Shown here: positions 1-64,000 of the stretch, piece by piece
Layout: every line of letters begins with the position of its first letter
Numbering within the stretch: position 1 is the first letter of the stretch
Origin: an uncultured Flavobacteriaceae bacterium
Lineage (GTDB): Bacteria > Bacteroidota > Bacteroidia > Flavobacteriales > Flavobacteriaceae
Direction of reading: 5' to 3'
Assembly: GCA_943789365.1 (NCBI GenBank)
Contig: CALSTV010000001.1
Coordinates: forward strand, 310,001 to 374,000
Length of the DNA stretch: 64,000 nt
Program-made: the position numbers and the translations under genes
The notes under the pieces: model-generated
Databases searched by the model: none
The model's input: only the letters and a program-made list of their open reading frames with translations
Told to the model about the DNA's origin: nothing

Positions 1-379
1 ATACGGAATAGTCGTCCCAAGCTCCTTTTTCTCCACGCTCTACAGCGGGTGCTTTTTCTTCCCAAGTTATACCATCCTTACTCGTAGCGTACCATAAATC
101 TGCGTTTAACCAACTCGATTTTGTATCCAAACAGCGCGTATACCAGATATAATAAAGATTGTCTACTTTAATAATGGAACTTGGGTCTCTTCTGTGCACC
201 CCTTCTTCATAGCCTAAGCCTTTTATTGGCTTGTAACGAAAACGAGTATAGAGTTCATTGTCGCTATCATTTCCTTGAAATCGTTGCATGGCTGCACTTT
301 GGCTTGTAGCGTCTTTTTTTGTGACACTACATGCACTACAGTATCCTAATAAGAATATAAAATAAGCTAGATATTTCAT
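1..379 (-). CDS. GH117-like glycoside hydrolase, N-terminal part
   Basis: The gene runs off the left edge; only about 126 residues are visible, starting at the ATG at 377-379. The N-terminus is a hydrophobic signal (MKYLAYFIFLLGYCSAC), possibly a lipoprotein signal. It is followed by SAAMQRF and then by HRRDPSSIIKVDNLYYIWYT, which matches the first blade of GH117 five-bladed propellers, where the Asp of the RRDPS motif is catalytic. Characterised GH117 enzymes release 3,6-anhydro-L-galactose from the non-reducing end of neoagaro-oligosaccharides, but the family also has members of unknown specificity. It is the most downstream visible gene of the minus-strand PUL. The family assignment is from motif recall. 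A GH43-like or related propeller is the alternative, and the missing C-terminus prevents a check of the other catalytic residues. Confidence 0.65.
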   Translation of the reverse strand, partial: MKYLAYFIFLLGYCSACSVTKKDATSQSAAMQRFQGNDSDNELYTRFRYKPIKGLGYEEGVHRRDPSSIIKVDNLYYIWYTRCLDTKSSWLNADLWYATSKDGITWEEKAPAVERGEKGAWDDYSV

Positions 380-397
380 TTACATATAATTTTAAAC

Positions 398-430
398 AAA
401 TAGTGGGTCCATAAAAAAGACCCACTATTC
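398..430 (-). terminator. Intrinsic terminator after the small-protein genes
   Basis: A perfect 11-bp stem (AATAGTGGGTC at 399-409, GACCCACTATT at 419-429) lies just downstream of the stop of the 449-781 gene. On the minus strand the stem is followed by TTTGTTTAAAATT, a modest T-rich tract. It separates the small-protein genes from the GH117-like gene. Confidence 0.65.
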
Positions 431-448
431 AAAAATACAAATTAGTTG

Positions 449-781
449 TTAAGCGTATTTCTGTTTGATATAGGCAAACCATTTGTTCATGGTTTCTTTT
501 CCTAAAATTTCTGTAAACTTTTTAGATGCTGCCTTGTATTCTTTTTTAATCGCCTCTTTCTTTTCGGCCTCGCTTAGGTTTGCGTCCAATTTAATGGTCT
601 CAATTTTTGTTACCTTATCGAGGTGAACAGGAAAAATTGCATCGCATTGCTCTTTATCAAGAGACAATACCTTTTTCATTTCATTCGTGACACCTTGTGC
701 CATATTTTTGTAATTCTTCTTTTGTGCAGAAACTACTGTCACTGCTACTAAGAACAATACTGTAAGGATACGTGTTTTCAT
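449..781 (-). CDS. Small secreted helical protein, copy 1 of 3
   Basis: This is a 110-residue protein with a signal peptide ending near VSAQ (residues 17-20). The mature part is predicted to be all helical and highly charged (Lys and Glu rich). It shares a pattern with the proteins at 800-1144 and 1373-1729: MA..[VM]TNEM.KVL.L, then H..KV.K, then a YK.A...F segment and a late Trp. The conserved KVLSL followed by a polar helix recalls the LTxxQ helices of Spy/CpxP-type periplasmic proteins, but this is only a resemblance and no function is assigned. It sits 18 bases downstream of its paralog at 800-1144, so the two are probably cotranscribed, and it is followed by a hairpin terminator. Three adjacent paralogs next to SusCD suggest a role in the PUL or in envelope handling of its exported proteins. 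Confidence 0.85.
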   Translation of the reverse strand: MKTRILTVLFLVAVTVVSAQKKNYKNMAQGVTNEMKKVLSLDKEQCDAIFPVHLDKVTKIETIKLDANLSEAEKKEAIKKEYKAASKKFTEILGKETMNKWFAYIKQKYA

Positions 782-799
782 AATCTATGTTATTTAAAA

Positions 800-1144
800 T
801 TATTTGTTTTTTTGCTTTTCTCTTTTTGCTTTTTGATGTGCAAACCACTCATTCAAGGTCTCTTTATCGAAGACGGTTAAAAATTCTTTAGATGCCGCTT
901 TGTAAATTACTTTCATTGCTTCTTTTTTCTCCGCATCACTTTTTGAATCATCTTTCTTTACGGCTTCAATCTTTTTCACTTTTTCTAAATGAATGATATA
1001 AAGATCTGCCGCTTGTTTATCTGTTAAAGACAAAACTTTCTGCATTTCATTGGTTACTCCTTGTGCCATTTGCTCTACTGTTTTTTGCGCAGATACTGAT
1101 GTTAAAATCATGGCGAATACTAAGGTTAAAATTGTACGTTTCAT
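800..1144 (-). CDS. Small secreted helical protein, copy 2 of 3
   Basis: This 114-residue paralog of the neighbours has a signal peptide (MKRTILTLVFAMILTSVSAQ). Its mature helices contain MAQGVTNEMQKVLSLTDKQ, the member of the trio closest to an LTxxQ-type motif. HLEKVKKIEAVKKDDSKS and YKAASKEF follow, and the tail is very lysine rich. It lies 18 bases upstream of the 449-781 gene. A TANNTTTG-type -7 element (TATTTTTG on the minus strand) is at 1260-1267. If that element is used, the heptamer repeat at 1162-1256 would fall inside this gene's leader. The function is unknown. The closest paralog is copy 1: TNEM.KVLSL, the H.-E/D-KV motif and the AEKKEA segment are nearly shared. Confidence 0.85.
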   Translation of the reverse strand: MKRTILTLVFAMILTSVSAQKTVEQMAQGVTNEMQKVLSLTDKQAADLYIIHLEKVKKIEAVKKDDSKSDAEKKEAMKVIYKAASKEFLTVFDKETLNEWFAHQKAKREKQKNK

Positions 1145-1161
1145 TTGATATATAGTTTTTA

Positions 1162-1256
1162 GTTGTTCGTTGTTCGTTGTTGGCTTTCAGCTGATGATTG
1201 CTGATTGCTGATTGCTGATTGCTGATTGCTGATTGCTGATTGCTGATTGCTGGTTG
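1162..1256. repeat. Heptamer tandem repeat
   Basis: It starts with two GTTCGTT units (1165-1178), passes through a transition zone, then has seven perfect CTGATTG units (1201-1249) and a degenerate CTGGTTG (1250-1256). It lies between the end of the SusCD operon and the 800-1144 gene. It is one of several 7-bp arrays in the window. Confidence 0.95.
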
Positions 1257-1313
1257 TTACAAAAATAAATAAAATTCATATATAAAACTAGTTTCATATC
1301 GGGATTTTTAGCT

Positions 1314-1359
1314 AAAAAAAGTATTGCTTCTATAAATCATTTACAAAAACAATACTTTT
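1314..1359 (-). terminator. Terminator of the SusC-SusD-small protein operon
   Basis: Arms AAAAGTATTG (1317-1326) and CAATACTTTT (1350-1359) form a 10-bp stem. On the minus strand the stem continues into a run of T (the A run at 1314-1320). It lies 13 bases past the stop of the 1373-1729 gene, so it marks the end of the operon that begins with susC. Confidence 0.7.
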
Positions 1360-1372
1360 AAAAGCCAGGTGC

Positions 1373-1729
1373 TTAATCGTATTTCAGCGCTTCTTTCTTT
1401 TCTTGCTGATACAACACCCAATTTTTATATTTAGCACTTCCAAACAAGGCTGTGAAAGAAATTTTTGCTTCTTTATAAACTTTCTGTTGTGCAAGTTGCC
1501 AAGCCTTAGAATCATTTATAGTAGTTGCTTTTGCAGCTTGTAATTTCTGTACTTTTTCGAAATGTACAGCAAACACATCTGCTTCTTTTTCTGTTTCCAA
1601 CGCCAATACCTTCATCATTTCATTGGTCATGGCTTTTGCCATTTCCTCCGTGGTTTTAGCTTGAGAAAAAGTGAGTGTAGAAAACAACACAAAAACAACT
1701 ATTACTAAATATTTTTTACCAGCCTTCAT
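1373..1729 (-). CDS. Small secreted helical protein, copy 3 of 3, overlaps susD
   Basis: The reading frame stays open up to 1849, but the sensible start is the ATG at 1727-1729. This gives a 118-residue protein with a clear signal peptide (MKAGKKYLVIVVFVLFSTLTFSQ). The mature part carries the family pattern EEMAKAMTNEMMKVLALE, HFEKVQKL, YKEAKISF and a late Trp, and is more diverged than copies 1 and 2. Its first codons overlap the last 14 bases of the SusD gene in another frame, so the ribosome that finishes SusD could restart here (translational coupling). It is therefore the third gene of the SusC-SusD operon, ending at the hairpin at 1314-1359. Its function is unknown. The coupling to SusD is the best clue that the family works with glycan uptake or with outer-membrane proteins. 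Confidence 0.85.
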   Translation of the reverse strand: MKAGKKYLVIVVFVLFSTLTFSQAKTTEEMAKAMTNEMMKVLALETEKEADVFAVHFEKVQKLQAAKATTINDSKAWQLAQQKVYKEAKISFTALFGSAKYKNWVLYQQEKKEALKYD

Positions 1730-3356
1730 TATTATCTCCAATATTGATAAAACTGTTACCTCTAATTTCTGCTTCAGGAATTGGAAACAATATATGCTTT
1801 GGTTGTACATTTCCACCCCATGGCACCGGTTTTGGTGAATTTGAAGCATTTGTATCTTGTGTAAGGTCCGTATCCCATAATTGGTTGGCTACCAACTCAA
1901 TAAATTTAGTTTCTCCATAACGGAATACATCAAATTTACCGGTCCCTTCAAAACATAGTTCTTTGGCTCTATCCCAAATAATTTCATCTAATAAATCTTC
2001 ACCTGTCAGACTTCTATCCACTGCTGTAGGAGAAATACCATCACTAGCTAAAAAATCAACGTTATTCAAATCAAATATTCCTGAATTACGCGCTCGGTCT
2101 CTAATCATATCCAAAGCATCGTGTGCATCGGTATCCAAACCTAAGTATGCAGCCGCCTCAGCATATACCAAAATAATATCTGCATAGCGCATTACAGGTG
2201 CATTCATATCCGTATTAAAGGCACTATTAAATTTCGTTGTAAATCGAAACTTGTGTACATATGATTTGTTCTGATTTTTATTGTACTTGACAGAATTATC
2301 TGCATTTAAGGTTCCTTGTGCAATATTGTGTTGATACCTAGGGTCGTCGTCGTCATAGTGATTTAACAATTCTAAGGTTGCCATACTTCTTGCTAAGTTC
2401 GTCCAGTCTAGCGCTTTGTTATTTCCTTTTGGACCGTTTACTCCTCCCCAAATACCTGGTTGTAAAAGTTCAAAATCGAATTGTATCTGAAACATCCATT
2501 CATGTGAACGCTCTCCTGCAACTGTAAATAAAGTTCCATAATTCGGCTCCAATTGATAATGCCCATCAGTCATTACCTCTTGAGCTTTGTCATAAGCCAA
2601 TTGATAATAGCTATTATCGAGTCCAGAAGTATCGATATTCAAAGAAGCTCTTGTAAGGTATACTTTTGCTAGTAAACCTTGAGCAGTACCAATGGTAGCT
2701 CTTCCCAAGTCTGCCTCTCCATAACTAGGCCTATCTCCTGCCACCCAAGAGGCGTAGTACAAGTTTTCCTCAGCGAATTTCAAATCTTCAATGATAAACT
2801 CGTACACTTCTTCAGCAGCTACTCTAGGAGAACTTGAATTCCCCACATTTATCAACTCTTCTTTAATCAAGGGTACATCTCCCCAAAAGCGCACCAAATT
2901 AAAATACATTGATGCTCTTAGAAATCTTGCTTCTGCAACGATTCTGTTCTGTACTATTTGTTCATCTGGAGCCACAATCAACTGAGCAGAACGATCTATT
3001 ACCTGATTGGCTCTATAAATTAGTGAATACGAGCTACCCCAAAATCTCCAAAAAGACTCTTCCGTATTGTCAAAGGTATACCAAGCTTGTGTATTTTGTT
3101 TTACATTGCCAAGAAACGTAGTTGCGACATGTGTACCATGGGTAGCAATTTTGATAAAAGCTTCTCCATATCCATCTTTAGATTGCGCTAATTCATCATA
3201 CACCCCAACCATTCCAATTCCAAGCTCTTCAATATTTGTATAATAATTATCTTGAGAAAGGTTTGATACCGGCAATTTTTCCAATTCGTCATGGCAAGAA
3301 GTTGCTATCAAAAGCAAGACTGCCAAAATTCCGTAATATTTATATATATTCTTCAT
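1716..3356 (-). CDS. SusD/RagB family starch-binding-like lipoprotein
   Basis: This is a 546-residue surface glycan-binding lipoprotein that would cap the SusC barrel encoded just upstream. A lipoprotein signal ends at LLLIATSC with the lipidated Cys at about 21. SusD-family landmarks follow: YYTNIEE near the N-terminus, the TPR-like helices around VAEARFLRASMYFNLVRFWG with its FGDVPL-like continuation, and the C-terminal IPEAEIRGN segment typical of the family. Length is normal. It starts 11 bases after the susC stop and its end overlaps the next small gene by 14 bases, so all three are one operon. The bound glycan cannot be read from the sequence; the neighbouring hydrolases point to a sulfated algal polysaccharide. 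Confidence 0.95.
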   Translation of the reverse strand: MKNIYKYYGILAVLLLIATSCHDELEKLPVSNLSQDNYYTNIEELGIGMVGVYDELAQSKDGYGEAFIKIATHGTHVATTFLGNVKQNTQAWYTFDNTEESFWRFWGSSYSLIYRANQVIDRSAQLIVAPDEQIVQNRIVAEARFLRASMYFNLVRFWGDVPLIKEELINVGNSSSPRVAAEEVYEFIIEDLKFAEENLYYASWVAGDRPSYGEADLGRATIGTAQGLLAKVYLTRASLNIDTSGLDNSYYQLAYDKAQEVMTDGHYQLEPNYGTLFTVAGERSHEWMFQIQFDFELLQPGIWGGVNGPKGNNKALDWTNLARSMATLELLNHYDDDDPRYQHNIAQGTLNADNSVKYNKNQNKSYVHKFRFTTKFNSAFNTDMNAPVMRYADIILVYAEAAAYLGLDTDAHDALDMIRDRARNSGIFDLNNVDFLASDGISPTAVDRSLTGEDLLDEIIWDRAKELCFEGTGKFDVFRYGETKFIELVANQLWDTDLTQDTNASNSPKPVPWGGNVQPKHILFPIPEAEIRGNSFINIGDNNEGW

Positions 3357-3367
3357 CTTATTCTTTT

Positions 3368-6300
3368 TTAAAATCCAACTTTAACACCCAATGCTACATT
3401 CAACGTTCTTGGATACGCACCATAATCTAATCCAGCACTTGTAATAGCTCTTTGTCCATTGGCTACACCAACTTCAGGGTCATAACCTGAATATTTCGTC
3501 CAGATATAGATGTTATCTACATTCGAATAAATTTTTAAGCTCGTAAGTCCGATATCTCTAATGTGCTTTGAAGGCACATTATAAGCAATGTTCATACTTT
3601 GAAATCTCACAAAACTACCATCCTCAATACTCAAATCTGTCAATCGCTTATCGGCTAAATAGTCAGGTCTAGGATACGTACCAGTAGGGTTTGCTGGTGT
3701 CCATGCGTTGAGTACTTCACTTGTTTTATTCCAGTTATCTCCTCCGGTTCCATTCAAACGATGTCTGTTTCCATTCACCACATCAAATCCGTATTTATAA
3801 GTAAAAAACAAACCTAACTCAATACCTTTATAAGAAAAGCTATTGTATATACTTCCAAAGTGTTTAGGTTGTGTTCTAGCAATGATCTTCGAATCGGCTC
3901 CGTTAATGATACCATCACCTGTGTATCCTACAAGGACTTCTTCTCCAGATTCAGAATCTGTTTCATATACAGGAACGGTTGGCTGATCTACATATTTTAA
4001 ATCACCATAAATTGGATCCAAACCGGTACCTGCCCCATACTTTCCAACAAGTTCAGGTTTTAGAACCGGATTTGCAACAGTAGGATCTACAAAATCGTCA
4101 TAGGTAAACACACCTGCTGTTTCGTACCCTAACCAGTTTCCGAGACTTTCTCCTACTCTAAGCAAACCTGTTGTTGTACCATTTGTAAATTGATCGTCGA
4201 AAGTTTGCTCATACGCACCTCCCATATCCAATACTTTGTTTCGGTTTATAGAGAAATTAATATCTGTCGACCATTTGAAATCACCATCAAAATTGATGGT
4301 ATTTAAGCTTACTTCCAATCCTTTGTTTTCTACACTTCCAACATTGGTCAGCCAACTATCAAATCCAGAAGAAATTGGCAATGGCATTCTCAATAATAAA
4401 TCGGTCGTTTCTTTGTAGTAAACTTCCGCTGTCAGTCCAATTCTGTTTTGAAACATTCCTAAATCAATTCCAAGATTATATTGATCAGTAAATTCCCATT
4501 TCAAATCGGGGTTAGTGATACTCGCACTAGACAAACCAGCAACAGTAGTTTCCCCGTATGCATAATTTGCTACATTCAACAATCCGAAAGAAGCATATGG
4601 CGGAATTTCCGCGTTTCCAGTTTGCCCATAACTCAATCGCAATTTCAAATTGGAAATTGCTTTAGCATTTTTCAAGAAACTTTCATTATGTGCATTCCAA
4701 CCAAAAGCGGCAGCTGGAAAGTACCCCCATTTATCATTGATAAACACAGATGACCCATCAGCTCTCATTGAAAATGTAAAATTATATTTATTAGCATAAC
4801 CGTAATTCGCTCTAGTTAAGTACGAAATCATGGTTTTTTCTATAAATACTGTTTCAGGAGCCAGAGGTACTAATCCATAATGCAAGCCGTCATACCCCGC
4901 AGATTCCACCTCAAAATCGGTCGTCTGTATATATTCCGTATCACGTTTGTTATCAGTTTTTGTATACCCTCCTAATAGTGTAAGTTTGTGTTTGTTACCT
5001 TGACCAAAAGCAGTTCGGTAATTCAACATATATTGGGCATTTAAATTTAGGTTTCGATAATGAAATCTAGTTCCTAAACCATTTGATCTCTGTCCTCTAC
5101 CAAAAGCACCTGGAAAAAAGGCCTTGTTTACCCCGTCCATATAATTCATACCCAAACGCACGTTAGCCGTAAGACCTTTTGAAAAGGTATAGATAAAGTT
5201 TAAGTTTCCATTAAACCCATAGGTGTTTTGCAATGTTTGTGTTTTTTCGGCCTCCGTAACCGGGTCTAACCATATTCCTCCTTCTTCTTGATCTTCCTCA
5301 ATTTGCCCAACCACACGGTCCGGCTGTCTAGACAAAGCTTTGATTACAGATCCCATATTACGTTGATTAAAAGCACCTCCACTTGTTGGTCCTCTTTTTA
5401 CTGAATAACTTGGTGCTAGTACAGATACTACTTTGAACTTATCATTTATTTTATTCTGAAAGTTAAAGTTGGCGTTGTAACGCTTAAAATAAGAGTTTTT
5501 TACAGTTCCTTCATTATTCAAATAAGAAGTTCGAATGGAATACAGATTCCCTTCACTTCCTCCAGAAACACCAAAAGAATAATTTGTAATTACACCCAAT
5601 TGATATATTTCATCTTGCCAATCTGTGTTGGCCGCATTATCAAACACCACTTGTGCTTCTTCAGGCGTAAGATCTACATAGCTTTCTCCACCTGTATTTA
5701 CAGTAATGAGCGCATTGGGATTGTAAACTCCTTTATTATATTGTACTCTATCAATAAGGTTTTTCCCGTATTGCGACGTGTTTAAAACATCAACAAATCG
5801 GCTGTCGGGAACCATACTTAAACTAGTTCTTACATCGAAAGTCATTTTTGCTTTACCTGCCTGTCCTTTTTTGGTTGTAATAATAACAACACCATTGGCA
5901 CCTCTAGCTCCATAGATAGCTGCTGCTGAGGCATCTTTCAATACTTCGATAGACTGAATGGCATCTGGATCTAAATTTGCCAAGGGAGAAGATTGCGGTC
6001 CATCAATAGCACTTGGTCCTTGTTCTACTTCATAGTTCACCTCTATAGGCATCCCATCAATCACATATAGCGGCTCATTATTCGCGTTGATTGAAGTACC
6101 TCCACGAATACGTATGCGCATTCCAGAACCTAAAGAACCATCAGAAGTTGTTGTATTCACACCTGCAATTCTACCTGTCAAGGCTTGCTCTGCAGTTGTA
6201 TTGTTGGTACGCTCAATTTCTTCAACTTTTACCTTAGCAATGGCACCGGTTACATCTTGTGCTTTTTGAGTACCATACCCAACCACAATCACCTCATCTA

Positions 6301-6631
6301 GTTGACTGCGATCTTCTTTAAGTACAATATTAATTGTTTCTTGTCCTGTATATGGAACTTCTTGCGTTACATATCCCATTGAAGAAAACGAAATTCTTTT
6401 TCCTTCCTCGGTGACACGTACTTCATAGTTCCCATCAAAATCCGTCATAGTTCCAATAGATGTTCCTATGACTAATATACTTGTTCCAGGCAACACTTGC
6501 CCAGATTCATCTTTTACATTTCCTGTTACATTTTTTGCTTGTGCTTGTATTTGTTGACTTACACCAGCAAAGAAAAAAACGGTCAACAAAAAGCATTGTA
6601 TCCATGCCTTCTTGTGGGGGATTTTTTCCAT
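3368..6631 (-). CDS. SusC/RagA family TonB-dependent outer-membrane transporter
   Basis: A 1,087-residue outer-membrane importer for oligosaccharides, energised by TonB. A signal peptide ends near residue 31 (QQIQAQ). A carboxypeptidase-regulatory-like domain (about 34-107) follows, then DEVIVVGYGTQ (112-122), the plug domain, and the SusC signature IDGMPIEVN plus SIEVLKDASAAAIYGARGAN (about 191-246). The remaining 840 residues form the barrel, ending in aromatic Phe (VALGVKVGF). It is the first gene of the SusC-SusD-small protein operon. Its upstream region (6632-6852) carries two inverted repeats that could be operator sites, but no convincing -7 element was found. Confidence 0.97.
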   Translation of the reverse strand: MEKIPHKKAWIQCFLLTVFFFAGVSQQIQAQAKNVTGNVKDESGQVLPGTSILVIGTSIGTMTDFDGNYEVRVTEEGKRISFSSMGYVTQEVPYTGQETINIVLKEDRSQLDEVIVVGYGTQKAQDVTGAIAKVKVEEIERTNNTTAEQALTGRIAGVNTTTSDGSLGSGMRIRIRGGTSINANNEPLYVIDGMPIEVNYEVEQGPSAIDGPQSSPLANLDPDAIQSIEVLKDASAAAIYGARGANGVVIITTKKGQAGKAKMTFDVRTSLSMVPDSRFVDVLNTSQYGKNLIDRVQYNKGVYNPNALITVNTGGESYVDLTPEEAQVVFDNAANTDWQDEIYQLGVITNYSFGVSGGSEGNLYSIRTSYLNNEGTVKNSYFKRYNANFNFQNKINDKFKVVSVLAPSYSVKRGPTSGGAFNQRNMGSVIKALSRQPDRVVGQIEEDQEEGGIWLDPVTEAEKTQTLQNTYGFNGNLNFIYTFSKGLTANVRLGMNYMDGVNKAFFPGAFGRGQRSNGLGTRFHYRNLNLNAQYMLNYRTAFGQGNKHKLTLLGGYTKTDNKRDTEYIQTTDFEVESAGYDGLHYGLVPLAPETVFIEKTMISYLTRANYGYANKYNFTFSMRADGSSVFINDKWGYFPAAAFGWNAHNESFLKNAKAISNLKLRLSYGQTGNAEIPPYASFGLLNVANYAYGETTVAGLSSASITNPDLKWEFTDQYNLGIDLGMFQNRIGLTAEVYYKETTDLLLRMPLPISSGFDSWLTNVGSVENKGLEVSLNTINFDGDFKWSTDINFSINRNKVLDMGGAYEQTFDDQFTNGTTTGLLRVGESLGNWLGYETAGVFTYDDFVDPTVANPVLKPELVGKYGAGTGLDPIYGDLKYVDQPTVPVYETDSESGEEVLVGYTGDGIINGADSKIIARTQPKHFGSIYNSFSYKGIELGLFFTYKYGFDVVNGNRHRLNGTGGDNWNKTSEVLNAWTPANPTGTYPRPDYLADKRLTDLSIEDGSFVRFQSMNIAYNVPSKHIRDIGLTSLKIYSNVDNIYIWTKYSGYDPEVGVANGQRAITSAGLDYGAYPRTLNVALGVKVGF

Positions 6632-6756
6632 AAATTTAGTTCGTTATTTAGTTAGTTAATATATAAATAGACTGCATTAGTTATTCAAATTGAAACTTGT
6701 TTTCATAATTGAACGAATAACACATGGTAAAATTAGTAGGGTATTTCTATTTAGTT

Positions 6757-6801
6757 TGGTATAAATACCACAAATCGTAACACATTTAGCACATTTGTTA
6801 C
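6757..6801. promoter_or_regulatory. Two inverted repeats upstream of susC
   Basis: The first is TGGTAT-AA-ATACCA (6757-6770), a 14-bp near-perfect palindrome. The second is GTAACA (6777-6782) paired with TGTTAC (6796-6801), with a direct repeat ACACATTT/GCACATTT inside. They lie about 125-170 bases upstream of the susC start, in the 220-base gap after the beta-helix pseudogene. They could be operators for the PUL regulator, which is not encoded in this window. Neither is followed by a T run, so terminators are less likely. Confidence 0.35.
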
Positions 6802-6852
6802 AAAGACAGTCAAACGACTACTAATAGCCCCTATTGCATTCAATCCTTGTCA

Positions 6853-9302
6853 CTATTCTTCTTGAATACCCATGCTCTCAAAATCTATAGACAAAAAGCC
6901 TGGTAGTTTATCAAACCTCACCTTTGATTCAAATTCAAATTGGTCTTTATTTTTAAGATGGCCTATGGAAGTTGGGGTTTCATTTAACACTTGATTCCCT
7001 TGCACCACATGATTGGATATTTTCTTAGTTTTTCCTTCCGTTTTTAAAACATAAGGTGCCATTAAAAAAACACCTGAAGAACCCCCTAATAAATAAGCTC
7101 CTTTGGTCCTCTTAAAATTTGGTAAATATTTATTTGTAGCAAAGCAGGTCAAATTATTTTTAAACAATGTTGATTGGTAACGCAATTCAAACCAATTAGA
7201 CCAGTCTTGTTGTTTACCATCTGCTTTGAGAAAAGCGGTTACCCCATGTTTGTCATAGGCATCCAACTGAGTTTTCTTATTTTGAGCGTTTGAAATCTGC
7301 TTCAAATTTTTATTCACAACATGGTTTTGAATCAAAGCCGGTGAATTGTGTAATTTATCAATAAACAATTTCAACTCAGGATACTGTGTTGTAAATGTAT
7401 TATACAAAAAGCTGCCTGCTTTAAAATGTGTATTGGCATCTGTATACCAGGTATTCAAATAGTTTGTTGTGTTGGATGCTCTCACTATATGAGATCCTGT
7501 TTTATAGGCATAAGGACAATCTACAGCAACATTATTAACCACCTTATTCTGGCCACCTCCATGAATATACACGGCTGCATTTTTGGATCCTTTTGTACTG
7601 TTTCCAACATTGTTAAACAGGTTGCCTTCTACGGTATTCCCCATGGTATAATTATCTAGATAAGCACCATTGGTATGAACGTTTTCAAAATAGTTATAAC
7701 GAATGACATTACCACGGTTGTAAAATTGGTTTCCGGTTGCTAAATACAATGCGCCTCCATCAAAATGGTGGTATTCGGGCAAGTCGTGCATATAGTTATT
7801 TTCCGCTACACAGTCGTTCGTAAACTTCATTTTTATGGCAAAGTGTGGTGTGTTGTAAATTTCGTTGTTTCGTGCCGTATTTCCACAACCTGCTAGCGTA
7901 ATTCCTGGCACCTGTGATTTTTGATCAAAAGCAATATGATGAATTTCACAGTTCGATACCAGATTATTTTCTTTTACCAACGAATAGCTTTTTGCTTCAA
8001 CACCTAATTTCACACCTCCTGCTCCCATATTGTAGATATGACAGCCATTGACAACCGTGTTATGAGCTCCTTGCACCAAAACACCCCATTGATTAAAGTT
8101 TCGAATCATACAGTTTTCAATACGAATATTCGTACTTCTGGCTACGACTTTTTTCTTTTGAACTATATTATCAATACGAATGGCCGTTTCTCTTCCCGAT
8201 TCCAACACCATACCCTCAATTACCACATTAGAAGCACCTTTTACAGAAATCATATCTGTAGAAAGGGTTGCCAATGTAATAACTTTGTCTTTTACATTTT
8301 GTGTAGGATAGAAATACAGCAACATTTTTTCTCTATCTATAAAATACTCACCGGGACTATCGAGCTCTTCTGGAACGTTTTCAAAATGAAAGTGGGTTAC
8401 TTTTCGAAACACTCCTAAACCATTGTTTGAACAGAAGCCATGGTAATTTCTTTTCCATTTATTTCTTTTACCTGTGTATACTCCCATTCCCATGAGGCAG
8501 ACAGGACCCCGTCGAGCCATATTTTTTCTTTAGATTTGGATGCGTAGTTCCATCTAGAACCTCTATCGAAATCTACTTTAAAGGTACCCCCTCCTTGCTC
8601 CATAAAGCGCTTGTTCTGAAACCACATGTTCTTCTTTTTCTCTCCTTTTGAGACAACATCTACTAAGGAAACTGCTCCTTTGATTTCTACATCAGAAAAA
8701 TTTCCTTTGAATTGTTTTTTACTATCGTAATAAGGATTCAACTCACCTACGTTTGGCCAACGCGATAAACGCATTCGCTCCCCATCTACCCATAACATTG
8801 CGGGTGTTGTGAAATTTGGGTTTTTCTCAAACCCGTAGCCGTGTTTTACAAACTTTCCCAGTGCCGATTTACTCAACCCAGATTTTTTTAGATCGAGCAC
8901 TTTAATTTTAGAAGCGGCTTTTTCATCAACCAGTGTAAACCCAGCTTGTGACGCTTTGAATTTTTTAAACTTTTTAAAATCCAGTATCGTCCCTCCAAAC
9001 AAATGTACTTTAGAAGGATTCTCCGCCACTATAACCAAAGGGTTCTCTTTGGTTCCAGATAGCTTCTTACCAATGACAATCTTATCTTCTATTTTATAAT
9101 ACCCGTCTTTGATTCTAATTTCAATTCCTTCGAGAGGATAGCCGTTTTTATCAATCATTTTAGAAACTTCTGCCAATGCTTTTTCGACAGTCGCATGTGT
9201 TCCCTTTTCTCCTTCTGTAGATACAGTTACAATATGTTGTGCATGTAATGCAGAGCAAGCTATTGAAGCAACTGCGAGTAAGGTGTTTTTTAAATAGCTC
9301 AT
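6853..9302 (-). pseudogene. Right-handed beta-helix (GH141-like) enzyme, split by a -1 frameshift
   Basis: Two overlapping frames encode consecutive parts of one protein. The 5' part (ATG at 9300-9302, stop TAG at 8415-8417) has a signal peptide (ending HAQ), a GGTILD-type beta-helix entry, and MLWVDGERMRLSRWPN. It stops after SWEWEYTQVKEINGKEIT. The 3' part, open in the next frame down to 6853, resumes at about 8421 with VTHFHFENVPEELDSPGEYF followed by the helix rungs (HNTVVNGCHIYNMGAGG, HHFDGGALYL). The paralog at 11121-14306 carries both halves in one frame in the same order. Adding one base near the TTT at about 8417-8419 would restore a reading frame of about 816 residues. The layout resembles GH141-type proteins (alpha-L-fucosidase and xylanase activities are known there), but the specificity is unproven. 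There is no T9SS sorting domain. It may be a genuine pseudogene, a phase-off gene or a base-call error. Confidence 0.85.
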
Positions 9303-9354
9303 AATATTCCGTTTATTTTTCAATATAATGATGTATACCCAAAGTATTTTAGTT

Positions 9355-9384
9355 TAAAAAAGGGAGCCTAAACAGCCTCCCTTA
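9355..9384 (-). terminator. Terminator after the GH29 gene
   Basis: Arms AAGGGAG (9360-9366) and CTCCCTT (9377-9383) form a 7-bp stem. On the minus strand the stem leads into a T run (A run at 9355-9360). It lies 25 bases past the GH29 stop and also between that gene and the downstream beta-helix gene, so the two are probably separate units. Confidence 0.75.
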
Positions 9385-9408
9385 AAAAAAAACACAAGGT
9401 GTTATTAT

Positions 9409-10998
9409 TTATTCTTTAATATTAGATATTTTAAACCCAAAAACAAATTGTGATTTTAAATCTCTAATGCCAATATTTGAAATATCTATTTTTATTCCTT
9501 TTGAGGTCTTCTTGTATTTCAATTCCTTTTCACAGCCCATCAAACGCACTTCAGTTTGTTTTGTAGGAACAACATCTGCGATAAAAATAGTTTCTGTCTC
9601 AGGCCATTCTGGAGAGAAGGCATACAAATTGTTTTCTTTTTGAGAAAACCAAAATTCTTTTACTGCATCTCCTTCTTTAGGCGCTATAGTCATTTGATAG
9701 ATAGGAAATCCTGCATGGAAGTCATGCTTTGAGAATACAGGCTTATTACCTTCTCCCCATTGTGCGTCTTTAATCCATTGGTGCGTATCGTAGATACCTT
9801 CTCCGTAGATATCTAACCAACCGCCAATTTCCAACAAACGCTGTTGCATAATTACTGGAATGGTTCCATCTGGATTTGGCCCTATGTTTAATAAAAGATT
9901 TCCACCTCTACTCACGATATCCATCAACATAAAAATCAATTCTTTCTCTGTTCTATAATCATCAATATTTTCGATTCTATTGATCCCGAACGACATTCCA
10001 ATTCCTCTGTTTTCTTCCCAAGGTTTAGAACCGTCAGAGAACCCTGAACCGTACTCAGTAGTATAATAACTTCCATGTTCCCCTCTTACTTTTCCCCAAC
10101 GATCGTTTATCACAAGTTCGTCTTTGTTTGGTGCATTGTTCAAAGCCCAAGTTAGCAGCGGTAATGTTTGCCATTTTTTATAATCCATCCACCAGTCTCC
10201 ATCTGAAAACAACAATGCTGGTTCATAGTCATTTACCAATTGCTTCACTTGTGGATACATAACTTCGTGAACATATTTATCCAAACCTGCTTCAGCGGCA
10301 GTAACGTCTTCTTTTGTAAATTTCGCTTTTTTATCTCCTTTGGCAGCAGTGTCAACGGTTAAACTTCCCGAGCTCAATATTTTTTGTTGAAGTTCTGTCC
10401 AATACGGATTGTACCAATCCCAAATAGAATAATAAAGTCCCATTTTCACCCCTTCTTCTCTAACAGCAGCAGTTAAATCCCCTACCAAATCTCTTTTAGG
10501 TCCAGATGAAACGGAGTTCCAAGGCATCCCGTAACTTTCAGACGCTTCTTTGTTTGGCCACAGACAATAACCGTCGTGATGTTTTGAAGTAAGCACTACA
10601 TACTTTGCTCCCGATCGCTTAAATACAGACGCCCATTCTTTTGGATTGAAAAGCTCTGCCTTAAATCCATCTCTAAATTGGGAATACGGAAAGTCTTTCC
10701 CATAGTTCTCATTGTGAAATTTTGTGATGGCATGATGGCGATCTCTTCGGTGTTTTTTTTCTGTATTTGGATCTTCATTCAAAGCATTCCAATACCATTC
10801 GGCATAAGTTCCTTTATTGGTATATCCAGGTACAGAATACAATCCCCAGTGAATAAAGATTCCAAATTTTGCCCCACTAAACCATTGAGGTGTTTCTCTT
10901 GTATCTAAAGATTCCCAAGTAGGCTGGTATTGTTTTTGTGCTGAAACAAAAACGACAAACAGCAAACTAAGGAGTAGCGTATTTTTTATGTTTTTCAT
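9409..10998 (-). CDS. GH29 exo-alpha-L-fucosidase/L-galactosidase-type hydrolase
   Basis: A 529-residue exported retaining glycosidase. The frame is open to 11034, but a -7 promoter element at 11019-11026 lies inside that extension, so I start at the ATG at 10996-10998 (MKNIKNTLLLSLLFVVFVSAQ, signal peptide). GH29 marks are KFGIFIHWGLYSVPGY (about 44-59), VVLTSKHHDGYCLWP (134-148) and the nucleophile Asp in LLFSDGDWW (about D266). Residues about 205-245 form a lysine-rich insertion before the nucleophile strand. MDIVSRGGNLLLNIGPNPDG (the family's rear barrel motif) follows. Family members cleave alpha-L-fucose, and some from algal galactan loci cleave alpha-L-galactose. It has its own promoter and terminator inside the PUL. 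Confidence 0.93.
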   Translation of the reverse strand: MKNIKNTLLLSLLFVVFVSAQKQYQPTWESLDTRETPQWFSGAKFGIFIHWGLYSVPGYTNKGTYAEWYWNALNEDPNTEKKHRRDRHHAITKFHNENYGKDFPYSQFRDGFKAELFNPKEWASVFKRSGAKYVVLTSKHHDGYCLWPNKEASESYGMPWNSVSSGPKRDLVGDLTAAVREEGVKMGLYYSIWDWYNPYWTELQQKILSSGSLTVDTAAKGDKKAKFTKEDVTAAEAGLDKYVHEVMYPQVKQLVNDYEPALLFSDGDWWMDYKKWQTLPLLTWALNNAPNKDELVINDRWGKVRGEHGSYYTTEYGSGFSDGSKPWEENRGIGMSFGINRIENIDDYRTEKELIFMLMDIVSRGGNLLLNIGPNPDGTIPVIMQQRLLEIGGWLDIYGEGIYDTHQWIKDAQWGEGNKPVFSKHDFHAGFPIYQMTIAPKEGDAVKEFWFSQKENNLYAFSPEWPETETIFIADVVPTKQTEVRLMGCEKELKYKKTSKGIKIDISNIGIRDLKSQFVFGFKISNIKE

Positions 10999-11018
10999 TT
11001 TAATAAATTTGTTTTCAA

Positions 11019-11026
11019 CAAAAATA
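11019..11026 (-). promoter_or_regulatory. -7 element for the GH29 gene
   Basis: TATTTTTG on the minus strand matches the Bacteroidetes TANNTTTG element, 20 bases upstream of the ATG at 10998. No TTG is found at the usual distance upstream. The element supports the shorter start of the GH29 gene. Confidence 0.5.
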
Positions 11027-11097
11027 CGTGCCATTCGAAGCTTACACTATACTCATAATGCACAACGAATAACACGTATTTTACAAATTAGTTGTTT

Positions 11098-11115
11098 GCC
11101 CTTATCCTTAAGGGC
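11098..11115 (-). terminator. Hairpin after the large beta-helix gene
   Basis: GCCCTTA-TCCT-TAAGGGC is a 7-bp stem with a 4-base loop, starting 5 bases past the stop of the 11121-14306 gene. There is no T run after it on the minus strand, so it is either a weak terminator or an mRNA-protecting 3' hairpin. Confidence 0.45.
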
Positions 11116-11120
11116 TTAAC

Positions 11121-14100
11121 CTATTGTTTTACTACATTCAAAACTTCTTTTCCATTTTCTGTATAAACAACAAGCAAATACATTCCAGCATCCAAGTAAG
11201 ACATATCTACTTGGGTAGTAGTTGCATTTGGACGCAACTCTGTCATTTTCTGACCGTATAATGAAAGCACTTCAATTTTTTCTATGATGGCTTCATTTGA
11301 AATATGCACATTTGTTTTTACAGGGTTTGGATATAGTGCGCTTAACACTTCATCACTCGTTTTCCCACTTTCTTTGGAAGAAATCGTTTTGATAAATTGA
11401 AAATCCATGTTCACCGTTTGACTGCAATAAGATTCACCATTGCTAGACACAAAAGCAGTGTTCGGATTGAAATCCATCTTAAGATTGTGTACCAAATGAT
11501 CGTTGGACCCTTTGTATTTGATACGCACATCAACGCGTCGGTTCCAACTCCATCCTTGTCCTGGAGTTCCTCCTTCACAATATTTATTTGAATCGGACAC
11601 CCAATTGTGCTGAACAGAAATCAGTTTAAATTCAGTATCTGGATCTGCATGCAATACAATAAAGTCTTCATCAGCTAACAAGTCAGTTTCTGTTGGGTCC
11701 ATTCCTCCATTCTGACTGTCAAAATTCACTAAGAAACTAAGATTTATAAATCTTCCCAAGGCGCCTGCCGACAAGTCTATATCGTATTCATTAGTAGTTG
11801 CGTTGTATGTTGCTTGGCTAAAGGAACATTCCCCAAAACCGTTGTATTTCACATAGTCTAAACCTAAATCATTACAAGGACACTGTTCGAAAGCGGTAGC
11901 GTTCACATCTCCCCTTGTGGTTAGATTTGCAGTGATTGTATTTGACAAGTTACCACCTCCATGCGATAGTGTTGCGTATGTGGTTTCATCAATAGCATTA
12001 TTTGCAAGCAAAGCAGGAAACAATGAAGCTGTAGTTGTCACATCGTAATTCTCATTAGCACTTGCCATATGATTTGAATGCGAATTATTATAGGCAGAGA
12101 ATTCCCAGAAAAGTTCGTTATCCCCTAAAGAAGTTAAGGCTGACTTGGTGTTTTTAGCATCGTAAATGGCTGTATCGGTATACAATCCTAAATTGTTCTC
12201 TATGGTTGAAGCACAGTAGCGCAATGCAAAGTAATTTTTCCATGCTTCCAATTCTGTCCCAATAGCAGCATTGGTATTTCCTACAGTTGCATCATACCCA
12301 ATTGCATCCCAGGTATCTCTGTAACCTGGCCAATTGCTAGTGGTAATTGAAGCTATTGTGCTCTGTACTACAACAGGCATGTTTGCTGCCATGTCTATAT
12401 AATTTGCAATATCAGAATCCACAAACGCAGCTTCATATGCAGTGGCTTGTGACGAACCAGGCTCCAATTCGGCACCTGTAGCTACGGCATCCATCCAGCT
12501 TTTCATATACCTATATGCTTTACCTTGTTTTACAATATAGGAACCTGTTTTAATTATTACTGAACAATCAACGCCTATATTGTCTTTGTAACTATTTTGT
12601 CCTCCACCATGATTGTAGATGGCGGCAAAACTTGCTGCCGTAAACGTCGAGTTTCCAACGTTATAAAACACATTACCATCGGCAAAATTTCCATTGGTAT
12701 AATTGTCCAAATAAATTCCATTGGTAGGAATATTGTACAAATAATTATTGTCTATTCTATTTTCACGATTTTGAAAATTAAGCCCTAAACCTAAATACAC
12801 CGCCCCACCGTCAAAATGGTGGTATTCTGGTAAATCATGGATACGATTGTCTGAAACAACACAAGCTTTAGACTGTCGCAGTTTCACTCCAAAATGAGGC
12901 CCTTCCGAAATATCATTTCCTATAACCTTATTGGCTACACCGTACAAAGCAACACCCGGAACTTGTGCTTTTTGATCCCATGCAAAAGAGTGAATTTTTG
13001 AATTTAATACCTGATTGTTTTCCTCAACAAGTGAATAAGAGTTTACATTAGCCCCTAAAGAGACACCTCCACCACCTAATCCATAAAGCTCGCAATTGTC
13101 AACCGTATTATCAGTTCCTAAGATACGTACTCCCCATTGATTAAAATAACGAATGACACAGTTTTCAACAGTAATACCTGAACTGTTTTCGATTTCGATT
13201 CCATTTTTCAAACCTGATTGCAAGGTTAAATTCTCTATAGTAATAGCACTTGCACCATCAATACTAATCATGGTTTCGTTCAATGTAGACAAAGCCAATT
13301 GCTTAGATTCCCATCCTGTAGGCGGATAAAAATACAAAAGCATACGATCTCTATCTATAAAGTATTCTCCTGCGGTATCTAGTTCTTCAGGAACGTTTTC
13401 AAAATGAAAATGACTTGGCTTACTGTTGGAACTAGAGCTCACATTTCGAACCGGAGGATTTGTACTTCCGCTTGTAACGATATTAAAACTAGAAAGACTT
13501 CCGTGCTCCAAGGTAATGGCACCATTGCTATCAATAGCATCTACCTTATTGTATTCCCACTCCCAAGTATATTGAAACACACCATCTGTCCATATTTTTT
13601 CACTTGCCGATGTTTTATGGTAGTTCCATGAAGTTACCTTGCTGTTCAATGAACTGTGCACTGTAAATTCCATACCGTCATCTACTGAGTTTGTGGTTCC
13701 TGTAGCTAGGATTTCATAATAAGAGATTTGACCGTCCATTTCATTTCGAATGTCTCCCCAATTTCCGGGCATCAACATTTGATCTGTGGTCATTACATCT
13801 GTTTTATTTGGCCAGCGAGCCAAATCCATTTTCTCTCCATCCATCCACAGGACCGCAGGCGTTTCGAAATCTTCAATATTCAGCGCATGCCAATTGATCG
13901 TCCCTAAATCGGATACCGTAAGCCCTTGTGCGGCTAAATCCAACACTTTAATACTCGAAGAAGCCAGCGGGTCGGACAGTGTAAACCCAGGACTTGCGAC
14001 CGTATTAAAATCAATAAAATTAGCAGCATCTAATACAACACCTCCATTTACATAAACACCATCGCATCCAGAAATAGTGATACCATCATGTGCACTTGTT

Positions 14101-14306
14101 AAAGAAATTGCATTGCTTAAATTATAGGTATTGGGTTCTAAATTGATGTGATCTACAGATGAACTTCCACTTGAAATATCTGAAAGCACCGTTTCCAATT
14201 CAGAAACAGTTGTTACATTTTGAGTTACCTGAGCGCTAACTACCTGACTAAAAAGCCCTAAACAGAAGGACAAGCCTCCTAGCATACATTTGTTTTTAAA
14301 AATCAT
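11121..14306 (-). CDS. T9SS-exported right-handed beta-helix (GH141-like) protein with extra C-terminal domain
   Basis: A 1,061-residue secreted protein with signal peptide (ending VVSAQ). A beta-helix entry and AVLWMDGEKMDLARWPN come first, then SHFHFENVPEELDTAGEYF. The main helix rungs (about 350-640) carry ITIENLTLQSG, NTVDNCELYGLGGGG and HHFDGGAVYLG. It parallels the frameshifted gene at 6853-9302 along about 800 residues. Residues about 806-970 are an additional domain with several Cys (CPCND, GFGECSF, KYCEGG, ESYCSQ) that I do not recognise, possibly a binding module. The C-terminus (ALYPNPVKTNVHIS to the end) is a type A T9SS sorting domain, so the protein should reach the cell surface or medium. 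The glycosidase role is inferred from fold and PUL context. The upstream 378-base gap is shared with the divergent GH29-sulfatase operon. Confidence 0.88.
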   Translation of the reverse strand: MIFKNKCMLGGLSFCLGLFSQVVSAQVTQNVTTVSELETVLSDISSGSSSVDHINLEPNTYNLSNAISLTSAHDGITISGCDGVYVNGGVVLDAANFIDFNTVASPGFTLSDPLASSSIKVLDLAAQGLTVSDLGTINWHALNIEDFETPAVLWMDGEKMDLARWPNKTDVMTTDQMLMPGNWGDIRNEMDGQISYYEILATGTTNSVDDGMEFTVHSSLNSKVTSWNYHKTSASEKIWTDGVFQYTWEWEYNKVDAIDSNGAITLEHGSLSSFNIVTSGSTNPPVRNVSSSSNSKPSHFHFENVPEELDTAGEYFIDRDRMLLYFYPPTGWESKQLALSTLNETMISIDGASAITIENLTLQSGLKNGIEIENSSGITVENCVIRYFNQWGVRILGTDNTVDNCELYGLGGGGVSLGANVNSYSLVEENNQVLNSKIHSFAWDQKAQVPGVALYGVANKVIGNDISEGPHFGVKLRQSKACVVSDNRIHDLPEYHHFDGGAVYLGLGLNFQNRENRIDNNYLYNIPTNGIYLDNYTNGNFADGNVFYNVGNSTFTAASFAAIYNHGGGQNSYKDNIGVDCSVIIKTGSYIVKQGKAYRYMKSWMDAVATGAELEPGSSQATAYEAAFVDSDIANYIDMAANMPVVVQSTIASITTSNWPGYRDTWDAIGYDATVGNTNAAIGTELEAWKNYFALRYCASTIENNLGLYTDTAIYDAKNTKSALTSLGDNELFWEFSAYNNSHSNHMASANENYDVTTTASLFPALLANNAIDETTYATLSHGGGNLSNTITANLTTRGDVNATAFEQCPCNDLGLDYVKYNGFGECSFSQATYNATTNEYDIDLSAGALGRFINLSFLVNFDSQNGGMDPTETDLLADEDFIVLHADPDTEFKLISVQHNWVSDSNKYCEGGTPGQGWSWNRRVDVRIKYKGSNDHLVHNLKMDFNPNTAFVSSNGESYCSQTVNMDFQFIKTISSKESGKTSDEVLSALYPNPVKTNVHISNEAIIEKIEVLSLYGQKMTELRPNATTTQVDMSYLDAGMYLLVVYTENGKEVLNVVKQ

Positions 14307-14589
14307 AATTTGGTTTGGTTAAAGTTTAAGCGATAAAATTCATACAAAACCAAGAGTAAAACATAGCCAAATTTCACTTTAACTAACACATTTTTCACTG
14401 AACAAACGCTATGAAAAAACAAAAAAACACGTCCACACCACCCGTATTAACTATGAAAAACCTGAATCAACACTATTTAAAAAAAACAAATAAATGTTTC
14501 GTATATGAACTTAGTTTTATATATGCTTCGTAAAAACAGTATTACAATTAAACCCAAAACAAAGTGATTTAGAGGCTAAACTAACCCAA

Positions 14590-14615
14590 TGACAAATTTG
14601 TTGTAAATTTTGTCA
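14590..14615. promoter_or_regulatory. 26-bp palindrome between divergent PUL operons
   Basis: TGACAAATTT (14590-14599) faces AAATTTTGTCA (14605-14615), an inverted repeat broken only by one extra T. It lies in the 378-base gap between the minus-strand beta-helix gene and the plus-strand GH29 gene, 33 bases upstream of the -7 element at 14648. Its position suits a repressor or activator site for both operons. The rest of this gap (14307-14589) is AT-rich, and I see no gene in it. Confidence 0.45.
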
Positions 14616-14647
14616 TAAATGAAATGCTCGCAAACCTTAGGCTTGTA

Positions 14648-14655
14648 TAATTTTG
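14648..14655 (+). promoter_or_regulatory. -7 element for the GH29-sulfatase operon
   Basis: TAATTTTG matches the Bacteroidetes TANNTTTG consensus and lies 30 bases upstream of the ATG at 14685. No TTG is seen at the expected -33 spacing, which would suit an activator-dependent promoter. Confidence 0.45.
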
Positions 14656-14684
14656 AAGTGAAATAATCAACCTCAAAAATCACA

Positions 14685-16271
14685 ATGATGAAAAACAACT
14701 TATTTAAAGGACTTCTCACTATTTTACTAGTAGCAAGTTTTTCTATACAAGCACAGGAGTTTAAAACCAACGGAAATGATTGGACTTTAGAAAAATCTCC
14801 AAAATGGGAAGAATTAAAAAAAGAACCCATTCCAGAATGGATGATCGATGCCAAATTTGGAATGTATACGCATTGGGGAATCTATTCTGTACCCGCTCAT
14901 GGTGGACCTGACTATGTAAAAGAACTTTATGCGGCAAATGGAGAAGACCGCAAAGGTGTGAAGGAATACCACAAAAATAAATATGGTGAAATCAAAGATT
15001 TCGGATACAAAGACTTTATCCCCATGTTTACGGCAGATAAATTTGACGCCAAGGAATGGGTAAATGTAATGAATGGCGGAGGGGCTAAATTTGGAGGGAT
15101 TTGCTTAGCACATCACGATGGATTTTGTTTATGGGATTCGAAATACACGAAATGGGATTCGAAAGACATGGGACCGAAAAGAGATATTTATGGGGAGCTT
15201 TCAAAAGAAATTCGCAAAACAGATATGAAACTGCTCGCCACTTTCCATATGGCGAGAACTTATGGCTATGTATTTGACAAAGACCATACGAAAGAGGAAC
15301 GCAAAACCTGGGATATTTACGATGATAAATACAGTCATATTTACAGAAACAAAGACAAGGAATCCAAAGAGAAGTTTGGTATTGAATGGTCAAACAAAGT
15401 AAGAGAGGTTATCAACAACTACGGTCCAGATGCCTTATGGTTTGATGGATTGGCAGGCTCTATAAAGAACGAAGAGGTACCGCAGGATTCTATTATCAGC
15501 ATTTTTCAAGATTATTACAAGAATAAAGGAGGCAGCGGTGAAGATGTTGTTATCTGTAACAAGTTGCCAGGTTCTAAAACATGGAACTTCCCACTTGGTT
15601 TTGGTTTGCGTTGCTACGAAAACTGTAGAGATATGGAAAAAGAACCGGAAGGATATTGGCTAGCCGATAGAGCGATTAGCTACCCATGGTCGTATGTAAA
15701 TGACAAATTCTACAAAGACAAGGCTCCCTATCAAATTAGAAGTTTGGTTGATATGGTAAGTAGAGGTGGTATTATGCTAATGTCTTTAACACCAAGAGGA
15801 GATGGATCGATTGACCCACAAGCTGTGGAAATTATGAAAGATATGGGCGCTTGGTTAAAATTGAATGGAGAAGCTATCTACGCAACACGTAAATGGAAAA
15901 TTCCAGCAGAAGGCCCTACTCCTATGATCATCTTCAAAAAAGGAAAACAAAAGAAAGGTAGCACAGGCTACCGATGGGATTTTAGAAAACTAAATGCCCA
16001 GGATGTGCGTTTTACAAGAAGCAAAGACAATAAGAAATTATATGCTACTGTTCTTGGGGCTCCTGAATCAGGAAGCTATACTATTAAATGTTTAGCGAAA
16101 GGAGAAAACATTTCAAAAGGAAAAATTGCGAATATCTCCATGCTAGCTACTGGAGCAAAAGTACAATGGTCGCAAACAGAGGATGGACTTACAGTAACTT
16201 TTCCTAAGGAAGGCGTTAGTGAGATTGCGAATGCTTTTAAAATTGAATTCACAGATAAACTTGTTTATTAA
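14685..16271 (+). CDS. GH29-family exo-glycosidase (second, divergent subgroup)
   Basis: A 528-residue exported hydrolase with signal peptide (LLVASFSIQAQ, ending near residue 24). GH29 marks are AKFGMYTHWGIYSVPAHGG (about 56-74), GGICLAHHDGFCLWDS (137-152), MGPKRDIYGELSKEIR, and the likely nucleophile Asp in PDALWFDGL (about D254). The segment after CLWDS (KYTKWDSK) and HMARTYGYVFD differ clearly from the other GH29 enzyme in this locus, so the two probably cut different linkages or residues. Candidates are alpha-L-fucose or alpha-L-galactose. The start is MM; either Met is possible, three bases apart. Its stop overlaps the sulfatase start by one base (TAATG), so the two are translated together. 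Confidence 0.9.
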   Translation: MMKNNLFKGLLTILLVASFSIQAQEFKTNGNDWTLEKSPKWEELKKEPIPEWMIDAKFGMYTHWGIYSVPAHGGPDYVKELYAANGEDRKGVKEYHKNKYGEIKDFGYKDFIPMFTADKFDAKEWVNVMNGGGAKFGGICLAHHDGFCLWDSKYTKWDSKDMGPKRDIYGELSKEIRKTDMKLLATFHMARTYGYVFDKDHTKEERKTWDIYDDKYSHIYRNKDKESKEKFGIEWSNKVREVINNYGPDALWFDGLAGSIKNEEVPQDSIISIFQDYYKNKGGSGEDVVICNKLPGSKTWNFPLGFGLRCYENCRDMEKEPEGYWLADRAISYPWSYVNDKFYKDKAPYQIRSLVDMVSRGGIMLMSLTPRGDGSIDPQAVEIMKDMGAWLKLNGEAIYATRKWKIPAEGPTPMIIFKKGKQKKGSTGYRWDFRKLNAQDVRFTRSKDNKKLYATVLGAPESGSYTIKCLAKGENISKGKIANISMLATGAKVQWSQTEDGLTVTFPKEGVSEIANAFKIEFTDKLVY

Positions 16272-17824
16272 TGATTCGCTTTTTCCAATTTCTTACCATT
16301 TCTATAATGAGCGTACAATTGTGCGCTCAAGAAGGACCTAATATCATTTATATATTAGCAGATGACATGGGTACAGGTGATGTGAAAGCTTATAATAAAG
16401 ATTGTAAGTTTCCTACACCTCATATTGATGCTATGGCAGCGCAAGGGGTAAAATTTACAGATGCACATACGAGTTCGAGTGTATGTACCCCAACTCGTTA
16501 CGGAATTGTAACAGGAAGGTATTCATGGAGAACCTCTTTAAAAAAAGGAGTAACTCATGGACTCACACCTCATTTGATTGAAGACGGCCGAATGACCGTT
16601 GCCAGTTACCTCAAGTCAAAAGGATATGCGACTGCCGCTGTAGGTAAATGGCACTTGGGAATGGATTGGTCGAGCAACGACGGAAAAAAATTAGATAAGA
16701 TTGGGAAAAACCTAGACCTAAACGCAGCCATTAAAAAGGGGCCAAACGCCTTTGGCTTCGATTACTATTATGGTATTTCGGCTTCTCTAAACATGGATCC
16801 TCATGCTTATATTGAAAACACAAAAATCCTTGGTGATTTAGTCATGGTTCCAAATACCTCCGATGTCAAAAAAATGTTAGGATCTGGTGGAAAGGCTGGA
16901 TGGGTAGACACTAATTTTAAAAGAGACCAAGTGATGCAGACTTTTACGGACAAAGCAGTAGCTTGGATGAAAGAGCAGCGAAAGCAATCTAAAAAACCCT
17001 TCTTTTTATATTTCCCTTTAAACGCTCCACACTCACCCATTGTTCCTAGCGACCGTTTTAAAGGAAAGAGCAATTTGTCAGATCACGGCGATTTTTGCAT
17101 GGATGTAGACGATACTGTGGGACAGATTGTTGCCGCAGTGGAAGCTATGGGGATTTCTGACAACACCCTAATTGTTTTTACTGCAGACAACGGAGTCTCT
17201 CCACAAGCAAAACTACAACCTATGGAAGACCAAGGGCATTTTTCTAGTTATGTATACAGAGGTCTAAAAGGTACTTTATACGAAGGCGGCCATCGCGTAC
17301 CCTTTGTAGTAAAATGGCCAAAACAAATTAAGAAACCTTTTACTACAGACTATTTGAGCTGTACTACAGACCTATTGGCAACCGTAGTCGATATTCATGG
17401 TGAGCAATTACCAGACAATGCCGGTGAAGACAGCGTTAGTTTTTTACCTGTTTTAAAAGGTAAAAAACAAACAGACGAGGACAGAAAGGCTATTGTACAT
17501 CACTCTGATGCTGGACATTACGCCTTACGAAAAGGCAAATGGAAAATCATTTTTGACAAAGGTGCTGGTAGTCGAAGAAAAGACCCAAAAGACAAACCCG
17601 TGCTAAACCCTGGACCTATTCAATTGTTCGATATGGAGAAAGATAAAGAAGAAAGCACAAACCTAGCGCAAGAAAATCCAAAAGTAGTAGAAGCGTTATC
17701 TAAACTTATGGGCAAACTTGTAGCTGACGGTAGAAGTACTGAAGGAACAAAACAAAGCTATGCTCCGTTTGAGAAATCCAGTGACTTGAAGTTACTAAAT
17801 CCTTTCAGTCAATATATAGATTAA
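16271..17824 (+). CDS. Family S1 formylglycine-dependent sulfatase
   Basis: A 517-residue exported sulfatase that would remove sulfate esters from the polysaccharide or its oligosaccharides. A short signal peptide ends near CAQ (residue 20). The metal-binding pair is DD in ILADDMG (31-32). The formylglycine motif is CTPTR (Cys72 to Arg76), followed by YGIVTGRYSWR. GKWHLG supplies the conserved Lys and His, and FTADNG gives the other metal ligands. A Cys-type motif requires a formylglycine-generating or anaerobic maturase, which is not encoded here. The subfamily cannot be fixed by eye. It is cotranscribed and translationally coupled with the upstream GH29 enzyme, so desulfation and exo-cleavage may be consecutive steps. 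A strong terminator follows. Confidence 0.95.
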   Translation: MIRFFQFLTISIMSVQLCAQEGPNIIYILADDMGTGDVKAYNKDCKFPTPHIDAMAAQGVKFTDAHTSSSVCTPTRYGIVTGRYSWRTSLKKGVTHGLTPHLIEDGRMTVASYLKSKGYATAAVGKWHLGMDWSSNDGKKLDKIGKNLDLNAAIKKGPNAFGFDYYYGISASLNMDPHAYIENTKILGDLVMVPNTSDVKKMLGSGGKAGWVDTNFKRDQVMQTFTDKAVAWMKEQRKQSKKPFFLYFPLNAPHSPIVPSDRFKGKSNLSDHGDFCMDVDDTVGQIVAAVEAMGISDNTLIVFTADNGVSPQAKLQPMEDQGHFSSYVYRGLKGTLYEGGHRVPFVVKWPKQIKKPFTTDYLSCTTDLLATVVDIHGEQLPDNAGEDSVSFLPVLKGKKQTDEDRKAIVHHSDAGHYALRKGKWKIIFDKGAGSRRKDPKDKPVLNPGPIQLFDMEKDKEESTNLAQENPKVVEALSKLMGKLVADGRSTEGTKQSYAPFEKSSDLKLLNPFSQYID

Positions 17825-17841
17825 AAAATTGAAACCCTTTG

Positions 17842-17876
17842 AAAACACCTAATTATACGTTAGGTGTTTTTTTTTT
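17842..17876 (+). terminator. Intrinsic terminator of the GH29-sulfatase operon
   Basis: AAAACACCTAA (17842-17852) and TTAGGTGTTTT (17860-17870) form an 11-bp stem with a 7-base loop, followed by a T run to 17876. It is 18 bases past the sulfatase stop and closes the PUL's plus-strand operon. Confidence 0.92.
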
Positions 17877-18012
17877 ACAAAAATTTAAAATAATTTGTCA
17901 TGTATATGCTTTTAAGCGTCTAACAGAGCTAATTCCTAGACTGAACAAAGATTGTTGTTTAACAAATATTTATTTTTGCTAAACAAAACAACAAGTAATG
18001 GTCTTTTATCCG

Positions 18013-18020
18013 TACCTTTG
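18013..18020 (+). promoter_or_regulatory. -7 element for the receptor-DUF4249 operon
   Basis: TACCTTTG matches TANNTTTG, 25 bases before the ATG at 18045. The reading frame is open upstream through this element, so it helps exclude the longer start at 17952. No -33 TTG is seen. Confidence 0.55.
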
Positions 18021-18044
18021 TTGTCTACTGTTAAACAGAAAAAA

Positions 18045-20453
18045 ATGCGCTTAAAAAAAATAATTATTTTATTTCTCATACTTTTTGGAAGTTCTGTTTC
18101 CGCTCAAGAAACGTATACTGTTAGTGGAGTCGTAAAAGAAAAAAGTAGTGGAGAAACACTTATTGGTGTTGCCATTATTTTTAAAGAACAACAAAAAGGG
18201 ACCACCACAAATGGTTACGGCTTTTATTCTATCACTTTACCTGCAGGTGAGTATACAATTGATGTTAGTTATTTAGGTTATAAAACCATTCAAAAAACAA
18301 TAAGGTTAGGCAGTAGTAGCAAACATAATTTTGATTTGGAGTTTTCCAGTGAAGAAATTGAAGAGGTTGTTGTAAAGAGCAACAATAACATCATTAGTTT
18401 AAAAAAACCTGAAATGAGCGTTCACAAAGTGGCTGTGAGCACTATTAAGGAAATGCCTGTAGTTTTGGGTGAAGTGGATATCATAAAATCTATTCAACTG
18501 CTTCCCGGGGTTACCAGTGCTGGTGAAGGGGCTTCTGGTTTTAATGTGCGTGGTGGTGCGGAAGATCAAAATCTTATTTTACTTGATGAGGCTACCCTGT
18601 ACAGTTCTTCTCATTTCTTTGGTTTCTTTTCTATTTTTAATGCGGACGCTATTAAAGATATAAAATTGTATAAGGGCGGTATTCCAGCAAAATATGGAGG
18701 ACGTGTGGCTTCGGTTTTAGATATTCACCAAAAAGACGGAAATAAACAAGAGCATCACCTAACAGGAGGAATTGGTTTGATTTCTAGCCGATTGATGGCA
18801 GAAGGTCCTATTGAAAAAGGAAAAAGCTCCTATCTGGTTGCTGGGCGTGGTTCCTACGCGCATTTGTTTTTAAAACTAAATCCTGAAACCAAAAGTAATT
18901 CGCTATCCTTCTATGACCTCAACGCAAAATTAAATTTTGATTTGGACGACAATAATCATCTCTATTTCTCAGGGTATTTTGGACGAGATGCCTTTAATAT
19001 TGGAAATTTATTTGTCAATTCTTATGGAAATAGCACGTTCAACTTACGTTGGAACCATTTGTATTCAGATAAGTTGTTTTCAAATTTGTCTTTGATATAT
19101 TCTGAATACAATTACTTTTTAAACCTTGATTTTATTGGCATGGATTGGGTTTCTGGTATTAAAAACTTTCAGTTTAAATACGATTTTAAGAATTATGTTT
19201 CAGACAACTTTAGTCTTTCTTATGGTTTAGGTGCCATTCAGTACCATTTCAACCCAGGAGAAATTACGCCTAGTAAAGAAAACTCAGCAGTAAACCCAGG
19301 AAAACTAGAACAAAAATATGCTATTGAGCCAGCGGTATATATTGAGGCGGAACAAACATTAAATGACAAATTTTCAGTAAATTATGGATTGAGAGTGAGT
19401 TCGTTTTATAGAATGGGTGGTCAGAATATTTATAGTTATGAAAATGATGAGCCTATTACTTTTAATGAAACTTTTGGAATTTACGAGGAAGGTACCGTTT
19501 CAGGAAGTACTTATTACAAAAAAGGAGAAGTCATAAAAGATTTTTACGGCTTAGAACCTCGATTTGCCATTTCTTATAAAGCAAATGCTTCGAATGCCTT
19601 CAAACTAAACTACAACCGTTTGTACCAATACATACACCTCATTTCAAACACCGTTTCTGCGGCTCCATTGGATGTATGGGCACCGAGTGGTTCTTTTATT
19701 GAACCACAAATATTAGATCAATATGCTGCGGGCTATTACCATAATTTTGAGGATGGCGTGTATTCCTTGGAAACAGAGGTGTATTATAAGGATATTCAAA
19801 ACAGACTCGACTACAGAGACGGCGCCGATTTAATTGCTGAAGATCAAATTGAAACGATTGTTTTGCCCGGGAAGTCGAGATCGTACGGATTAGAACTTTC
19901 ACTAAAGAAGAACAAAGGGAATTTCAAAGGCTGGATTAGCTACACCCTATCAAATACAGAGCAACAGGTAAAAGGAAGTACGCCGGGTGCTACTGGAATC
20001 AATAATGGAGCTTGGTATAAGGCGGCTTACCATAAGTTACACGACATTTCTATCACTACAAGTTACCTATTGTCGGAAAGTTGGAAGTTTGGTGCCAATT
20101 TTGTGTACCAATCTGGAAAACCTACCACCTATCCAACAGGGCAATTCACTACAAACATCGGTGGAAATTACAACGATCCCGGCGACAATATAAGTGTTCC
20201 CATATACGGCAATCGAAACCAATTCAATATGCCTAGTTATCACCATGTAGACATTGCTGCTACGTTTACCCCAAAACAAGACCCTAAAAGAAGATGGAGA
20301 AGTGAATGGGTATTTAGTGTATACAATTTATACAACCGTCGCAATGCCGCTTCGATAAACTTTAGACAGAATGAAGAAACGGGAGCGAACGAAGCCGTTA
20401 AAACATCTATTTTTGGAGTTACTCCTTCTTTTACCTATAATTTTAAATTTTAA
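18045..20453 (+). CDS. TonB-dependent outer-membrane receptor with carboxypeptidase-like N-domain
   Basis: An 802-residue importer or signalling receptor in the outer membrane. The frame opens at 17952, but the promoter at 18013-18020 and a typical signal (MRLKKIIILFLILFGSSVSA, then Q) support the ATG at 18045. A carboxypeptidase-regulatory-like domain (about 25-110, VSGVVKEKSSGETLIGVAII) precedes the plug domain with IKSIQLLPGVTSAGEGASGF and NVRGGAEDQNLILLDEATLY. A beta-barrel follows, ending in PSFTYNFKF. It lacks the SusC signature and has no SusD partner. The gene after it is a DUF4249 lipoprotein, a combination common in flavobacteria and of unknown substrate. The neighbouring terminator makes it independent of the PUL. 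Confidence 0.92.
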   Translation: MRLKKIIILFLILFGSSVSAQETYTVSGVVKEKSSGETLIGVAIIFKEQQKGTTTNGYGFYSITLPAGEYTIDVSYLGYKTIQKTIRLGSSSKHNFDLEFSSEEIEEVVVKSNNNIISLKKPEMSVHKVAVSTIKEMPVVLGEVDIIKSIQLLPGVTSAGEGASGFNVRGGAEDQNLILLDEATLYSSSHFFGFFSIFNADAIKDIKLYKGGIPAKYGGRVASVLDIHQKDGNKQEHHLTGGIGLISSRLMAEGPIEKGKSSYLVAGRGSYAHLFLKLNPETKSNSLSFYDLNAKLNFDLDDNNHLYFSGYFGRDAFNIGNLFVNSYGNSTFNLRWNHLYSDKLFSNLSLIYSEYNYFLNLDFIGMDWVSGIKNFQFKYDFKNYVSDNFSLSYGLGAIQYHFNPGEITPSKENSAVNPGKLEQKYAIEPAVYIEAEQTLNDKFSVNYGLRVSSFYRMGGQNIYSYENDEPITFNETFGIYEEGTVSGSTYYKKGEVIKDFYGLEPRFAISYKANASNAFKLNYNRLYQYIHLISNTVSAAPLDVWAPSGSFIEPQILDQYAAGYYHNFEDGVYSLETEVYYKDIQNRLDYRDGADLIAEDQIETIVLPGKSRSYGLELSLKKNKGNFKGWISYTLSNTEQQVKGSTPGATGINNGAWYKAAYHKLHDISITTSYLLSESWKFGANFVYQSGKPTTYPTGQFTTNIGGNYNDPGDNISVPIYGNRNQFNMPSYHHVDIAATFTPKQDPKRRWRSEWVFSVYNLYNRRNAASINFRQNEETGANEAVKTSIFGVTPSFTYNFKF

Positions 20454-20457
20454 TCAC

Positions 20458-21261
20458 ATGAGAACTCTATATTATTTCATAGCCCTCCTAGCGTTTACTT
20501 CTTGTGAAGATGTGATCGATTTACCCCTGGAGGAAGGTCCTAAAAGATTGGTTATCGACGCCAATATCAATTGGGAAAAAGGCACTTTAGGCAACGAACA
20601 GGTGATTCGACTTACAGAAACGGTTGGATTTTACGAGCAAGACATTCCAGTTGTATCGAATGCCATAGTTACCATTTCAGACAGTTCAAAAGACTATGTA
20701 TTTGTTGAAGATGGCACTACAGGAATCTATCGAACCACAAGCTTTGAACCCCAAATTGATGAAACTTATACACTCACTATAGAGTACAATGGTGAAACTT
20801 TTAATGCCACTGAGAGCTTGAAATCAGTTACAGATATTACATCCGTTGAACAAAGTTTTCAGAATATATTTGGTGAAGAAGTAATTCGTGTTGATTTTAA
20901 TTATACCGACCCTGCAGATGAAGAAAACTATTATGTATCTGTATTTAGTTCAGACGCTTATTTACTGAATTTCACAAGGACTTGGAGCGATGAATTTATA
21001 GACGGAAATGATGACAGTGTTTTTGAAATTGACGAAAACTTTGAACCTGGTAATACTTTAACATTGCGCTTCTTTGGGGTGTCAGAACAATATCACAATT
21101 ACACAGAGTTATTATTGCAACAGATTGAAAGCGGAGGTCCCTTTGCAACACCACCGGCAGCAGTAAAAGGAAACTGCATCAATCTTACCAATCCGGACAG
21201 CAAACCTTTGGGGTATTTTAGACTGTCTGAAGTGGTTACGACTCCTTATGTTATTCAATAG
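20458..21261 (+). CDS. DUF4249 family lipoprotein
   Basis: A 267-residue lipoprotein. The start is the ATG at 20458, four bases after the receptor stop; the frame is open further upstream but would run inside the receptor gene. The lipobox is LLAFTSC with Cys16, followed by EDVIDLPLEEGPKRLVIDA, the usual opening of DUF4249 proteins. The rest is rich in beta-strands, with a repeated N-terminal Ig-like portion (residues 30-125) and a C-terminal part ending in GYFRLSEVV, also typical. DUF4249 genes regularly follow TonB-dependent receptors, so it is probably the receptor's surface partner, as SusD is for SusC. The ligand is unknown. Confidence 0.85.
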   Translation: MRTLYYFIALLAFTSCEDVIDLPLEEGPKRLVIDANINWEKGTLGNEQVIRLTETVGFYEQDIPVVSNAIVTISDSSKDYVFVEDGTTGIYRTTSFEPQIDETYTLTIEYNGETFNATESLKSVTDITSVEQSFQNIFGEEVIRVDFNYTDPADEENYYVSVFSSDAYLLNFTRTWSDEFIDGNDDSVFEIDENFEPGNTLTLRFFGVSEQYHNYTELLLQQIESGGPFATPPAAVKGNCINLTNPDSKPLGYFRLSEVVTTPYVIQ

Positions 21262-21306
21262 AATTAGATCGTCAAATCTAATAGGGAAAAGTTGATTAGA
21301 AATTGC

Positions 21307-21314
21307 TATTTTTG
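21307..21314 (+). promoter_or_regulatory. -7 element for murQ
   Basis: TATTTTTG matches TANNTTTG and ends 18 bases before the TTG start at 21332. A TTG at 21292-21294 is too close (12 bases) to be the partner -33 element. Confidence 0.45.
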
Positions 21315-21331
21315 ATATAAAAATAAAGCCC

Positions 21332-22144
21332 TTGGATTTTACTAAAACTACAGAACAAAGTTCGCATTACGACCATTTAGAAAAGATGTCTACAAAAGAA
21401 TTGTTGACGCATATCAACAACGAAGACAAAACTGTGGCCAATGCTGTTGCAAACGCTCTTCCTCAAATTGAGATCTTGGTTGAAGAAATTGTAAGCAAGT
21501 TAACGATGGGAGGACGTCTTTTTTATATAGGCTCTGGCACAAGTGGTCGTCTTGGTATATTAGATGCTTCTGAGTGCCCTCCTACTTTTGGTGTACCCCA
21601 CGAACTGGTGGTTGGATTGATTGCAGGTGGTGATACTGCCATTCGTAAAGCCGTAGAAAATGCTGAAGACAATACAAAACAGGCATGGGTCGATTTATCA
21701 GCGTATCAGGTAACAAACAAAGATGTGGTGATAGGCATTGCCGCTTCGGGTACTACACCTTATGTTTTAGGTGGTTTGCAAGCGGCCAATAGTGCGGGCA
21801 TTCCAACAGGTTGCATCACAATGAATGAAAACAGTCCTTTGCACAAAATGGCGAAATTTCCTGTAGTAGCCATTGTAGGCCCAGAGTTTGTTACGGGCAG
21901 CTCGCGTATGAAAGCTGGCACCGCTCAGAAACTTATTTTAAATATGATAAGTACAACTACCATGATTCGTCTGGGTAAAGTCAAAGGCAATAAAATGGTT
22001 GACATGCAACTCTCAAACGATAAATTGGTACATAGAGCTGCACAGATGCTCGTTGATACTTTGTCTATCAGTACGGACAAAGCCAACACGCTATTGGCTA
22101 CATATGGCAATGTCCGAAACGTATTAAATCAATATAAAAAATGA
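21332..22144 (+). CDS. murQ: N-acetylmuramic acid 6-phosphate etherase
   Basis: This 270-residue cytoplasmic enzyme cleaves the lactyl ether of MurNAc-6-phosphate to GlcNAc-6-phosphate, a step in recycling of the cell's own peptidoglycan. The SIS-domain core is clear: RLFYIGSGTSGRLGILDASE, CPPTFGVP, a GIAASGTTPYVLGGL segment and VTGSSRMKAGTAQKLILNM. The start chosen is TTG at 21332, because the resulting TKTTEQSSHYDHLEKMS matches the family N-terminus. The first ATG (21386) would remove 18 conserved residues. Its last four bases overlap the next gene (ATGA). Confidence 0.95.
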   Translation: MDFTKTTEQSSHYDHLEKMSTKELLTHINNEDKTVANAVANALPQIEILVEEIVSKLTMGGRLFYIGSGTSGRLGILDASECPPTFGVPHELVVGLIAGGDTAIRKAVENAEDNTKQAWVDLSAYQVTNKDVVIGIAASGTTPYVLGGLQAANSAGIPTGCITMNENSPLHKMAKFPVVAIVGPEFVTGSSRMKAGTAQKLILNMISTTTMIRLGKVKGNKMVDMQLSNDKLVHRAAQMLVDTLSISTDKANTLLATYGNVRNVLNQYKK

Positions 22145-22365
22145 GTACAAACCCTAAAGAATTACGAAGAGGACTTAAATATATTTTTGGGGCACTTCCT
22201 TTTTTTATATTCGCGCCACTTCTAATTAATATTGGTTATTCAGCCATAAAGAAAGACCAAAATTACATTTTTATTTGCATAGGAGCTATCACTGCAATTG
22301 CTGGTATTGCTTTTATTTTTATAGGAATACGGATCGCTTTGAATGCCTTGTTTTCAAAAAGCTAG
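22141..22365 (+). CDS. Small two-helix membrane protein (DUF6095-like)
   Basis: A 74-residue protein with two predicted membrane helices (about 13-32, LKYIFGALPFFIFAPLLI, and 43-66, FICIGAITAIAGIAFIFIGI) and short charged ends. It overlaps murQ by four bases (ATGA), so it is translationally coupled. Small proteins of this layout follow murQ in other flavobacteria and are named DUF6095 as far as I recall. The function is unknown. Confidence 0.8.
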   Translation: MSTNPKELRRGLKYIFGALPFFIFAPLLINIGYSAIKKDQNYIFICIGAITAIAGIAFIFIGIRIALNALFSKS

Positions 22366-22372
22366 GCAACTT

Positions 22373-22876
22373 TTACTTGTCTTTAAGAATATATTCTTTT
22401 TTGGGCGTTGTTGGATTGAAACCAAAATTATCATCGGGCAATTCTATGCCCAATTGATGTATGATATAACCAATGCTTGCGTAATGATGTATGGCATGGC
22501 TATGGGCCTGAATCAAGATTGCGGAAACGGTATATTTTGCCGTAATTTTTCCTGTTCCCAAGTCGTCCGTTACCCATACCAAACGCTCTAGATTGTCATT
22601 GGCAATTGCATTTATTTTGTCAATGGTACGTGAAACATATGCCAAACCAATGGCAATATTTTCTTCTGCAAGCGCGTTTCTTTTTCGCGCTGTCAAATCG
22701 ATTTCTCCTGAAACATAGCCTTCAAATATACAATCAAAAACATCCATGATATGACGTACATGCCCACCTATACTTGAATAGTAGGGTGCAACAGATAGGT
22801 CTGCGTATTGAGTTTCTGAAATCGTAGTTAATAAATGGATGCTGCGCTGTAAGTTTTTTTCAATAGCTTGAATCAT
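22373..22876 (-). CDS. DinB/YfiT-like metal-binding protein
   Basis: A 167-residue cytoplasmic four-helix protein. It has the DinB-superfamily layout with three His positions that usually bind a divalent metal: H in GGHVRHIMDVF (about 38-48) and the pair in SHAIHHYASIG (about 133-143). Members act as thiol-dependent transferases or are uncharacterised. It is convergent with the small murQ-linked gene, ending only 7 bases from it. The catalytic role is not predictable from sequence. Confidence 0.8.
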   Translation of the reverse strand: MIQAIEKNLQRSIHLLTTISETQYADLSVAPYYSSIGGHVRHIMDVFDCIFEGYVSGEIDLTARKRNALAEENIAIGLAYVSRTIDKINAIANDNLERLVWVTDDLGTGKITAKYTVSAILIQAHSHAIHHYASIGYIIHQLGIELPDDNFGFNPTTPKKEYILKDK

Positions 22877-23075
22877 GGGGGCTCCTTATTTTTAGGCTTT
22901 GACGTAAATATACAAAATCCATTAGATTTTCTAAAAAGAAAATTCTCCAAACCTTTTTTACTTGTATACACAACAATATTCACTAAAGTTTAACATCTGC
23001 GAATATCGGTACCCTTTAAAATGGAAGAAACAGTATAGGCACACTTTGATAAAAACCAAATCCTTGCTAAAAACT

Positions 23076-23112
23076 AAAAAGACTGCCTAAATTTTAGTTA
23101 TTGAGACAGCCT
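23076..23112 (-). terminator. Terminator of the BspA-like gene
   Basis: On the minus strand GGCTGTCT (23111-23104) pairs with AGGCAGTC (23088-23081), an 8-bp stem with two G-T pairs, followed by TTTTT (23080-23076). It lies 27 bases past the stop at 23138. Confidence 0.7.
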
Positions 23113-23137
23113 TAATGGTATTTTATTTTTTTTTGCT

Positions 23138-26100
23138 CTAGTACTTCTTAATAAATTCGAGGATTGACGACGTATTCATATCCATAATTTTCACAAAATA
23201 CAGCCCTTCAGCAAGGTTTGAGACATCAATTCTTTGTCCCGTATAGGCTTCGTTGCGGAGCATCATTGCGCCAAGACTGTTATATACCTCAATTGTCATG
23301 GGCTGCTGGTTTTCTCCTCCTACAACGGTAAAACCAGTGGTTGCCGGATTTGGAATCACTTGGTAGTCCAACAAATTATCGAACGCTACATTATTGGTTA
23401 GCGTTCCGCATATATCTGTTGTATCAGGACCTCCATCCTCCATAAAATTCCAAGAGAATTCATTTATAAGTGTTACTTTTGCTTCTGCTCCCTCATCACA
23501 ATATTTACTATTTCCACCATGAAAGCTAACCCCTGTTGGTATATCGTCAACGCCCATTACATTGGGATAAGAGTCCGTAGCCCATCCTGCTAACAAACTG
23601 TTATAATGCTCAGTGGATAGCGTTACACCAAAGAACATATCATACATATTATTCTCTACATTTCCAATATCCCAACCGCTTAAATCTTCATCAAAGGAAC
23701 TTGCATTTCGAAATACAGAATTCATATTCTCAATGCTAGAAACATCCCATTCCCCCAAGCTTGCGGCATTGTCATTATTACCTACATTGCTACAATCTCT
23801 AAACATATGATTCATATTTGTAACCGAAGCAAGGTTAGGTTGGTCTGTAGCGAATATTCTTAGGTTCGAGCATCCATAAAAAGCTTGATGCATAGACTCC
23901 CAAGCAATATCCCCCCATTGGTCTACAGAAAGTAACTTGTCTTTACTGTGACTGTTATTATTCATCTTAATATCTGGAAAAACACCATAGATATGTACGG
24001 TATGCGAACCTGCATCGGAATAGGTATGCGTTAGAATTTTAAAACCAAAATCGTCGATCGCCGCATAACCTATTTTCGTACCATCTCCCCAGTCTACCAT
24101 GAAATCGTAAACATCTTCTCTTCCATGCATCATTATATTCACCTCTTCATCCGTACTGCTCGTTTGCCAAGTTGATATAAAAGGTGCTCCTGTAGTACAA
24201 TTTATATCCCTACCACCATCTGTAAAACGCCATTCGAAATCATTTATAAGTGTCGTTCTTGCGGAGTTGTTACAATATTCACTCCCCCCCCCTTCTAAAT
24301 GAATACCGATTGGTACATCATCGACTCCATCACCCTCACCGCTACTAGTATCTGTAGCCCAGCCCTCTAGCGTACTTTCATAATTGCTACTTGAGAGCCC
24401 TCCAGCACCTTCAAACATATCGCTCATATCATCAATGCTACTAAGATCCCATGCTCCGATGTTCTGGTCAAAAGTCTCAGCTCCATAGAATATCCCTGCA
24501 AGAAGAACAACTTTAGAAGTATTCCAGCCACCTATAGCTTTATTGAACTGAGTTGCTCCAGAAAACATAGACTCCATATCGATAACATTTGCTGTATTCC
24601 AACCGCCAATAGCTTGATTAAAAGACGTAGCTCCATAAAACATAGAGTTCATAATAATAACCTTAGAAGTATCCCAGGCGCCTATAGCTTTATTGAACTG
24701 AGTTGCTACAGCAAACATAGACTCCATATTGGTAACATTTGCTGTATTCCAACCGCCAATAGCTTGATTAAAAGACGTAGCTCCATAAAACATAGAGTTC
24801 ATATTGGTCACATTTGCTGTATTCCAACCGCCAATAGCTTGATTAAAAGACGTAGCTTCATAAAACATAGACTTCATATTGGTCACATTTGCTGTATTCC
24901 AACCGCCAATAGCTTGATTAAAAGACGTAGCTCTAGCAAACATATAGCTCATATTGGTGACATTTTCTAGGTTTGGTTGGTCTGTAGCTGTTAACTCCGT
25001 AAGCCCCGTGCAGCCATAAAACGCACGCTCCATACTAGACCATGCCCTGGTACCCCATTGGTTTATGTCTACTATTTTTGTTCTATCGCCACCATGGTTA
25101 AAATAGATTCTAGGAAAGTCACCTGTTATCGTCACTGTATATGTATTAGCACTTGTATAGATATGTGTTGCGTCTTCTGTATGCCCCATAGAAGCAGTTC
25201 CATCTCCCCAGTCTACGGTATAATTATACGTATTGCCTGATTTAGTAGGTATGGTAATTGCAGTAGCATCACCCTCTACAGTCCAAGTAGTAATAAAGGC
25301 TTCGGTACATAGTTCAGTACCAATGTTTGGAAAACTCCAACTGAGATTCTCAAGTGTATCTTTGGCATCTGCTCCAATGCAGTAATTTCCTTGAGCATCG
25401 ATAGTAATACCGCTCGGTACATCATCAACTTCATCATCCTGACTGTCACTAGTATCGGTAGCCCAACCTATCAACAAACTGTCATAATTTACTATAGAAA
25501 GTGTTACTCCATAAAGCATATTGCTAGCAGTTACCAACTCTGAAAGGTCCCAACCGCCAATAGCTTGATCAAAAGCACTAGCTCCGTTAAACATATCATC
25601 CATCTCCAATGCTTTTGACGTAGACCAATTGCTTATATCCATATTAAAAGAAGAAGCATCCTTAAACATTTTATAAAATGTTATTACATTACTGGTAACC
25701 CAAGTACCAATAGCTCCATTAAAATTCGTACAACCTTCAAAAACAGATTGCATAGAGCTTATAGAAGAAACGTTCCAATCGTTTAAATCGAGATCTATTG
25801 GATTCGGTGATTGGTCTATAGGATGTAAACTTTCACAATTTTGAAACATAGCGTCTAAACTTGTTACTCCTGTCAAAATAGGAGCATCATTGGCCCAAAG
25901 CATCAAATTTTCACAGCCATAAAAGGCCCTTTTCATACTACTCCATGCTATATCCCCCCATTGCAAAATGGATGTTAATTTTTCTTTGTTACCATCATTC
26001 ACATTGTTAAAATAGATTCTAGGAAAATCACCTGATATTTTAACAGAAACTTCTAATCTATCTCTCCCTCCTAAGTCATAAGTATGTGTTATACTTCCTG

Positions 26101-26326
26101 TCACGCCGGAATTGACTTGTTGATCGCCCCATTCTACCGTGTAATTATACTCTTCTTCATCATAAGTAGGAATTGTGATTGTAGGGTCTGATGCTTCAAC
26201 AACCCATTCTGTAATAAATTTACCTGCATCCTCGTTATTTTGTGCTTGAAGTTTAAACACAGCGAAAACACTACAAATAACCACATATAATGAACTGACC
26301 TTAAAAAAATAACTTTTTACTAACAT
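23138..26326 (-). CDS. T9SS-exported BspA-like (DUF285) repeat protein with PKD-type modules
   Basis: A 1,062-residue secreted or surface protein. After the signal peptide it has three similar modules, beginning near residues 36, 345 and 720. Each starts with a PKD-like piece (YTVEWGD... THTY), continues with BspA/DUF285 leucine-rich-type repeats (SMF..A.SFN..I..W), and ends in DDVP.GI plus a YC cysteine motif. The middle module contains eight 25-residue repeats (about 455-654), for example NVTNMNSMFYGATSFNQAIG. The last 70 residues (VIPNPATTGFTVVGGENQQP to the end) are a type A T9SS sorting domain. Proteins of this kind act as adhesins or binding surfaces, and no enzyme motif is seen. The repeat region is nearly identical at DNA level, so repeat number may vary between strains. 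It is monocistronic, with a promoter at 26350-26380 and its own terminator. Confidence 0.93.
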   Translation of the reverse strand: MLVKSYFFKVSSLYVVICSVFAVFKLQAQNNEDAGKFITEWVVEASDPTITIPTYDEEEYNYTVEWGDQQVNSGVTGSITHTYDLGGRDRLEVSVKISGDFPRIYFNNVNDGNKEKLTSILQWGDIAWSSMKRAFYGCENLMLWANDAPILTGVTSLDAMFQNCESLHPIDQSPNPIDLDLNDWNVSSISSMQSVFEGCTNFNGAIGTWVTSNVITFYKMFKDASSFNMDISNWSTSKALEMDDMFNGASAFDQAIGGWDLSELVTASNMLYGVTLSIVNYDSLLIGWATDTSDSQDDEVDDVPSGITIDAQGNYCIGADAKDTLENLSWSFPNIGTELCTEAFITTWTVEGDATAITIPTKSGNTYNYTVDWGDGTASMGHTEDATHIYTSANTYTVTITGDFPRIYFNHGGDRTKIVDINQWGTRAWSSMERAFYGCTGLTELTATDQPNLENVTNMSYMFARATSFNQAIGGWNTANVTNMKSMFYEATSFNQAIGGWNTANVTNMNSMFYGATSFNQAIGGWNTANVTNMESMFAVATQFNKAIGAWDTSKVIIMNSMFYGATSFNQAIGGWNTANVIDMESMFSGATQFNKAIGGWNTSKVVLLAGIFYGAETFDQNIGAWDLSSIDDMSDMFEGAGGLSSSNYESTLEGWATDTSSGEGDGVDDVPIGIHLEGGGSEYCNNSARTTLINDFEWRFTDGGRDINCTTGAPFISTWQTSSTDEEVNIMMHGREDVYDFMVDWGDGTKIGYAAIDDFGFKILTHTYSDAGSHTVHIYGVFPDIKMNNNSHSKDKLLSVDQWGDIAWESMHQAFYGCSNLRIFATDQPNLASVTNMNHMFRDCSNVGNNDNAASLGEWDVSSIENMNSVFRNASSFDEDLSGWDIGNVENNMYDMFFGVTLSTEHYNSLLAGWATDSYPNVMGVDDIPTGVSFHGGNSKYCDEGAEAKVTLINEFSWNFMEDGGPDTTDICGTLTNNVAFDNLLDYQVIPNPATTGFTVVGGENQQPMTIEVYNSLGAMMLRNEAYTGQRIDVSNLAEGLYFVKIMDMNTSSILEFIKKY
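24440..24964. repeat. 75-bp direct repeats inside the BspA-like gene
   Basis: Seven consecutive 75-bp units lie at 24964-24890, 24889-24815, 24814-24740, 24739-24665, 24664-24590, 24589-24515 and 24514-24440; a more diverged unit continues below. The second and third units, and large parts of the fifth, are almost base-identical. The phase is in frame, so gain or loss of units keeps the gene intact. Confidence 0.9.
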
Positions 26327-26349
26327 ATTATCACTTTATTGTTTGTTAG

Positions 26350-26380
26350 CAAAGGTATTTTATTTTACTTGTATTTACAA
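26350..26380 (-). promoter_or_regulatory. Promoter of the BspA-like gene
   Basis: On the minus strand TTG (26380-26378), a 20-base spacer and TACCTTTG (26357-26350) match the Bacteroidetes vegetative promoter in both boxes. The ATG is 24 bases further on. Confidence 0.75.
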
Positions 26381-26469
26381 CTATTCTTCTATTTGTTTTT
26401 TAACCTATGTATACTTTACAGTGTTATATAAACGACTATAATACATTTATAATTGTACGGAAATACTGC

Positions 26470-27927
26470 TTATTTAGCTTGAAAAAAATTATCAATAAGT
26501 GTGTTTAGCTCAGTCGAAACCTTTAATTTCCAGACAAGCACACCGTAGAAAATTACAAGGAACGCACTCTTTATGAGCATGGTTAGTAGTGGATGAAATG
26601 GAAAGCTCCATGCCATAAACAACAAGTAACAACCAAGTATAATTAGGCATAATGTTTTGGTTGTCTTGGTAAAAGGAAATATATGGAACCTAAGTTTTAC
26701 ATAGAACAGTTTAAGGGTATTAAAAACAAACACTACGATTAACGTAGACAATGCTGCTCCATTGATACTCATGACATCAATCAAATAATCATTCAATACA
26801 TATACAGAAACCGCCATTGCAATTCCATAAGGCAATAATACTTTATAGTGTTTTGAATTGGAGATAATGGCACCGTTGGCACCCAAAAACATATGATACA
26901 GCTTTGCTGAAGAAATGGCTAAAACGACCCATATTCCACCGCTGTATTTCTCCGGTAAGAGTTCATAGATCTGTTCAATGTTTAGGTTTATCAGCAAAAA
27001 CACGAGCCCGGAAACCAAAAACAAGTTAATAGAACTCTGTTTGTATAACTTCTGAACCTCCTCCATTTGGTTTGTATTCAGTGCTTTTGCCACCAGGGGC
27101 TGAACAATTTGAGCCATGGCCCTACCGGGTGTTTCAACAACAGAACCTATATAAACAGCAACCGCATAATAGGCCGTATTGGCTATGGCCTCTTTTTGTG
27201 GTATCATAAACTTATCGATGTCTATTAAAATGGTTCCAGCAGCACCCGCCAATAGTATATACAGCGAATATTTGAGTATTTCTCCAATGTTTTTAGGTAG
27301 TTCCCATGTAAATGCAGGTCTATACAATGCTAATGCATAGAGACACATAACGGCTGTTCTGACAAAATAGGCTCCTGTTAGGTAGTAAACAAATTCGGGT
27401 ATGGAAATCCATTTAAAATAAACAGCCAACAACAAACAAGTAGCAGCCACTCTAGAAAACAGCTCTTTTAACATATTTCCAAATACAGACTGCATTTGCA
27501 CTTTTGCCCAGGCATAAAAAATTTCAAAGTAAGCGGTAGCAATGGCTACCAAATAAATAACAAAGGTATATTCCTTTATGATTGGATTTTTTAAGGACAA
27601 ATAATTCGAAATTTGCTCGTAAAACATATTCCCCAAAAAACCGATGGGAACTGCAACGAGTAAGGGCAATAAAATTGCGGTACTTAGAAAGGCATCTTTT
27701 TCTTTTTTGGTCTCATAGGACGAAAAGAATTTTAATATGGTGTATTGTACCCCAAAAGCTGTTAATGGCATTAAAATATTAGCTGTGGACAATAAATAGG
27801 TCACCAGTCCGTAGTAGGTATCCTCTATGAAGGCCGTGTATAAAAACAAAGCGTTCACCCCTCCTATCGCAAACGCTATATAGATGGTGATGGTGTTTTT
27901 TAAACTTTGCTTAAATACAATTCCCAT
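26470..27927 (-). CDS. Polysaccharide flippase/exporter of the MOP (Wzx) superfamily
   Basis: A 485-residue inner-membrane protein with about 12-14 hydrophobic helices, for example TIYIAFAIGGVNALFLYTAF at the N-terminus and LCLIILGCYLLFMAWSF near the C-terminus. The order and short charged loops fit oligosaccharide flippases that move lipid-linked repeat units across the membrane. It is the last gene of the minus-strand cluster with WecB and two glycosyltransferases, separated from wecB by a 127-base gap that holds an octamer repeat. The exact substrate is unknown. Confidence 0.88.
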   Translation of the reverse strand: MGIVFKQSLKNTITIYIAFAIGGVNALFLYTAFIEDTYYGLVTYLLSTANILMPLTAFGVQYTILKFFSSYETKKEKDAFLSTAILLPLLVAVPIGFLGNMFYEQISNYLSLKNPIIKEYTFVIYLVAIATAYFEIFYAWAKVQMQSVFGNMLKELFSRVAATCLLLAVYFKWISIPEFVYYLTGAYFVRTAVMCLYALALYRPAFTWELPKNIGEILKYSLYILLAGAAGTILIDIDKFMIPQKEAIANTAYYAVAVYIGSVVETPGRAMAQIVQPLVAKALNTNQMEEVQKLYKQSSINLFLVSGLVFLLINLNIEQIYELLPEKYSGGIWVVLAISSAKLYHMFLGANGAIISNSKHYKVLLPYGIAMAVSVYVLNDYLIDVMSINGAALSTLIVVFVFNTLKLFYVKLRFHIFPFTKTTKTLCLIILGCYLLFMAWSFPFHPLLTMLIKSAFLVIFYGVLVWKLKVSTELNTLIDNFFQAK

Positions 27928-27929
27928 TT

Positions 27930-27990
27930 TTTGGTTTTTTGGTTTTCTGGTTTTCTGGTTTTTTGGTTTTTTGGTTTTCTGGTTTTTGGT
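27930..27990. repeat. Octamer tandem repeat (GGTTTTCT/GGTTTTTT)
   Basis: About seven degenerate 8-bp units of GGTTTTCT or GGTTTTTT start directly before the flippase start codon (CAT at 27925-27927) and occupy half of the gap to wecB. On the coding strand this is an A/C-rich leader, placed where the ribosome-binding site should be. Confidence 0.9.
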
Positions 27991-28054
27991 CTCAAGCTAA
28001 CACTAACAGCCTCTTAAACAGACATTTCACTTTATATTCATTCCTTTTTACCCA

Positions 28055-29143
28055 TCACTCAAAACGCAGCACTTCCAGCAAGGCGTCATATATTTTTCCA
28101 CCAACTTCGTTGCCAAACAAATTCATTGAAAAATCTGCGTTGGTACCTTTAAATTGTTGAAATACTTGATTCATTTTAATAGCATCTGCACCTACCAGTT
28201 TTGCAAAACCTTTGTCTACTAGCTCCACCCATTCTGTTTGTTCCCTAACAACAATACAGTGCTTTTTATTAAAAAATGCTTCTTTCTGCAAACCTCCACT
28301 ATCTGTAATCACTAAACTACAATTTTTTAGCAATTCCAACATATCAAAATAGCCTACTGGCGGTAGCAGAATTACTGGATAATTCAATTGATGTGCTTCC
28401 AATATTTTCTTTGTTCTCGGGTGTAAAGGCAGTACAACCTTTTTGTCTCTATGAATTTCCGACAAACCTTCAAAAATTTGCTTTAGCTTTTCAACATCAT
28501 CGGTATTCTCTTGTCTGTGGATGGTCGCCAAAACAAAAGTATCTACCTGTAAATCATGGTCTTGAAGTACGGTTGATTTTTTTTCAGAAAATCCGCTGTA
28601 ATACTGTACGCCATCTTTCATGATATCACCACATTTGATCACAGTTGCGGGCAAATTATCAAAGCCTTCTGTTTTTAGATTATGAATCGCTGTATCGGTA
28701 GGACAAAGTAATAGGTCTGAAATTCGATCTGTCAAAATACGGTTGATTTCTTCTGGCATTTCCATATTGAATGAACGCAAGCCTGCTTCTACATGTACGA
28801 CTTTTATCTGCAATTTTCGCGCTGCCATTGCTCCTGCAAAAGTGGAGTTCGTATCTCCATATACAACCACTGCCTGCGGTTTTTCTTTTAACAAAACTGC
28901 TTCAATCTTTTCCAACATCTGCCCTGTCATAGCACCATGAGAAAGCCCATTGATATTTAAGTTGTATTTAGGTGCTGGAATTTCCATTTCCGAAAAAAAC
29001 AAAGCGCTCATATTCGCGTCATAGTGCTGACCTGTATGGACAATTACCTCTTCTACCTTTCCTCTTTTTTTTATGACACGGCTCAGTACTGCCGCTTTTA
29101 CAAATTGAGGACGCGCACCCAAAATGGTTACTATCTTTATCAT
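28055..29143 (-). CDS. wecB: UDP-N-acetylglucosamine 2-epimerase (non-hydrolysing)
   Basis: This 362-residue cytoplasmic enzyme interconverts UDP-GlcNAc and UDP-ManNAc for surface polysaccharide synthesis. Family motifs are in order: ILGARPQFVKAAVL at the N-terminus, VHTGQHYDANMS, VVYGDTNSTFAGAMAA, HVEAGLRSFNMEMPEEINR (catalytic region) and LVITDSGGLQKEA in the UDP-binding C-lobe. Length is normal. The start overlaps the upstream glycosyltransferase by four bases (ATGA). No UDP-ManNAc dehydrogenase (WecC) gene is next to it, so ManNAc itself may be the product used. Confidence 0.95.
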   Translation of the reverse strand: MIKIVTILGARPQFVKAAVLSRVIKKRGKVEEVIVHTGQHYDANMSALFFSEMEIPAPKYNLNINGLSHGAMTGQMLEKIEAVLLKEKPQAVVVYGDTNSTFAGAMAARKLQIKVVHVEAGLRSFNMEMPEEINRILTDRISDLLLCPTDTAIHNLKTEGFDNLPATVIKCGDIMKDGVQYYSGFSEKKSTVLQDHDLQVDTFVLATIHRQENTDDVEKLKQIFEGLSEIHRDKKVVLPLHPRTKKILEAHQLNYPVILLPPVGYFDMLELLKNCSLVITDSGGLQKEAFFNKKHCIVVREQTEWVELVDKGFAKLVGADAIKMNQVFQQFKGTNADFSMNLFGNEVGGKIYDALLEVLRFE

Positions 29144-30423
29144 TTGCCAAAGTTTGTTTGTATCAAAGCAGCCAATTGCCTTGTGAGTTCTTTTCTATGA
29201 TACCTTTCAATATGTTTCGATTTTAATATCAATGTTTCGTTTTTATAACGTTGGTACAATTCAATTATTTCTGATTTTTGCCCTTTAGGGTTATCGAAAT
29301 CAAAACAAGACCCTGCTTTCGTTTCTTTTAGGAGTATTGACAAATCTCCGTCTTCGGGTCCTATGGCTAAAATAGGTCTTTTTGCCAAGAGGTATTCAAA
29401 TATTTTCCCTGTAATGATACCTTTGGCACTCGGAACTTTATTAACTGCTAATAAAAGTACTTGTGATGTACGTTGGTATTTTTGTACTTCGCTATGTGGT
29501 AGGTAATCAATTCGTTTCACATATGGCGTTAAGCCGAGTATTTCAATTTCTTTTAACACGATTGGATCTACTTTTCCAATAAGTTTTATCTCCAAATCAT
29601 CTGAGAAACCCATTTGTACCTTTGTCAATTCAGCAAGTACTTTCCAGAGTGAATAAGGATTTCTATCCTCATTCATTAAACCGATGTGTGTGATCGAAAA
29701 TTTTGAATCTAGTACTTCAGATTTTCCAGATATTTCGCCATCATAGCCATTTGTTATTACGTGTGTATTTTTATTAAATTTCAAATAATTCATTCGCATC
29801 GTTGGTCCTACAACCAATACGACATCTGCTTTCGTCAAAACTTCTTTTTCCTGACTTTGATGCTTTTTAATAGCTTTATTAGTGAGCGGTAATTGATGAA
29901 AATAATCGATCTCTGTCCATGGATCTCTAAAATCGGCTATCCAATTTACATTCAGTCTTTTTTTTAGACCAAGTCCTATCTTGTGTAGGCTATGCGGTGG
30001 TCCTGTAGTAATCACGGCATCTACGGAATTGTCATTCAGGTACTTTTCTAAAAACTGTATAGATGGCTTGATCCAAAACATTCTCGCATCTGGAATAAAA
30101 TAATTGGCGCGTACATACGTGCTTAGTTTTCCAAAAACTGATTGTTTCGTAGCTAAAAACCCAGCACTTGTTTTTGTTGCCTTTCCTTTATTAAATAAGT
30201 TGGCTAATTTATATGGCTCCCATATTGGTTGCTTTAACACTTCAATTCCTTTTGGCACTTCTTGAACTAAAGAACTGTCTTCAATGGCGTAATCCGGATT
30301 ATCAACAGTGTAAACTACCGGTGTAATTCCAAAGTCCTGCAAATACTTTACGAACTTTAACCAACGTTGAACACCAGACCCCCCTGAAGGCGGCCAGTAA
30401 TATGTTATTATGAGTACTTTCAA
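29140..30423 (-). CDS. GT4-family glycosyltransferase
   Basis: A 427-residue cytoplasmic or membrane-associated transferase of GT-B fold. The N-terminal domain opens with LIITYYWPPSGGSGVQRWLK, a glycine-rich loop common in WcaI-like GT4 proteins that transfer sugars to lipid-linked acceptors. The C-terminal donor-binding half has IGLMNEDRNPYSLWKVL, IDYLPHSEVQKYQ and GKIFEYLLAKRPILAIGPED, where the E of EYLL is the usual donor-site Glu. It overlaps neighbours on both sides by four bases. Donor and acceptor are unknown. Confidence 0.9.
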   Translation of the reverse strand: MKVLIITYYWPPSGGSGVQRWLKFVKYLQDFGITPVVYTVDNPDYAIEDSSLVQEVPKGIEVLKQPIWEPYKLANLFNKGKATKTSAGFLATKQSVFGKLSTYVRANYFIPDARMFWIKPSIQFLEKYLNDNSVDAVITTGPPHSLHKIGLGLKKRLNVNWIADFRDPWTEIDYFHQLPLTNKAIKKHQSQEKEVLTKADVVLVVGPTMRMNYLKFNKNTHVITNGYDGEISGKSEVLDSKFSITHIGLMNEDRNPYSLWKVLAELTKVQMGFSDDLEIKLIGKVDPIVLKEIEILGLTPYVKRIDYLPHSEVQKYQRTSQVLLLAVNKVPSAKGIITGKIFEYLLAKRPILAIGPEDGDLSILLKETKAGSCFDFDNPKGQKSEIIELYQRYKNETLILKSKHIERYHRKELTRQLAALIQTNFGK

Positions 30424-31610
30424 TCTTGTAGTTTATCGTATAAATGTACTAAGTTTTTGGAGGTTTCCTCCCATGAAAACTCATTTTCTACAAAGGCTTT
30501 CCCCTTCGCCCCCATTTGATCGCTTAGTTCTTGATTGTTATAGAGTTCTAATAGCTTTTCTGCAAAGTCTTGTGCATCCTGTTCTTTATGCACCACACCA
30601 GCACCTACTTTCTCGACCAGATTTTTTTGTGCAGTCGCGTCACTTACCAATAGCGGTTTTTTAAATGACATGTATTGGAATACTTTATTTGCATAGGCTA
30701 CATCGTGTTGTTTGTTTCTTCGCAATGGAGATATACATACACTACTAGCTTCAATATATGAAGGAAACAAGGACATATTTTGCCAACCTTCAAAGTCTAC
30801 AAATGTTTTCACTTCTTCTTTTATAACTTCATTTTTTAAGACCGTATCCGTTGTATTCGAACCGACGATGACTAATTTTAAATTTGGAATTTTATCCTTT
30901 ACAAACCTTATACTCCTAATAGCCGTTAACAAGCCCCTTCTCACATGTGTATCTCCTAGGTAAAGGACGACAAAATTATTTTTATACTTTGCTAACAATT
31001 CCGGCATAACAACGGCGTCCTTATAAAACGATTTTCGTACTGTATTGGGTACTAATACCATTTTCTCCTTTGGCAACTTCGTACGATCCAAAACTTCCTC
31101 TACAAATTCTTGTGATACGGTGATTACTTTTGTCGCTCTATTGATAAATTCTTCTTCTTTTTGTTTCCATTTTTTCGGAGAGATTATATACTTCCCTGGA
31201 AATTTTTGCAAGTGAGGGTATAATTTCATTACTTCTGGCAAATTATCATGAAGATCTAAAACGGTTGGCAGCTTTTTGTTTTTGTTAACTTTAAATACGG
31301 CTTCAGCAATTCTAATGTCATGGATATGAATAGCCTCAATGGTATACCTTTCAATAAAATGTTTTATTTTTTTTGACATTAGGTGAGTATATACCGGCAG
31401 TGTATACGCAAGTGCAGACATTTTATACTCAAGTCTATTGGACTTGTAACGACACACCTTTATTGAGTTAATCTCTTCATTCAACATCTCCCCTCCATAA
31501 GTTAAGCAAAACAAAAATACTTCATGCCCAGCGACAATCAAAGAAACTGCTTCGTTTTCAACCCTTGGATCAGGAGGAAACGTATAATCCAAAATCATTC
31601 CAATTTTCAT
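30420..31610 (-). CDS. GT4-family glycosyltransferase
   Basis: A 396-residue GT-B transferase. The frame is open to 31652, but the first 14 codons overlap the end of the upstream YfhO-type gene; the ATG at 31610 gives MKIGMILDYTFPPDPRVENE, the usual opening of this group. The donor-binding half includes YLGDTHVRRGLLTAIRS, VDFEGWQNMSLFPSYIEAS and ANKVFQYMSFKKPLLVSD. It follows the YfhO-type gene by 5 bases and overlaps the next glycosyltransferase by four, all in one operon for surface glycan assembly. Confidence 0.9.
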   Translation of the reverse strand: MKIGMILDYTFPPDPRVENEAVSLIVAGHEVFLFCLTYGGEMLNEEINSIKVCRYKSNRLEYKMSALAYTLPVYTHLMSKKIKHFIERYTIEAIHIHDIRIAEAVFKVNKNKKLPTVLDLHDNLPEVMKLYPHLQKFPGKYIISPKKWKQKEEEFINRATKVITVSQEFVEEVLDRTKLPKEKMVLVPNTVRKSFYKDAVVMPELLAKYKNNFVVLYLGDTHVRRGLLTAIRSIRFVKDKIPNLKLVIVGSNTTDTVLKNEVIKEEVKTFVDFEGWQNMSLFPSYIEASSVCISPLRRNKQHDVAYANKVFQYMSFKKPLLVSDATAQKNLVEKVGAGVVHKEQDAQDFAEKLLELYNNQELSDQMGAKGKAFVENEFSWEETSKNLVHLYDKLQD

Positions 31611-31615
31611 AGACG

Positions 31616-34030
31616 CTATTTTCTTCTCTTTAAATACATCAACAATGAGCAAGCAAAAAACGCAAGTAAGGAAGCAAAGACAATAGTGCTTCCCATCTTT
31701 ACAACTTCTGGTTCAAATTTAAATACAACCGTGTGCATGCCCTTAGGAATAAACATTCCTCTTAGTACATAGTTTGCTCTATTATGTGGTTGTAATTCAC
31801 CATCGACATAGGCATTCCATCCTTCTTTGTAATAGATTTCTGAAAAGACTGCGTATTGGTCTTTGGTACTGCTACTTGTGTATTGAATTTCATTCGCTTT
31901 GTAGTTTAGCAACTGAATAGACGCCAATGAATCTATTGCTATATTCTTTGAAAAGGATTGCAATTCTGGAAATTCATTTTTATTGACAACGGCTGTTTTT
32001 TTAGAGTCAAAACCTGCTAAGCTCAACATTTCATCGTTGGATGTTTCAACCCACTGTATGTTTTCTACAAACCAAGCGTTACCATTTGTATCGTCATTTA
32101 CTTGTAAAGATTTCTTTCCATGCTCTTCAGGCAAAATAAAATATTTGGTATGCAGCATATTCAATACTTGCATATTGTTTTTAGAGATATGAAAATCGAC
32201 CAATTCTTGATAGCGTCCTAGCTTTGCTGCGTGGTAACCTCCTATAGATTTATGGAAATACGAGGTGGCACCATCGTTCATGAAATTTCCGGAAAAGTTT
32301 GCGACGCGGTAATGTCCTTTGTCTTTTAAAATTTCTTTGTCTATACTTGATTTCACAAACGGTTTTTCTATACGTTTGGCAGGGAGAAAATCTTCTGTGT
32401 TAACATAGCGTCTGGCAGTTCCAACCGTATCAAACAACAATAAGGCACCAATTAACACAACAATTGTATTGTATTTAGCTTTTCCTTTTAGATAAGAAAA
32501 CAACGCTACCGCTGTAAAGAGCACCAATAGCAATGAACGCATACTATCTTCAAAAAATATTGCTTTTCTATCCGACTGTATGGCTTCTGCCAAACCTTTT
32601 AGCAAACTGTCGTAATAATTGTCATTTGCACCTTCAAATGCCAATACACTGGTTCCTAATAAGGCGAAAAATGCGGCAGTTCCACCTACAATATAAAAAC
32701 TGAGTTTCAATGCTTTTTCTTTTCGGTCTTTAGAAACTTTAGCCGACAAATAGTCTTTTAAAGCCAACATTCCCAACAAAGGAATGGCTATTTCGGCAAG
32801 TACCTGAATAGAAGATACCGCTCTAAACTTATTATAAAGCGGAACATAGTCAATGAACAAATTTGTTAACAGTTCAAAATTATGTCCCCAACTCATTACA
32901 ATTGAAAACACAGTGGTTGCCACCAACCATTTTTTTAATGTATTATCTACCAAAAATAGTCCAAGCACAAACAGAAAAATAAAGATAGCCCCTATATAAG
33001 CAGGTGCTGCTACAATAGGTTGTGCCCCCCAGTAAGTAGGTACTGCTTTTGAAAATTGTCGTGCCTGATTTGGGTCTATTTTATCTATTAAAAATTCATA
33101 GGTTTTAGAAGTATTTCCTAAATTTTCACTGTTGGCACCTCCTGTAAAACGTGGGATAAACAAATTGAACGTCTCCAACTTACCATAGCTGTATTCAGTA
33201 ATATAAGATTTGCTAAGTCCTGAACTTGCTTTTTTCTCTTTTCCCTCTGCTGTGATGGTTAGCGTACTTTTACCTCTTGTACTCTGATCTGCATATTCTT
33301 TTGTAGCCATGATACTTGAAGCATTCATACCCAAAGCCAGCCCCATTGCCAACACTACTACACTCGCTTGTTTTACAAATGGAAGTAGCTTATTTTTATT
33401 CTTGATTTCATCCACCATAAAAACGACACCTAGAATTAGCAATGCAAATCCTAAATAATAGGTCATTTGTGGGTGACTCGTTTGTACTTCTAAGGCCATA
33501 GCGAGGCAGGTCAGTACAAAACCTTTGAACAATTTATTTTGAAAAATAAGAAGTACACCAGCTATTACCAATGGTATGTATCCAATGGCATGCGCTTTTG
33601 CATTGTGCCCTACTCCTAAGATGATGATAAAATAGGTTGAAAAACCAAAGGCCAAAGAGCCAATAAGGGCCAGCTTCCAATCCATCTTTAGTACCAAAAG
33701 CAGCACAAAAAAACCGAGAAAGTATAAAAACAGATAGTCGGCAGGTCTTGGTAAAAAACGTATCAAGCTATCTATTTTCTTGATATAGTCATGCGGATAC
33801 AATGTACTCAACTGATAGGAAGGCATGCCTCCAAAAGCGGCATCTGTCCAATAGGGTTCTTTATCATAAGCTTTCCTAAATTCTTTGATTTCATTTGCCA
33901 TTCCCTGAAATTGCTGAATGTCACTTTGAAACAGTTTTTCTCCTTTTAGGACTGGAGAAAAATAACTTAGTGAAACAATCACAAAAATAACTAGGGCACT
34001 GAGATATGGAATTAGTTTGTTGATTTTCAT
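31616..34030 (-). CDS. YfhO-family membrane protein (GT-C-like)
   Basis: An 804-residue polytopic inner-membrane protein, with about 12 helices in the N-terminal two-thirds and one at the end (GSTIVFASLLAFFACSLLMY). The N-terminal loop after helix 1 (FQSDIQQFQGMANEIKEF, DAAFGGMPSYQLSTLY) carries the acidic residues typical of YfhO proteins, which help glycosylate lipoteichoic acid or other lipid-linked polymers in some bacteria. A soluble periplasmic domain (about 560-770) follows. It leads the operon with two glycosyltransferases, wecB and a flippase. Its exact reaction here is not known. Confidence 0.9.
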   Translation of the reverse strand: MKINKLIPYLSALVIFVIVSLSYFSPVLKGEKLFQSDIQQFQGMANEIKEFRKAYDKEPYWTDAAFGGMPSYQLSTLYPHDYIKKIDSLIRFLPRPADYLFLYFLGFFVLLLVLKMDWKLALIGSLAFGFSTYFIIILGVGHNAKAHAIGYIPLVIAGVLLIFQNKLFKGFVLTCLAMALEVQTSHPQMTYYLGFALLILGVVFMVDEIKNKNKLLPFVKQASVVVLAMGLALGMNASSIMATKEYADQSTRGKSTLTITAEGKEKKASSGLSKSYITEYSYGKLETFNLFIPRFTGGANSENLGNTSKTYEFLIDKIDPNQARQFSKAVPTYWGAQPIVAAPAYIGAIFIFLFVLGLFLVDNTLKKWLVATTVFSIVMSWGHNFELLTNLFIDYVPLYNKFRAVSSIQVLAEIAIPLLGMLALKDYLSAKVSKDRKEKALKLSFYIVGGTAAFFALLGTSVLAFEGANDNYYDSLLKGLAEAIQSDRKAIFFEDSMRSLLLVLFTAVALFSYLKGKAKYNTIVVLIGALLLFDTVGTARRYVNTEDFLPAKRIEKPFVKSSIDKEILKDKGHYRVANFSGNFMNDGATSYFHKSIGGYHAAKLGRYQELVDFHISKNNMQVLNMLHTKYFILPEEHGKKSLQVNDDTNGNAWFVENIQWVETSNDEMLSLAGFDSKKTAVVNKNEFPELQSFSKNIAIDSLASIQLLNYKANEIQYTSSSTKDQYAVFSEIYYKEGWNAYVDGELQPHNRANYVLRGMFIPKGMHTVVFKFEPEVVKMGSTIVFASLLAFFACSLLMYLKRRK

Positions 34031-34091
34031 TGATTTTTTTATATTTATTTTTTCACAGTCTAATTTGCTTTATGTCTTAATTCGATACCCG

Positions 34092-34176
34092 ATGTTCGTT
34101 GTCCGTTGTCCGTTGTTCTTTTTTGGCTTTCGGCTTTCGGCTTTTGGCTTTTGGCTTTTGGCTTTTGGCTTTTTGA
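34092..34176. repeat. Heptamer tandem repeat
   Basis: GTTCGTT/GTCCGTT units (from 34094) are followed by GGCTTTC and GGCTTTT units to about 34175, all with a 7-bp period. They fill the 164-base gap between recN and the YfhO-type gene. No terminator or promoter was recognised in that gap. Confidence 0.92.
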
Positions 34177-34194
34177 CGCTGAGGTCCTTCGGGG

Positions 34195-35847
34195 TCACTT
34201 CAACAATTCTTTGGCATGCTCTATAGCTGCATCTGTACTGTTCTTTCCTCCTAAAATCTCAGCAATTTCATAAATGCGTTCTTCCGAATTCAATTTTCTT
34301 AAGAACGTTGTCGTTACACCGGCAATATCTTTTTTGTACACTTTATAATGGCTTGTTCCCTTTGCAGCAATTTGAGGTAAGTGTGTAATGGTTATCACTT
34401 GCATATAGACTCCCATCTCTTGCATAATATTTGCAATTTTATGACCAACCTCTCCAGAAACTCCGGTATCTATCTCATCAAATATAATCGTCGGTAAACT
34501 ACTGTATTTGGAGAGAATCAGTTTTACACCTAACATAATTCGGGACATCTCTCCACCAGAAGCTACTTTTTTCAACACGTCAAATTGTCCTCCTTTATTT
34601 GCCGAAAACAAAAATTGAAGTTTGTCTTTCCCATTCGCATTGAAGGTATCTATTGTTTCCAATTCAATATTGAAATTGGCATTTTCCATACCTAATTTTG
34701 TCAACACTTCTTTTAACTGCTTGCTGAGTTTTGGAATCGCTTTCTGTCGTGCCTCGTGAATTCTTTTTGCGAGGCCATCCAATTTTTGAGTAACCTGTGC
34801 AATTGCAGCTTCTTTCTGTTCCAAAAATTCTGTTGCATTTTCAACTTGACTCACCTTTTGATCAAGCCCTTCCTTTACTACTAACAACTCTGAAACCGTA
34901 GCAACTACGTGTTTCTTTTGAAGTTGATAGAGCAATTCTAAACGGTCGTTATAGGTTTCTAATTGAGCTGGATTCACTTCAATTGCCTCACTTGCTTTTT
35001 CCAATTCAAAAACCACATCATCCAGTTCAATTTTTAAACTTTCAACACGTTTGAAAAAATCGTCATATTCCGGAGCGTACGTTGCTATTCCCGAAAGTCT
35101 TGAATGCACTTGATGCAAAATCGACTGTAAACCAACCTGTTCGTCGGTAGCTAAATGAACACTTTCAGACAGTGCTGCGCTAATCGCTTCACTGTTGTTC
35201 ATTTTTTCTAATGCCGTTTCTAGTTCCTCTTGTTCTCCTTCTTTAAGTGAAGCTTCCTCTAATTCAGTGCACAAGTGTGCATTGTATGCATAGGCTTGTT
35301 TGGAAGTTTCTTGTTCTTTAAGCAATGTATTTAATTCGCTTTCTAAAACTTTCAGACGCACCAATTCACTTTTATAACTGGATAGTAATTCTTCATTCTG
35401 AGCTAAGGCATCTACTATTTTAAATTGATAAGACGTTTCTGATAATTGTGCTGTTTTGTGTTGTGAATGCACGTCGATCAACTGTTCTTTAAGTGCCGTT
35501 AAAACAGCTAAGGTAACTGGCGTATCATTGACAAATGCTCTAGATTTTCCACTAGGTAGTATTTCTCTTCTAATGATGGTGTCCTTCTCGTAGTCCAGGT
35601 CTTCTTTTTCAAAAAAGGCTTGTAACTTGTACTTTTCTATAGCAAAGGTTGCTTCAATAATACATTTTTTCGTCACATCCTTTAAGCTATTCAAATCAGC
35701 TCTATGTCCCATCACCAATCCGAGTGCTCCTAAAACAATAGATTTTCCAGCTCCTGTTTCTCCTGTTATTATGGAAAGCCCTTCCGTAAAATCGGTTTGT
35801 AAAGCATCAATGAGGGCGTAGTTCGCTATAGAAATATGAGTCAGCAA
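34195..35847 (-). CDS. recN: DNA repair ATPase RecN
   Basis: A 550-residue SMC-like protein that acts early in double-strand break repair. Walker A is GETGAGKS (29-36), preceded by LTHISIANYALI. Long coiled-coil segments (about 155-360, rich in Glu, Lys, Leu) flank the centre. The signature ASGGEMSRIMLGVKLIL and Walker B TIIFDEIDTGVSGEVG are in the C-terminal half, followed by ITHLPQIAAKG. It ends the minus-strand run bamD-rpoZ-coaBC-porD-recN. Confidence 0.97.
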   Translation of the reverse strand: MLTHISIANYALIDALQTDFTEGLSIITGETGAGKSIVLGALGLVMGHRADLNSLKDVTKKCIIEATFAIEKYKLQAFFEKEDLDYEKDTIIRREILPSGKSRAFVNDTPVTLAVLTALKEQLIDVHSQHKTAQLSETSYQFKIVDALAQNEELLSSYKSELVRLKVLESELNTLLKEQETSKQAYAYNAHLCTELEEASLKEGEQEELETALEKMNNSEAISAALSESVHLATDEQVGLQSILHQVHSRLSGIATYAPEYDDFFKRVESLKIELDDVVFELEKASEAIEVNPAQLETYNDRLELLYQLQKKHVVATVSELLVVKEGLDQKVSQVENATEFLEQKEAAIAQVTQKLDGLAKRIHEARQKAIPKLSKQLKEVLTKLGMENANFNIELETIDTFNANGKDKLQFLFSANKGGQFDVLKKVASGGEMSRIMLGVKLILSKYSSLPTIIFDEIDTGVSGEVGHKIANIMQEMGVYMQVITITHLPQIAAKGTSHYKVYKKDIAGVTTTFLRKLNSEERIYEIAEILGGKNSTDAAIEHAKELLK

Positions 35848-35967
35848 TGGAAATTCAGTAATTATAGGTTATTCAATGCGTAAATTTAACAATTCTTTTT
35901 TTGAAAGGTTAGCATTCTATTAAAATAATACGCAGAAATTAAAGTCGGAAGTAGTAAGACTTTATGC

Positions 35968-36858
35968 CTATTTAATTTTTTCCCATTTTGCATTATTAGG
36001 CGCAGAAACTCGACGCAACAGACGTTTTAAATCGGCTGTGTTCACCGTGGGCCCCTCTTTAAACACCTCAACTATTTCATCGGCTTTGGCATCGAAAAAG
36101 AAACGAAATAAGTACGAGTTACGACTTCGGCCGTACAAATTGTTAAATAATAATATATTCTCAAGCACCGCATTTTTTGCTTTCTTTTCGTCTTCAGCAA
36201 ACCGATCAAAACCATCTCTATGATAGGCATACATAATTTGTCGGTATTCCTTGTGTGCAGTAGATAAGATTTGATCTACTAAGGTAAAGCGATTCAAACT
36301 GTTTCGTTTGGCTTCCCAACCTTCATAGTTTCCCTGTTGGGCTAAATTTGCAATATTGAGCGCCTGCTGATAAAAAGGTTCTCCGCCTTGCAAAGCAAAG
36401 GTATCTGAATCTATTGCCAAAATCATGTAGATATAATAGGTTATTAGCGAAACCAAGTTAGATTCGTAGGCATTTGGGTTGTAAATCAGAGGTTCATATT
36501 CTACATACTCAAAAGCAATAGCGTTGTCCTTATAATTAAATATGGGACTTTTATAGGAACTTCCATAGACTGGACGCACTGCATTGACCTGTAAGGTACC
36601 TGTAAAGTTCCCGTTGTTTTGGGAGTTAATAATGAGGGTCATCCCACATTCGATACGCTCCTGTGTTTTAAAAACCTTACTAGTCCATTGTTTGTTATTG
36701 ACAAAATCTGTCAAAGCCTTTTCAAGGGTTGAGAACACTTGTTTATTGGTACCGCTCAATTGATCTGCATTGATGGAGATCGAACATTTCAATTCTTGAG
36801 CATATCCTATTGCTGCCACAAGAAAGAATGCCGACAAAAACAATTGGTATTTACGCAT
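35968..36858 (-). CDS. porD: T9SS-associated protein PorD (DUF4835)
   Basis: A 296-residue exported protein with signal peptide (LFLSAFFLVAAIGYAQ). It has the DUF4835 pattern: ELKCSISINADQLSGTNKQ at the mature N-terminus, YEPLIYNPNAYESNLVSLIT in the middle and an acidic/basic C-terminal helical part. PorD is needed for type IX secretion or gliding in related species. It overlaps coaBC by 8 bases and sits in the conserved flavobacterial order next to recN. Proteins with T9SS sorting domains occur elsewhere in the window, so the system is expected to be active. Confidence 0.85.
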   Translation of the reverse strand: MRKYQLFLSAFFLVAAIGYAQELKCSISINADQLSGTNKQVFSTLEKALTDFVNNKQWTSKVFKTQERIECGMTLIINSQNNGNFTGTLQVNAVRPVYGSSYKSPIFNYKDNAIAFEYVEYEPLIYNPNAYESNLVSLITYYIYMILAIDSDTFALQGGEPFYQQALNIANLAQQGNYEGWEAKRNSLNRFTLVDQILSTAHKEYRQIMYAYHRDGFDRFAEDEKKAKNAVLENILLFNNLYGRSRNSYLFRFFFDAKADEIVEVFKEGPTVNTADLKRLLRRVSAPNNAKWEKIK

Positions 36859-38062
36859 GGTACCTTTTAAGTATTTCTGAAAATATATTTGAAGCTACAG
36901 CTTCTTTAGATTGTAACGGATATTCTGAAATAGTATTGCCTTTGTCGATAATGGTAATTTTATTCGTATCTCCTGCAAACCCTGCTCCTTTATCGCGCAG
37001 AGAATTCAATACAATCATGTCCAAGTTTTTACGCGCGAGCTTTCCTTTGGCATGTTCTATTTCATTGTTTGTTTCTAGGGCAAAACCAACCAAAAATTGT
37101 TGTTCTTTATGAGTTCCCATTGCCGCCAAAATATCTTTGGTTGCTTTCAATTCTATTGGAAGGTTGCCTTCTTGTTTTTTAATTTTTGTATCAGAAGTAC
37201 GCAATGGTGTATAATCAGCAACCGCTGCCGCCGCAATAGCAATATCTATTTCTTGATAGCGGGCGTGAACTTCATTGTACATTTGTTCTGCAGACACCAC
37301 ATCAATTCGTTTGACCAAGCTGTGAGAAATTTGCTGACTTGAAGGTCCAGAGATCAATAAGACTTCTGCACCAAGATTGGCTGCTTTACGAGCCAATTCA
37401 AATCCCATTTTCCCAGAGGAGTGGTTTCCAATAAAACGTACAGGGTCTATGGCTTCATAGGTTGGTCCAGCGGTTATCAGTACTTTTTTCCCTTTTAACG
37501 GAAGTTTCCCCTCCATATCCGCTTCTATAAACCGTATAATCTCTTCGGGTTCAGCCATACGTCCTTCTCCTACCAAACCACTTGCCAATTCACCAGAAGC
37601 GGCAGGAATCAACTGATTTCCATAGGATGTTAATTTTTCAATACTTTGTGTTGTTGATGGATGTTTGTACATATCTAAGTCCATCGCTGGAGCAAAGTAT
37701 ACTGGGCATTTTGCGGATAGATATACTGCCAACAACAGATTATCTACGGTACCATTTGTCATTTTAGACATGGTATTTGCCGTGGCAGGTGCAATGAGCA
37801 TAAGATCTGCCCAAAGTCCTAAATCTACATGGTTATTCCACAATTCATTCTCTTCATTTTTTTCATAAAAAACAGAATGTACTGGGTTTTTAGAAAGTGT
37901 AGATAGCGTAAGTGGGGTTATAAAATCCTTCGAAGCAGGAGTCATGACCACTTGGACATCGGCTCCTGCTTTGATACATAGTCTTACTAAATGAGCAGTT
38001 TTGTAGGCGGCAATTCCTGCGGTAACTCCTAATAGAATTTTCTTGCCTTTTAAAACACTCAT
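36851..38062 (-). CDS. coaBC: Bifunctional phosphopantothenoylcysteine decarboxylase/phosphopantothenate-cysteine ligase
   Basis: A 403-residue enzyme for two steps of coenzyme A synthesis. The flavin-binding CoaC half (1-180) has GVTAGIAAYK and the active-site His in NNHVDLG (about H78). Two canonical CoaC motifs are altered: PXMNXXMW reads PAMDLDMY (Asp at 127/128 region) and the ACGD clamp reads ASGL (Ser161 in place of the catalytic Cys). The CoaB half begins near KKVLITAGPTYEAIDPVRFI and includes FIGNHSSGKMG. I believe these CoaC substitutions are common in Bacteroidetes, but I cannot check. It starts 4 bases after rpoZ and overlaps porD by 8. Confidence 0.95.
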   Translation of the reverse strand: MSVLKGKKILLGVTAGIAAYKTAHLVRLCIKAGADVQVVMTPASKDFITPLTLSTLSKNPVHSVFYEKNEENELWNNHVDLGLWADLMLIAPATANTMSKMTNGTVDNLLLAVYLSAKCPVYFAPAMDLDMYKHPSTTQSIEKLTSYGNQLIPAASGELASGLVGEGRMAEPEEIIRFIEADMEGKLPLKGKKVLITAGPTYEAIDPVRFIGNHSSGKMGFELARKAANLGAEVLLISGPSSQQISHSLVKRIDVVSAEQMYNEVHARYQEIDIAIAAAAVADYTPLRTSDTKIKKQEGNLPIELKATKDILAAMGTHKEQQFLVGFALETNNEIEHAKGKLARKNLDMIVLNSLRDKGAGFAGDTNKITIIDKGNTISEYPLQSKEAVASNIFSEILKRYHA

Positions 38063-38066
38063 TTAT

Positions 38067-38390
38067 TTAGTCTTTTTGCTCTGAATCTCTATGATATACT
38101 TTATCATTCAACCATTCTTCAACAGCCATAGCATGACCTTTTGGAAGTTTTTCGTAAAATTTAGAAACTTCAATTTGTTCTTTATTTTCAAAAACTTCGT
38201 CTAAGCTATCACTATACGTAGCAAACTCTTCTAATTTCTCAACCAATTCCTTTTTCAAATCTCCATTGATCTGATTTGCTCTTTTTGCAATGATCGAAAT
38301 TGCCTCATAGATATTTCCTGTAGGTGCTTCTACTTTCGATTTATCGTAGGTTATAGTTGTGTCTGGTGCATTTGTGTTTTTGTGATCCAT
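38067..38390 (-). CDS. rpoZ: RNA polymerase omega subunit
   Basis: A 107-residue protein of the Bacteroidetes omega type. After an acidic N-terminal tail come GNIYEAISIIAKRANQING and KKELVEKLEEFA, the region that wraps the beta-prime C-terminus in other omegas. It is 13 bases downstream of bamD and 4 bases before coaBC, the usual flavobacterial order, which adds to the identification because omega is poorly conserved. Confidence 0.88.
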   Translation of the reverse strand: MDHKNTNAPDTTITYDKSKVEAPTGNIYEAISIIAKRANQINGDLKKELVEKLEEFATYSDSLDEVFENKEQIEVSKFYEKLPKGHAMAVEEWLNDKVYHRDSEQKD

Positions 38391-38403
38391 CGTTGACTAT
38401 TTA

Positions 38404-39204
38404 TTAACTTATTAATATTGCTTTTTCTTCTTTTATGCGTTTTAGCATGTTATCTGACTCCTTCATGTATGGAGATTCAGGATAATTCCTTTTTAGTTTT
38501 TCATAGGCCTTTTCGGCTGCAGTTAAACGTTGCCATTTCTTTTGATAGGTACTTCGTATACCGAGTTCATAGGAGGCTTTTAACTTGTAGAAAAAAGCGA
38601 CTTCTCTATAAGAAGTTCCCAAGAATTCTGAGGTAAGATTATCAAAAGAGGTTATTGCCGATTCGTAATAACCAATGTCGTAATACTGTTTTGCTATTTC
38701 AAAAGCTTTTGTTTCCAATTTGTATTGCAGTTCAAAAACCATCTGATTTGCTTCTGGCAAACGTTTAGAGTCTGGATAGGCATTGATATATTTTTGAAAA
38801 GAAGCTAAAGCTTCTCTGGTTGCCGTTTGATCTAAGCTGTATTTTGGAGATGCCATATAGTGGCTTTTGGCTGTTGTAAATTCAGCTTCTTCTCTTTTAG
38901 AACTGTTTGGATAATTTGATACAAAACGCCCAAAGTAATACGCTGCGCTTTCGTAATCCTTTGTATTAAAATAAGATTGTGATATCATATATTGAATACG
39001 CTCCATCTGAGGCTTTCCTTTATAGGCAGGCGTAATCATTTCAAACAAACGCAAAGCTTTAATAAACTTCTTGTCTTCGTAGAGCACTGTGGCCATTTTG
39101 TACTTCTCTTCAACTGTTCCCTTATTCAGTACATTATTGTACTTACTACAAGACATAAAGACAATTGCTACGAATACTATTAATAGATTTTTAGATGTAA
39201 GCAT
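38404..39204 (-). CDS. bamD: Outer membrane protein assembly factor BamD
   Basis: A 266-residue lipoprotein with lipobox IVFMSC (Cys19) and five TPR-like helical repeats, for example YESAAYYFGRFVSNYPNSS and KFIKALRLFEMITPAYKGK. It belongs to the BAM complex that inserts beta-barrel proteins such as SusC. A -7 element at 39209-39216 lies directly before the ATG. It is first in the operon with rpoZ, coaBC and porD. Confidence 0.93.
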   Translation of the reverse strand: MLTSKNLLIVFVAIVFMSCSKYNNVLNKGTVEEKYKMATVLYEDKKFIKALRLFEMITPAYKGKPQMERIQYMISQSYFNTKDYESAAYYFGRFVSNYPNSSKREEAEFTTAKSHYMASPKYSLDQTATREALASFQKYINAYPDSKRLPEANQMVFELQYKLETKAFEIAKQYYDIGYYESAITSFDNLTSEFLGTSYREVAFFYKLKASYELGIRSTYQKKWQRLTAAEKAYEKLKRNYPESPYMKESDNMLKRIKEEKAILIS

Positions 39205-39208
39205 TTTG

Positions 39209-39216
39209 CAAAATTA
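39209..39216 (-). promoter_or_regulatory. -7 element directly before bamD
   Basis: TAATTTTG on the minus strand ends 5 bases before the ATG at 39204. If this element is used, transcription would begin at or within a few bases of the start codon, giving a leaderless or nearly leaderless mRNA. Confidence 0.45.
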
Positions 39217-39307
39217 ATCATTATTTGTGAATTATTAAAGTGATTTCTCAATTTGAAACCAAAATCAAAAATAAGCGTTAAACGATTTAAAAAAAACCGT
39301 AGAGACG

Positions 39308-40213
39308 CTAAATATTTGTTAATTCACTTTTGTGTAAGTTTTTTGCAAAAAGTGTCAATTTACCCGTAAGTTCTTTTGTAGCATTTACCAATGGAAGTCT
39401 TACGTGATCTTCAGAGCTTACATCTCCCAGCACAGCAAGTAGTGCTTTGATTCCTACAGGGTTTCCTTCTTCAAAGATTAAATCTATGACCTCCATCAAT
39501 TGGTATTGAATTTCAAAAGCAGCTTTCGTATTTCCTTCCAAGCCGAATCGAATCATTTCCGAAAATTCTCTCGGATACGCTTGTCCAACCACAGAAATAA
39601 CGCCTGCACCCCCAGCCAAAGTCATTGGTAATGCAATCATATCGTCGCCAGACATTACCAAAAAGTCTTTTGGAACGCTTTGTAAAAGCTTCATGGCTTG
39701 CACCAAATCGCCTGCTGCCTCCTTTACTCCAATTATAGTATCATTCGCTGCTGCCAATCGAACTACGGTTTCTGGAGCTATATTTGAACTTGTTCGTCCT
39801 GGTACATTGTAAAGTATTACTGGAATTGGGCTCGCCTCCGCGACAGCGATGTAATGTTGGTATATGCCTTCTTGGGAAGGTTTGTTGTAATACGGAGAAA
39901 CTGAAAGTACAGCATCAAAATCTGATACATCCAAATTTTCCAAATCACTAACGACTTGGGCTGTATTATTACCTCCAACACCTAATACTAATGGTAAACG
40001 ACCGTTGTTTACGGCAATCACTTTTTGCTTCACCTGCTCCTTCTCCTCTGCCGTCAAAGTTACTGATTCCCCTGTAGTACCAAGTACAACAAGATATTCA
40101 ACACCATTGTCGATTTGAAAATTGACAAGTTCTTCTAAGGCGACAAAATCAATACTTTTATCTTCCTTAAAAGGTGTAATCAATGCGGTACCAGTTCCAA
40201 AAAATGCTTGCAT
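39308..40213 (-). CDS. dapA: 4-hydroxy-tetrahydrodipicolinate synthase
   Basis: A 301-residue aldolase that condenses pyruvate with aspartate semialdehyde, the first step toward lysine and diaminopimelate. The Schiff-base Lys is in [10 protein letters not shown] (about K164), Tyr135 is in ILYNVPGRT, and the TT pair is in LGTTGES (46-47). Length is normal. The start overlaps the stop of the upstream DUF6913-type gene by one base (TAATG), so translation is coupled. Confidence 0.97.
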
Positions 40214-40737
40214 TATAATTTGTTTAATAACTTTAAATATTTTACCATTTCAGTATTCAACACTTCAATTCTTCTTTCGTTGTCTGAAATTGCCAAATCA
40301 TACAAGCTGGTCTCCGCTGCTGCAAAACCGACTTTAAATTTCGACTTGGACTGCAAAGTTATCACATTCAAATATAAATTTTCTTCAAATCCGTAGTTTA
40401 TCAACAAATCATATTCATTTTTAACAAATTCTTTTAGCTTGTTTAATTTTAAACTTCCATACCAGCCAAAATCTTTGAAAGTACATTCGTAGTCGGTATA
40501 TTCTTGCTCTTTTTCGAAGTTCTTATATACCAAAAACCGTAAGTTTTCTTTTGGAATTTTGAAGTCGTTTTCTACGGCACGCAACACATTAAAGGCTAAA
40601 AACTGAGATTCTTCAATAAGAATTCCAACAGTTCTTATTTTTGAAGCATCCATATTTCTTGTCTCCGAAAGTGATTCTTCATGGGATTTTTTGAATTTCT
40701 TTTGAATACTTTTCCTTTTCAACTTGGCTAAAAACAT
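40213..40737 (-). CDS. DUF6913-like protein of unknown function
   Basis: A 174-residue cytoplasmic protein with a basic N-terminus ([17 protein letters not shown]), then [20 protein letters not shown] and a Rossmann-like alternation. [13 protein letters not shown] and [13 protein letters not shown] follow. It is regularly found upstream of dapA in flavobacteria, as I recall under the name DUF6913. It shares a TAATG overlap with dapA. No catalytic motif is recognised. Confidence 0.75.
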
Positions 40738-40848
40738 GCTTGAATTTTGATTTACACAAAACTACTTAATTTAATCATAGGAAGCGTTCTTTTTTGAGCT
40801 ACTTGTAATTACAACAAAAAAACACGACGAATTTGAAAAACACAAAAG

Positions 40849-41235
40849 ATGAAAAAACACATAACTTTAGTACTGAGACTAATTATTTCTGTAATTTTAA
40901 TTCAAACTTTACGTTTTAAATTCACGGGACATCCCGACAGCGTTTATATTTTTTCTCAGGTAGGCTTAGAGCCTTTTGGAAGAATTGGTATTGGAATTAT
41001 TGAACTTATAGCCGCCATTCTCATTTTAATTCCGAAAACGAGTTGGCTGGGTGCTTTGATGAGTTTAGGAGTGATTAGTGGTGCAGTTATGATGCATTTA
41101 ACCCAATTAGGTATTGAAGTCCAAGGCGATGGCGGGCTTCTTTTTTACACAGCACTTTTGGTCTGGGCACTTTCAGTAGTATTGCTTTGGAAAGAACGTA
41201 AACAAATTCCTTTTGTTGGTAGTCGTTTTGGATAA
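40849..41235 (+). CDS. DoxX-family membrane protein
   Basis: A 128-residue inner-membrane protein with four predicted helices, the DoxX layout. The N-terminal helix runs LRLIISVILIQTLRF, followed by KFTGHPDSVYIFSQVGLEPF and GIIELIAAILILIPKTSWLG. The function of this family is mostly unknown; some members act in quinone or sulfur metabolism. It is a single plus-strand gene, convergent with clpS, which ends 3 bases away. Confidence 0.8.
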   Translation: MKKHITLVLRLIISVILIQTLRFKFTGHPDSVYIFSQVGLEPFGRIGIGIIELIAAILILIPKTSWLGALMSLGVISGAVMMHLTQLGIEVQGDGGLLFYTALLVWALSVVLLWKERKQIPFVGSRFG

Positions 41236-41238
41236 AAG

Positions 41239-41520
41239 CTATACCAATTCAGCAGAAAGACCTAATTCTTGTAACTTACTACATTTAGGCTTCAAATCGT
41301 CGTACTCACCAGATTTTACGGTACATTTTCCTTTGTAGTGTACTAAAACGGTGCATTGTTCTGCTTGCTCTAAGGTGTGCTCACAAACATCAATCAAGGA
41401 TTCAATTACAAAATCAAAAGTGTTAACGTCGTCATTATGCAAAATAATCTCATGCTGAGGGGTTGTCATTTCTAAGATGTCTAACTCCTCTTGTATTTTC
41501 TCTTTCGTGTTCATCATCAT
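41239..41520 (-). CDS. clpS: ATP-dependent Clp protease adaptor ClpS
   Basis: A 93-residue adaptor that delivers N-degron substrates to ClpAP/ClpCP. The signature is IILHNDDVNTFDFVIESL, followed by EQAEQCTVLVHYKGKC, which lines the N-degron pocket. Three Met codons open the frame (MMM); any could be used. It lies 60 bases downstream of prmA in the same direction. Confidence 0.92.
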   Translation of the reverse strand: MMMNTKEKIQEELDILEMTTPQHEIILHNDDVNTFDFVIESLIDVCEHTLEQAEQCTVLVHYKGKCTVKSGEYDDLKPKCSKLQELGLSAELV

Positions 41521-41580
41521 ACTACTTCATTTATGCTTTTCATCTAAAGGAAACTCTAGATTTCTTTTCAGACTACAAAT

Positions 41581-42420
41581 TTAAACTTTTTTTAGATATT
41601 TCAACGATACCCAATTGTTACGTTCCAAGGTTTTTTGAAGTGTCATTCCTAAAGTACTTGCTTTGGCATCTATTAATGGAATGTCTTCTTTGTAAAAACC
41701 ACTTAACAATAAGAAACCATTTGCTTCCAAACAATTTGCATACACCTCCATATCATTTAACAAGATATTTCTGTTGATATTTGCAATGATTACATCGTAT
41801 TGTTTTCCTTCTAACAAGCTCACCTCTCCTTCATAAGCCGAGATATGTGTACAATTATTGCGTTCAATATTTTCCAATGAGTTTTCATAGCACCAACGAT
41901 CTATATCGATTGCATCTATAGGTTGCGCTCCTTTCATCTCCGCAAAGATGGCCAAAATTCCGGTACCACAGCCCATATCTAAAGTCTTCTTAGCTTCTAA
42001 ATCCATTTCTAACAAATGCTGCACCATCATATGAGTAGTCTCATGATGTCCTGTACCAAAACTCATTTTTGGTTCAATAACAATATCGTATGGTAAATTT
42101 GGATTTTCGTGAAATGGAGCACGAATCGAAACTTTGTCAGCTACCTGAATTTGATTGAAATTTTTCTCCCACTCACTATTCCAGTTTACCTGTGCTATTT
42201 CTTCAGATGTGTAACGAATTTCAAATTCATTGGAATTCAACACAAATATACTTTCCAAAAGACCTTCTTTCCATTCTTCTTTCTGAATGTATGCGACGAC
42301 CCCCTCTTCATTTTCAACAAAACTTTCGAAACCTGCATAGCCCAGTTCGGCAATTAACATTTCAGTTGCGGGCTCTTTAGGGGATACGGTAAAGGTATAA
42401 GCTAAATATATGGCGTTCAT
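41581..42420 (-). CDS. prmA: Ribosomal protein L11 methyltransferase
   Basis: A 279-residue SAM-dependent methyltransferase that trimethylates L11. The catalytic domain has EPKMSFGTGHHETTHMM, the SAM-binding LDMGCGTGILAIFAEMKGA and VIIANINRNILLND (motif IV). The N-terminal substrate-binding domain is about 110 residues. It has a -7 element at 42439-42446 and is followed by clpS, the usual flavobacterial pair downstream of tpiA. Confidence 0.95.
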   Translation of the reverse strand: MNAIYLAYTFTVSPKEPATEMLIAELGYAGFESFVENEEGVVAYIQKEEWKEGLLESIFVLNSNEFEIRYTSEEIAQVNWNSEWEKNFNQIQVADKVSIRAPFHENPNLPYDIVIEPKMSFGTGHHETTHMMVQHLLEMDLEAKKTLDMGCGTGILAIFAEMKGAQPIDAIDIDRWCYENSLENIERNNCTHISAYEGEVSLLEGKQYDVIIANINRNILLNDMEVYANCLEANGFLLLSGFYKEDIPLIDAKASTLGMTLQKTLERNNWVSLKYLKKV

Positions 42421-42438
42421 CTCTTATTTATTTTGCTG

Positions 42439-42446
42439 CAAATATA
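42439..42446 (-). promoter_or_regulatory. -7 element for prmA
   Basis: TATATTTG on the minus strand lies 18 bases upstream of the prmA ATG. The heptamer repeat begins 15 bases further upstream, so any -33 element would lie inside the repeat. Confidence 0.55.
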
Positions 42447-42460
42447 CGTTTTTTGCTTTT

Positions 42461-42564
42461 TGGTTGGTGACTTTTGGCTTTTGGCTTTCGGCTTTCGGCA
42501 TTTGACTATCGGCTATCAGCTAACGGTTAACGGTTATCGGTTATCGGTTATCGGTTATCGGTTT
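42461..42564. repeat. Long degenerate heptamer tandem repeat
   Basis: About fourteen 7-bp units that change gradually along the array: GGCTTTT, GGCTTTC, GGCATTT, GACTATC, GGCTATC, AGCTAAC, GGTTAAC, then four or five GGTTATC. It lies between the prmA promoter and the tpiA terminator. Confidence 0.95.
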
Positions 42565-42566
42565 CT

Positions 42567-42609
42567 AAAAAAAGAAACGATTGCTCATCAAACGGATGAG
42601 CAATCGTTT
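42567..42609 (-). terminator. Intrinsic terminator of tpiA
   Basis: A perfect 14-bp stem (AAACGATTGCTCAT at 42575-42588, ATGAGCAATCGTTT at 42596-42609) with a 7-base loop. On the minus strand it is followed by CTTTTTTTAG. It lies 75 bases past the tpiA stop. Confidence 0.9.
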
Positions 42610-42683
42610 AGGTTTAATTTATTAGGTTGTTTGGAGAGACTTGCATTTTAGCTATTTACTAAAACACACCTAAAGTTTTAAAT

Positions 42684-43445
42684 TTATTGAATTGCTTCAA
42701 TGATGGCAATAAAATCTTCTACCTGTAAAGCAGCACCACCTATCAATCCACCATCAACATCTTCTTTCGAAAAAATTTCTTTTGCGTTTCCTGGTTTACA
42801 AGAACCACCATACAAAATAGAAACGTCTTGCGACAATGCTTCAGTGTATTTATCAGCCACAATTTTTCTAATAAACGCATGCATTTCTTGCGCTTGTTCA
42901 GCAGTTGCAGTTTCACCTGTTCCAATAGCCCATACGGGTTCGTATGCCAATACTATATTGCTCCAAGCCGCAGCTTCTAAATGGAACAATGCGTTTGAGA
43001 TTTGCGATTCTACTATTGAAAAGTGATTTCCAGATTTACGGTCTTCCAACAATTCACCAAAACAAAAAATTACTTCCAAACCATTTGCCAACGCAGCGTT
43101 TACCTTTTCAGCTAACAAAGCATCCGACTCACCAAAGTACTCTCTTCTTTCAGAGTGTCCAAGGATTACAGATTTCAAACCAATTGAAGTCAACATTTCA
43201 GCAGAAATTTCACCTGTATATGCTCCACTTTTTGCTTGGTGCATGTTTTGAGCTGCTACTTCAACTACAGATCCTGAAGTTACCTCAGCTACAGCTGTTA
43301 AGTTTACAAAGGTTGGTGCAACTACCACTCTTGTATTGTTTAAGGTTTTTCCACTCAACCCAGCAACCAATCCGTTCGCCAATGCTTTAGACGCTGCCAA
43401 ATCATTATTCATTTTCCAGTTTCCTGCTACTATTTTACTTCTCAT
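42684..43445 (-). CDS. tpiA: Triosephosphate isomerase
   Basis: A 253-residue glycolytic enzyme interconverting dihydroxyacetone phosphate and glyceraldehyde 3-phosphate. The catalytic residues are visible: K11 in GNWKMN, H96 in ILGHSERREYFGES and E168 in AYEPVWAIGTGE, with the phosphate-gripping loop after it and YGGSCKPGN near the end. Length is normal. A strong terminator follows. Confidence 0.98.
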   Translation of the reverse strand: MRSKIVAGNWKMNNDLAASKALANGLVAGLSGKTLNNTRVVVAPTFVNLTAVAEVTSGSVVEVAAQNMHQAKSGAYTGEISAEMLTSIGLKSVILGHSERREYFGESDALLAEKVNAALANGLEVIFCFGELLEDRKSGNHFSIVESQISNALFHLEAAAWSNIVLAYEPVWAIGTGETATAEQAQEMHAFIRKIVADKYTEALSQDVSILYGGSCKPGNAKEIFSKEDVDGGLIGGAALQVEDFIAIIEAIQ

Positions 43446-43506
43446 GATTTAAATTTATTTAATTTATGTTTGCTTAAATAAGCAATTGTATTTCACTATT
43501 TATTTC

Positions 43507-43998
43507 TTATTTACGAATTGCTGCTTCAAATTTTTCATCATTAGCAACGGTTGCCTTGAACAATTCAATTGTTCCTGATGGTGCTACTACCATATATCTA
43601 GGAATCCAATCTAAATCAATCGATGCACAAAAATCGCCTTTCCATCCTGATTGCAGGTAATAATGTTCACCTCTTACATTGTATTTTTCAATTCCTTTCT
43701 TCCAAGATTTTTGGGTTTTATCTAAAGACAAAAACAAATATACAATATCCTGATTATATTCGTTTTGAAGTTCTTTTAATTTTGGCATTCCTTTTATACA
43801 ATCGGAACACCAAGAGGCCCAAACTTCTATGACCACTTTTTTTCCTTTGTATTTCTTTAGTATTTCTGAAAAAGAAATACTTTCTCCTTCTAAAGTTACC
43901 AGTCGGTCTGACAAGGCTTTGTCAGAAAATTTAGTTGTATCCTGTGCTGCAACACAAGAAACGAACATAAAAAGTAAAGCTATGAATAGATTTTTCAT
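43507..43998 (-). CDS. TlpA-like thioredoxin-fold protein
   Basis: A 163-residue exported protein. The signal (LFIALLFMFVSCVAAQ) contains FVSC, a possible but weak lipobox. The thioredoxin-like domain (about 40-163) has the redox motif WASWCSDCIKGMPKL (CxxC = CSDC) and VVAPSGTIELF. Members act as periplasmic thiol reductases or oxidases. It lies 61 bases upstream of tpiA in the same direction. Confidence 0.85.
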   Translation of the reverse strand: MKNLFIALLFMFVSCVAAQDTTKFSDKALSDRLVTLEGESISFSEILKKYKGKKVVIEVWASWCSDCIKGMPKLKELQNEYNQDIVYLFLSLDKTQKSWKKGIEKYNVRGEHYYLQSGWKGDFCASIDLDWIPRYMVVAPSGTIELFKATVANDEKFEAAIRK

Positions 43999-44128
43999 TT
44001 TTGATATGAATTGAATTTGTGAATAATTACGTCTGAAAATTAAGACACAAAAAACATGGCAAACTTACATTTATTTGCTTGTTTTTTCATCAAAACTAAT
44101 TTCACTTCACGCAAACGTTTTCGGATAA

Positions 44129-45205
44129 CTAACCCAATCTCACTTTAGGATCTAGCCAACCATACAACAAATCCACCAATATATTTATGAGTATAAACAA
44201 ACTTGCAATAACAATTACGGCCCCCATAATTACGGGTTGATCTAAGGTGTTTAGTGCATCTACAATTTCTTTTCCCAGCCCGTTCCAATTGAAGATATAC
44301 TCAACAAAAACTGCTCCAGCTAACATGGAAGCAAACCAACCGGATATTGCTGTAATAACCGGGTTTAACGCATTTTTTAAAGCATGTTTATATAAGATTC
44401 TAAACAAAGACAATCCTTTCGCTTTTGCAGTACGAATATAGTCTTGATGTAAAACGTCTAACAAGGAACTTCTCATCAATTGAATCACCACTGCCAATGG
44501 ACGTATCCCTAAAACAACTGCAGGCAAAATAAGGTTCTTCCATTGCAGAAAAACACCTTCACCAAAATCATCTACTTCATACAAACTACCCGTCATATTT
44601 AAGTGCGTATATTTCTGCAAAACAAATCCAAATACCCATGCAAAAACAATCGCAGACAGAAAGGAAGGCACACTCATACCTATGGTACTAATAACCGCTA
44701 CAATTCGGTCGAAATAACTATCCTTGTACAGGGCTGAAAGTATACCAAACAACACACCAATAAGCAAAGCAATACCAATTGCACTCAGTGCTAACACAGC
44801 TGTATTGGGTAAGGTCTCCGAGATGATATTCACTACAGGTTTGCCATTTTTCTGAAAAGATTGACGTAAATATGGATATTTTAAAACCAAATTAAAAGAT
44901 TCAAAAGAAAGGATCACTTTTGTATTGTATTTCTCCGATTCCAATGCTGTATAATGACCATTCGAAGTACTATGGATAGAAACTGGAGATAGGTCGTTTA
45001 AATAATATACATACTGCGTTGTCAAAGGTTTGTCGAATCCATACTTCTTTTTAATGGCGGTCAATTGCGCACTGTCTTGTCTTTGATCTAAAAGCATGCG
45101 GGCTGGATCTCCTGGCAACACGTTAAATAAGAGAAACACCACAGTAATTACCCCAAACAAGGTAAAAAAACCATAACCTAACTTTTGTAAAACATTTTGG
45201 ATCAT
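44129..45205 (-). CDS. OppB/DppB-type ABC transporter permease
   Basis: A 358-residue inner-membrane permease of peptide/nickel-type ABC importers. The frame opens at 45256, but the ATG at 45205 gives MIQNVLQKLGYGFFTLFGV, the family's usual N-terminus. Six helices are predicted. A long periplasmic loop (about 60-130) separates helix 1 from the rest. The EAA-type loop is in LRPLAVVIQLMRSSLLDVLH and DYIRTAKAKGLSLFRILYKH, and the end is LLYGWLDPKVRLG. No partner permease (OppC), ATPase or binding protein is adjacent, so these must be elsewhere. Confidence 0.9.
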   Translation of the reverse strand: MIQNVLQKLGYGFFTLFGVITVVFLLFNVLPGDPARMLLDQRQDSAQLTAIKKKYGFDKPLTTQYVYYLNDLSPVSIHSTSNGHYTALESEKYNTKVILSFESFNLVLKYPYLRQSFQKNGKPVVNIISETLPNTAVLALSAIGIALLIGVLFGILSALYKDSYFDRIVAVISTIGMSVPSFLSAIVFAWVFGFVLQKYTHLNMTGSLYEVDDFGEGVFLQWKNLILPAVVLGIRPLAVVIQLMRSSLLDVLHQDYIRTAKAKGLSLFRILYKHALKNALNPVITAISGWFASMLAGAVFVEYIFNWNGLGKEIVDALNTLDQPVIMGAVIVIASLFILINILVDLLYGWLDPKVRLG

Positions 45206-45268
45206 ATCTATCGCTGTAACGAAACAAATGTAAGGAATAATTTCATTTATGGTCATGCATTGTTACTC

Positions 45269-45339
45269 TTGACACTGACTCTGACGCTGGCTTTTGACTT
45301 TTGAGCTTCGACTCTTGACTTTTAACTTATGACTTTTGT
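45269..45339. repeat. Degenerate heptamer repeat
   Basis: Loose 7-bp units TGACTTT, TGAGCTT, CGACTCT, TGACTTT, TAACTTA and TGACTTT, in the divergent region between the permease and uvrA. Weaker than the other arrays, but in the same 7-bp phase. Confidence 0.75.
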
Positions 45340-45357
45340 CCCTTTCCAACTTAACAC

Positions 45358-45365
45358 TATATTTG
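45358..45365 (+). promoter_or_regulatory. -7 element for uvrA
   Basis: TATATTTG matches TANNTTTG, 20 bases before the uvrA ATG. The heptamer repeat ends 18 bases upstream, so a -33 element, if any, lies in or next to the repeat. Confidence 0.55.
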
Positions 45366-45384
45366 TTTTCTTTTAAATCGGCAC

Positions 45385-48210
45385 ATGAAAAACGAACAGG
45401 AATTTATTGAAGTATTAGGAGCTCGCGCTCATAATCTAAAAAACATAGATGTTAAAATCCCACGAGAAAAACTTGTTGTGATTACTGGTTTAAGTGGTAG
45501 TGGGAAATCGTCTTTGGCTTTCGATACCATTTATGCAGAAGGACAACGTAGATATATCGAAACGTTTTCAGCATATGCGCGTCAGTTTTTAGGTGGATTG
45601 GAACGCCCAGATGTAGATAAAATTGACGGACTTTCACCGGTGATTTCCATCGAACAAAAAACTACTAATAAAAATCCGCGTTCTACGGTTGGAACAATTA
45701 CTGAAATATATGATTTTTTAAGGCTATTATTCGCGAGAACTGCAGATGCTTATTCTTATGAAACGGAAGAAAAAATGGTCAGCTATAACAATGCGCAAAT
45801 TCTCGACCTGATATTAAAAGATTACAACTCAAAAAAAACCATCATCTTAGCTCCTGTTGTCAAATCTAGAAAAGGACATTATCGAGACCTCTTCGAACAA
45901 ATAGCCAAACAGGGCTATGTAAAAGTACGGGTAGATGGTGAGATTCGAGATATCGAAAAAGGCATGCGCCTAGACCGTTACAAAACCCATGATATTGAGA
46001 TTGTTGTAGACCGATTGGTGGTTAACAACACTTCTATTAAACGATTGGAAGAAAGCATTAAAACTGCTTTATATGCCGGAGACAATATATTAATGGCGCT
46101 GGAACATGACAGTACTACTCCTCGTTATTTTAGTAAAAACTTAATGTGCCCTACTTCAGGTATTTCTTACCCAAGCCCAGAACCCAACTCGTTTTCTTTC
46201 AACTCCCCTAAAGGAGCTTGTACTGAATGTAATGGTTTAGGTACTGTACAGTTTACGAGTCTAAAAAAAATAATCCCAAACGATGAGTTATCCATTGCTG
46301 CTGGTGGAATTGTTCCTTTAGGCGAGCAAAAAAATAGTTGGATTTTCAAACAGCTATCATTGATAGCTGATCGTTATAATTTCAAATTAACAGACCCTAT
46401 TAAAAACATTCCTGATGCAGCAATGTCGGTTATTTTAGAAGGCGGTGATGAAAAGTACGAAATCACATCAAAAGACCTAGGAGTTACCCGAAATTACCAT
46501 ATTGATTTTGAGGGGATCAATGCGTTTATCGGCGATCAATACAAGACTAGTGAATCTTCGAGTATCAAACGATGGGCGAAAGGTTTTATGGATGAAAGCA
46601 AATGTCCTACCTGCCATGGAAATAGACTAAAAAAAGTTTCTTTATATTTTAAAATCGAAGGTAAAAACATTTCTGAATTGGCGCAAATGGATATAATAGA
46701 ACTGTCTAAGTGGTTCGAAAAACTAGACCCATTACGCTCAGAACAACAACGTATTATTGGTTCGGAAATAACAAAAGAGATAAAAACGCGCATTCAGTTT
46801 TTATTAGATGTTGGTTTGGATTATTTAACCATTGATAGAACCTCTAAATCACTTTCTGGAGGGGAAGCACAACGAATTCGGCTGGCAACACAAATTGGCT
46901 CCCAACTAGTAGGTGTATTATATATATTAGATGAACCGAGTATTGGATTGCACCAACGCGATAATGAACGACTCATTCAATCACTCTTAAAGTTACGGGA
47001 TATTGGCAATTCTGTACTGGTCGTAGAACATGATCAAGATATGATGGAATGTGCGGATTATGTATTAGACATAGGCCCTGGAGCAGGAAGGCATGGCGGA
47101 GAAATTGTGAGCGAAGGTTCTTTTGAAGCCCTTAAAGCACATAAAACCCTTACAGCAGATTACCTTACCAAACGAAAACAAATTGAAATTCCAAAAAAAC
47201 GTAGAAAAGGAAACGGAAAGAAATTAATACTTTCTGGAGCTTCTGGAAATAATTTAAAAAACATTTCAGCAAGCTTTCCTTTGGGAAAAATGATTTGTGT
47301 AACGGGCGTATCAGGTAGTGGTAAATCAACACTGATAAATGGAACCCTGTATCCAATTTTAAACCGACATATATACCGCGGTGTAAAAGAACCGATGCCT
47401 TACCAATCTATTAAAGGATTGGAATATGTTGACAAAATAATTGACATTGACCAATCTCCAATTGGTAGAACTCCAAGATCGAATCCGGCTACTTACACCG
47501 GTGTGTTTAGTGAAATTAGAAGCTTATTTGCTAAAACACCAGAAGCCTTGATTCGAGGTTATAAAGCAGGACGTTTTTCTTTTAATGTAAAAGGGGGACG
47601 CTGTGAGACCTGTCAAGGTGGTGGTATGCGCGTAATTGAAATGAACTTTTTACCCGATGTGCATGTAGCATGCGAAACGTGCCAAGGCAAGCGATTCAAT
47701 AGAGAAACCCTTGAAATTAGATTCAAAGGAAAATCGATTTCCGATGTACTCAACATGACCATCAATGAAGCCATTGTGTTTTTTGATTCGATTCCAAAAA
47801 TCTATAAAAAAATAAAAACAATTCAAGATGTTGGCTTAGGTTATATCACTTTAGGGCAACAGTCTACTACATTATCTGGTGGTGAAGCGCAACGAATAAA
47901 ACTGGCTGCTGAGCTCTCTAAAAAAGACACCGGAAACACCTTTTATATTTTAGACGAACCCACTACGGGTTTACATTTTGAAGACATCCATGTACTTATG
48001 CAAGTACTTAACAAACTGACAGACAAGGGGAATACGGTACTCATTATTGAACACAATATGGATGTAATTAAACTCGCAGATCACATTATTGATATTGGTC
48101 CGGAAGGAGGTAAAAAAGGAGGTACAGTTCTATGCGAAGGAACTCCTGAAGAAGTGGTAAAAAACAAAAAAAGTTATACTGCTAAATTTTTGCGCAAAGA
48201 ACTGAATTGA
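45385..48210 (+). CDS. uvrA: Excinuclease ABC subunit A
   Basis: A 941-residue damage-recognition ATPase of nucleotide excision repair. Two ABC modules are seen: Walker [15 protein letters not shown] (residues 36-49) and [12 protein letters not shown] in the second half. The signatures are [17 protein letters not shown] and [17 protein letters not shown], with Walker [16 protein letters not shown] and [15 protein letters not shown]. Zinc-finger cysteines lie in [20 protein letters not shown] and CETCQG. Complete, normal length. Confidence 0.98.
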
Positions 48211-48322
48211 ATTGAGAACTTCAGTAGACCTCTTTCGTTTGTTATTTCTTGTCAACCCTTGCATATTTATTGAAAAAAAAGGTATATTGACACTTTATAT
48301 TGCTTAATTCTAAATACTATCT

Positions 48323-49036
48323 ATGAGCCCAAACGAAGACAGAAAAATACGCGAAAAGTTTACCCCCAAGACTTGGAATGAAATCAAAACGAATGATTCA
48401 TGGGGTATTTTTAAAATCATGTCAGAATTTGTAGACGGTTATGAACGCCTAAGTCAAATTGGTCCATCCGTAAGTATTTTTGGCTCCGCAAGAACCAAGC
48501 CAGGAGAAAAAAACTACATTTTAGCGGAAGAAATTGGCTACCAACTTACAAAAAGTGGTTTTGGAGTCATCACTGGTGGAGGACCCGGAATTATGGAAGC
48601 AGGAAATAGAGGCGCACATAGAGGTCAAGGAATTTCTGTGGGACTGAATATTGAACTGCCATTTGAACAGAACGACAACCCTTGGATAAACAGGGGCATG
48701 AGCCTAGAATTTGATTATTTCTTCGTTCGAAAAGTGATGTTTGTCAAATATTCTCAAGGGTTTATTGTAATGCCAGGAGGTTTTGGAACACTCGATGAAT
48801 TGTTTGAAGCAATTACACTTATTCAAACACATAAAATTGGGAGATTTCCAATAGTACTAGTCGGAAGTAAATTTTGGAGCGGTCTATTAGATTGGATTAA
48901 ATCGACACTCTTAACTGATTACAAAACAATTAGCGAGGAAGATTTAAAGTTATTTCGAATTGTTGACACTGCAGAAGAAGCAGTTGATCATTTGAATAAA
49001 TTCTATGCAAAATATAGCCTAAAACCCAATTTTTAA
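48323..49036 (+). CDS. LOG-family protein (TIGR00730-type)
   Basis: A 237-residue Rossmann-fold protein of the Lonely Guy family. Motifs are VSIFGSARTKPGE, GFGVITGGGPGIMEAGNRGA and the nucleotide-binding PGGFGTLDELFEAITL. LOG proteins hydrolyse nucleoside 5'-monophosphates at the N-glycosidic bond; the substrate in this organism is not known. It ends 14 bases before the peptidase-like gene, so the two may be cotranscribed. Confidence 0.9.
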   Translation: MSPNEDRKIREKFTPKTWNEIKTNDSWGIFKIMSEFVDGYERLSQIGPSVSIFGSARTKPGEKNYILAEEIGYQLTKSGFGVITGGGPGIMEAGNRGAHRGQGISVGLNIELPFEQNDNPWINRGMSLEFDYFFVRKVMFVKYSQGFIVMPGGFGTLDELFEAITLIQTHKIGRFPIVLVGSKFWSGLLDWIKSTLLTDYKTISEEDLKLFRIVDTAEEAVDHLNKFYAKYSLKPNF

Positions 49037-49050
49037 GTGTAACTCTACTA

Positions 49051-51882
49051 TTGAAAATTCTAGTATACATATTATGTTTTATTTCACTTTTCTGTCCAAA
49101 AGCAACTGCCCAAAAAACAAAAATTAGCATCAAGGCACTTTTGATTACGGACAAGGATCAATTGGCTGTTCAACAAAAAATAGTTTACATAAATAAAAGT
49201 GCTGATTCCTTAGAAAATTTAGTTTTCCACAACTGGCCGAAAAGTTTTAAAGATCGCAACACCCCTTTGAGTATTCGTAAGCTTGAAGGTCATAGCAAAG
49301 CTATGTATTTTGCAGATTCTATCGATCTAGGAAACAATACCATTCATAAAGTTTCAGCAAACTTCAAACCCGTAACCTATAGAGATTATAATGATAAACC
49401 AGATCTATTAGAATTGTTGTTGGACAAGAAACTGGCACCTAAAGATTCGGTTATTATTACCATTAATTACAAAATAAAGATTCCCAATAGCAAGTTTACG
49501 GGGTATGGCAAAAACAAAAATGGTGATTATTTGTTGCGGTACTGGTACCTTTCTCCTGCTGTCTATGAGAACACCACCTGGGCAGCCTACAGCAATTTAG
49601 ACATTGACCATATGTATATGGAAGTGGCAGATTACGATTTAAAGGTATATTGTCCTCCCAATTATTACACAAACACAACACTAGACACCAAGGTAGATTA
49701 CACTAAAAATTTAGCCATTTTTGAAATGCAAGGAAATGACCGAGTAGATGTGCAACTCAATATTACAAAGGAGCGTAGTTACAGCTCTTTTAAAACTTCT
49801 CATGTAAAAATAAGAACCAACATGGATGAAGCCTCCATACCGAAAAGTATAAAGAAAGATCTCTTGCAAAGAGAAATTGATTTTATTGAAAAATACTTGG
49901 GTCGGTATCCACACGACGAGCTTCTTATCGATTACGACAGTTACAAAAGAAATCCGGTATACGGACTCGAAAAAATACCAGACTTTTTAAACCCTTTTTC
50001 AGATGTATTTAAATGGGATGTCAAAGTTTTCAAAATACTCTCAAAAAAAATAATTGAAAACACCATCATTACAGATAAAAACAAAGATTATTGGCTTACG
50101 GAAGGAATTCAAATCTACCTAATGATGGAGTACGTAAACACCTATTATCCGGAGGCAAAACTTTTTGGTAATCTTTCAAAAATATGGGGACTTCGCACTT
50201 TTAATGTAACCCAATTGGATTTTAATGAAAAATATCCTTTTGTATATCAGTTTACAGCCCGGAAAAACCTAGACCAATCTCTAACCACTCAAATAGATTC
50301 TTTGTCAAATTTCAATAGAATGCTTGTAAACAGCTACAAATCTGGATTAGGAATGCGCTATTTAGAACAGTTTTTAGGAGATTCTATCTTTAAAAGCAGT
50401 TTGAAGCAATTTGTAGTTGACAACAGACTAAAAACAAATATTGTTGCCAATTTTGAAAAAGAGATTGCAAAAAACACCGATAAAGACATTAAATGGTTCT
50501 TTGGTGATTACCTACATTCAAAAAAGAAAATTGATTACACCTTAGAAAAGGTAAAAAGGGATAAAGATTCTATTTATATTACGGTTAAAAACAAGCGTAA
50601 TATTACAGCTCCAGTAGCGCTGTATGGTGTAAAGGACAAAAAAATAAAATGGAAAAAATGGCTACCAAAAATAGACAGTACAAAAACAATTTCGGTTCCA
50701 ACAGGCGATTATGATAAAGTCTCCCTAAACTATGAATTCCTTTATCCTGAACTCAATATGAGAGATAATTGGAAAAATGTAAAACCGAAATTGTTTGAAC
50801 GCCCTTTACAGTTTAAATTTCTTAAAGACATTAGTGATCCCTATTACAATCAAATATTTTTTGCGCCTCAGGCTGCATATAATTATTATGATGGGGTGAT
50901 TTTTGGTATACAATTTAATAATATGTCGATCCTTCAAAGAAATTTTGAATATTCCATTACACCGACGTATAGTTTTAAAAGTCAAAATTTCTCAGGAGCA
51001 TTTCATTTAAAATATTCGTATTACCCAGAGAACACAAGTATCTACAAATTTTCCATAGGAGCATCCGGTAGTAGTTACCATTATCAGGAAGATTACCGAT
51101 ATAGCACACTACGTCCAAGCGCAAAAATTTACTTTAATAGAAAAACACTGCGCACACCTGGTGAAAACTTTATTACTGTAAAATACCATATTGTAGATAA
51201 GGAGATTGAACCCGGAGTTGAAAAATCTGACGAAGACAAATACAACCTCCTCAAAATTTCATATAATTTTAACCGTCCAAATATAATACATGACCTTCGG
51301 TTTGAAACAAGTCTGGAAATCTCTAACCATTTTAACAAATTCACTTCAGATATTAGATACAGAAAATTAACTGACAAAAAGCACCAACTTGACTTTAGAT
51401 GGTTTACAGGGATTTTCTTAAACAATGGCGCCGATAGGTCTTCCAACTACTTTAGTTATGGCTTGAGTAAACCTACCGATTATCTTTTTGAATACAATGT
51501 TTACGGTAGAGATGAAGATACTGGATTTTTATACCAACAGTTTATCATGGCAGAAGGAGGATTTAAAACCTTTTTTAAAGAAAATCACCAACAATATGCT
51601 AACGACTGGATGACAACTTTGAATACTAGTTTTAGTATATGGAACTGGTTAGAAATCTACAATGACATCGGCTTTTTAAAGAGCTCTTATCATTCGGTCT
51701 TTTTTGGACACGAATCTGGTATCCGTTTTAATTTTATCAATGATATTTTTGAATTGTACTTCCCTGTATATTCCAACAATGGATGGGAAATGCAGGAAAC
51801 AGATTACTTCAGTAGAATACGATTTTCGTTTGTTCTTCAACCTGCGCAAATATTTAATTCAGCTCGAAGAGGTTTCTTATAA
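49051..51882 (+). CDS. M1-peptidase-like domain fused to an outer-membrane beta-barrel, active site not conserved
   Basis: A 943-residue exported protein with a TTG start (49051) and a signal peptide ending PKATAQ (about 21). The N-terminal 300 residues follow the beta-sandwich layout of M1 aminopeptidases. The equivalent of the M1 helix pair reads FKWDVKVFKILSKKIIENTI and then YWLTEGIQIYLMMEY. The WLTEG part with the distal Glu remains (about 348-352), but no HEXXH zinc motif is present, so peptidase activity seems unlikely. From about residue 600 to the end the sequence is aromatic, strand-rich barrel (ending RIRFSFVLQPAQIFNSARR). It is probably an outer-membrane protein with a periplasmic or surface scaffold domain. 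Confidence 0.75.
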   Translation: MKILVYILCFISLFCPKATAQKTKISIKALLITDKDQLAVQQKIVYINKSADSLENLVFHNWPKSFKDRNTPLSIRKLEGHSKAMYFADSIDLGNNTIHKVSANFKPVTYRDYNDKPDLLELLLDKKLAPKDSVIITINYKIKIPNSKFTGYGKNKNGDYLLRYWYLSPAVYENTTWAAYSNLDIDHMYMEVADYDLKVYCPPNYYTNTTLDTKVDYTKNLAIFEMQGNDRVDVQLNITKERSYSSFKTSHVKIRTNMDEASIPKSIKKDLLQREIDFIEKYLGRYPHDELLIDYDSYKRNPVYGLEKIPDFLNPFSDVFKWDVKVFKILSKKIIENTIITDKNKDYWLTEGIQIYLMMEYVNTYYPEAKLFGNLSKIWGLRTFNVTQLDFNEKYPFVYQFTARKNLDQSLTTQIDSLSNFNRMLVNSYKSGLGMRYLEQFLGDSIFKSSLKQFVVDNRLKTNIVANFEKEIAKNTDKDIKWFFGDYLHSKKKIDYTLEKVKRDKDSIYITVKNKRNITAPVALYGVKDKKIKWKKWLPKIDSTKTISVPTGDYDKVSLNYEFLYPELNMRDNWKNVKPKLFERPLQFKFLKDISDPYYNQIFFAPQAAYNYYDGVIFGIQFNNMSILQRNFEYSITPTYSFKSQNFSGAFHLKYSYYPENTSIYKFSIGASGSSYHYQEDYRYSTLRPSAKIYFNRKTLRTPGENFITVKYHIVDKEIEPGVEKSDEDKYNLLKISYNFNRPNIIHDLRFETSLEISNHFNKFTSDIRYRKLTDKKHQLDFRWFTGIFLNNGADRSSNYFSYGLSKPTDYLFEYNVYGRDEDTGFLYQQFIMAEGGFKTFFKENHQQYANDWMTTLNTSFSIWNWLEIYNDIGFLKSSYHSVFFGHESGIRFNFINDIFELYFPVYSNNGWEMQETDYFSRIRFSFVLQPAQIFNSARRGFL

Positions 51883-52016
51883 AACTCTCAACTAAAGAAC
51901 TAAGTATCAACTTATTTGACAAACTTATTCTTCCATCTCTTAAAAAAAGCGCACATCAATAGATTTTTACAGTACATGTAAAGACTGGTCTTCTTTTAAT
52001 TCTTATTAATAATCCC

Positions 52017-52024
52017 TACCTTTG
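52017..52024 (+). promoter_or_regulatory. -7 element for the E1 dehydrogenase gene
   Basis: TACCTTTG matches TANNTTTG, 23 bases before the ATG at 52048. No -33 TTG at the usual spacing. Confidence 0.5.
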
Positions 52025-52047
52025 CACAAGCAAAAAATGCTACCAAT

Positions 52048-54504
52048 ATGTCTTCAACCACTACAGATACCCATACACAAAACCTATCTTTTCAACAATT
52101 CAAGGAAGAGATTTTACAAGATTATTATATCGCCGTTTTGAGTAGAGAATGTAGCCTTTTGGGTAGAAAAGAAGTACTTACCGGGAAAGCAAAATTTGGA
52201 ATCTTTGGAGATGGTAAAGAATTGCCTCAAATAGCGATGGCAAAAGCGTTTCGAAAGGGAGATTGGCGATCGGGCTACTATAGAGATCAAACGTTTATGA
52301 TGGCCTTAGGCGAATTCACTCCTCAACAATTTTTTGCCGGCTTGTATGCACATACAGATATTGATTCCGAACCTTTTTCGGCTGGTAGACAAATGGGTGG
52401 TCATTTTGCTACACATATAGTCGATGAAAATGGTGATTGGAAAGACCAAACAAAACAATACAACACCAGTTCTGATGTATCCTGTACAGCAGCTCAAATG
52501 CCTAGATTAGTGGGCTTAGCATATGCTTCAAAACTCTATAGAAATGTAGCTAGTTTAAAAAAAGGTTATGACAAGTTTTCTAACAACGGAAATGAGATTG
52601 GTTGGGGAACCATTGGAAATGCAAGTACGAGTGAAGGGCACTTTTTTGAAGCCATCAACGCCTCTGGGGTATTGCAAATCCCTATGATTACCAGTGTTTG
52701 GGACGATGAATACGGAATTTCTGTACACGCCAAATACCAAACCACCAAAGAAAACATTTCTGAAGTTCTACAAGGTTTCCAAAGAGACACCGAACATGAA
52801 GGTTTAGAAATACTACGTGTGAATGGATGGGATTATGTACAACTTATCGACACGTACAACAAAGCTGCAGAGGTATCGAGAAAAGAACATGTACCTGTAT
52901 TGATACATGTACAGGAATTAACACAACCGCAAGGACACTCATCCTCAGGTTCGCATGAAAGATACAAAAGCAAAAAACGCTTGCAATGGGAAGCAGATTT
53001 TGATTGTAATAAAAAGTTCCGTGAATGGATTCAAGAGTTTCAATTAGAAGGGGAAAACGGTGCAGTTCTAAAAATTATTGCTAACGAGCAGGAATTAATC
53101 GCTATTGAGACCAGAGCAAAAAAGGAAGTCTTACAAGCCAAAAAAGATGCATGGAAAGCATTTTTATCACCACTGCAACAAGAACAACAACAGTTAATTC
53201 AACATTTAGATCGAGTTTCTAAAGTTAGTAGTAATAAGAATTTCATTATTAAAATGCGTAATGAGTTGGCAACCAACAAAGAGCCTTCTCGTAAAGAAAT
53301 ATACAGTACCGCTAGAAAAGCAGCGCAATTTTTGAGAAATGAGAATTTTGAAGAAAAAACAGCTTTTCAAAAATGGCTAGTCAAAAACAAGCAAATTACT
53401 CAAGATCGCTACAGTACAAAGTTGTACAACGATACAGGAAATGGCGTTAGTACAATCTCAGAAATTGCACCGACCTACGCCGAAGAAATTCCTGAAGTAG
53501 ATGCAAGAATTATTATCCGTGATAATTTTGATGCCCTGTTAAAAAAACATCCTGACCTTTTTATCTTCGGAGAAGATTCTGGTAAAATTGGTGATGTAAA
53601 TCAAGGCCTTGAAAGCTTGCAAGAAAAGCACGGTGAAGATAGAGTGACTGATACGGGTATTAGAGAATCTACTATTATTGGTCAAGGAATAGGAATGGCC
53701 TTAAGAGGATTGCGCCCTATTGCTGAAATTCAATATTTAGATTATCTGATTTATACCATCCAAACTTTAAGTGATGATTTGGCGTGTTTGCGATATAGAA
53801 CTTTTGGAAAACAAAAGGCGCCGCTCATTATTAGAACTAGAGGACATCGTTTAGAGGGAATTTGGCATTCTGGTTCTCCTATGTCTATGATTTTAGGGAC
53901 ACTTCGCGGCGTGCATTTATTAGTTCCAAGAAACATGACAAAAGCTGCAGGTTTCTACAACACGCTATTAAAATGCGACGAGCCAGCTGTGGTTATCGAA
54001 AATCTAAATGGCTACCGACTCAAAGAATCACTTCCTAATAATTTAGGTGAATACACAACTCCTATTGGTTATGTAGAAACCATAAAAGAAGGAGCAGACA
54101 TTACTATTGTATCGTATGGCTCTACTTTAAAAATTGTGGAAGACACTGCCTTAGACTTATTGCAGGCTGGTATTGATGTAGAAATCATAGATGCGCAAAG
54201 TTTGATGCCTTTTGATATTGAGCACGACATTTCTAAAAGCGTTCAAAAAACAAACCGACTTTTGATAGTAGATGAAGATGTACCTGGTGGTGCTTCTGCC
54301 TATATTTTACAAAAAGTACTTGATGAACAAGACGCATATAATTATTTAGACAGCAAGCCTGCTACCTTAAGCGCAAAAGCCCACAGACCAGCATACGGTA
54401 GTGATGGTGACTACTTTTCAAAACCTTCAAAAGAAGATGTCTTTGAAGCGGCCTATAAAATAATGCATGAGGTAAATCCAGCTAAATTTCCTGAATTGTA
54501 TTAG
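52048..54504 (+). CDS. Fused alpha/beta 2-oxoacid dehydrogenase E1 (branched-chain type)
   Basis: An 818-residue thiamine-diphosphate enzyme that decarboxylates 2-oxoacids, most likely the branched-chain 2-oxoacids. The alpha part (about 1-390) contains the TPP region EIGWGTIGNASTSEGHFFEA and TSVWDDEYGISV. The beta part (about 480-818) has FIFGEDSGKIGDVNQGL, DTGIRESTIIGQGIGMALRG and VDEDVPGGASAYILQ. In most bacteria alpha and beta are separate genes; the fusion is usual in Bacteroidetes. E2 and E3 genes are not nearby. Confidence 0.93.
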   Translation: MSSTTTDTHTQNLSFQQFKEEILQDYYIAVLSRECSLLGRKEVLTGKAKFGIFGDGKELPQIAMAKAFRKGDWRSGYYRDQTFMMALGEFTPQQFFAGLYAHTDIDSEPFSAGRQMGGHFATHIVDENGDWKDQTKQYNTSSDVSCTAAQMPRLVGLAYASKLYRNVASLKKGYDKFSNNGNEIGWGTIGNASTSEGHFFEAINASGVLQIPMITSVWDDEYGISVHAKYQTTKENISEVLQGFQRDTEHEGLEILRVNGWDYVQLIDTYNKAAEVSRKEHVPVLIHVQELTQPQGHSSSGSHERYKSKKRLQWEADFDCNKKFREWIQEFQLEGENGAVLKIIANEQELIAIETRAKKEVLQAKKDAWKAFLSPLQQEQQQLIQHLDRVSKVSSNKNFIIKMRNELATNKEPSRKEIYSTARKAAQFLRNENFEEKTAFQKWLVKNKQITQDRYSTKLYNDTGNGVSTISEIAPTYAEEIPEVDARIIIRDNFDALLKKHPDLFIFGEDSGKIGDVNQGLESLQEKHGEDRVTDTGIRESTIIGQGIGMALRGLRPIAEIQYLDYLIYTIQTLSDDLACLRYRTFGKQKAPLIIRTRGHRLEGIWHSGSPMSMILGTLRGVHLLVPRNMTKAAGFYNTLLKCDEPAVVIENLNGYRLKESLPNNLGEYTTPIGYVETIKEGADITIVSYGSTLKIVEDTALDLLQAGIDVEIIDAQSLMPFDIEHDISKSVQKTNRLLIVDEDVPGGASAYILQKVLDEQDAYNYLDSKPATLSAKAHRPAYGSDGDYFSKPSKEDVFEAAYKIMHEVNPAKFPELY

Positions 54505-54526
54505 GTTCAGAATTTGACAAAAAACA

Positions 54527-54579
54527 AATAGCCGAAAACAAAACGATAGTAACTTTGCTATCCAATGTTTTCGGCTATT
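54527..54579 (-). terminator. Long hairpin terminator between convergent genes
   Basis: AATAGCCGAAAAC (54527-54539) pairs with GTTTTCGGCTATT (54567-54579). A nested hairpin (GATAG at 54545, CTATC at 54558) sits in the loop. On the minus strand it is followed by TTTGTTTTTTGTC, so it mainly serves the lipoprotein pseudogene. Confidence 0.75.
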
Positions 54580-54621
54580 CAACTAACCAAACTAACCTAA
54601 CTTATGTATTTTTATCCCCCT

Positions 54622-55366
54622 TTAAAATGACTTTCTTTCTTGCTCCATTTCTAAAGGAATGTTTTCTACTTCTTTCATATATACTGCATCCTTATTTAGA
54701 GAACCAATAATATCACTAAACAAAACAGTATACACCATACCTTCTCCAATAACATTATCATGCGCCCCTTCAATTGTTGCATTAAAAACTTCTACTTCAA
54801 TATCTATTTTCTTGGTATCTCCTCGATAATATACCGTATTCATTTCTACTTAGTCTTTTCCTATGGTCACCCTTTGTACAAAAGGCAAAATAAAGTCAGA
54901 GGTGTTTACAGTAACAAACCCTTGTACTAACTCCAATGGAACAGGAATGATTCCTCCACCCTCGTAAGTAGGCACTTCTAAATTCTTACAACCGTAATAC
55001 GCCACATCTGTCAATTTATTTTTTTTTAAAGGAAGGGTGTTTTACCGTAACGGTAACACTACCAGTTACTTCTAAAATAATATCTTCAGTCAGGTCTACA
55101 TCGGTCAAGTTGAGTTCTTCAGGAATGTTCCCCGTTATGGTAACATTGTAACCCGTTGTTTCATAATTATGAGTGATGGTTTCGGACTTTGCAGAAACCT
55201 CAGAATTTTTTGAAGATTCTAAATCCAAACCAAACCCTAAATTGACTGTTGTAGGTTCTGTGATCGGTTCTGAATTACCATCTTCTAACTCTGTGGTATC
55301 GTTACAAGAAACAAGAACGCCTATCAAAAGCAACGCAATACCTATGTATTTATTAAAATGTTTCAT
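54622..55366 (-). pseudogene. Decayed copy of the adjacent lipoprotein gene
   Basis: The three reading pieces here line up in order with the intact 235-residue protein at 55583-56290. The first piece (55366 to about 55020) has the lipobox LIGVLVSC, a VNLGFGLDLE segment, HNYETTGYNVTITG and VTVTVKHPSF, then hits a stop just after a run of 9 A. With 8 A it would continue in frame as NKLTDVAYYG... LVQGFVTV. The second piece then ends at an in-frame TAA (54850-54852), after which MNTVYYRGD... VIGEGMVYTV resumes in the same frame. So one frameshift in a homopolymer plus one nonsense codon break the gene. The promoter element at 55390-55397 remains. The C-terminal 20 residues no longer resemble the intact copy. 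Tandem duplication followed by decay is the simplest explanation. Confidence 0.88.
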
Positions 55367-55389
55367 TGTCTTATCTTTTATTTCTTAAA

Positions 55390-55397
55390 CAAATGTA
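55390..55397 (-). promoter_or_regulatory. -7 element of the pseudogene
   Basis: TACATTTG on the minus strand, 23 bases before the ATG at 55366, so the decayed copy may still be transcribed. Confidence 0.5.
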
Positions 55398-55511
55398 CGG
55401 TCCTATTAGGTGTTTGTTTCTTATATCAAGGCGAAACAACCATTTTGACGGCTCAAACGACTTGTATACTATCTAAAACAAATACTTGTTAAACTTGGTA
55501 ATCCTTTATTA

Positions 55512-55547
55512 TAAAAAAACAAGTGGTATCGAATCGATACCACTTGT
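55512..55547 (-). terminator. Intrinsic terminator of the intact lipoprotein gene
   Basis: A perfect 14-bp stem (ACAAGTGGTATCGA at 55519-55532, TCGATACCACTTGT at 55534-55547) with a 1-base centre, effectively a palindrome. On the minus strand it is followed by a T run (A run at 55513-55519). It lies 35 bases past the stop. Confidence 0.88.
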
Positions 55548-55582
55548 ACTTTCCATTACCATTATTGGCAACTCACTACTTC

Positions 55583-56290
55583 TTAGGGGTTCCATTCTCC
55601 GTCGCCTGGCGTACCGAAGACTGGGAAAGTAAATCCTAATCCATCTTCAAAAGATGTTACTTGATATTGTACACCTTGACCTAATACGGTTGGGTGATCA
55701 CCTGTCAATACGCCTCCAGTAGTCGTAACAACTACATCTACCAAAGGTGCTGCTGTATAATAAACTGTGTTTAATGTTGAGGTTTGACTCAAAATTTGAA
55801 TGGCTGTTACAACATTGCTCGGCAATCCTGCTTGTACCGTAACCATTACGAATCCTTGTACCAATTCTAAAGGAATTTGACTAGACTCTGATCCTCCTGT
55901 AGGTACGTCTATGTTTGAAATACCATAATAAGCGATCTCTACCAAATCGTTTGGTACAAATGAAGGATGTGTTACCGTTACAACAACATCTCCTACAACT
56001 TCAATGGTAAGCGTTTGTGTTAGATCCACTTCTGTAAATTCAGTAGGTCCTCCAACAATACCTCCAGAAACATACACGGTATAACCTGTCGTTTCATAGG
56101 TATGCAAATCTTCAGCATTTTTGGCTTGTACTCCTGATTGTGGAGTTAGCTCAAGTCCAAAGCCTATACTTACCATTCTTGGTTCTTGAGGTTCTTCTAC
56201 CTCTGTTGAATCGTCGTTACAAGAAGTCAAACTTCCTAAACTAACTACAGCTAATAAAGCTACTAATGTGTACTTAAATAAATGTTTCAT
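55583..56290 (-). CDS. Lipoprotein of unknown function, intact tandem copy
   Basis: A 235-residue lipoprotein with lipobox LGSLTSC (Cys24). An acidic spacer follows (NDDSTEVEEPQEP), then beta-strand-rich sequence: VSIGFGLELTP, YETTGYTVYVSG, LTIEVVGDVVVTVTHPSF, IPLELVQGFVMVTVQ, TLNTVYYTAAP and VLGQGVQYQVTSFED. I do not recognise the family. The strand pattern suggests an Ig-like or beta-sandwich cell-surface domain. It has a -7 element (56322-56329), its own terminator and a decayed copy downstream. Because the copy lies in the same direction, 216 bases away, this is a tandem duplication. Confidence 0.85.
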   Translation of the reverse strand: MKHLFKYTLVALLAVVSLGSLTSCNDDSTEVEEPQEPRMVSIGFGLELTPQSGVQAKNAEDLHTYETTGYTVYVSGGIVGGPTEFTEVDLTQTLTIEVVGDVVVTVTHPSFVPNDLVEIAYYGISNIDVPTGGSESSQIPLELVQGFVMVTVQAGLPSNVVTAIQILSQTSTLNTVYYTAAPLVDVVVTTTGGVLTGDHPTVLGQGVQYQVTSFEDGLGFTFPVFGTPGDGEWNP

Positions 56291-56321
56291 TTTTTTCCAA
56301 TTTTGTGGGTTAAATATGGGG

Positions 56322-56329
56322 CAAATATA
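56322..56329 (-). promoter_or_regulatory. -7 element of the lipoprotein gene
   Basis: TATATTTG on the minus strand, 31 bases upstream of the ATG at 56290. No upstream TTG box was matched. Confidence 0.5.
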
Positions 56330-56433
56330 GAGCTACCACAAAGTTGAATTCTCAAGAAATAACTGAACTGTCTATATGTACAAGTAAAGTGTCTTTTTAA
56401 GGACCTGAATTAAAATGAATTGTTTAGAAAGTT

Positions 56434-57756
56434 CTAAATATGTTTCATTAATTGCAATCCTAAAGCACAGTTCAAACATTTTTTTTTATCGCAATAATTC
56501 GTTTTCATCTCCAATAAGGCTTGACTTTCAAGAGCATTTTCAGCACTTACTCCCAATGCTTTAAAATGCTCTATGACAGCATTTTTTTCCGCTTTTACAG
56601 AAAGCATACTATTTTCCAAATCATCAGTACCTAACAGCTTATTGCTACTCATATAAGCATATTTTAAGGGTATGATTGCATTTATCAGTAGGGTGTCCAT
56701 AAATCTTTTGGACACGATTTTTTGTCTTTTTTTAGACGTTCTTCCAAAGACATAATGGGTATCCCAATAGGAAGCCGCAGGTACTTTCAACAAGGCATAA
56801 TAATCCTCCACTTTGGTAATTGACATCAACGAAGAAAATAAATTTGTTCGGGATTCATACAACGATGCCAATTGTGAAATTCGAATACTCGGAAAATTAG
56901 CAGGACGCAACCTAAAAAACTGAAACTGACTATGAAACAACGGTTCTAATTGAAACTTCCTAGCATAATAATTATATTCCGTTCGCAGCGCTGTATAATA
57001 AATATCTTCTTTTTCTTCTATTAGAAACCCTGCTTGTCCAAAAAACAAACTCTCCAGACCACCAGGGCTGCTCCGTAATTTTCTAAGTATCGAAAAATCT
57101 ATCGATTGCGAGAGGTTTAAAAAAGCACTCCCATTCAATTTCATTCCATAACCTTTTGCCAACATTCGAAACAATACCCCTTCCCAATCATTAGTCGTTT
57201 CAGCTAACATCATCAAAATTTCTTCGGTCTTCCTTTTTAAACGTTCAAAGTACAATCGCTGTAACCAATTTTTCACAATTACTAGCTCGACTTCCATGAT
57301 ATGTTTTTCACATAAAATCCAGCGTTGACCTCCTGAAAATATTTTTCTATACGATAACAAAGCAGATGTATGTACATAGTTCTTTAACTCCAAACAACAA
57401 ATTTCACTGCCATCTTTTCTAAATACAGGTACATCATACTCCCAGACTACATGTAAAATAACTCCGATATAATTTGCATCTTCCTCGTGCCTATGCACGT
57501 ACCAATCTGACGCTTTTACGTGAATTTCTACATTTCCAAACCAAAATTGACCATCAATCCTAATAGAAGCATTAAAAAAATCTGGACCACTTTCATGATT
57601 GTGCGCTCCAGTACCCAATAGTTCAATGGCAGTATTATGAACAGACATCAAATTGTTTAATTCAAACAATTTGAATTTCCAAACATAATGTAAAAACGCT
57701 TCTCGAGGGATTAATTCTGGTGCCATATTATATCGTCTAAGTCTATTCTTTGCCAT
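56434..57756 (-). CDS. DUF2851 family protein
   Basis: A 440-residue cytoplasmic protein with the DUF2851 layout: FLHYVWKFKLFELNNL at the start, HNHESGPDFFNASIRI and GNVEIHVKASDWYVHRHE in the N-terminal half, and a conserved C-terminal Cys group (YCDKKKCLNCALGLQLMK). The cysteines may bind a metal. The function is unknown. Two starts are possible: the ATG at 57754-57756, or ten codons later (MAPELIPREAFLHY), which fits the family N-terminus better. Confidence 0.82.
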   Translation of the reverse strand: MAKNRLRRYNMAPELIPREAFLHYVWKFKLFELNNLMSVHNTAIELLGTGAHNHESGPDFFNASIRIDGQFWFGNVEIHVKASDWYVHRHEEDANYIGVILHVVWEYDVPVFRKDGSEICCLELKNYVHTSALLSYRKIFSGGQRWILCEKHIMEVELVIVKNWLQRLYFERLKRKTEEILMMLAETTNDWEGVLFRMLAKGYGMKLNGSAFLNLSQSIDFSILRKLRSSPGGLESLFFGQAGFLIEEKEDIYYTALRTEYNYYARKFQLEPLFHSQFQFFRLRPANFPSIRISQLASLYESRTNLFSSLMSITKVEDYYALLKVPAASYWDTHYVFGRTSKKRQKIVSKRFMDTLLINAIIPLKYAYMSSNKLLGTDDLENSMLSVKAEKNAVIEHFKALGVSAENALESQALLEMKTNYCDKKKCLNCALGLQLMKHI

Positions 57757-57903
57757 ATTTTATTTACAAGGTACAGAACAATATTAGCAACAAAAAACGA
57801 CAGCCGAACATAAGTAATTAAAAACGAATACGTTAACAAATAATCAATTGAAAAGTCATTATTCAAAATCCTTACACCGTTAGTAAAAACGAATAATATG
57901 CTG

Positions 57904-57911
57904 TATTTTTG
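57904..57911 (+). promoter_or_regulatory. -7 element for the nitroreductase gene
   Basis: TATTTTTG matches TANNTTTG, 23 bases before the ATG at 57934. No -33 TTG at the usual spacing. Confidence 0.5.
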
Positions 57912-57933
57912 CGTTTACATAATATAAAAAACG

Positions 57934-58566
57934 ATGACAATTTTAGAAAGTCTAAAATGGCGATATGCCACCAAAAAATTTGCGAGTGACAACACGCTAT
58001 CTGAAGTACAAATTCAATTGTTAAAAGAAGCTTTCAATCTTACCGCAACTTCCTATGGACTGCAACCTATAAAAATGCTGGTCATACAAAATCGACCCTT
58101 GCGAGAAAAATTGGTCCCACATGCCTTCGGACAAAGGCAAGTTGCCGATGCATCCCATCTTTTAGTAATTTGCATTCATAAAAACGCTAGTAAGGAAGAG
58201 GTAGAAAATTACTTTAAACTTCTTAAAGAGGTGAGAAATACACCCGATGAAATCGTTGCCGGCTATAAAAACGACTTACTCAAATTGTACGAAAACTCCA
58301 GTTCAGAAGCGTTACGACAAGCGGCAAAGTCGCAAGCCTATTTAGCTTTAGGAAACTTATTAACTGTTTGTGCTAGCCTACAAATTGACAGCTGCCCTAT
58401 GGAAGGTTTTAATCCTGTTGAGTTCGACAAGATATTAAATCTTGATGCTAAAAATTTACAATCTGTTTTATTATTACCGGTTGGAACAAGAGCCTCAGAC
58501 GATTATATGGCTTCACTAAAGAAAGTGAGAAAACCCCTAGAAGATATGATTATTGACATACCATAA
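57934..58566 (+). CDS. Nitroreductase-family NAD(P)H-dependent oxidoreductase
   Basis: A 210-residue FMN-binding flavoprotein. The family opening LESLKWRYATKKFAS is followed by LTATSYGLQPIKMLVIQN (FMN contacts), FGQRQVADASHLLVICIH and CPMEGFNPVEFDKIL. It reduces nitro compounds or quinones; the natural substrate is unknown. It is followed 25 bases later by pepD in the same direction. Confidence 0.88.
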   Translation: MTILESLKWRYATKKFASDNTLSEVQIQLLKEAFNLTATSYGLQPIKMLVIQNRPLREKLVPHAFGQRQVADASHLLVICIHKNASKEEVENYFKLLKEVRNTPDEIVAGYKNDLLKLYENSSSEALRQAAKSQAYLALGNLLTVCASLQIDSCPMEGFNPVEFDKILNLDAKNLQSVLLLPVGTRASDDYMASLKKVRKPLEDMIIDIP

Positions 58567-58591
58567 CTAACCTCTTAAACTATAACCCTCT

Positions 58592-60055
58592 ATGCACTCA
58601 GATATACGAAATACAGCACCTCAAGTTTTATGGAACCATTTTGCTGACTTAAATGCAGTACCCAGACCTTCCAAAAAAGAAGCACGTGTTATTGCGTTTA
58701 TGGTGAATTTTGGAAAGCAACTGGGTTTGGAAACATCGGTAGATGCCATTCAAAATGTATTGATTAAGAAGCCTGCTACCAAAGGTATGGAAAACCGAAA
58801 AAAGGTGGTCCTCCAGTCGCATTTAGACATGGTACATCAAAAAAATGAAGGCACTGATTTTGATTTTGAAAATGAGGGGATTCAAATGGAAATTAAAGGT
58901 GAATGGATTTATGCTAAAGGAACTACTCTTGGAGCAGACAATGGTATAGGAGTAGCTGCTATTATGAGTATTCTTTCCTCTGACACAATTGCACATCCTG
59001 CCATCGAAGCTTTGTTTACCATTGACGAGGAAACAGGAATGACGGGTGCCATGGAATTGCAACCAAATGTTTTGACGGGCGATATTTTACTCAACCTAGA
59101 CACAGAAGACGATGACGAGATCTCTATTGGCTGTGCGGGTGGTATCGACATTACTGCTACCAGAACCTTTAAAGAGTTTGATATTGAGGATCCGTCTATT
59201 GCTTACCATATACGTGTTCATGGACTTCAAGGAGGCCATTCAGGAATGGATATCCATAAAGGATTTGGCAACGCCAATAAACTTATGAATCGCATTTTAC
59301 ATGATGGCTATGAAAATTTCCAACTTTCAATTGCATCCTTAGAAGGGGGAACTCTCAGAAATGCAATCCCAAGAGAAAGCACTGCACATATAGTCATTCC
59401 AAAACAATTTCAAGAAGCTTTTGAATACGAGTTTAAACTGCAAGTGGCAGCTCTAAAAAAGGAATTTCAACCCATAGAAAAAGACTTAGAAATTACCATT
59501 TCCGAAACGGCTCTACCCAAAAAGGTGATGGATATTGACTGCCAAAAAGATTTGGTACGAACGCTCTATGCTGCACACAACGGTGTGTATACCATGAACG
59601 CTAGCATAGGCGATTTAGTGGAAACTTCTAACAACTTGGCAAGTGTAAAAGTACTAAATGGTACGATTCAAATAGCTTGTCTTACACGTTCATTTTCAGA
59701 ATCAGGAAAAATGGATTTGTGTAATGCACTACGAGCGACTTTCGAATTAGGTAGTTTCGATGTAACTATTTCAGGTGATTATCCTGGTTGGGAACCAAAC
59801 ACAACGACTGAAATTCTAAAAGTACTGGAAGGTACTTACAAAAGAATGTTTGACGAAGCTCCTAAAGTTATGGCATGTCATGCTGGGTTGGAGTGTGGAA
59901 TTCTTGGAACGCACTATCCGAAAATGGAAATGATTTCATTTGGGCCTACTATCAAAGGAGCACATTCTCCCGAGGAACGTGTATCCATCCCATCTACTCA
60001 AAAGTTTTGGACTTTCCTTCAAGAAATATTGAAAAACATTCCACTCGCTAGGTAA
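58592..60055 (+). CDS. pepD: Aminoacyl-histidine dipeptidase (Xaa-His dipeptidase)
   Basis: A 487-residue M20 metallopeptidase that cleaves dipeptides. The metal ligands are H77 and D79 (LQSHLDMVHQ), the bridging D116 (LGADNGIGVA), the acidic pair in FTIDEETGMTGA (about 146-147) and the later SFGPTIKGAHSPEERV. The lid domain with LQGGHSGMDIHKG sits in the middle. Length is normal. Confidence 0.96.
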   Translation: MHSDIRNTAPQVLWNHFADLNAVPRPSKKEARVIAFMVNFGKQLGLETSVDAIQNVLIKKPATKGMENRKKVVLQSHLDMVHQKNEGTDFDFENEGIQMEIKGEWIYAKGTTLGADNGIGVAAIMSILSSDTIAHPAIEALFTIDEETGMTGAMELQPNVLTGDILLNLDTEDDDEISIGCAGGIDITATRTFKEFDIEDPSIAYHIRVHGLQGGHSGMDIHKGFGNANKLMNRILHDGYENFQLSIASLEGGTLRNAIPRESTAHIVIPKQFQEAFEYEFKLQVAALKKEFQPIEKDLEITISETALPKKVMDIDCQKDLVRTLYAAHNGVYTMNASIGDLVETSNNLASVKVLNGTIQIACLTRSFSESGKMDLCNALRATFELGSFDVTISGDYPGWEPNTTTEILKVLEGTYKRMFDEAPKVMACHAGLECGILGTHYPKMEMISFGPTIKGAHSPEERVSIPSTQKFWTFLQEILKNIPLAR

Positions 60056-60069
60056 CGTTGGTATTTCTA

Positions 60070-60105
60070 GCTGGTAATTAGTAACTGGTAGTTGGTAGCC
60101 AGATA
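60070..60105. repeat. Short degenerate heptamer repeat
   Basis: Units TGGTAAT, TAGTAAC, TGGTAGT and TGGTAGC are in 7-bp phase in the convergent gap between pepD and the FKBP gene. This is the weakest of the 7-bp arrays. Confidence 0.6.
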
Positions 60106-60188
60106 AATGGTTGCTGAAAGCGAATAGCCGTGAACAAAACTCCATACTCAACACTAAAACTAAGCATTAAAAACTCAACACTAAACCC

Positions 60189-61139
60189 TTATTTGATCTC
60201 CGGGTTTTTATAGGCAGGAAGGTCGCCATTTGGATTTTCAGGAGTTACAGAATTTTTGGCAACTATCTCACCAGCGGCATTAAAATCGAAGACAATTTCT
60301 CCGTTTACTAAGAACTCTACCTCCACTTCTTCTGAGGTAAGCACTTTGTCATTGTCGTCGTCAATATCGAGGTAATCAGAAAAGCCATCGCCGTCCGAAT
60401 CGTATTCAGTAATATTCCCGGCAGCGTCGAAACTCAATTCATATTTCGTTGGTACCAAATCTAAATCATGATCCACTAAATTCACATCATTTAAAGCAAT
60501 TCGGAATACCAAAGGTGAATTTGCAGGAATCCCTCCTTGTGCTTGGTTGGCATATCCTAAACCAGACGGAAAGAATAAATAACCTTCTCCTTGTTCTTCA
60601 TATTTGAAATCACCATCGACTACACCATCTATTTCCAATATTAATTTCCCACCTAAAAATTTCGGTAATCCATGAGACCAACCTCGCACTACTGAACTTA
60701 AAGTTAACCATATTGGGTATTCAGGTCTTGAATCGAACACAGTACTGTCTAATAACATCCCTGTATAGTTCATATATACAGAATCTATAGGCGAAGGATT
60801 CCCTTTCCCAACTGCATCAGAACCTTCTCCATTAAATTTATAATAATACATGGTGTAATCTGTAACCGTTCCATTGGCTTCAACACCCTCTATCGTCATT
60901 AAATTAGTATCTTCACTCAACGGTGTTTGATCGCCTCCGTCAGGAATGGTCCAAATACCATCGTCTAAATCATTGTAATAATGTGTTTCAAAATAAGTAT
61001 CCAGTAAAGCCTGGTCTATTGCTATTTGAGACTCATGGTCAAAATCATCTACAGGCTGTGAAGAACTTGTATCATCATCGCAGGAGACAATTGCAAAGCT
61101 TATTAGGCAATAAAAACTAAGGAGGATATATTTTTTCAT
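60189..61139 (-). CDS. FKBP-type peptidyl-prolyl isomerase lipoprotein
   Basis: A 316-residue lipoprotein. The frame is open to 61181, but the ATG at 61139 gives the signal MKKYILLSFYCLISFAIVSC (Cys20) followed by an acidic spacer. The FKBP domain spans about 125-230, with DSVYMNYTGMLLDSTVFDS, VVRGWSHGLPKFLGGK and YLFFPSGLGYANQ (the family's hydrophobic active-site strand). The C-terminal DSDGDGFSDYLDIDDDNDK is a calcium-binding thrombospondin type 3-like repeat. It probably helps fold surface or outer-membrane proteins. Confidence 0.9.
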   Translation of the reverse strand: MKKYILLSFYCLISFAIVSCDDDTSSSQPVDDFDHESQIAIDQALLDTYFETHYYNDLDDGIWTIPDGGDQTPLSEDTNLMTIEGVEANGTVTDYTMYYYKFNGEGSDAVGKGNPSPIDSVYMNYTGMLLDSTVFDSRPEYPIWLTLSSVVRGWSHGLPKFLGGKLILEIDGVVDGDFKYEEQGEGYLFFPSGLGYANQAQGGIPANSPLVFRIALNDVNLVDHDLDLVPTKYELSFDAAGNITEYDSDGDGFSDYLDIDDDNDKVLTSEEVEVEFLVNGEIVFDFNAAGEIVAKNSVTPENPNGDLPAYKNPEIK

Positions 61140-61187
61140 TCTAATGAATTCGTATTCAAATTTTAAAGGCGCAATGTACAATTTTCC

Positions 61188-61195
61188 TATCTTTG
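61188..61195 (+). promoter_or_regulatory. -7 element for the S4-domain gene
   Basis: TATCTTTG matches TANNTTTG and ends 34 bases before the ATG at 61229. It falls at the start of the long open frame (61193), which supports the ATG at 61229. Confidence 0.5.
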
Positions 61196-61228
61196 TTAAA
61201 AGAGAATCTTTATTTTTTAACTTTTTCT

Positions 61229-61600
61229 ATGAGAATTGACAAATACCTGTGGACAGTACGTTATTTTAAAACCAGGTCACTGGCTACCGAAGCTTGTAAA
61301 AAAGGACATGTAAAGTTAAATAACACAAACGTTAAACCCTCGAAAGAAGCGTATATAGGTGATCAATTGGTGGTCCGAAAAAACCAAGTCAACTATCAGC
61401 TAGAAGTACTCGATATTCCTAAAAACCGCGTAGGCGCTAAACTGGTAGACTTGTATCGCAAAGACACAACCCCTAAGGAAGCTTTTGAACACCAAGAATT
61501 GCTAAAGCTCTCAAAAGATTATTATCGTAAAAAAGGAGTTGGTCGCCCTACAAAAAAAGACCGAAGAGATTTAGAATCTTATACTTCAGAAGACAGCTAA
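61229..61600 (+). CDS. S4-domain RNA-binding protein (Hsp15-like)
   Basis: A 123-residue protein. The ATG at 61229 gives MRIDKYLWTVRYFKTRSLA, the family's start; the open frame begins earlier at 61193 but overlaps the promoter element. The S4 fold (about 1-60) includes ATEACKKGHVKLNNTNVKPS. The C-terminal part is highly basic (RKKGVGRPTKKDRRD). Hsp15 proteins bind stalled 50S subunits with a nascent chain. Confidence 0.9.
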   Translation: MRIDKYLWTVRYFKTRSLATEACKKGHVKLNNTNVKPSKEAYIGDQLVVRKNQVNYQLEVLDIPKNRVGAKLVDLYRKDTTPKEAFEHQELLKLSKDYYRKKGVGRPTKKDRRDLESYTSEDS

Positions 61601-61620
61601 ACACGGTAACTTGAAAACAA

Positions 61621-61644
61621 AATAGTTGTTAATTCTTAACTATT
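61621..61644 (+). terminator. Possible terminator after the S4-domain gene
   Basis: AATAGTT (61621-61627) faces AACTATT (61638-61644), a 7-bp stem 20 bases past the stop. Only a short T run follows, so this is weak. Confidence 0.3.
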
Positions 61645-61710
61645 TAAAATTGCACTACCCTAGGAGTTATAATTTCCCAAGCTAAATCTAAAAGACCACA
61701 CATTTTTTTC

Positions 61711-61718
61711 TATATTTG
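61711..61718 (+). promoter_or_regulatory. -7 element for the phosphoribosyltransferase gene
   Basis: TATATTTG matches TANNTTTG, 21 bases before the ATG at 61740. Confidence 0.55.
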
Positions 61719-61739
61719 AATCCATAAAAAAGCTTTAAT

Positions 61740-62237
61740 ATGACAGACAATCTAATTCTTAGCAATGCTCAAATTATCCATAAAACAAGGAGAATCGCAT
61801 ATCAGATTTTAGAGAGCAACCTCCATGAAAAAGAGGTTGTCCTGGCAGGAATTTGTGGCAATGGTTATATTTTCGCTAAAAGGATAAAAGAAGCCTTAAA
61901 CGAAATTACAGACTTAAAAATAAGCCTTTGCGAGGTTCAGATTGACAAGAAAAATCCTAGATTAGCTATTACAACTTCCATTCCTGTTGGGGCCTATGAA
62001 GGAAAATCATTGGTATTGGTCGATGATGTATTGAATTCAGGTTCTACCCTTATCTATGGTGTCAAACATTTTTTAAATGTCTCCTTAACACGTTTTAAAA
62101 CGGCTGTATTGGTCAATCGAAATCACAAAAAATATCCTGTCAAAGCAGATTTTAAAGGCATATCACTTTCTACTTCTTTAAAAGAACACATCCAAGTCGA
62201 TTTTTCGGAAAAGGATGCAATTGCATATTTGACCTAA
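61740..62237 (+). CDS. PyrR-like phosphoribosyltransferase
   Basis: A 165-residue phosphoribosyltransferase fold protein. The PRPP-binding loop is LVLVDDVLNSGST (about 91-103), preceded by VVLAGICGNGYIFAKRI and the hood segment ISLCEVQIDKKNPR. It resembles PyrR, the pyrimidine operon regulator/uracil transferase. No attenuator or pyr genes are seen nearby, so a regulatory role cannot be claimed here. Confidence 0.82.
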   Translation: MTDNLILSNAQIIHKTRRIAYQILESNLHEKEVVLAGICGNGYIFAKRIKEALNEITDLKISLCEVQIDKKNPRLAITTSIPVGAYEGKSLVLVDDVLNSGSTLIYGVKHFLNVSLTRFKTAVLVNRNHKKYPVKADFKGISLSTSLKEHIQVDFSEKDAIAYLT

Positions 62238-62324
62238 GATACAGTGCTGTTCGATACCAATTGTCTTAATATCGACACAAATGCGAAGTAAATAAGGCTG
62301 CTTTTTGGCAACTACTTTTTATCG

Positions 62325-62840
62325 TTAGCCGTTTATCAGTTCGATTATTTCTTTTGAAATTTCAGCTATATTCTTATCATTTACACTAACAATATGATTG
62401 GCTCTGTCATAAAACGGAGTTCGCTCAAAAAGGTGTTTAGCAATAAACTCTTGTAAATTCTCATCTGCAATGGAAGCGACCAATGGTCTCTGGGCTTTCT
62501 CATGAATTACCCTGTTGAATATCGTTTGAACAGTCGCCCGTAAATACAAGGAAACGGCATTTTCAAGAATGCTATTCATATTATCTCCAAAGCAAGGCGT
62601 TCCTCCTCCTACCGACAAGATAAATGAATCTGTTCTTTGCAAAAGTTCTTTTAAATAAAAGGTTTCCTTTTTCCGAAAATAGATTTCTCCATGTTTTTCA
62701 AAAATCTGTGGTATACTGAGTTGTTCTTTGGTTTCTATATACGTATCTAGATCCACCAAATCTAAGTTCAGTTCTTTACTAACAGCTTTGGCAACAGCCG
62801 ACTTTCCACTTGCCATATATCCAACAAAAACTATTTTCAT
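62325..62840 (-). CDS. aroK: Shikimate kinase
   Basis: A 171-residue enzyme that phosphorylates shikimate in aromatic amino acid synthesis. The ATG at 62840 gives MKIVFVGYMASGKSAVAKAV with Walker A GYMASGKS (7-14). DLVDLDTYIE and FRKKETFYL (shikimate contacts), SVGGGTPC and a lid region ending RPLVAS follow. The frame is open to 62879, but that extension lacks a family match. Confidence 0.95.
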   Translation of the reverse strand: MKIVFVGYMASGKSAVAKAVSKELNLDLVDLDTYIETKEQLSIPQIFEKHGEIYFRKKETFYLKELLQRTDSFILSVGGGTPCFGDNMNSILENAVSLYLRATVQTIFNRVIHEKAQRPLVASIADENLQEFIAKHLFERTPFYDRANHIVSVNDKNIAEISKEIIELING

Positions 62841-62901
62841 AGGTCTTTTATTCATTTGTTTACAAAGTACAAATATCACTTAAAAAATCACAACAAAAAA
62901 C

Positions 62902-62931
62902 TTGTCATGTAAAAATATGGTTTTATATTTG
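62902..62931 (+). promoter_or_regulatory. Promoter of tRNA-Lys
   Basis: TTG (62902-62904), 19-base spacer, TATATTTG (62924-62931): both boxes and the spacing match the Bacteroidetes vegetative promoter. The tRNA begins 26 bases downstream. This is one of the two full two-box matches in the window. Confidence 0.85.
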
Positions 62932-62956
62932 CACTCGCAATTACAAATTGCAACAA

Positions 62957-63029
62957 GACCTGGTAGCTCAGTTGGTAGAGCATCTCCCTTTTAAGGAGAG
63001 GGTCCTGGGTTCGAGCCCCAGCCCGGTCA
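62957..63029 (+). tRNA. tRNA-Lys (UUU)
   Basis: 73 bases that fold as a tRNA with anticodon TTT at 62990-62992 (loop CTTTTAA). D-arm AGCTCAGTTGGTAGAGC and T-arm CTGGG-TTCGAGC-CCCAG are canonical, and the discriminator is A73 (63029), with no CCA encoded. Acceptor pairs are G-C, A-T, C-G, C-G, then T5 opposite C68 (a mismatch), G-C, G-C. The last 8 bases of the gene (CCCGGTCA) are the start of the 144-bp array behind it. Confidence 0.95.
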
Positions 63030-63530
63030 CAGAATTAGAAAGACTAAGCGTATGCTTAGTCTTTTTTTTGTAAAACATTCTGGGGCGAGAAACCAGGACT
63101 CATATTTATTAGAAATACGAACCTGCCCTGAGCTGCTGCACGGTAGTGAAGCATGGTCGAAGGGGCCCGGTCACAGAATTAGAAAGACTAAGCGTATGCT
63201 TAGTCTTTTTTTTGTAAAACATTCTGGGGCGAGAAACCAGGACTCATATTTATTAGAAATACGAACCTGCCCTGAGCTGCTGCACGGTAGTGAAGCATGG
63301 TCGAAGGGGCCCGGTCACAGAATTAGAAAGACTAAGCGTATGCTTAGTCTTTTTTTTGTAAAACATTCTGGGGCGAGAAACCAGGACTCATTTTTATTAG
63401 AAATACGAACCTGCCCTGAGCTGCTGCACGGTAGTGAAGCATGGTCGAAGGGGCCCGGTCACAGAATTAGAAAGACTAAGTGTATTGCTTAGTCTTTTTT
63501 TTTGTAAAACATTCTGGGGCAAGAAGCCCC
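63022..63530 (+). repeat. 144-bp tandem array of tRNA-Lys 3' end, terminator and REP-like segment
   Basis: Units begin at 63022, 63166, 63310 and 63454, an exact 144-base period; the fourth is partial (to about 63530). Each starts with CCCGGTCA, the end of tRNA-Lys. Then comes a terminator hairpin AGACTAAGC/GCTTAGTCT with a T run (63041-63069, 63185-63213, 63329-63357), a GTAAAACATTCTGGGGCGAG segment, and a GC-rich imperfect palindrome (CCCTGAGC... GGTCGAAGGGG) resembling REP-type elements. Units 1 and 2 look identical; unit 3 differs at one base in CATATTTATT/CATTTTTATT. The fourth hairpin is altered (AGACTAAGTGTATTGCTTAGTCT region). Since 144 is a multiple of three, an open frame runs through it (63052-63492), which I treat as spurious. 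Confidence 0.93.
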
Positions 63531-63540
63531 CCAGACTGCA

Positions 63541-63610
63541 CCAGACCGCAAGACCCCAAGACCGCAACCGCACCGCAAGACCGCAAGACCGCAAGACCGC
63601 AAGACCGCAA
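63541..63610. repeat. Octamer tandem repeat (AGACCGCA)
   Basis: About eight 8-bp units, five of them perfect AGACCGCA near the end, directly after the partial fourth unit of the 144-bp array. It is GC-rich, unlike the surrounding DNA. From 63611 to 63742 I see only AT-rich sequence and the promoter of tRNA-Leu. Confidence 0.92.
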
Positions 63611-63707
63611 TCGAATACTCAACAACTCAATTTCCATAGGCTAAAGGTATTCAAAGAAGGAATACATCTTTTTTCAAAAGAATCTTTTATAGTCTCACTT
63701 ACATTCC

Positions 63708-63715
63708 TATATTTG
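63708..63715 (+). promoter_or_regulatory. -7 element for tRNA-Leu
   Basis: TATATTTG matches TANNTTTG, 28 bases before the tRNA. TTT, one base off TTG, sits at the expected -33 position (63686-63688). Confidence 0.6.
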
Positions 63716-63742
63716 CAATCGAATAACATACCATATTCATTT

Positions 63743-63826
63743 GCACACATGGCGGAATTGGTAGACGCGCGGGCTTGAGGGGCTCGTGTCCGAAAGGACG
63801 TGGAAGTTCGAGTCTTCTTGTGTGCA
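63743..63826 (+). tRNA. tRNA-Leu (GAG)
   Basis: 84 bases with a long variable arm (TGTCCGAAAGGACG), as in leucine tRNAs. Acceptor stem GCACACA/TGTGTGC (7 bp) and discriminator A. Anticodon stem CGGGC/GCTCG with anticodon GAG at 63777-63779. T-loop TTCGAGT. No CCA encoded. Confidence 0.93.
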
Positions 63827-63926
63827 CTACTTCACCTTTTAGATTCCTTTTAGCACTATTGATTCAATTGAAAGATTTGAATTGTTTTCTGTGAAATTTG
63901 AATCCTTTTCTTTCTGGCAAGCTATT

Positions 63927-63934
63927 TATATTTG
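63927..63934 (+). promoter_or_regulatory. -7 element for the gene at the right edge
   Basis: TATATTTG matches TANNTTTG, 26 bases before the ATG at 63961. No TTG at the usual spacing. Confidence 0.5.
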
Positions 63935-63960
63935 ACTTCTAACGACTACAGAACTCAATT

Positions 63961-64000
63961 ATGAAAAAGTACTTTCTATACCTCACTATTTTATTTGTAA
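63961..64000 (+). CDS. Start of an exported protein (cut by the window edge)
   Basis: Only 13 codons are visible: MKKYFLYLTILFV, a typical basic start and hydrophobic signal-peptide core. A -7 element lies just upstream. The product cannot be named. Confidence 0.6.
   Translation, partial: MKKYFLYLTILFV

Follow-up and report, generated by a model that had tools for sequence, protein, structure and literature searches.

Tandem copies of the tRNA-Lys tail in a Flavobacteriaceae genome, related arrays behind other tRNA genes, and sister arrays that encode small GIY-YIG proteins

Why is a tRNA gene followed by repeated copies of its own last nucleotides, each with a terminator, and does the host need them? 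We asked this of the tRNA-Lys (TTT) gene of an uncultured Flavobacteriaceae bacterium. The window, that is, the whole stretch of DNA analyzed here, comprises 64,000 nucleotides (C1:310001-374000 of a 3.73-Mb genome in three contigs), and the features of the array and its surroundings all lie on its plus strand. ARAGORN and Rfam placed tRNA-Lys at 62957..63029, with its end at 63029/63030, and tRNA-Leu (GAG), its ancestral neighbor, lies at 63743..63826.

TRF on the window reported one tandem array at 63021-63525, with a period of 144, 3.5 copies, and 98% matches, in agreement with a first-pass annotation that had described a 144-bp array starting with the last 8 (or 9) nucleotides of tRNA-Lys. 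Unit 1 (63021..63164; TRF and sequence comparison) starts inside the tRNA with GCCCGGTCA, and GCCCGGTCA(C), found in every unit, is the final 9 nt of tRNA-Lys. By sequence comparison, unit 2 (63165..63308) is identical to unit 1, unit 3 (63309..63452) has one base different (TTTTT), a variant also present in the distal unit of the array behind the other tRNA-Lys gene (L060), and unit 4 (63453..~63534) is partial and diverged; the near identity noted in the annotation is thus real and limited to units 1-3. The order within a unit is tRNA tail, terminator hairpin, CTGGGGC-GAGAAA, spacer, and CCCTGAGC...GGTCGAAGGG. A terminator hairpin in each unit had been claimed, and folding revealed it in all four (z -6.1 and -5.4): a 13-bp stem with a T-run at 63037..63069 in unit 1 and again at 63181, 63325, and 63469, of which a simple terminator scan caught the fourth only. 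It is followed by what we call a fossil left arm (63080..63092; again at 63224, 63368, and 63514), consisting of CTGGGGC, the reverse complement of tRNA-Lys positions 59-65, and GAGAAA, a hexamer of the GAGAAG type. The REP-like palindrome CCCTGAGC...GGTCGAAGGG, attributed by the annotation to every unit, occurs at 63126..63164 and again at 63270 and 63414, three occurrences in the array against 0 in 100 shuffles. It is missing from unit 4, which ends in CTGGGGC-AAGAAG-CCCCCCAG and whose terminator is the variant AAGTGTATTGCTTAG of the L060 locus.

The motif TAnnTTTG, which we take to be the Bacteroidota-type promoter motif, precedes both tRNA-Lys (as TATATTTG, 62924..62931) and tRNA-Leu; a motif search of the array did not find it in any unit. 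The earlier picture of a tRNA followed by four terminators in series is right in layout, but because the units lack this motif, only the first is normally in a position to end the tRNA transcript. The array matched no Rfam family, whether at the gathering threshold or at E <= 10, and did not match the RtT RNA family, presumably the Rfam name under which E. coli tyrT-type repeats are to be expected. When folded as RNA, the segment 63080-63175 was no stabler than its shuffles (z -0.87), and we therefore do not propose that the window derivative gives rise to a structured small RNA.

The fossil left arm is best understood from the ancestral unit, which consists of a tail (T-loop position 59 to the 3' end), a trailer with a terminator, a hairpin insert, and then the next tail. 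The insert is built as (reverse complement of the T-arm 3' half)-GAGAAG-(CCTGAGC...GTCGAAGG). In the Leu, Asp, Thr, Asn, Ile, and Lys units, the tail copy starts at T-loop position 59, preceded by (reverse complement of 59-65)-GAGAAG-(TTTA or CCTG)TCCTGAGC...GTCGAAGG(G)A; the insert occupies the T-loop's place in the copied T-arm. The inverted T-arm half, GAGAAG, and the restart at 59 occur together in L060 and in the Asn, Leu, Asp, and Thr units. At L060, the array has a period of 183 bp and its units carry 17 nt of the tRNA, AGCCCCAGCCCGGTCAC. The window units keep the left arm and GAGAAA/AAGAAG and have lost the T-stem 3' strand: the 7-bp AGCCCCA of GAAGGG-AGCCCCA-GCCCGGTC (L060) is missing from GAAGGGGCCCGGTC (window). 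This alignment marks the window array as an apparent deletion derivative of the 183-bp type, with its left arm kept as a fossil. The annotation had held that so short a tRNA part fits attachment-site duplication poorly; the 8-9 nt are correct for this array, but they are not original, since the L060 sister has 17 nt, and in a deletion derivative such short homology is no argument against a loop-targeted origin.

To what extent the left arm follows its own tRNA was assessed by a shuffle test over 35 cases. It matched the complement of that tRNA, read from position 59, at 197 of 280 positions, against 138 +/- 7.6 when shuffled; the shuffles do not correct for kinship among the loci. Since the T-stem is itself an inverted repeat, we also considered the left arm as a direct copy of the T-stem 5' strand plus CGAG. 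We rejected this reading because position 59 is complementary in 34 of the 35 cases, including tRNAs with A or C there.

Such arrays are common in this genome. We listed all 49 of its tRNAs and read their 3' flanks, defining an array as a tandem repeat with a period of 40 or more. Nineteen tRNAs are followed by an array, and the final 9 nt of the tRNA recur in the flanks of 15 tRNAs; the tmRNA likewise has an array, which begins at its very 3' end. The 17 distinct arrays lie behind Lys, Asn, Asp, Leu, Met, Arg, Val, Ser, and Pro tRNAs and the tmRNA, compared with a background of one array in twenty random 20-kb stretches (400 kb) of the same genome; no array was present behind the 32 tRNAs checked in a complete genome from another genus of the family. 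The CCTGAGC...GTCGAAGG element has 11 loci in the genome, 9 of which have a tRNA at most 250 bp upstream (P about 2e-21), and a search with the window unit itself gave matches only behind tRNAs, at the tRNA-Lys and tRNA-Asn loci. A second class of array lies behind tRNA-Val (L074, L091), tRNA-Arg (L073), tRNA-Ser (L082), and tRNA-Pro (L085), where a long inverted copy of the tRNA tail and terminator precedes the tandem repeat. In all four rRNA operons (L064, L068, L088, L089), the hairpin insert and a second tRNA-Ile tail are found between tRNA-Ile and tRNA-Ala. At L061 (4593-7560), two genes that look sulfatase-like by eye lie between two tRNA-Asn genes, each of which has its own unit or units.

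The link to tRNAs extends through the family. The 19-nt core that forms the left part of the CCTGAGC...GTCGAAGG insert was present in 49 of 199 family genomes, and a reversed control pattern had no match in the same 199. With one locus taken per genome, the insert was located 16-460 bp 3' of a tRNA at 27 of 30 loci, representing ten isotypes; it is almost absent from ordinary intergenic DNA.

We then compared units within and between arrays. In most arrays the tRNA-proximal copies are identical and the far end is diverged, as in the window array, L060, L069, L084, L103, and L101; L102, L061, and L097 are exceptions. The two tRNA-Lys loci lie 250 kb apart and have exchanged units, since unit 4 of the window array has the L060 terminator and the last L060 unit is window-like (85% like the window unit). 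In a same-genus relative, the distance from tRNA-Lys to tRNA-Leu (GAG) is 39 bp, with one terminator, compared with 713 bp here; the window array is therefore young and dispensable.

Sister arrays in the same genome encode a predicted nuclease. In two arrays that follow tRNA-Met genes (units of 387 and 344 bp) and in the one that follows the tmRNA (472 bp), the units encode a GIY-YIG protein (Pfam PF01541, 50-71 bits), of 85 aa in the tRNA-Met type and 84 aa in the tmRNA type, in which no extra DNA-binding domain was detected; in the 344-bp set (L101, six copies), the ORFs are broken by stops. The catalytic-type residues Y8, Y19, R29, H33, and E66 are invariant. A GIY-YIG ORF is absent from the window array and from all arrays with the GAGAAG insert. 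Relatives of the tRNA-Met type lie behind tRNA-Met, Val, Asn, or Arg; in the named genomes, nearly all of those in Bacteroidota, Cloacimonadota, and Marinimicrobia have a tRNA or tail directly upstream, and the Firmicutes relatives have none. Among 13 loci with tmRNA-type relatives, 8 (seven genera) are behind a tmRNA and 2 behind tRNA-Val or tRNA-Ser. Sister arrays and relatives share one arrangement: they lie directly 3' of a tRNA or tmRNA, and the ORF is usually followed by a partial copy of the tRNA. In that copy a palindrome (e.g., TCCGCC...GGCGGA) replaces part of the anticodon arm, and a second terminator comes after it. The interruption is mostly in the anticodon arm in GIY-YIG units and in the T-loop in the GAGAAG type. 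One relative array (L115) contains units both with and without the ORF, and at L110 and L112 the proximal terminator is unlike the distal one, as it would be after an insertion. At L234-L246, a non-coding palindrome, GGGCTTCGGTGGA..TCCA, is conserved before the tmRNA-type ORF, also behind tRNA-Val. Interrupted tRNA copies and GIY-YIG ORFs were also seen 5' of functional tRNA-Asp or tRNA-Arg (L139, L146, L149), so tails are not the sole place for such ORFs.

The T-even phage enzyme SegB, which is of the GIY-YIG type, cleaves within tRNA genes at RAWTSGAAC and, by way of recombination, drives the amplification of tRNA loci in tandem (PMC13096335). In reverse complement, this site appears to fit the T-loop consensus GTTCRANTC, a reading of ours and not of the cited paper. 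SegB-type free-standing homing endonucleases and the present system have in common the fold family, the linkage to tRNAs, and tandem amplification (PMC13096335), and on our reading the cut motif of SegB corresponds to the T-loop; SegB belongs to a phage and concerns whole tRNA genes, whereas here we are dealing with a bacterial chromosome, tRNA tails, and predicted nucleases of 84-85 aa. By analogy with SegB, we infer that a GIY-YIG nuclease would cut tRNA genes in a loop, either that of the T-arm or that of the anticodon arm. If the break were repaired from a neighboring tail copy by unequal recombination, units could be added beside the tRNA, and the hairpin would protect the copies from cleavage and leave the real tRNA intact. 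The ORF-less 144-bp units would be non-autonomous members of such a selfish set. We give a probability of about one half to this reading, in which the window array arose by local amplification of the tRNA-Lys tail, trailer, terminator, and hairpin insert within a selfish set driven by a GIY-YIG enzyme. Several points count against it: arrays with the GAGAAG insert have no GIY-YIG ORF, and the enzyme is tied to that insert solely through their common genome, site, and layout; the two types of unit are interrupted in different arms; and the L101 copies are broken by stops.

The closest known likeness lies at tyrT of E. coli K-12, where TRF gave 178 bp x 3.1 and the units start 18 nt inside tRNA-Tyr. 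The repeats read GGGGAAGGAT-GAGAAG...AATCCTTCCCCCACCACCA, the left arm GGGGAAGGAT being the reverse complement of ATCCTTCCCC. The tyrT/tyrV (rttR/tpr) locus therefore has the same tandem units from the tRNA 3' end, arm, GAGAAG, and restart at 59; it differs in being a single locus, in its encoded CCA, and in its middle sequence. To our knowledge, these repeats have hitherto been without explanation, and we know of no GIY-YIG gene there. Repeats of the same anatomy with no known nuclease nearby count against the nuclease model.

They also fit a neutral amplification driven by the palindromes, in which the extended T-arm hairpin makes replication stall or forms a cruciform, and the arrays are built and homogenized, without any nuclease, by slippage or by unequal crossing-over between tail copies. 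Every class-A unit indeed has an inverted-repeat arm and a palindrome, and in one relative whole tRNA-Lys genes stand in simple tandem with 138-bp spacing. We regard this as possible but doubtful, as it accounts neither for the confinement of the insert to the tails of ten tRNA isotypes nor for the fact that tRNA/tmRNA-linked GIY-YIG genes have this arrangement too. It is improbable that the tails are attachment-site copies accreted from small elements crossing over by a tyrosine recombinase. Integrases classically cross over in the T-loop or anticodon loop of tRNA genes, the interruptions fall in these loops, integrative elements likewise copy the tRNA 3' part, and the differing terminators of L110 and L112 are as such insertion would leave them. 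However, no unit contains an integrase, GIY-YIG being the sole protein found; the left arm, which is the tail in inverted complement with a constant GAGAAG added, is not a direct attachment-site half; and, unlike integrative elements, the units measure 84-472 bp and are tandem and homogeneous.

Still less credence is due to a Y1 transposase (RAYT) putting the palindrome into tRNA-tail hairpins and so seeding arrays. A short palindrome beside a constant 5' tag recalls REP/BIME anatomy, and the genome has one Y1_Tnp gene (C1:616183), but this gene is flanked by other palindromes (CTCGGATT..AATCCGAG) and not by the CCTGAGC...GTCGAAGG element, which is tRNA-tail specific, present in few copies, and scarce in ordinary intergenic places. 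With Y1_Tnp present yet unlinked to the element, we rejected a RAYT origin. The annotation had suggested a recently expanded accretion array of a REP-type unit, and among its proposals this fits best, the units being tRNA-linked; the REP transposase connection is what falls away. Its other two ideas, serial terminators that insulate a strong tRNA promoter and a trailer-derived small RNA such as has reportedly been proposed for E. coli rttR, are weakened because just one terminator follows this tRNA-Lys in relatives from the same genus and the same family, and because the units lack a promoter motif. Each unit does keep a good intrinsic terminator; nonetheless, a complete genome of the family does without arrays behind the tRNAs checked, and we consider a host function very unlikely. 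A selfish or non-functional array is more likely than an insulator, and no host function is needed. Copy number from short-read assemblies is unreliable, but the 3.69-Mb main contig resolves arrays as long as 2.2 kb in which the distal variants can be told apart, which makes an assembly artefact a negligible concern.

These observations turn a single odd array into a rule, with the same hairpin, hexamer, and T-loop position in many genera of a Bacteroidota family and at E. coli tyrT, and they name a candidate enzyme, the tRNA/tmRNA-linked small GIY-YIG proteins. They also point to tRNA tails as possible chromosomal homes of very small selfish elements. A literature search, which covered few subscription journals, found no published account of tRNA-tail arrays with GIY-YIG or of the palindrome, nor anything of use on the tyrT repeats. 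Quite tentatively, and with the odds against us, we suggest a class of minimal selfish elements confined to tRNA/tmRNA tails, of ~340-470 bp with GIY-YIG and ~84-190 bp without, each bringing a replacement tRNA 3' part and terminator and a loop hairpin that would guard against its own nuclease; E. coli tyrT might then be an orphaned member.

Other repeats were seen in the window. Directly after the array, at 63543-63610, the octamer AGACCGCA is repeated about eight times; tRNA-Asp of the same genome also ends in CCAGACCGC. TRF reported further short repeats, with period 7 at 1195-1256, 34121-34173, 42471-42563, and 45291-45338 and with period 8 at 27927-27987, and such 7/8-bp tandem repeats are possibly a general trait of the genome. 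A degenerate 75/150-bp tandem repeat at 24509-24965 (TRF) is probably coding.
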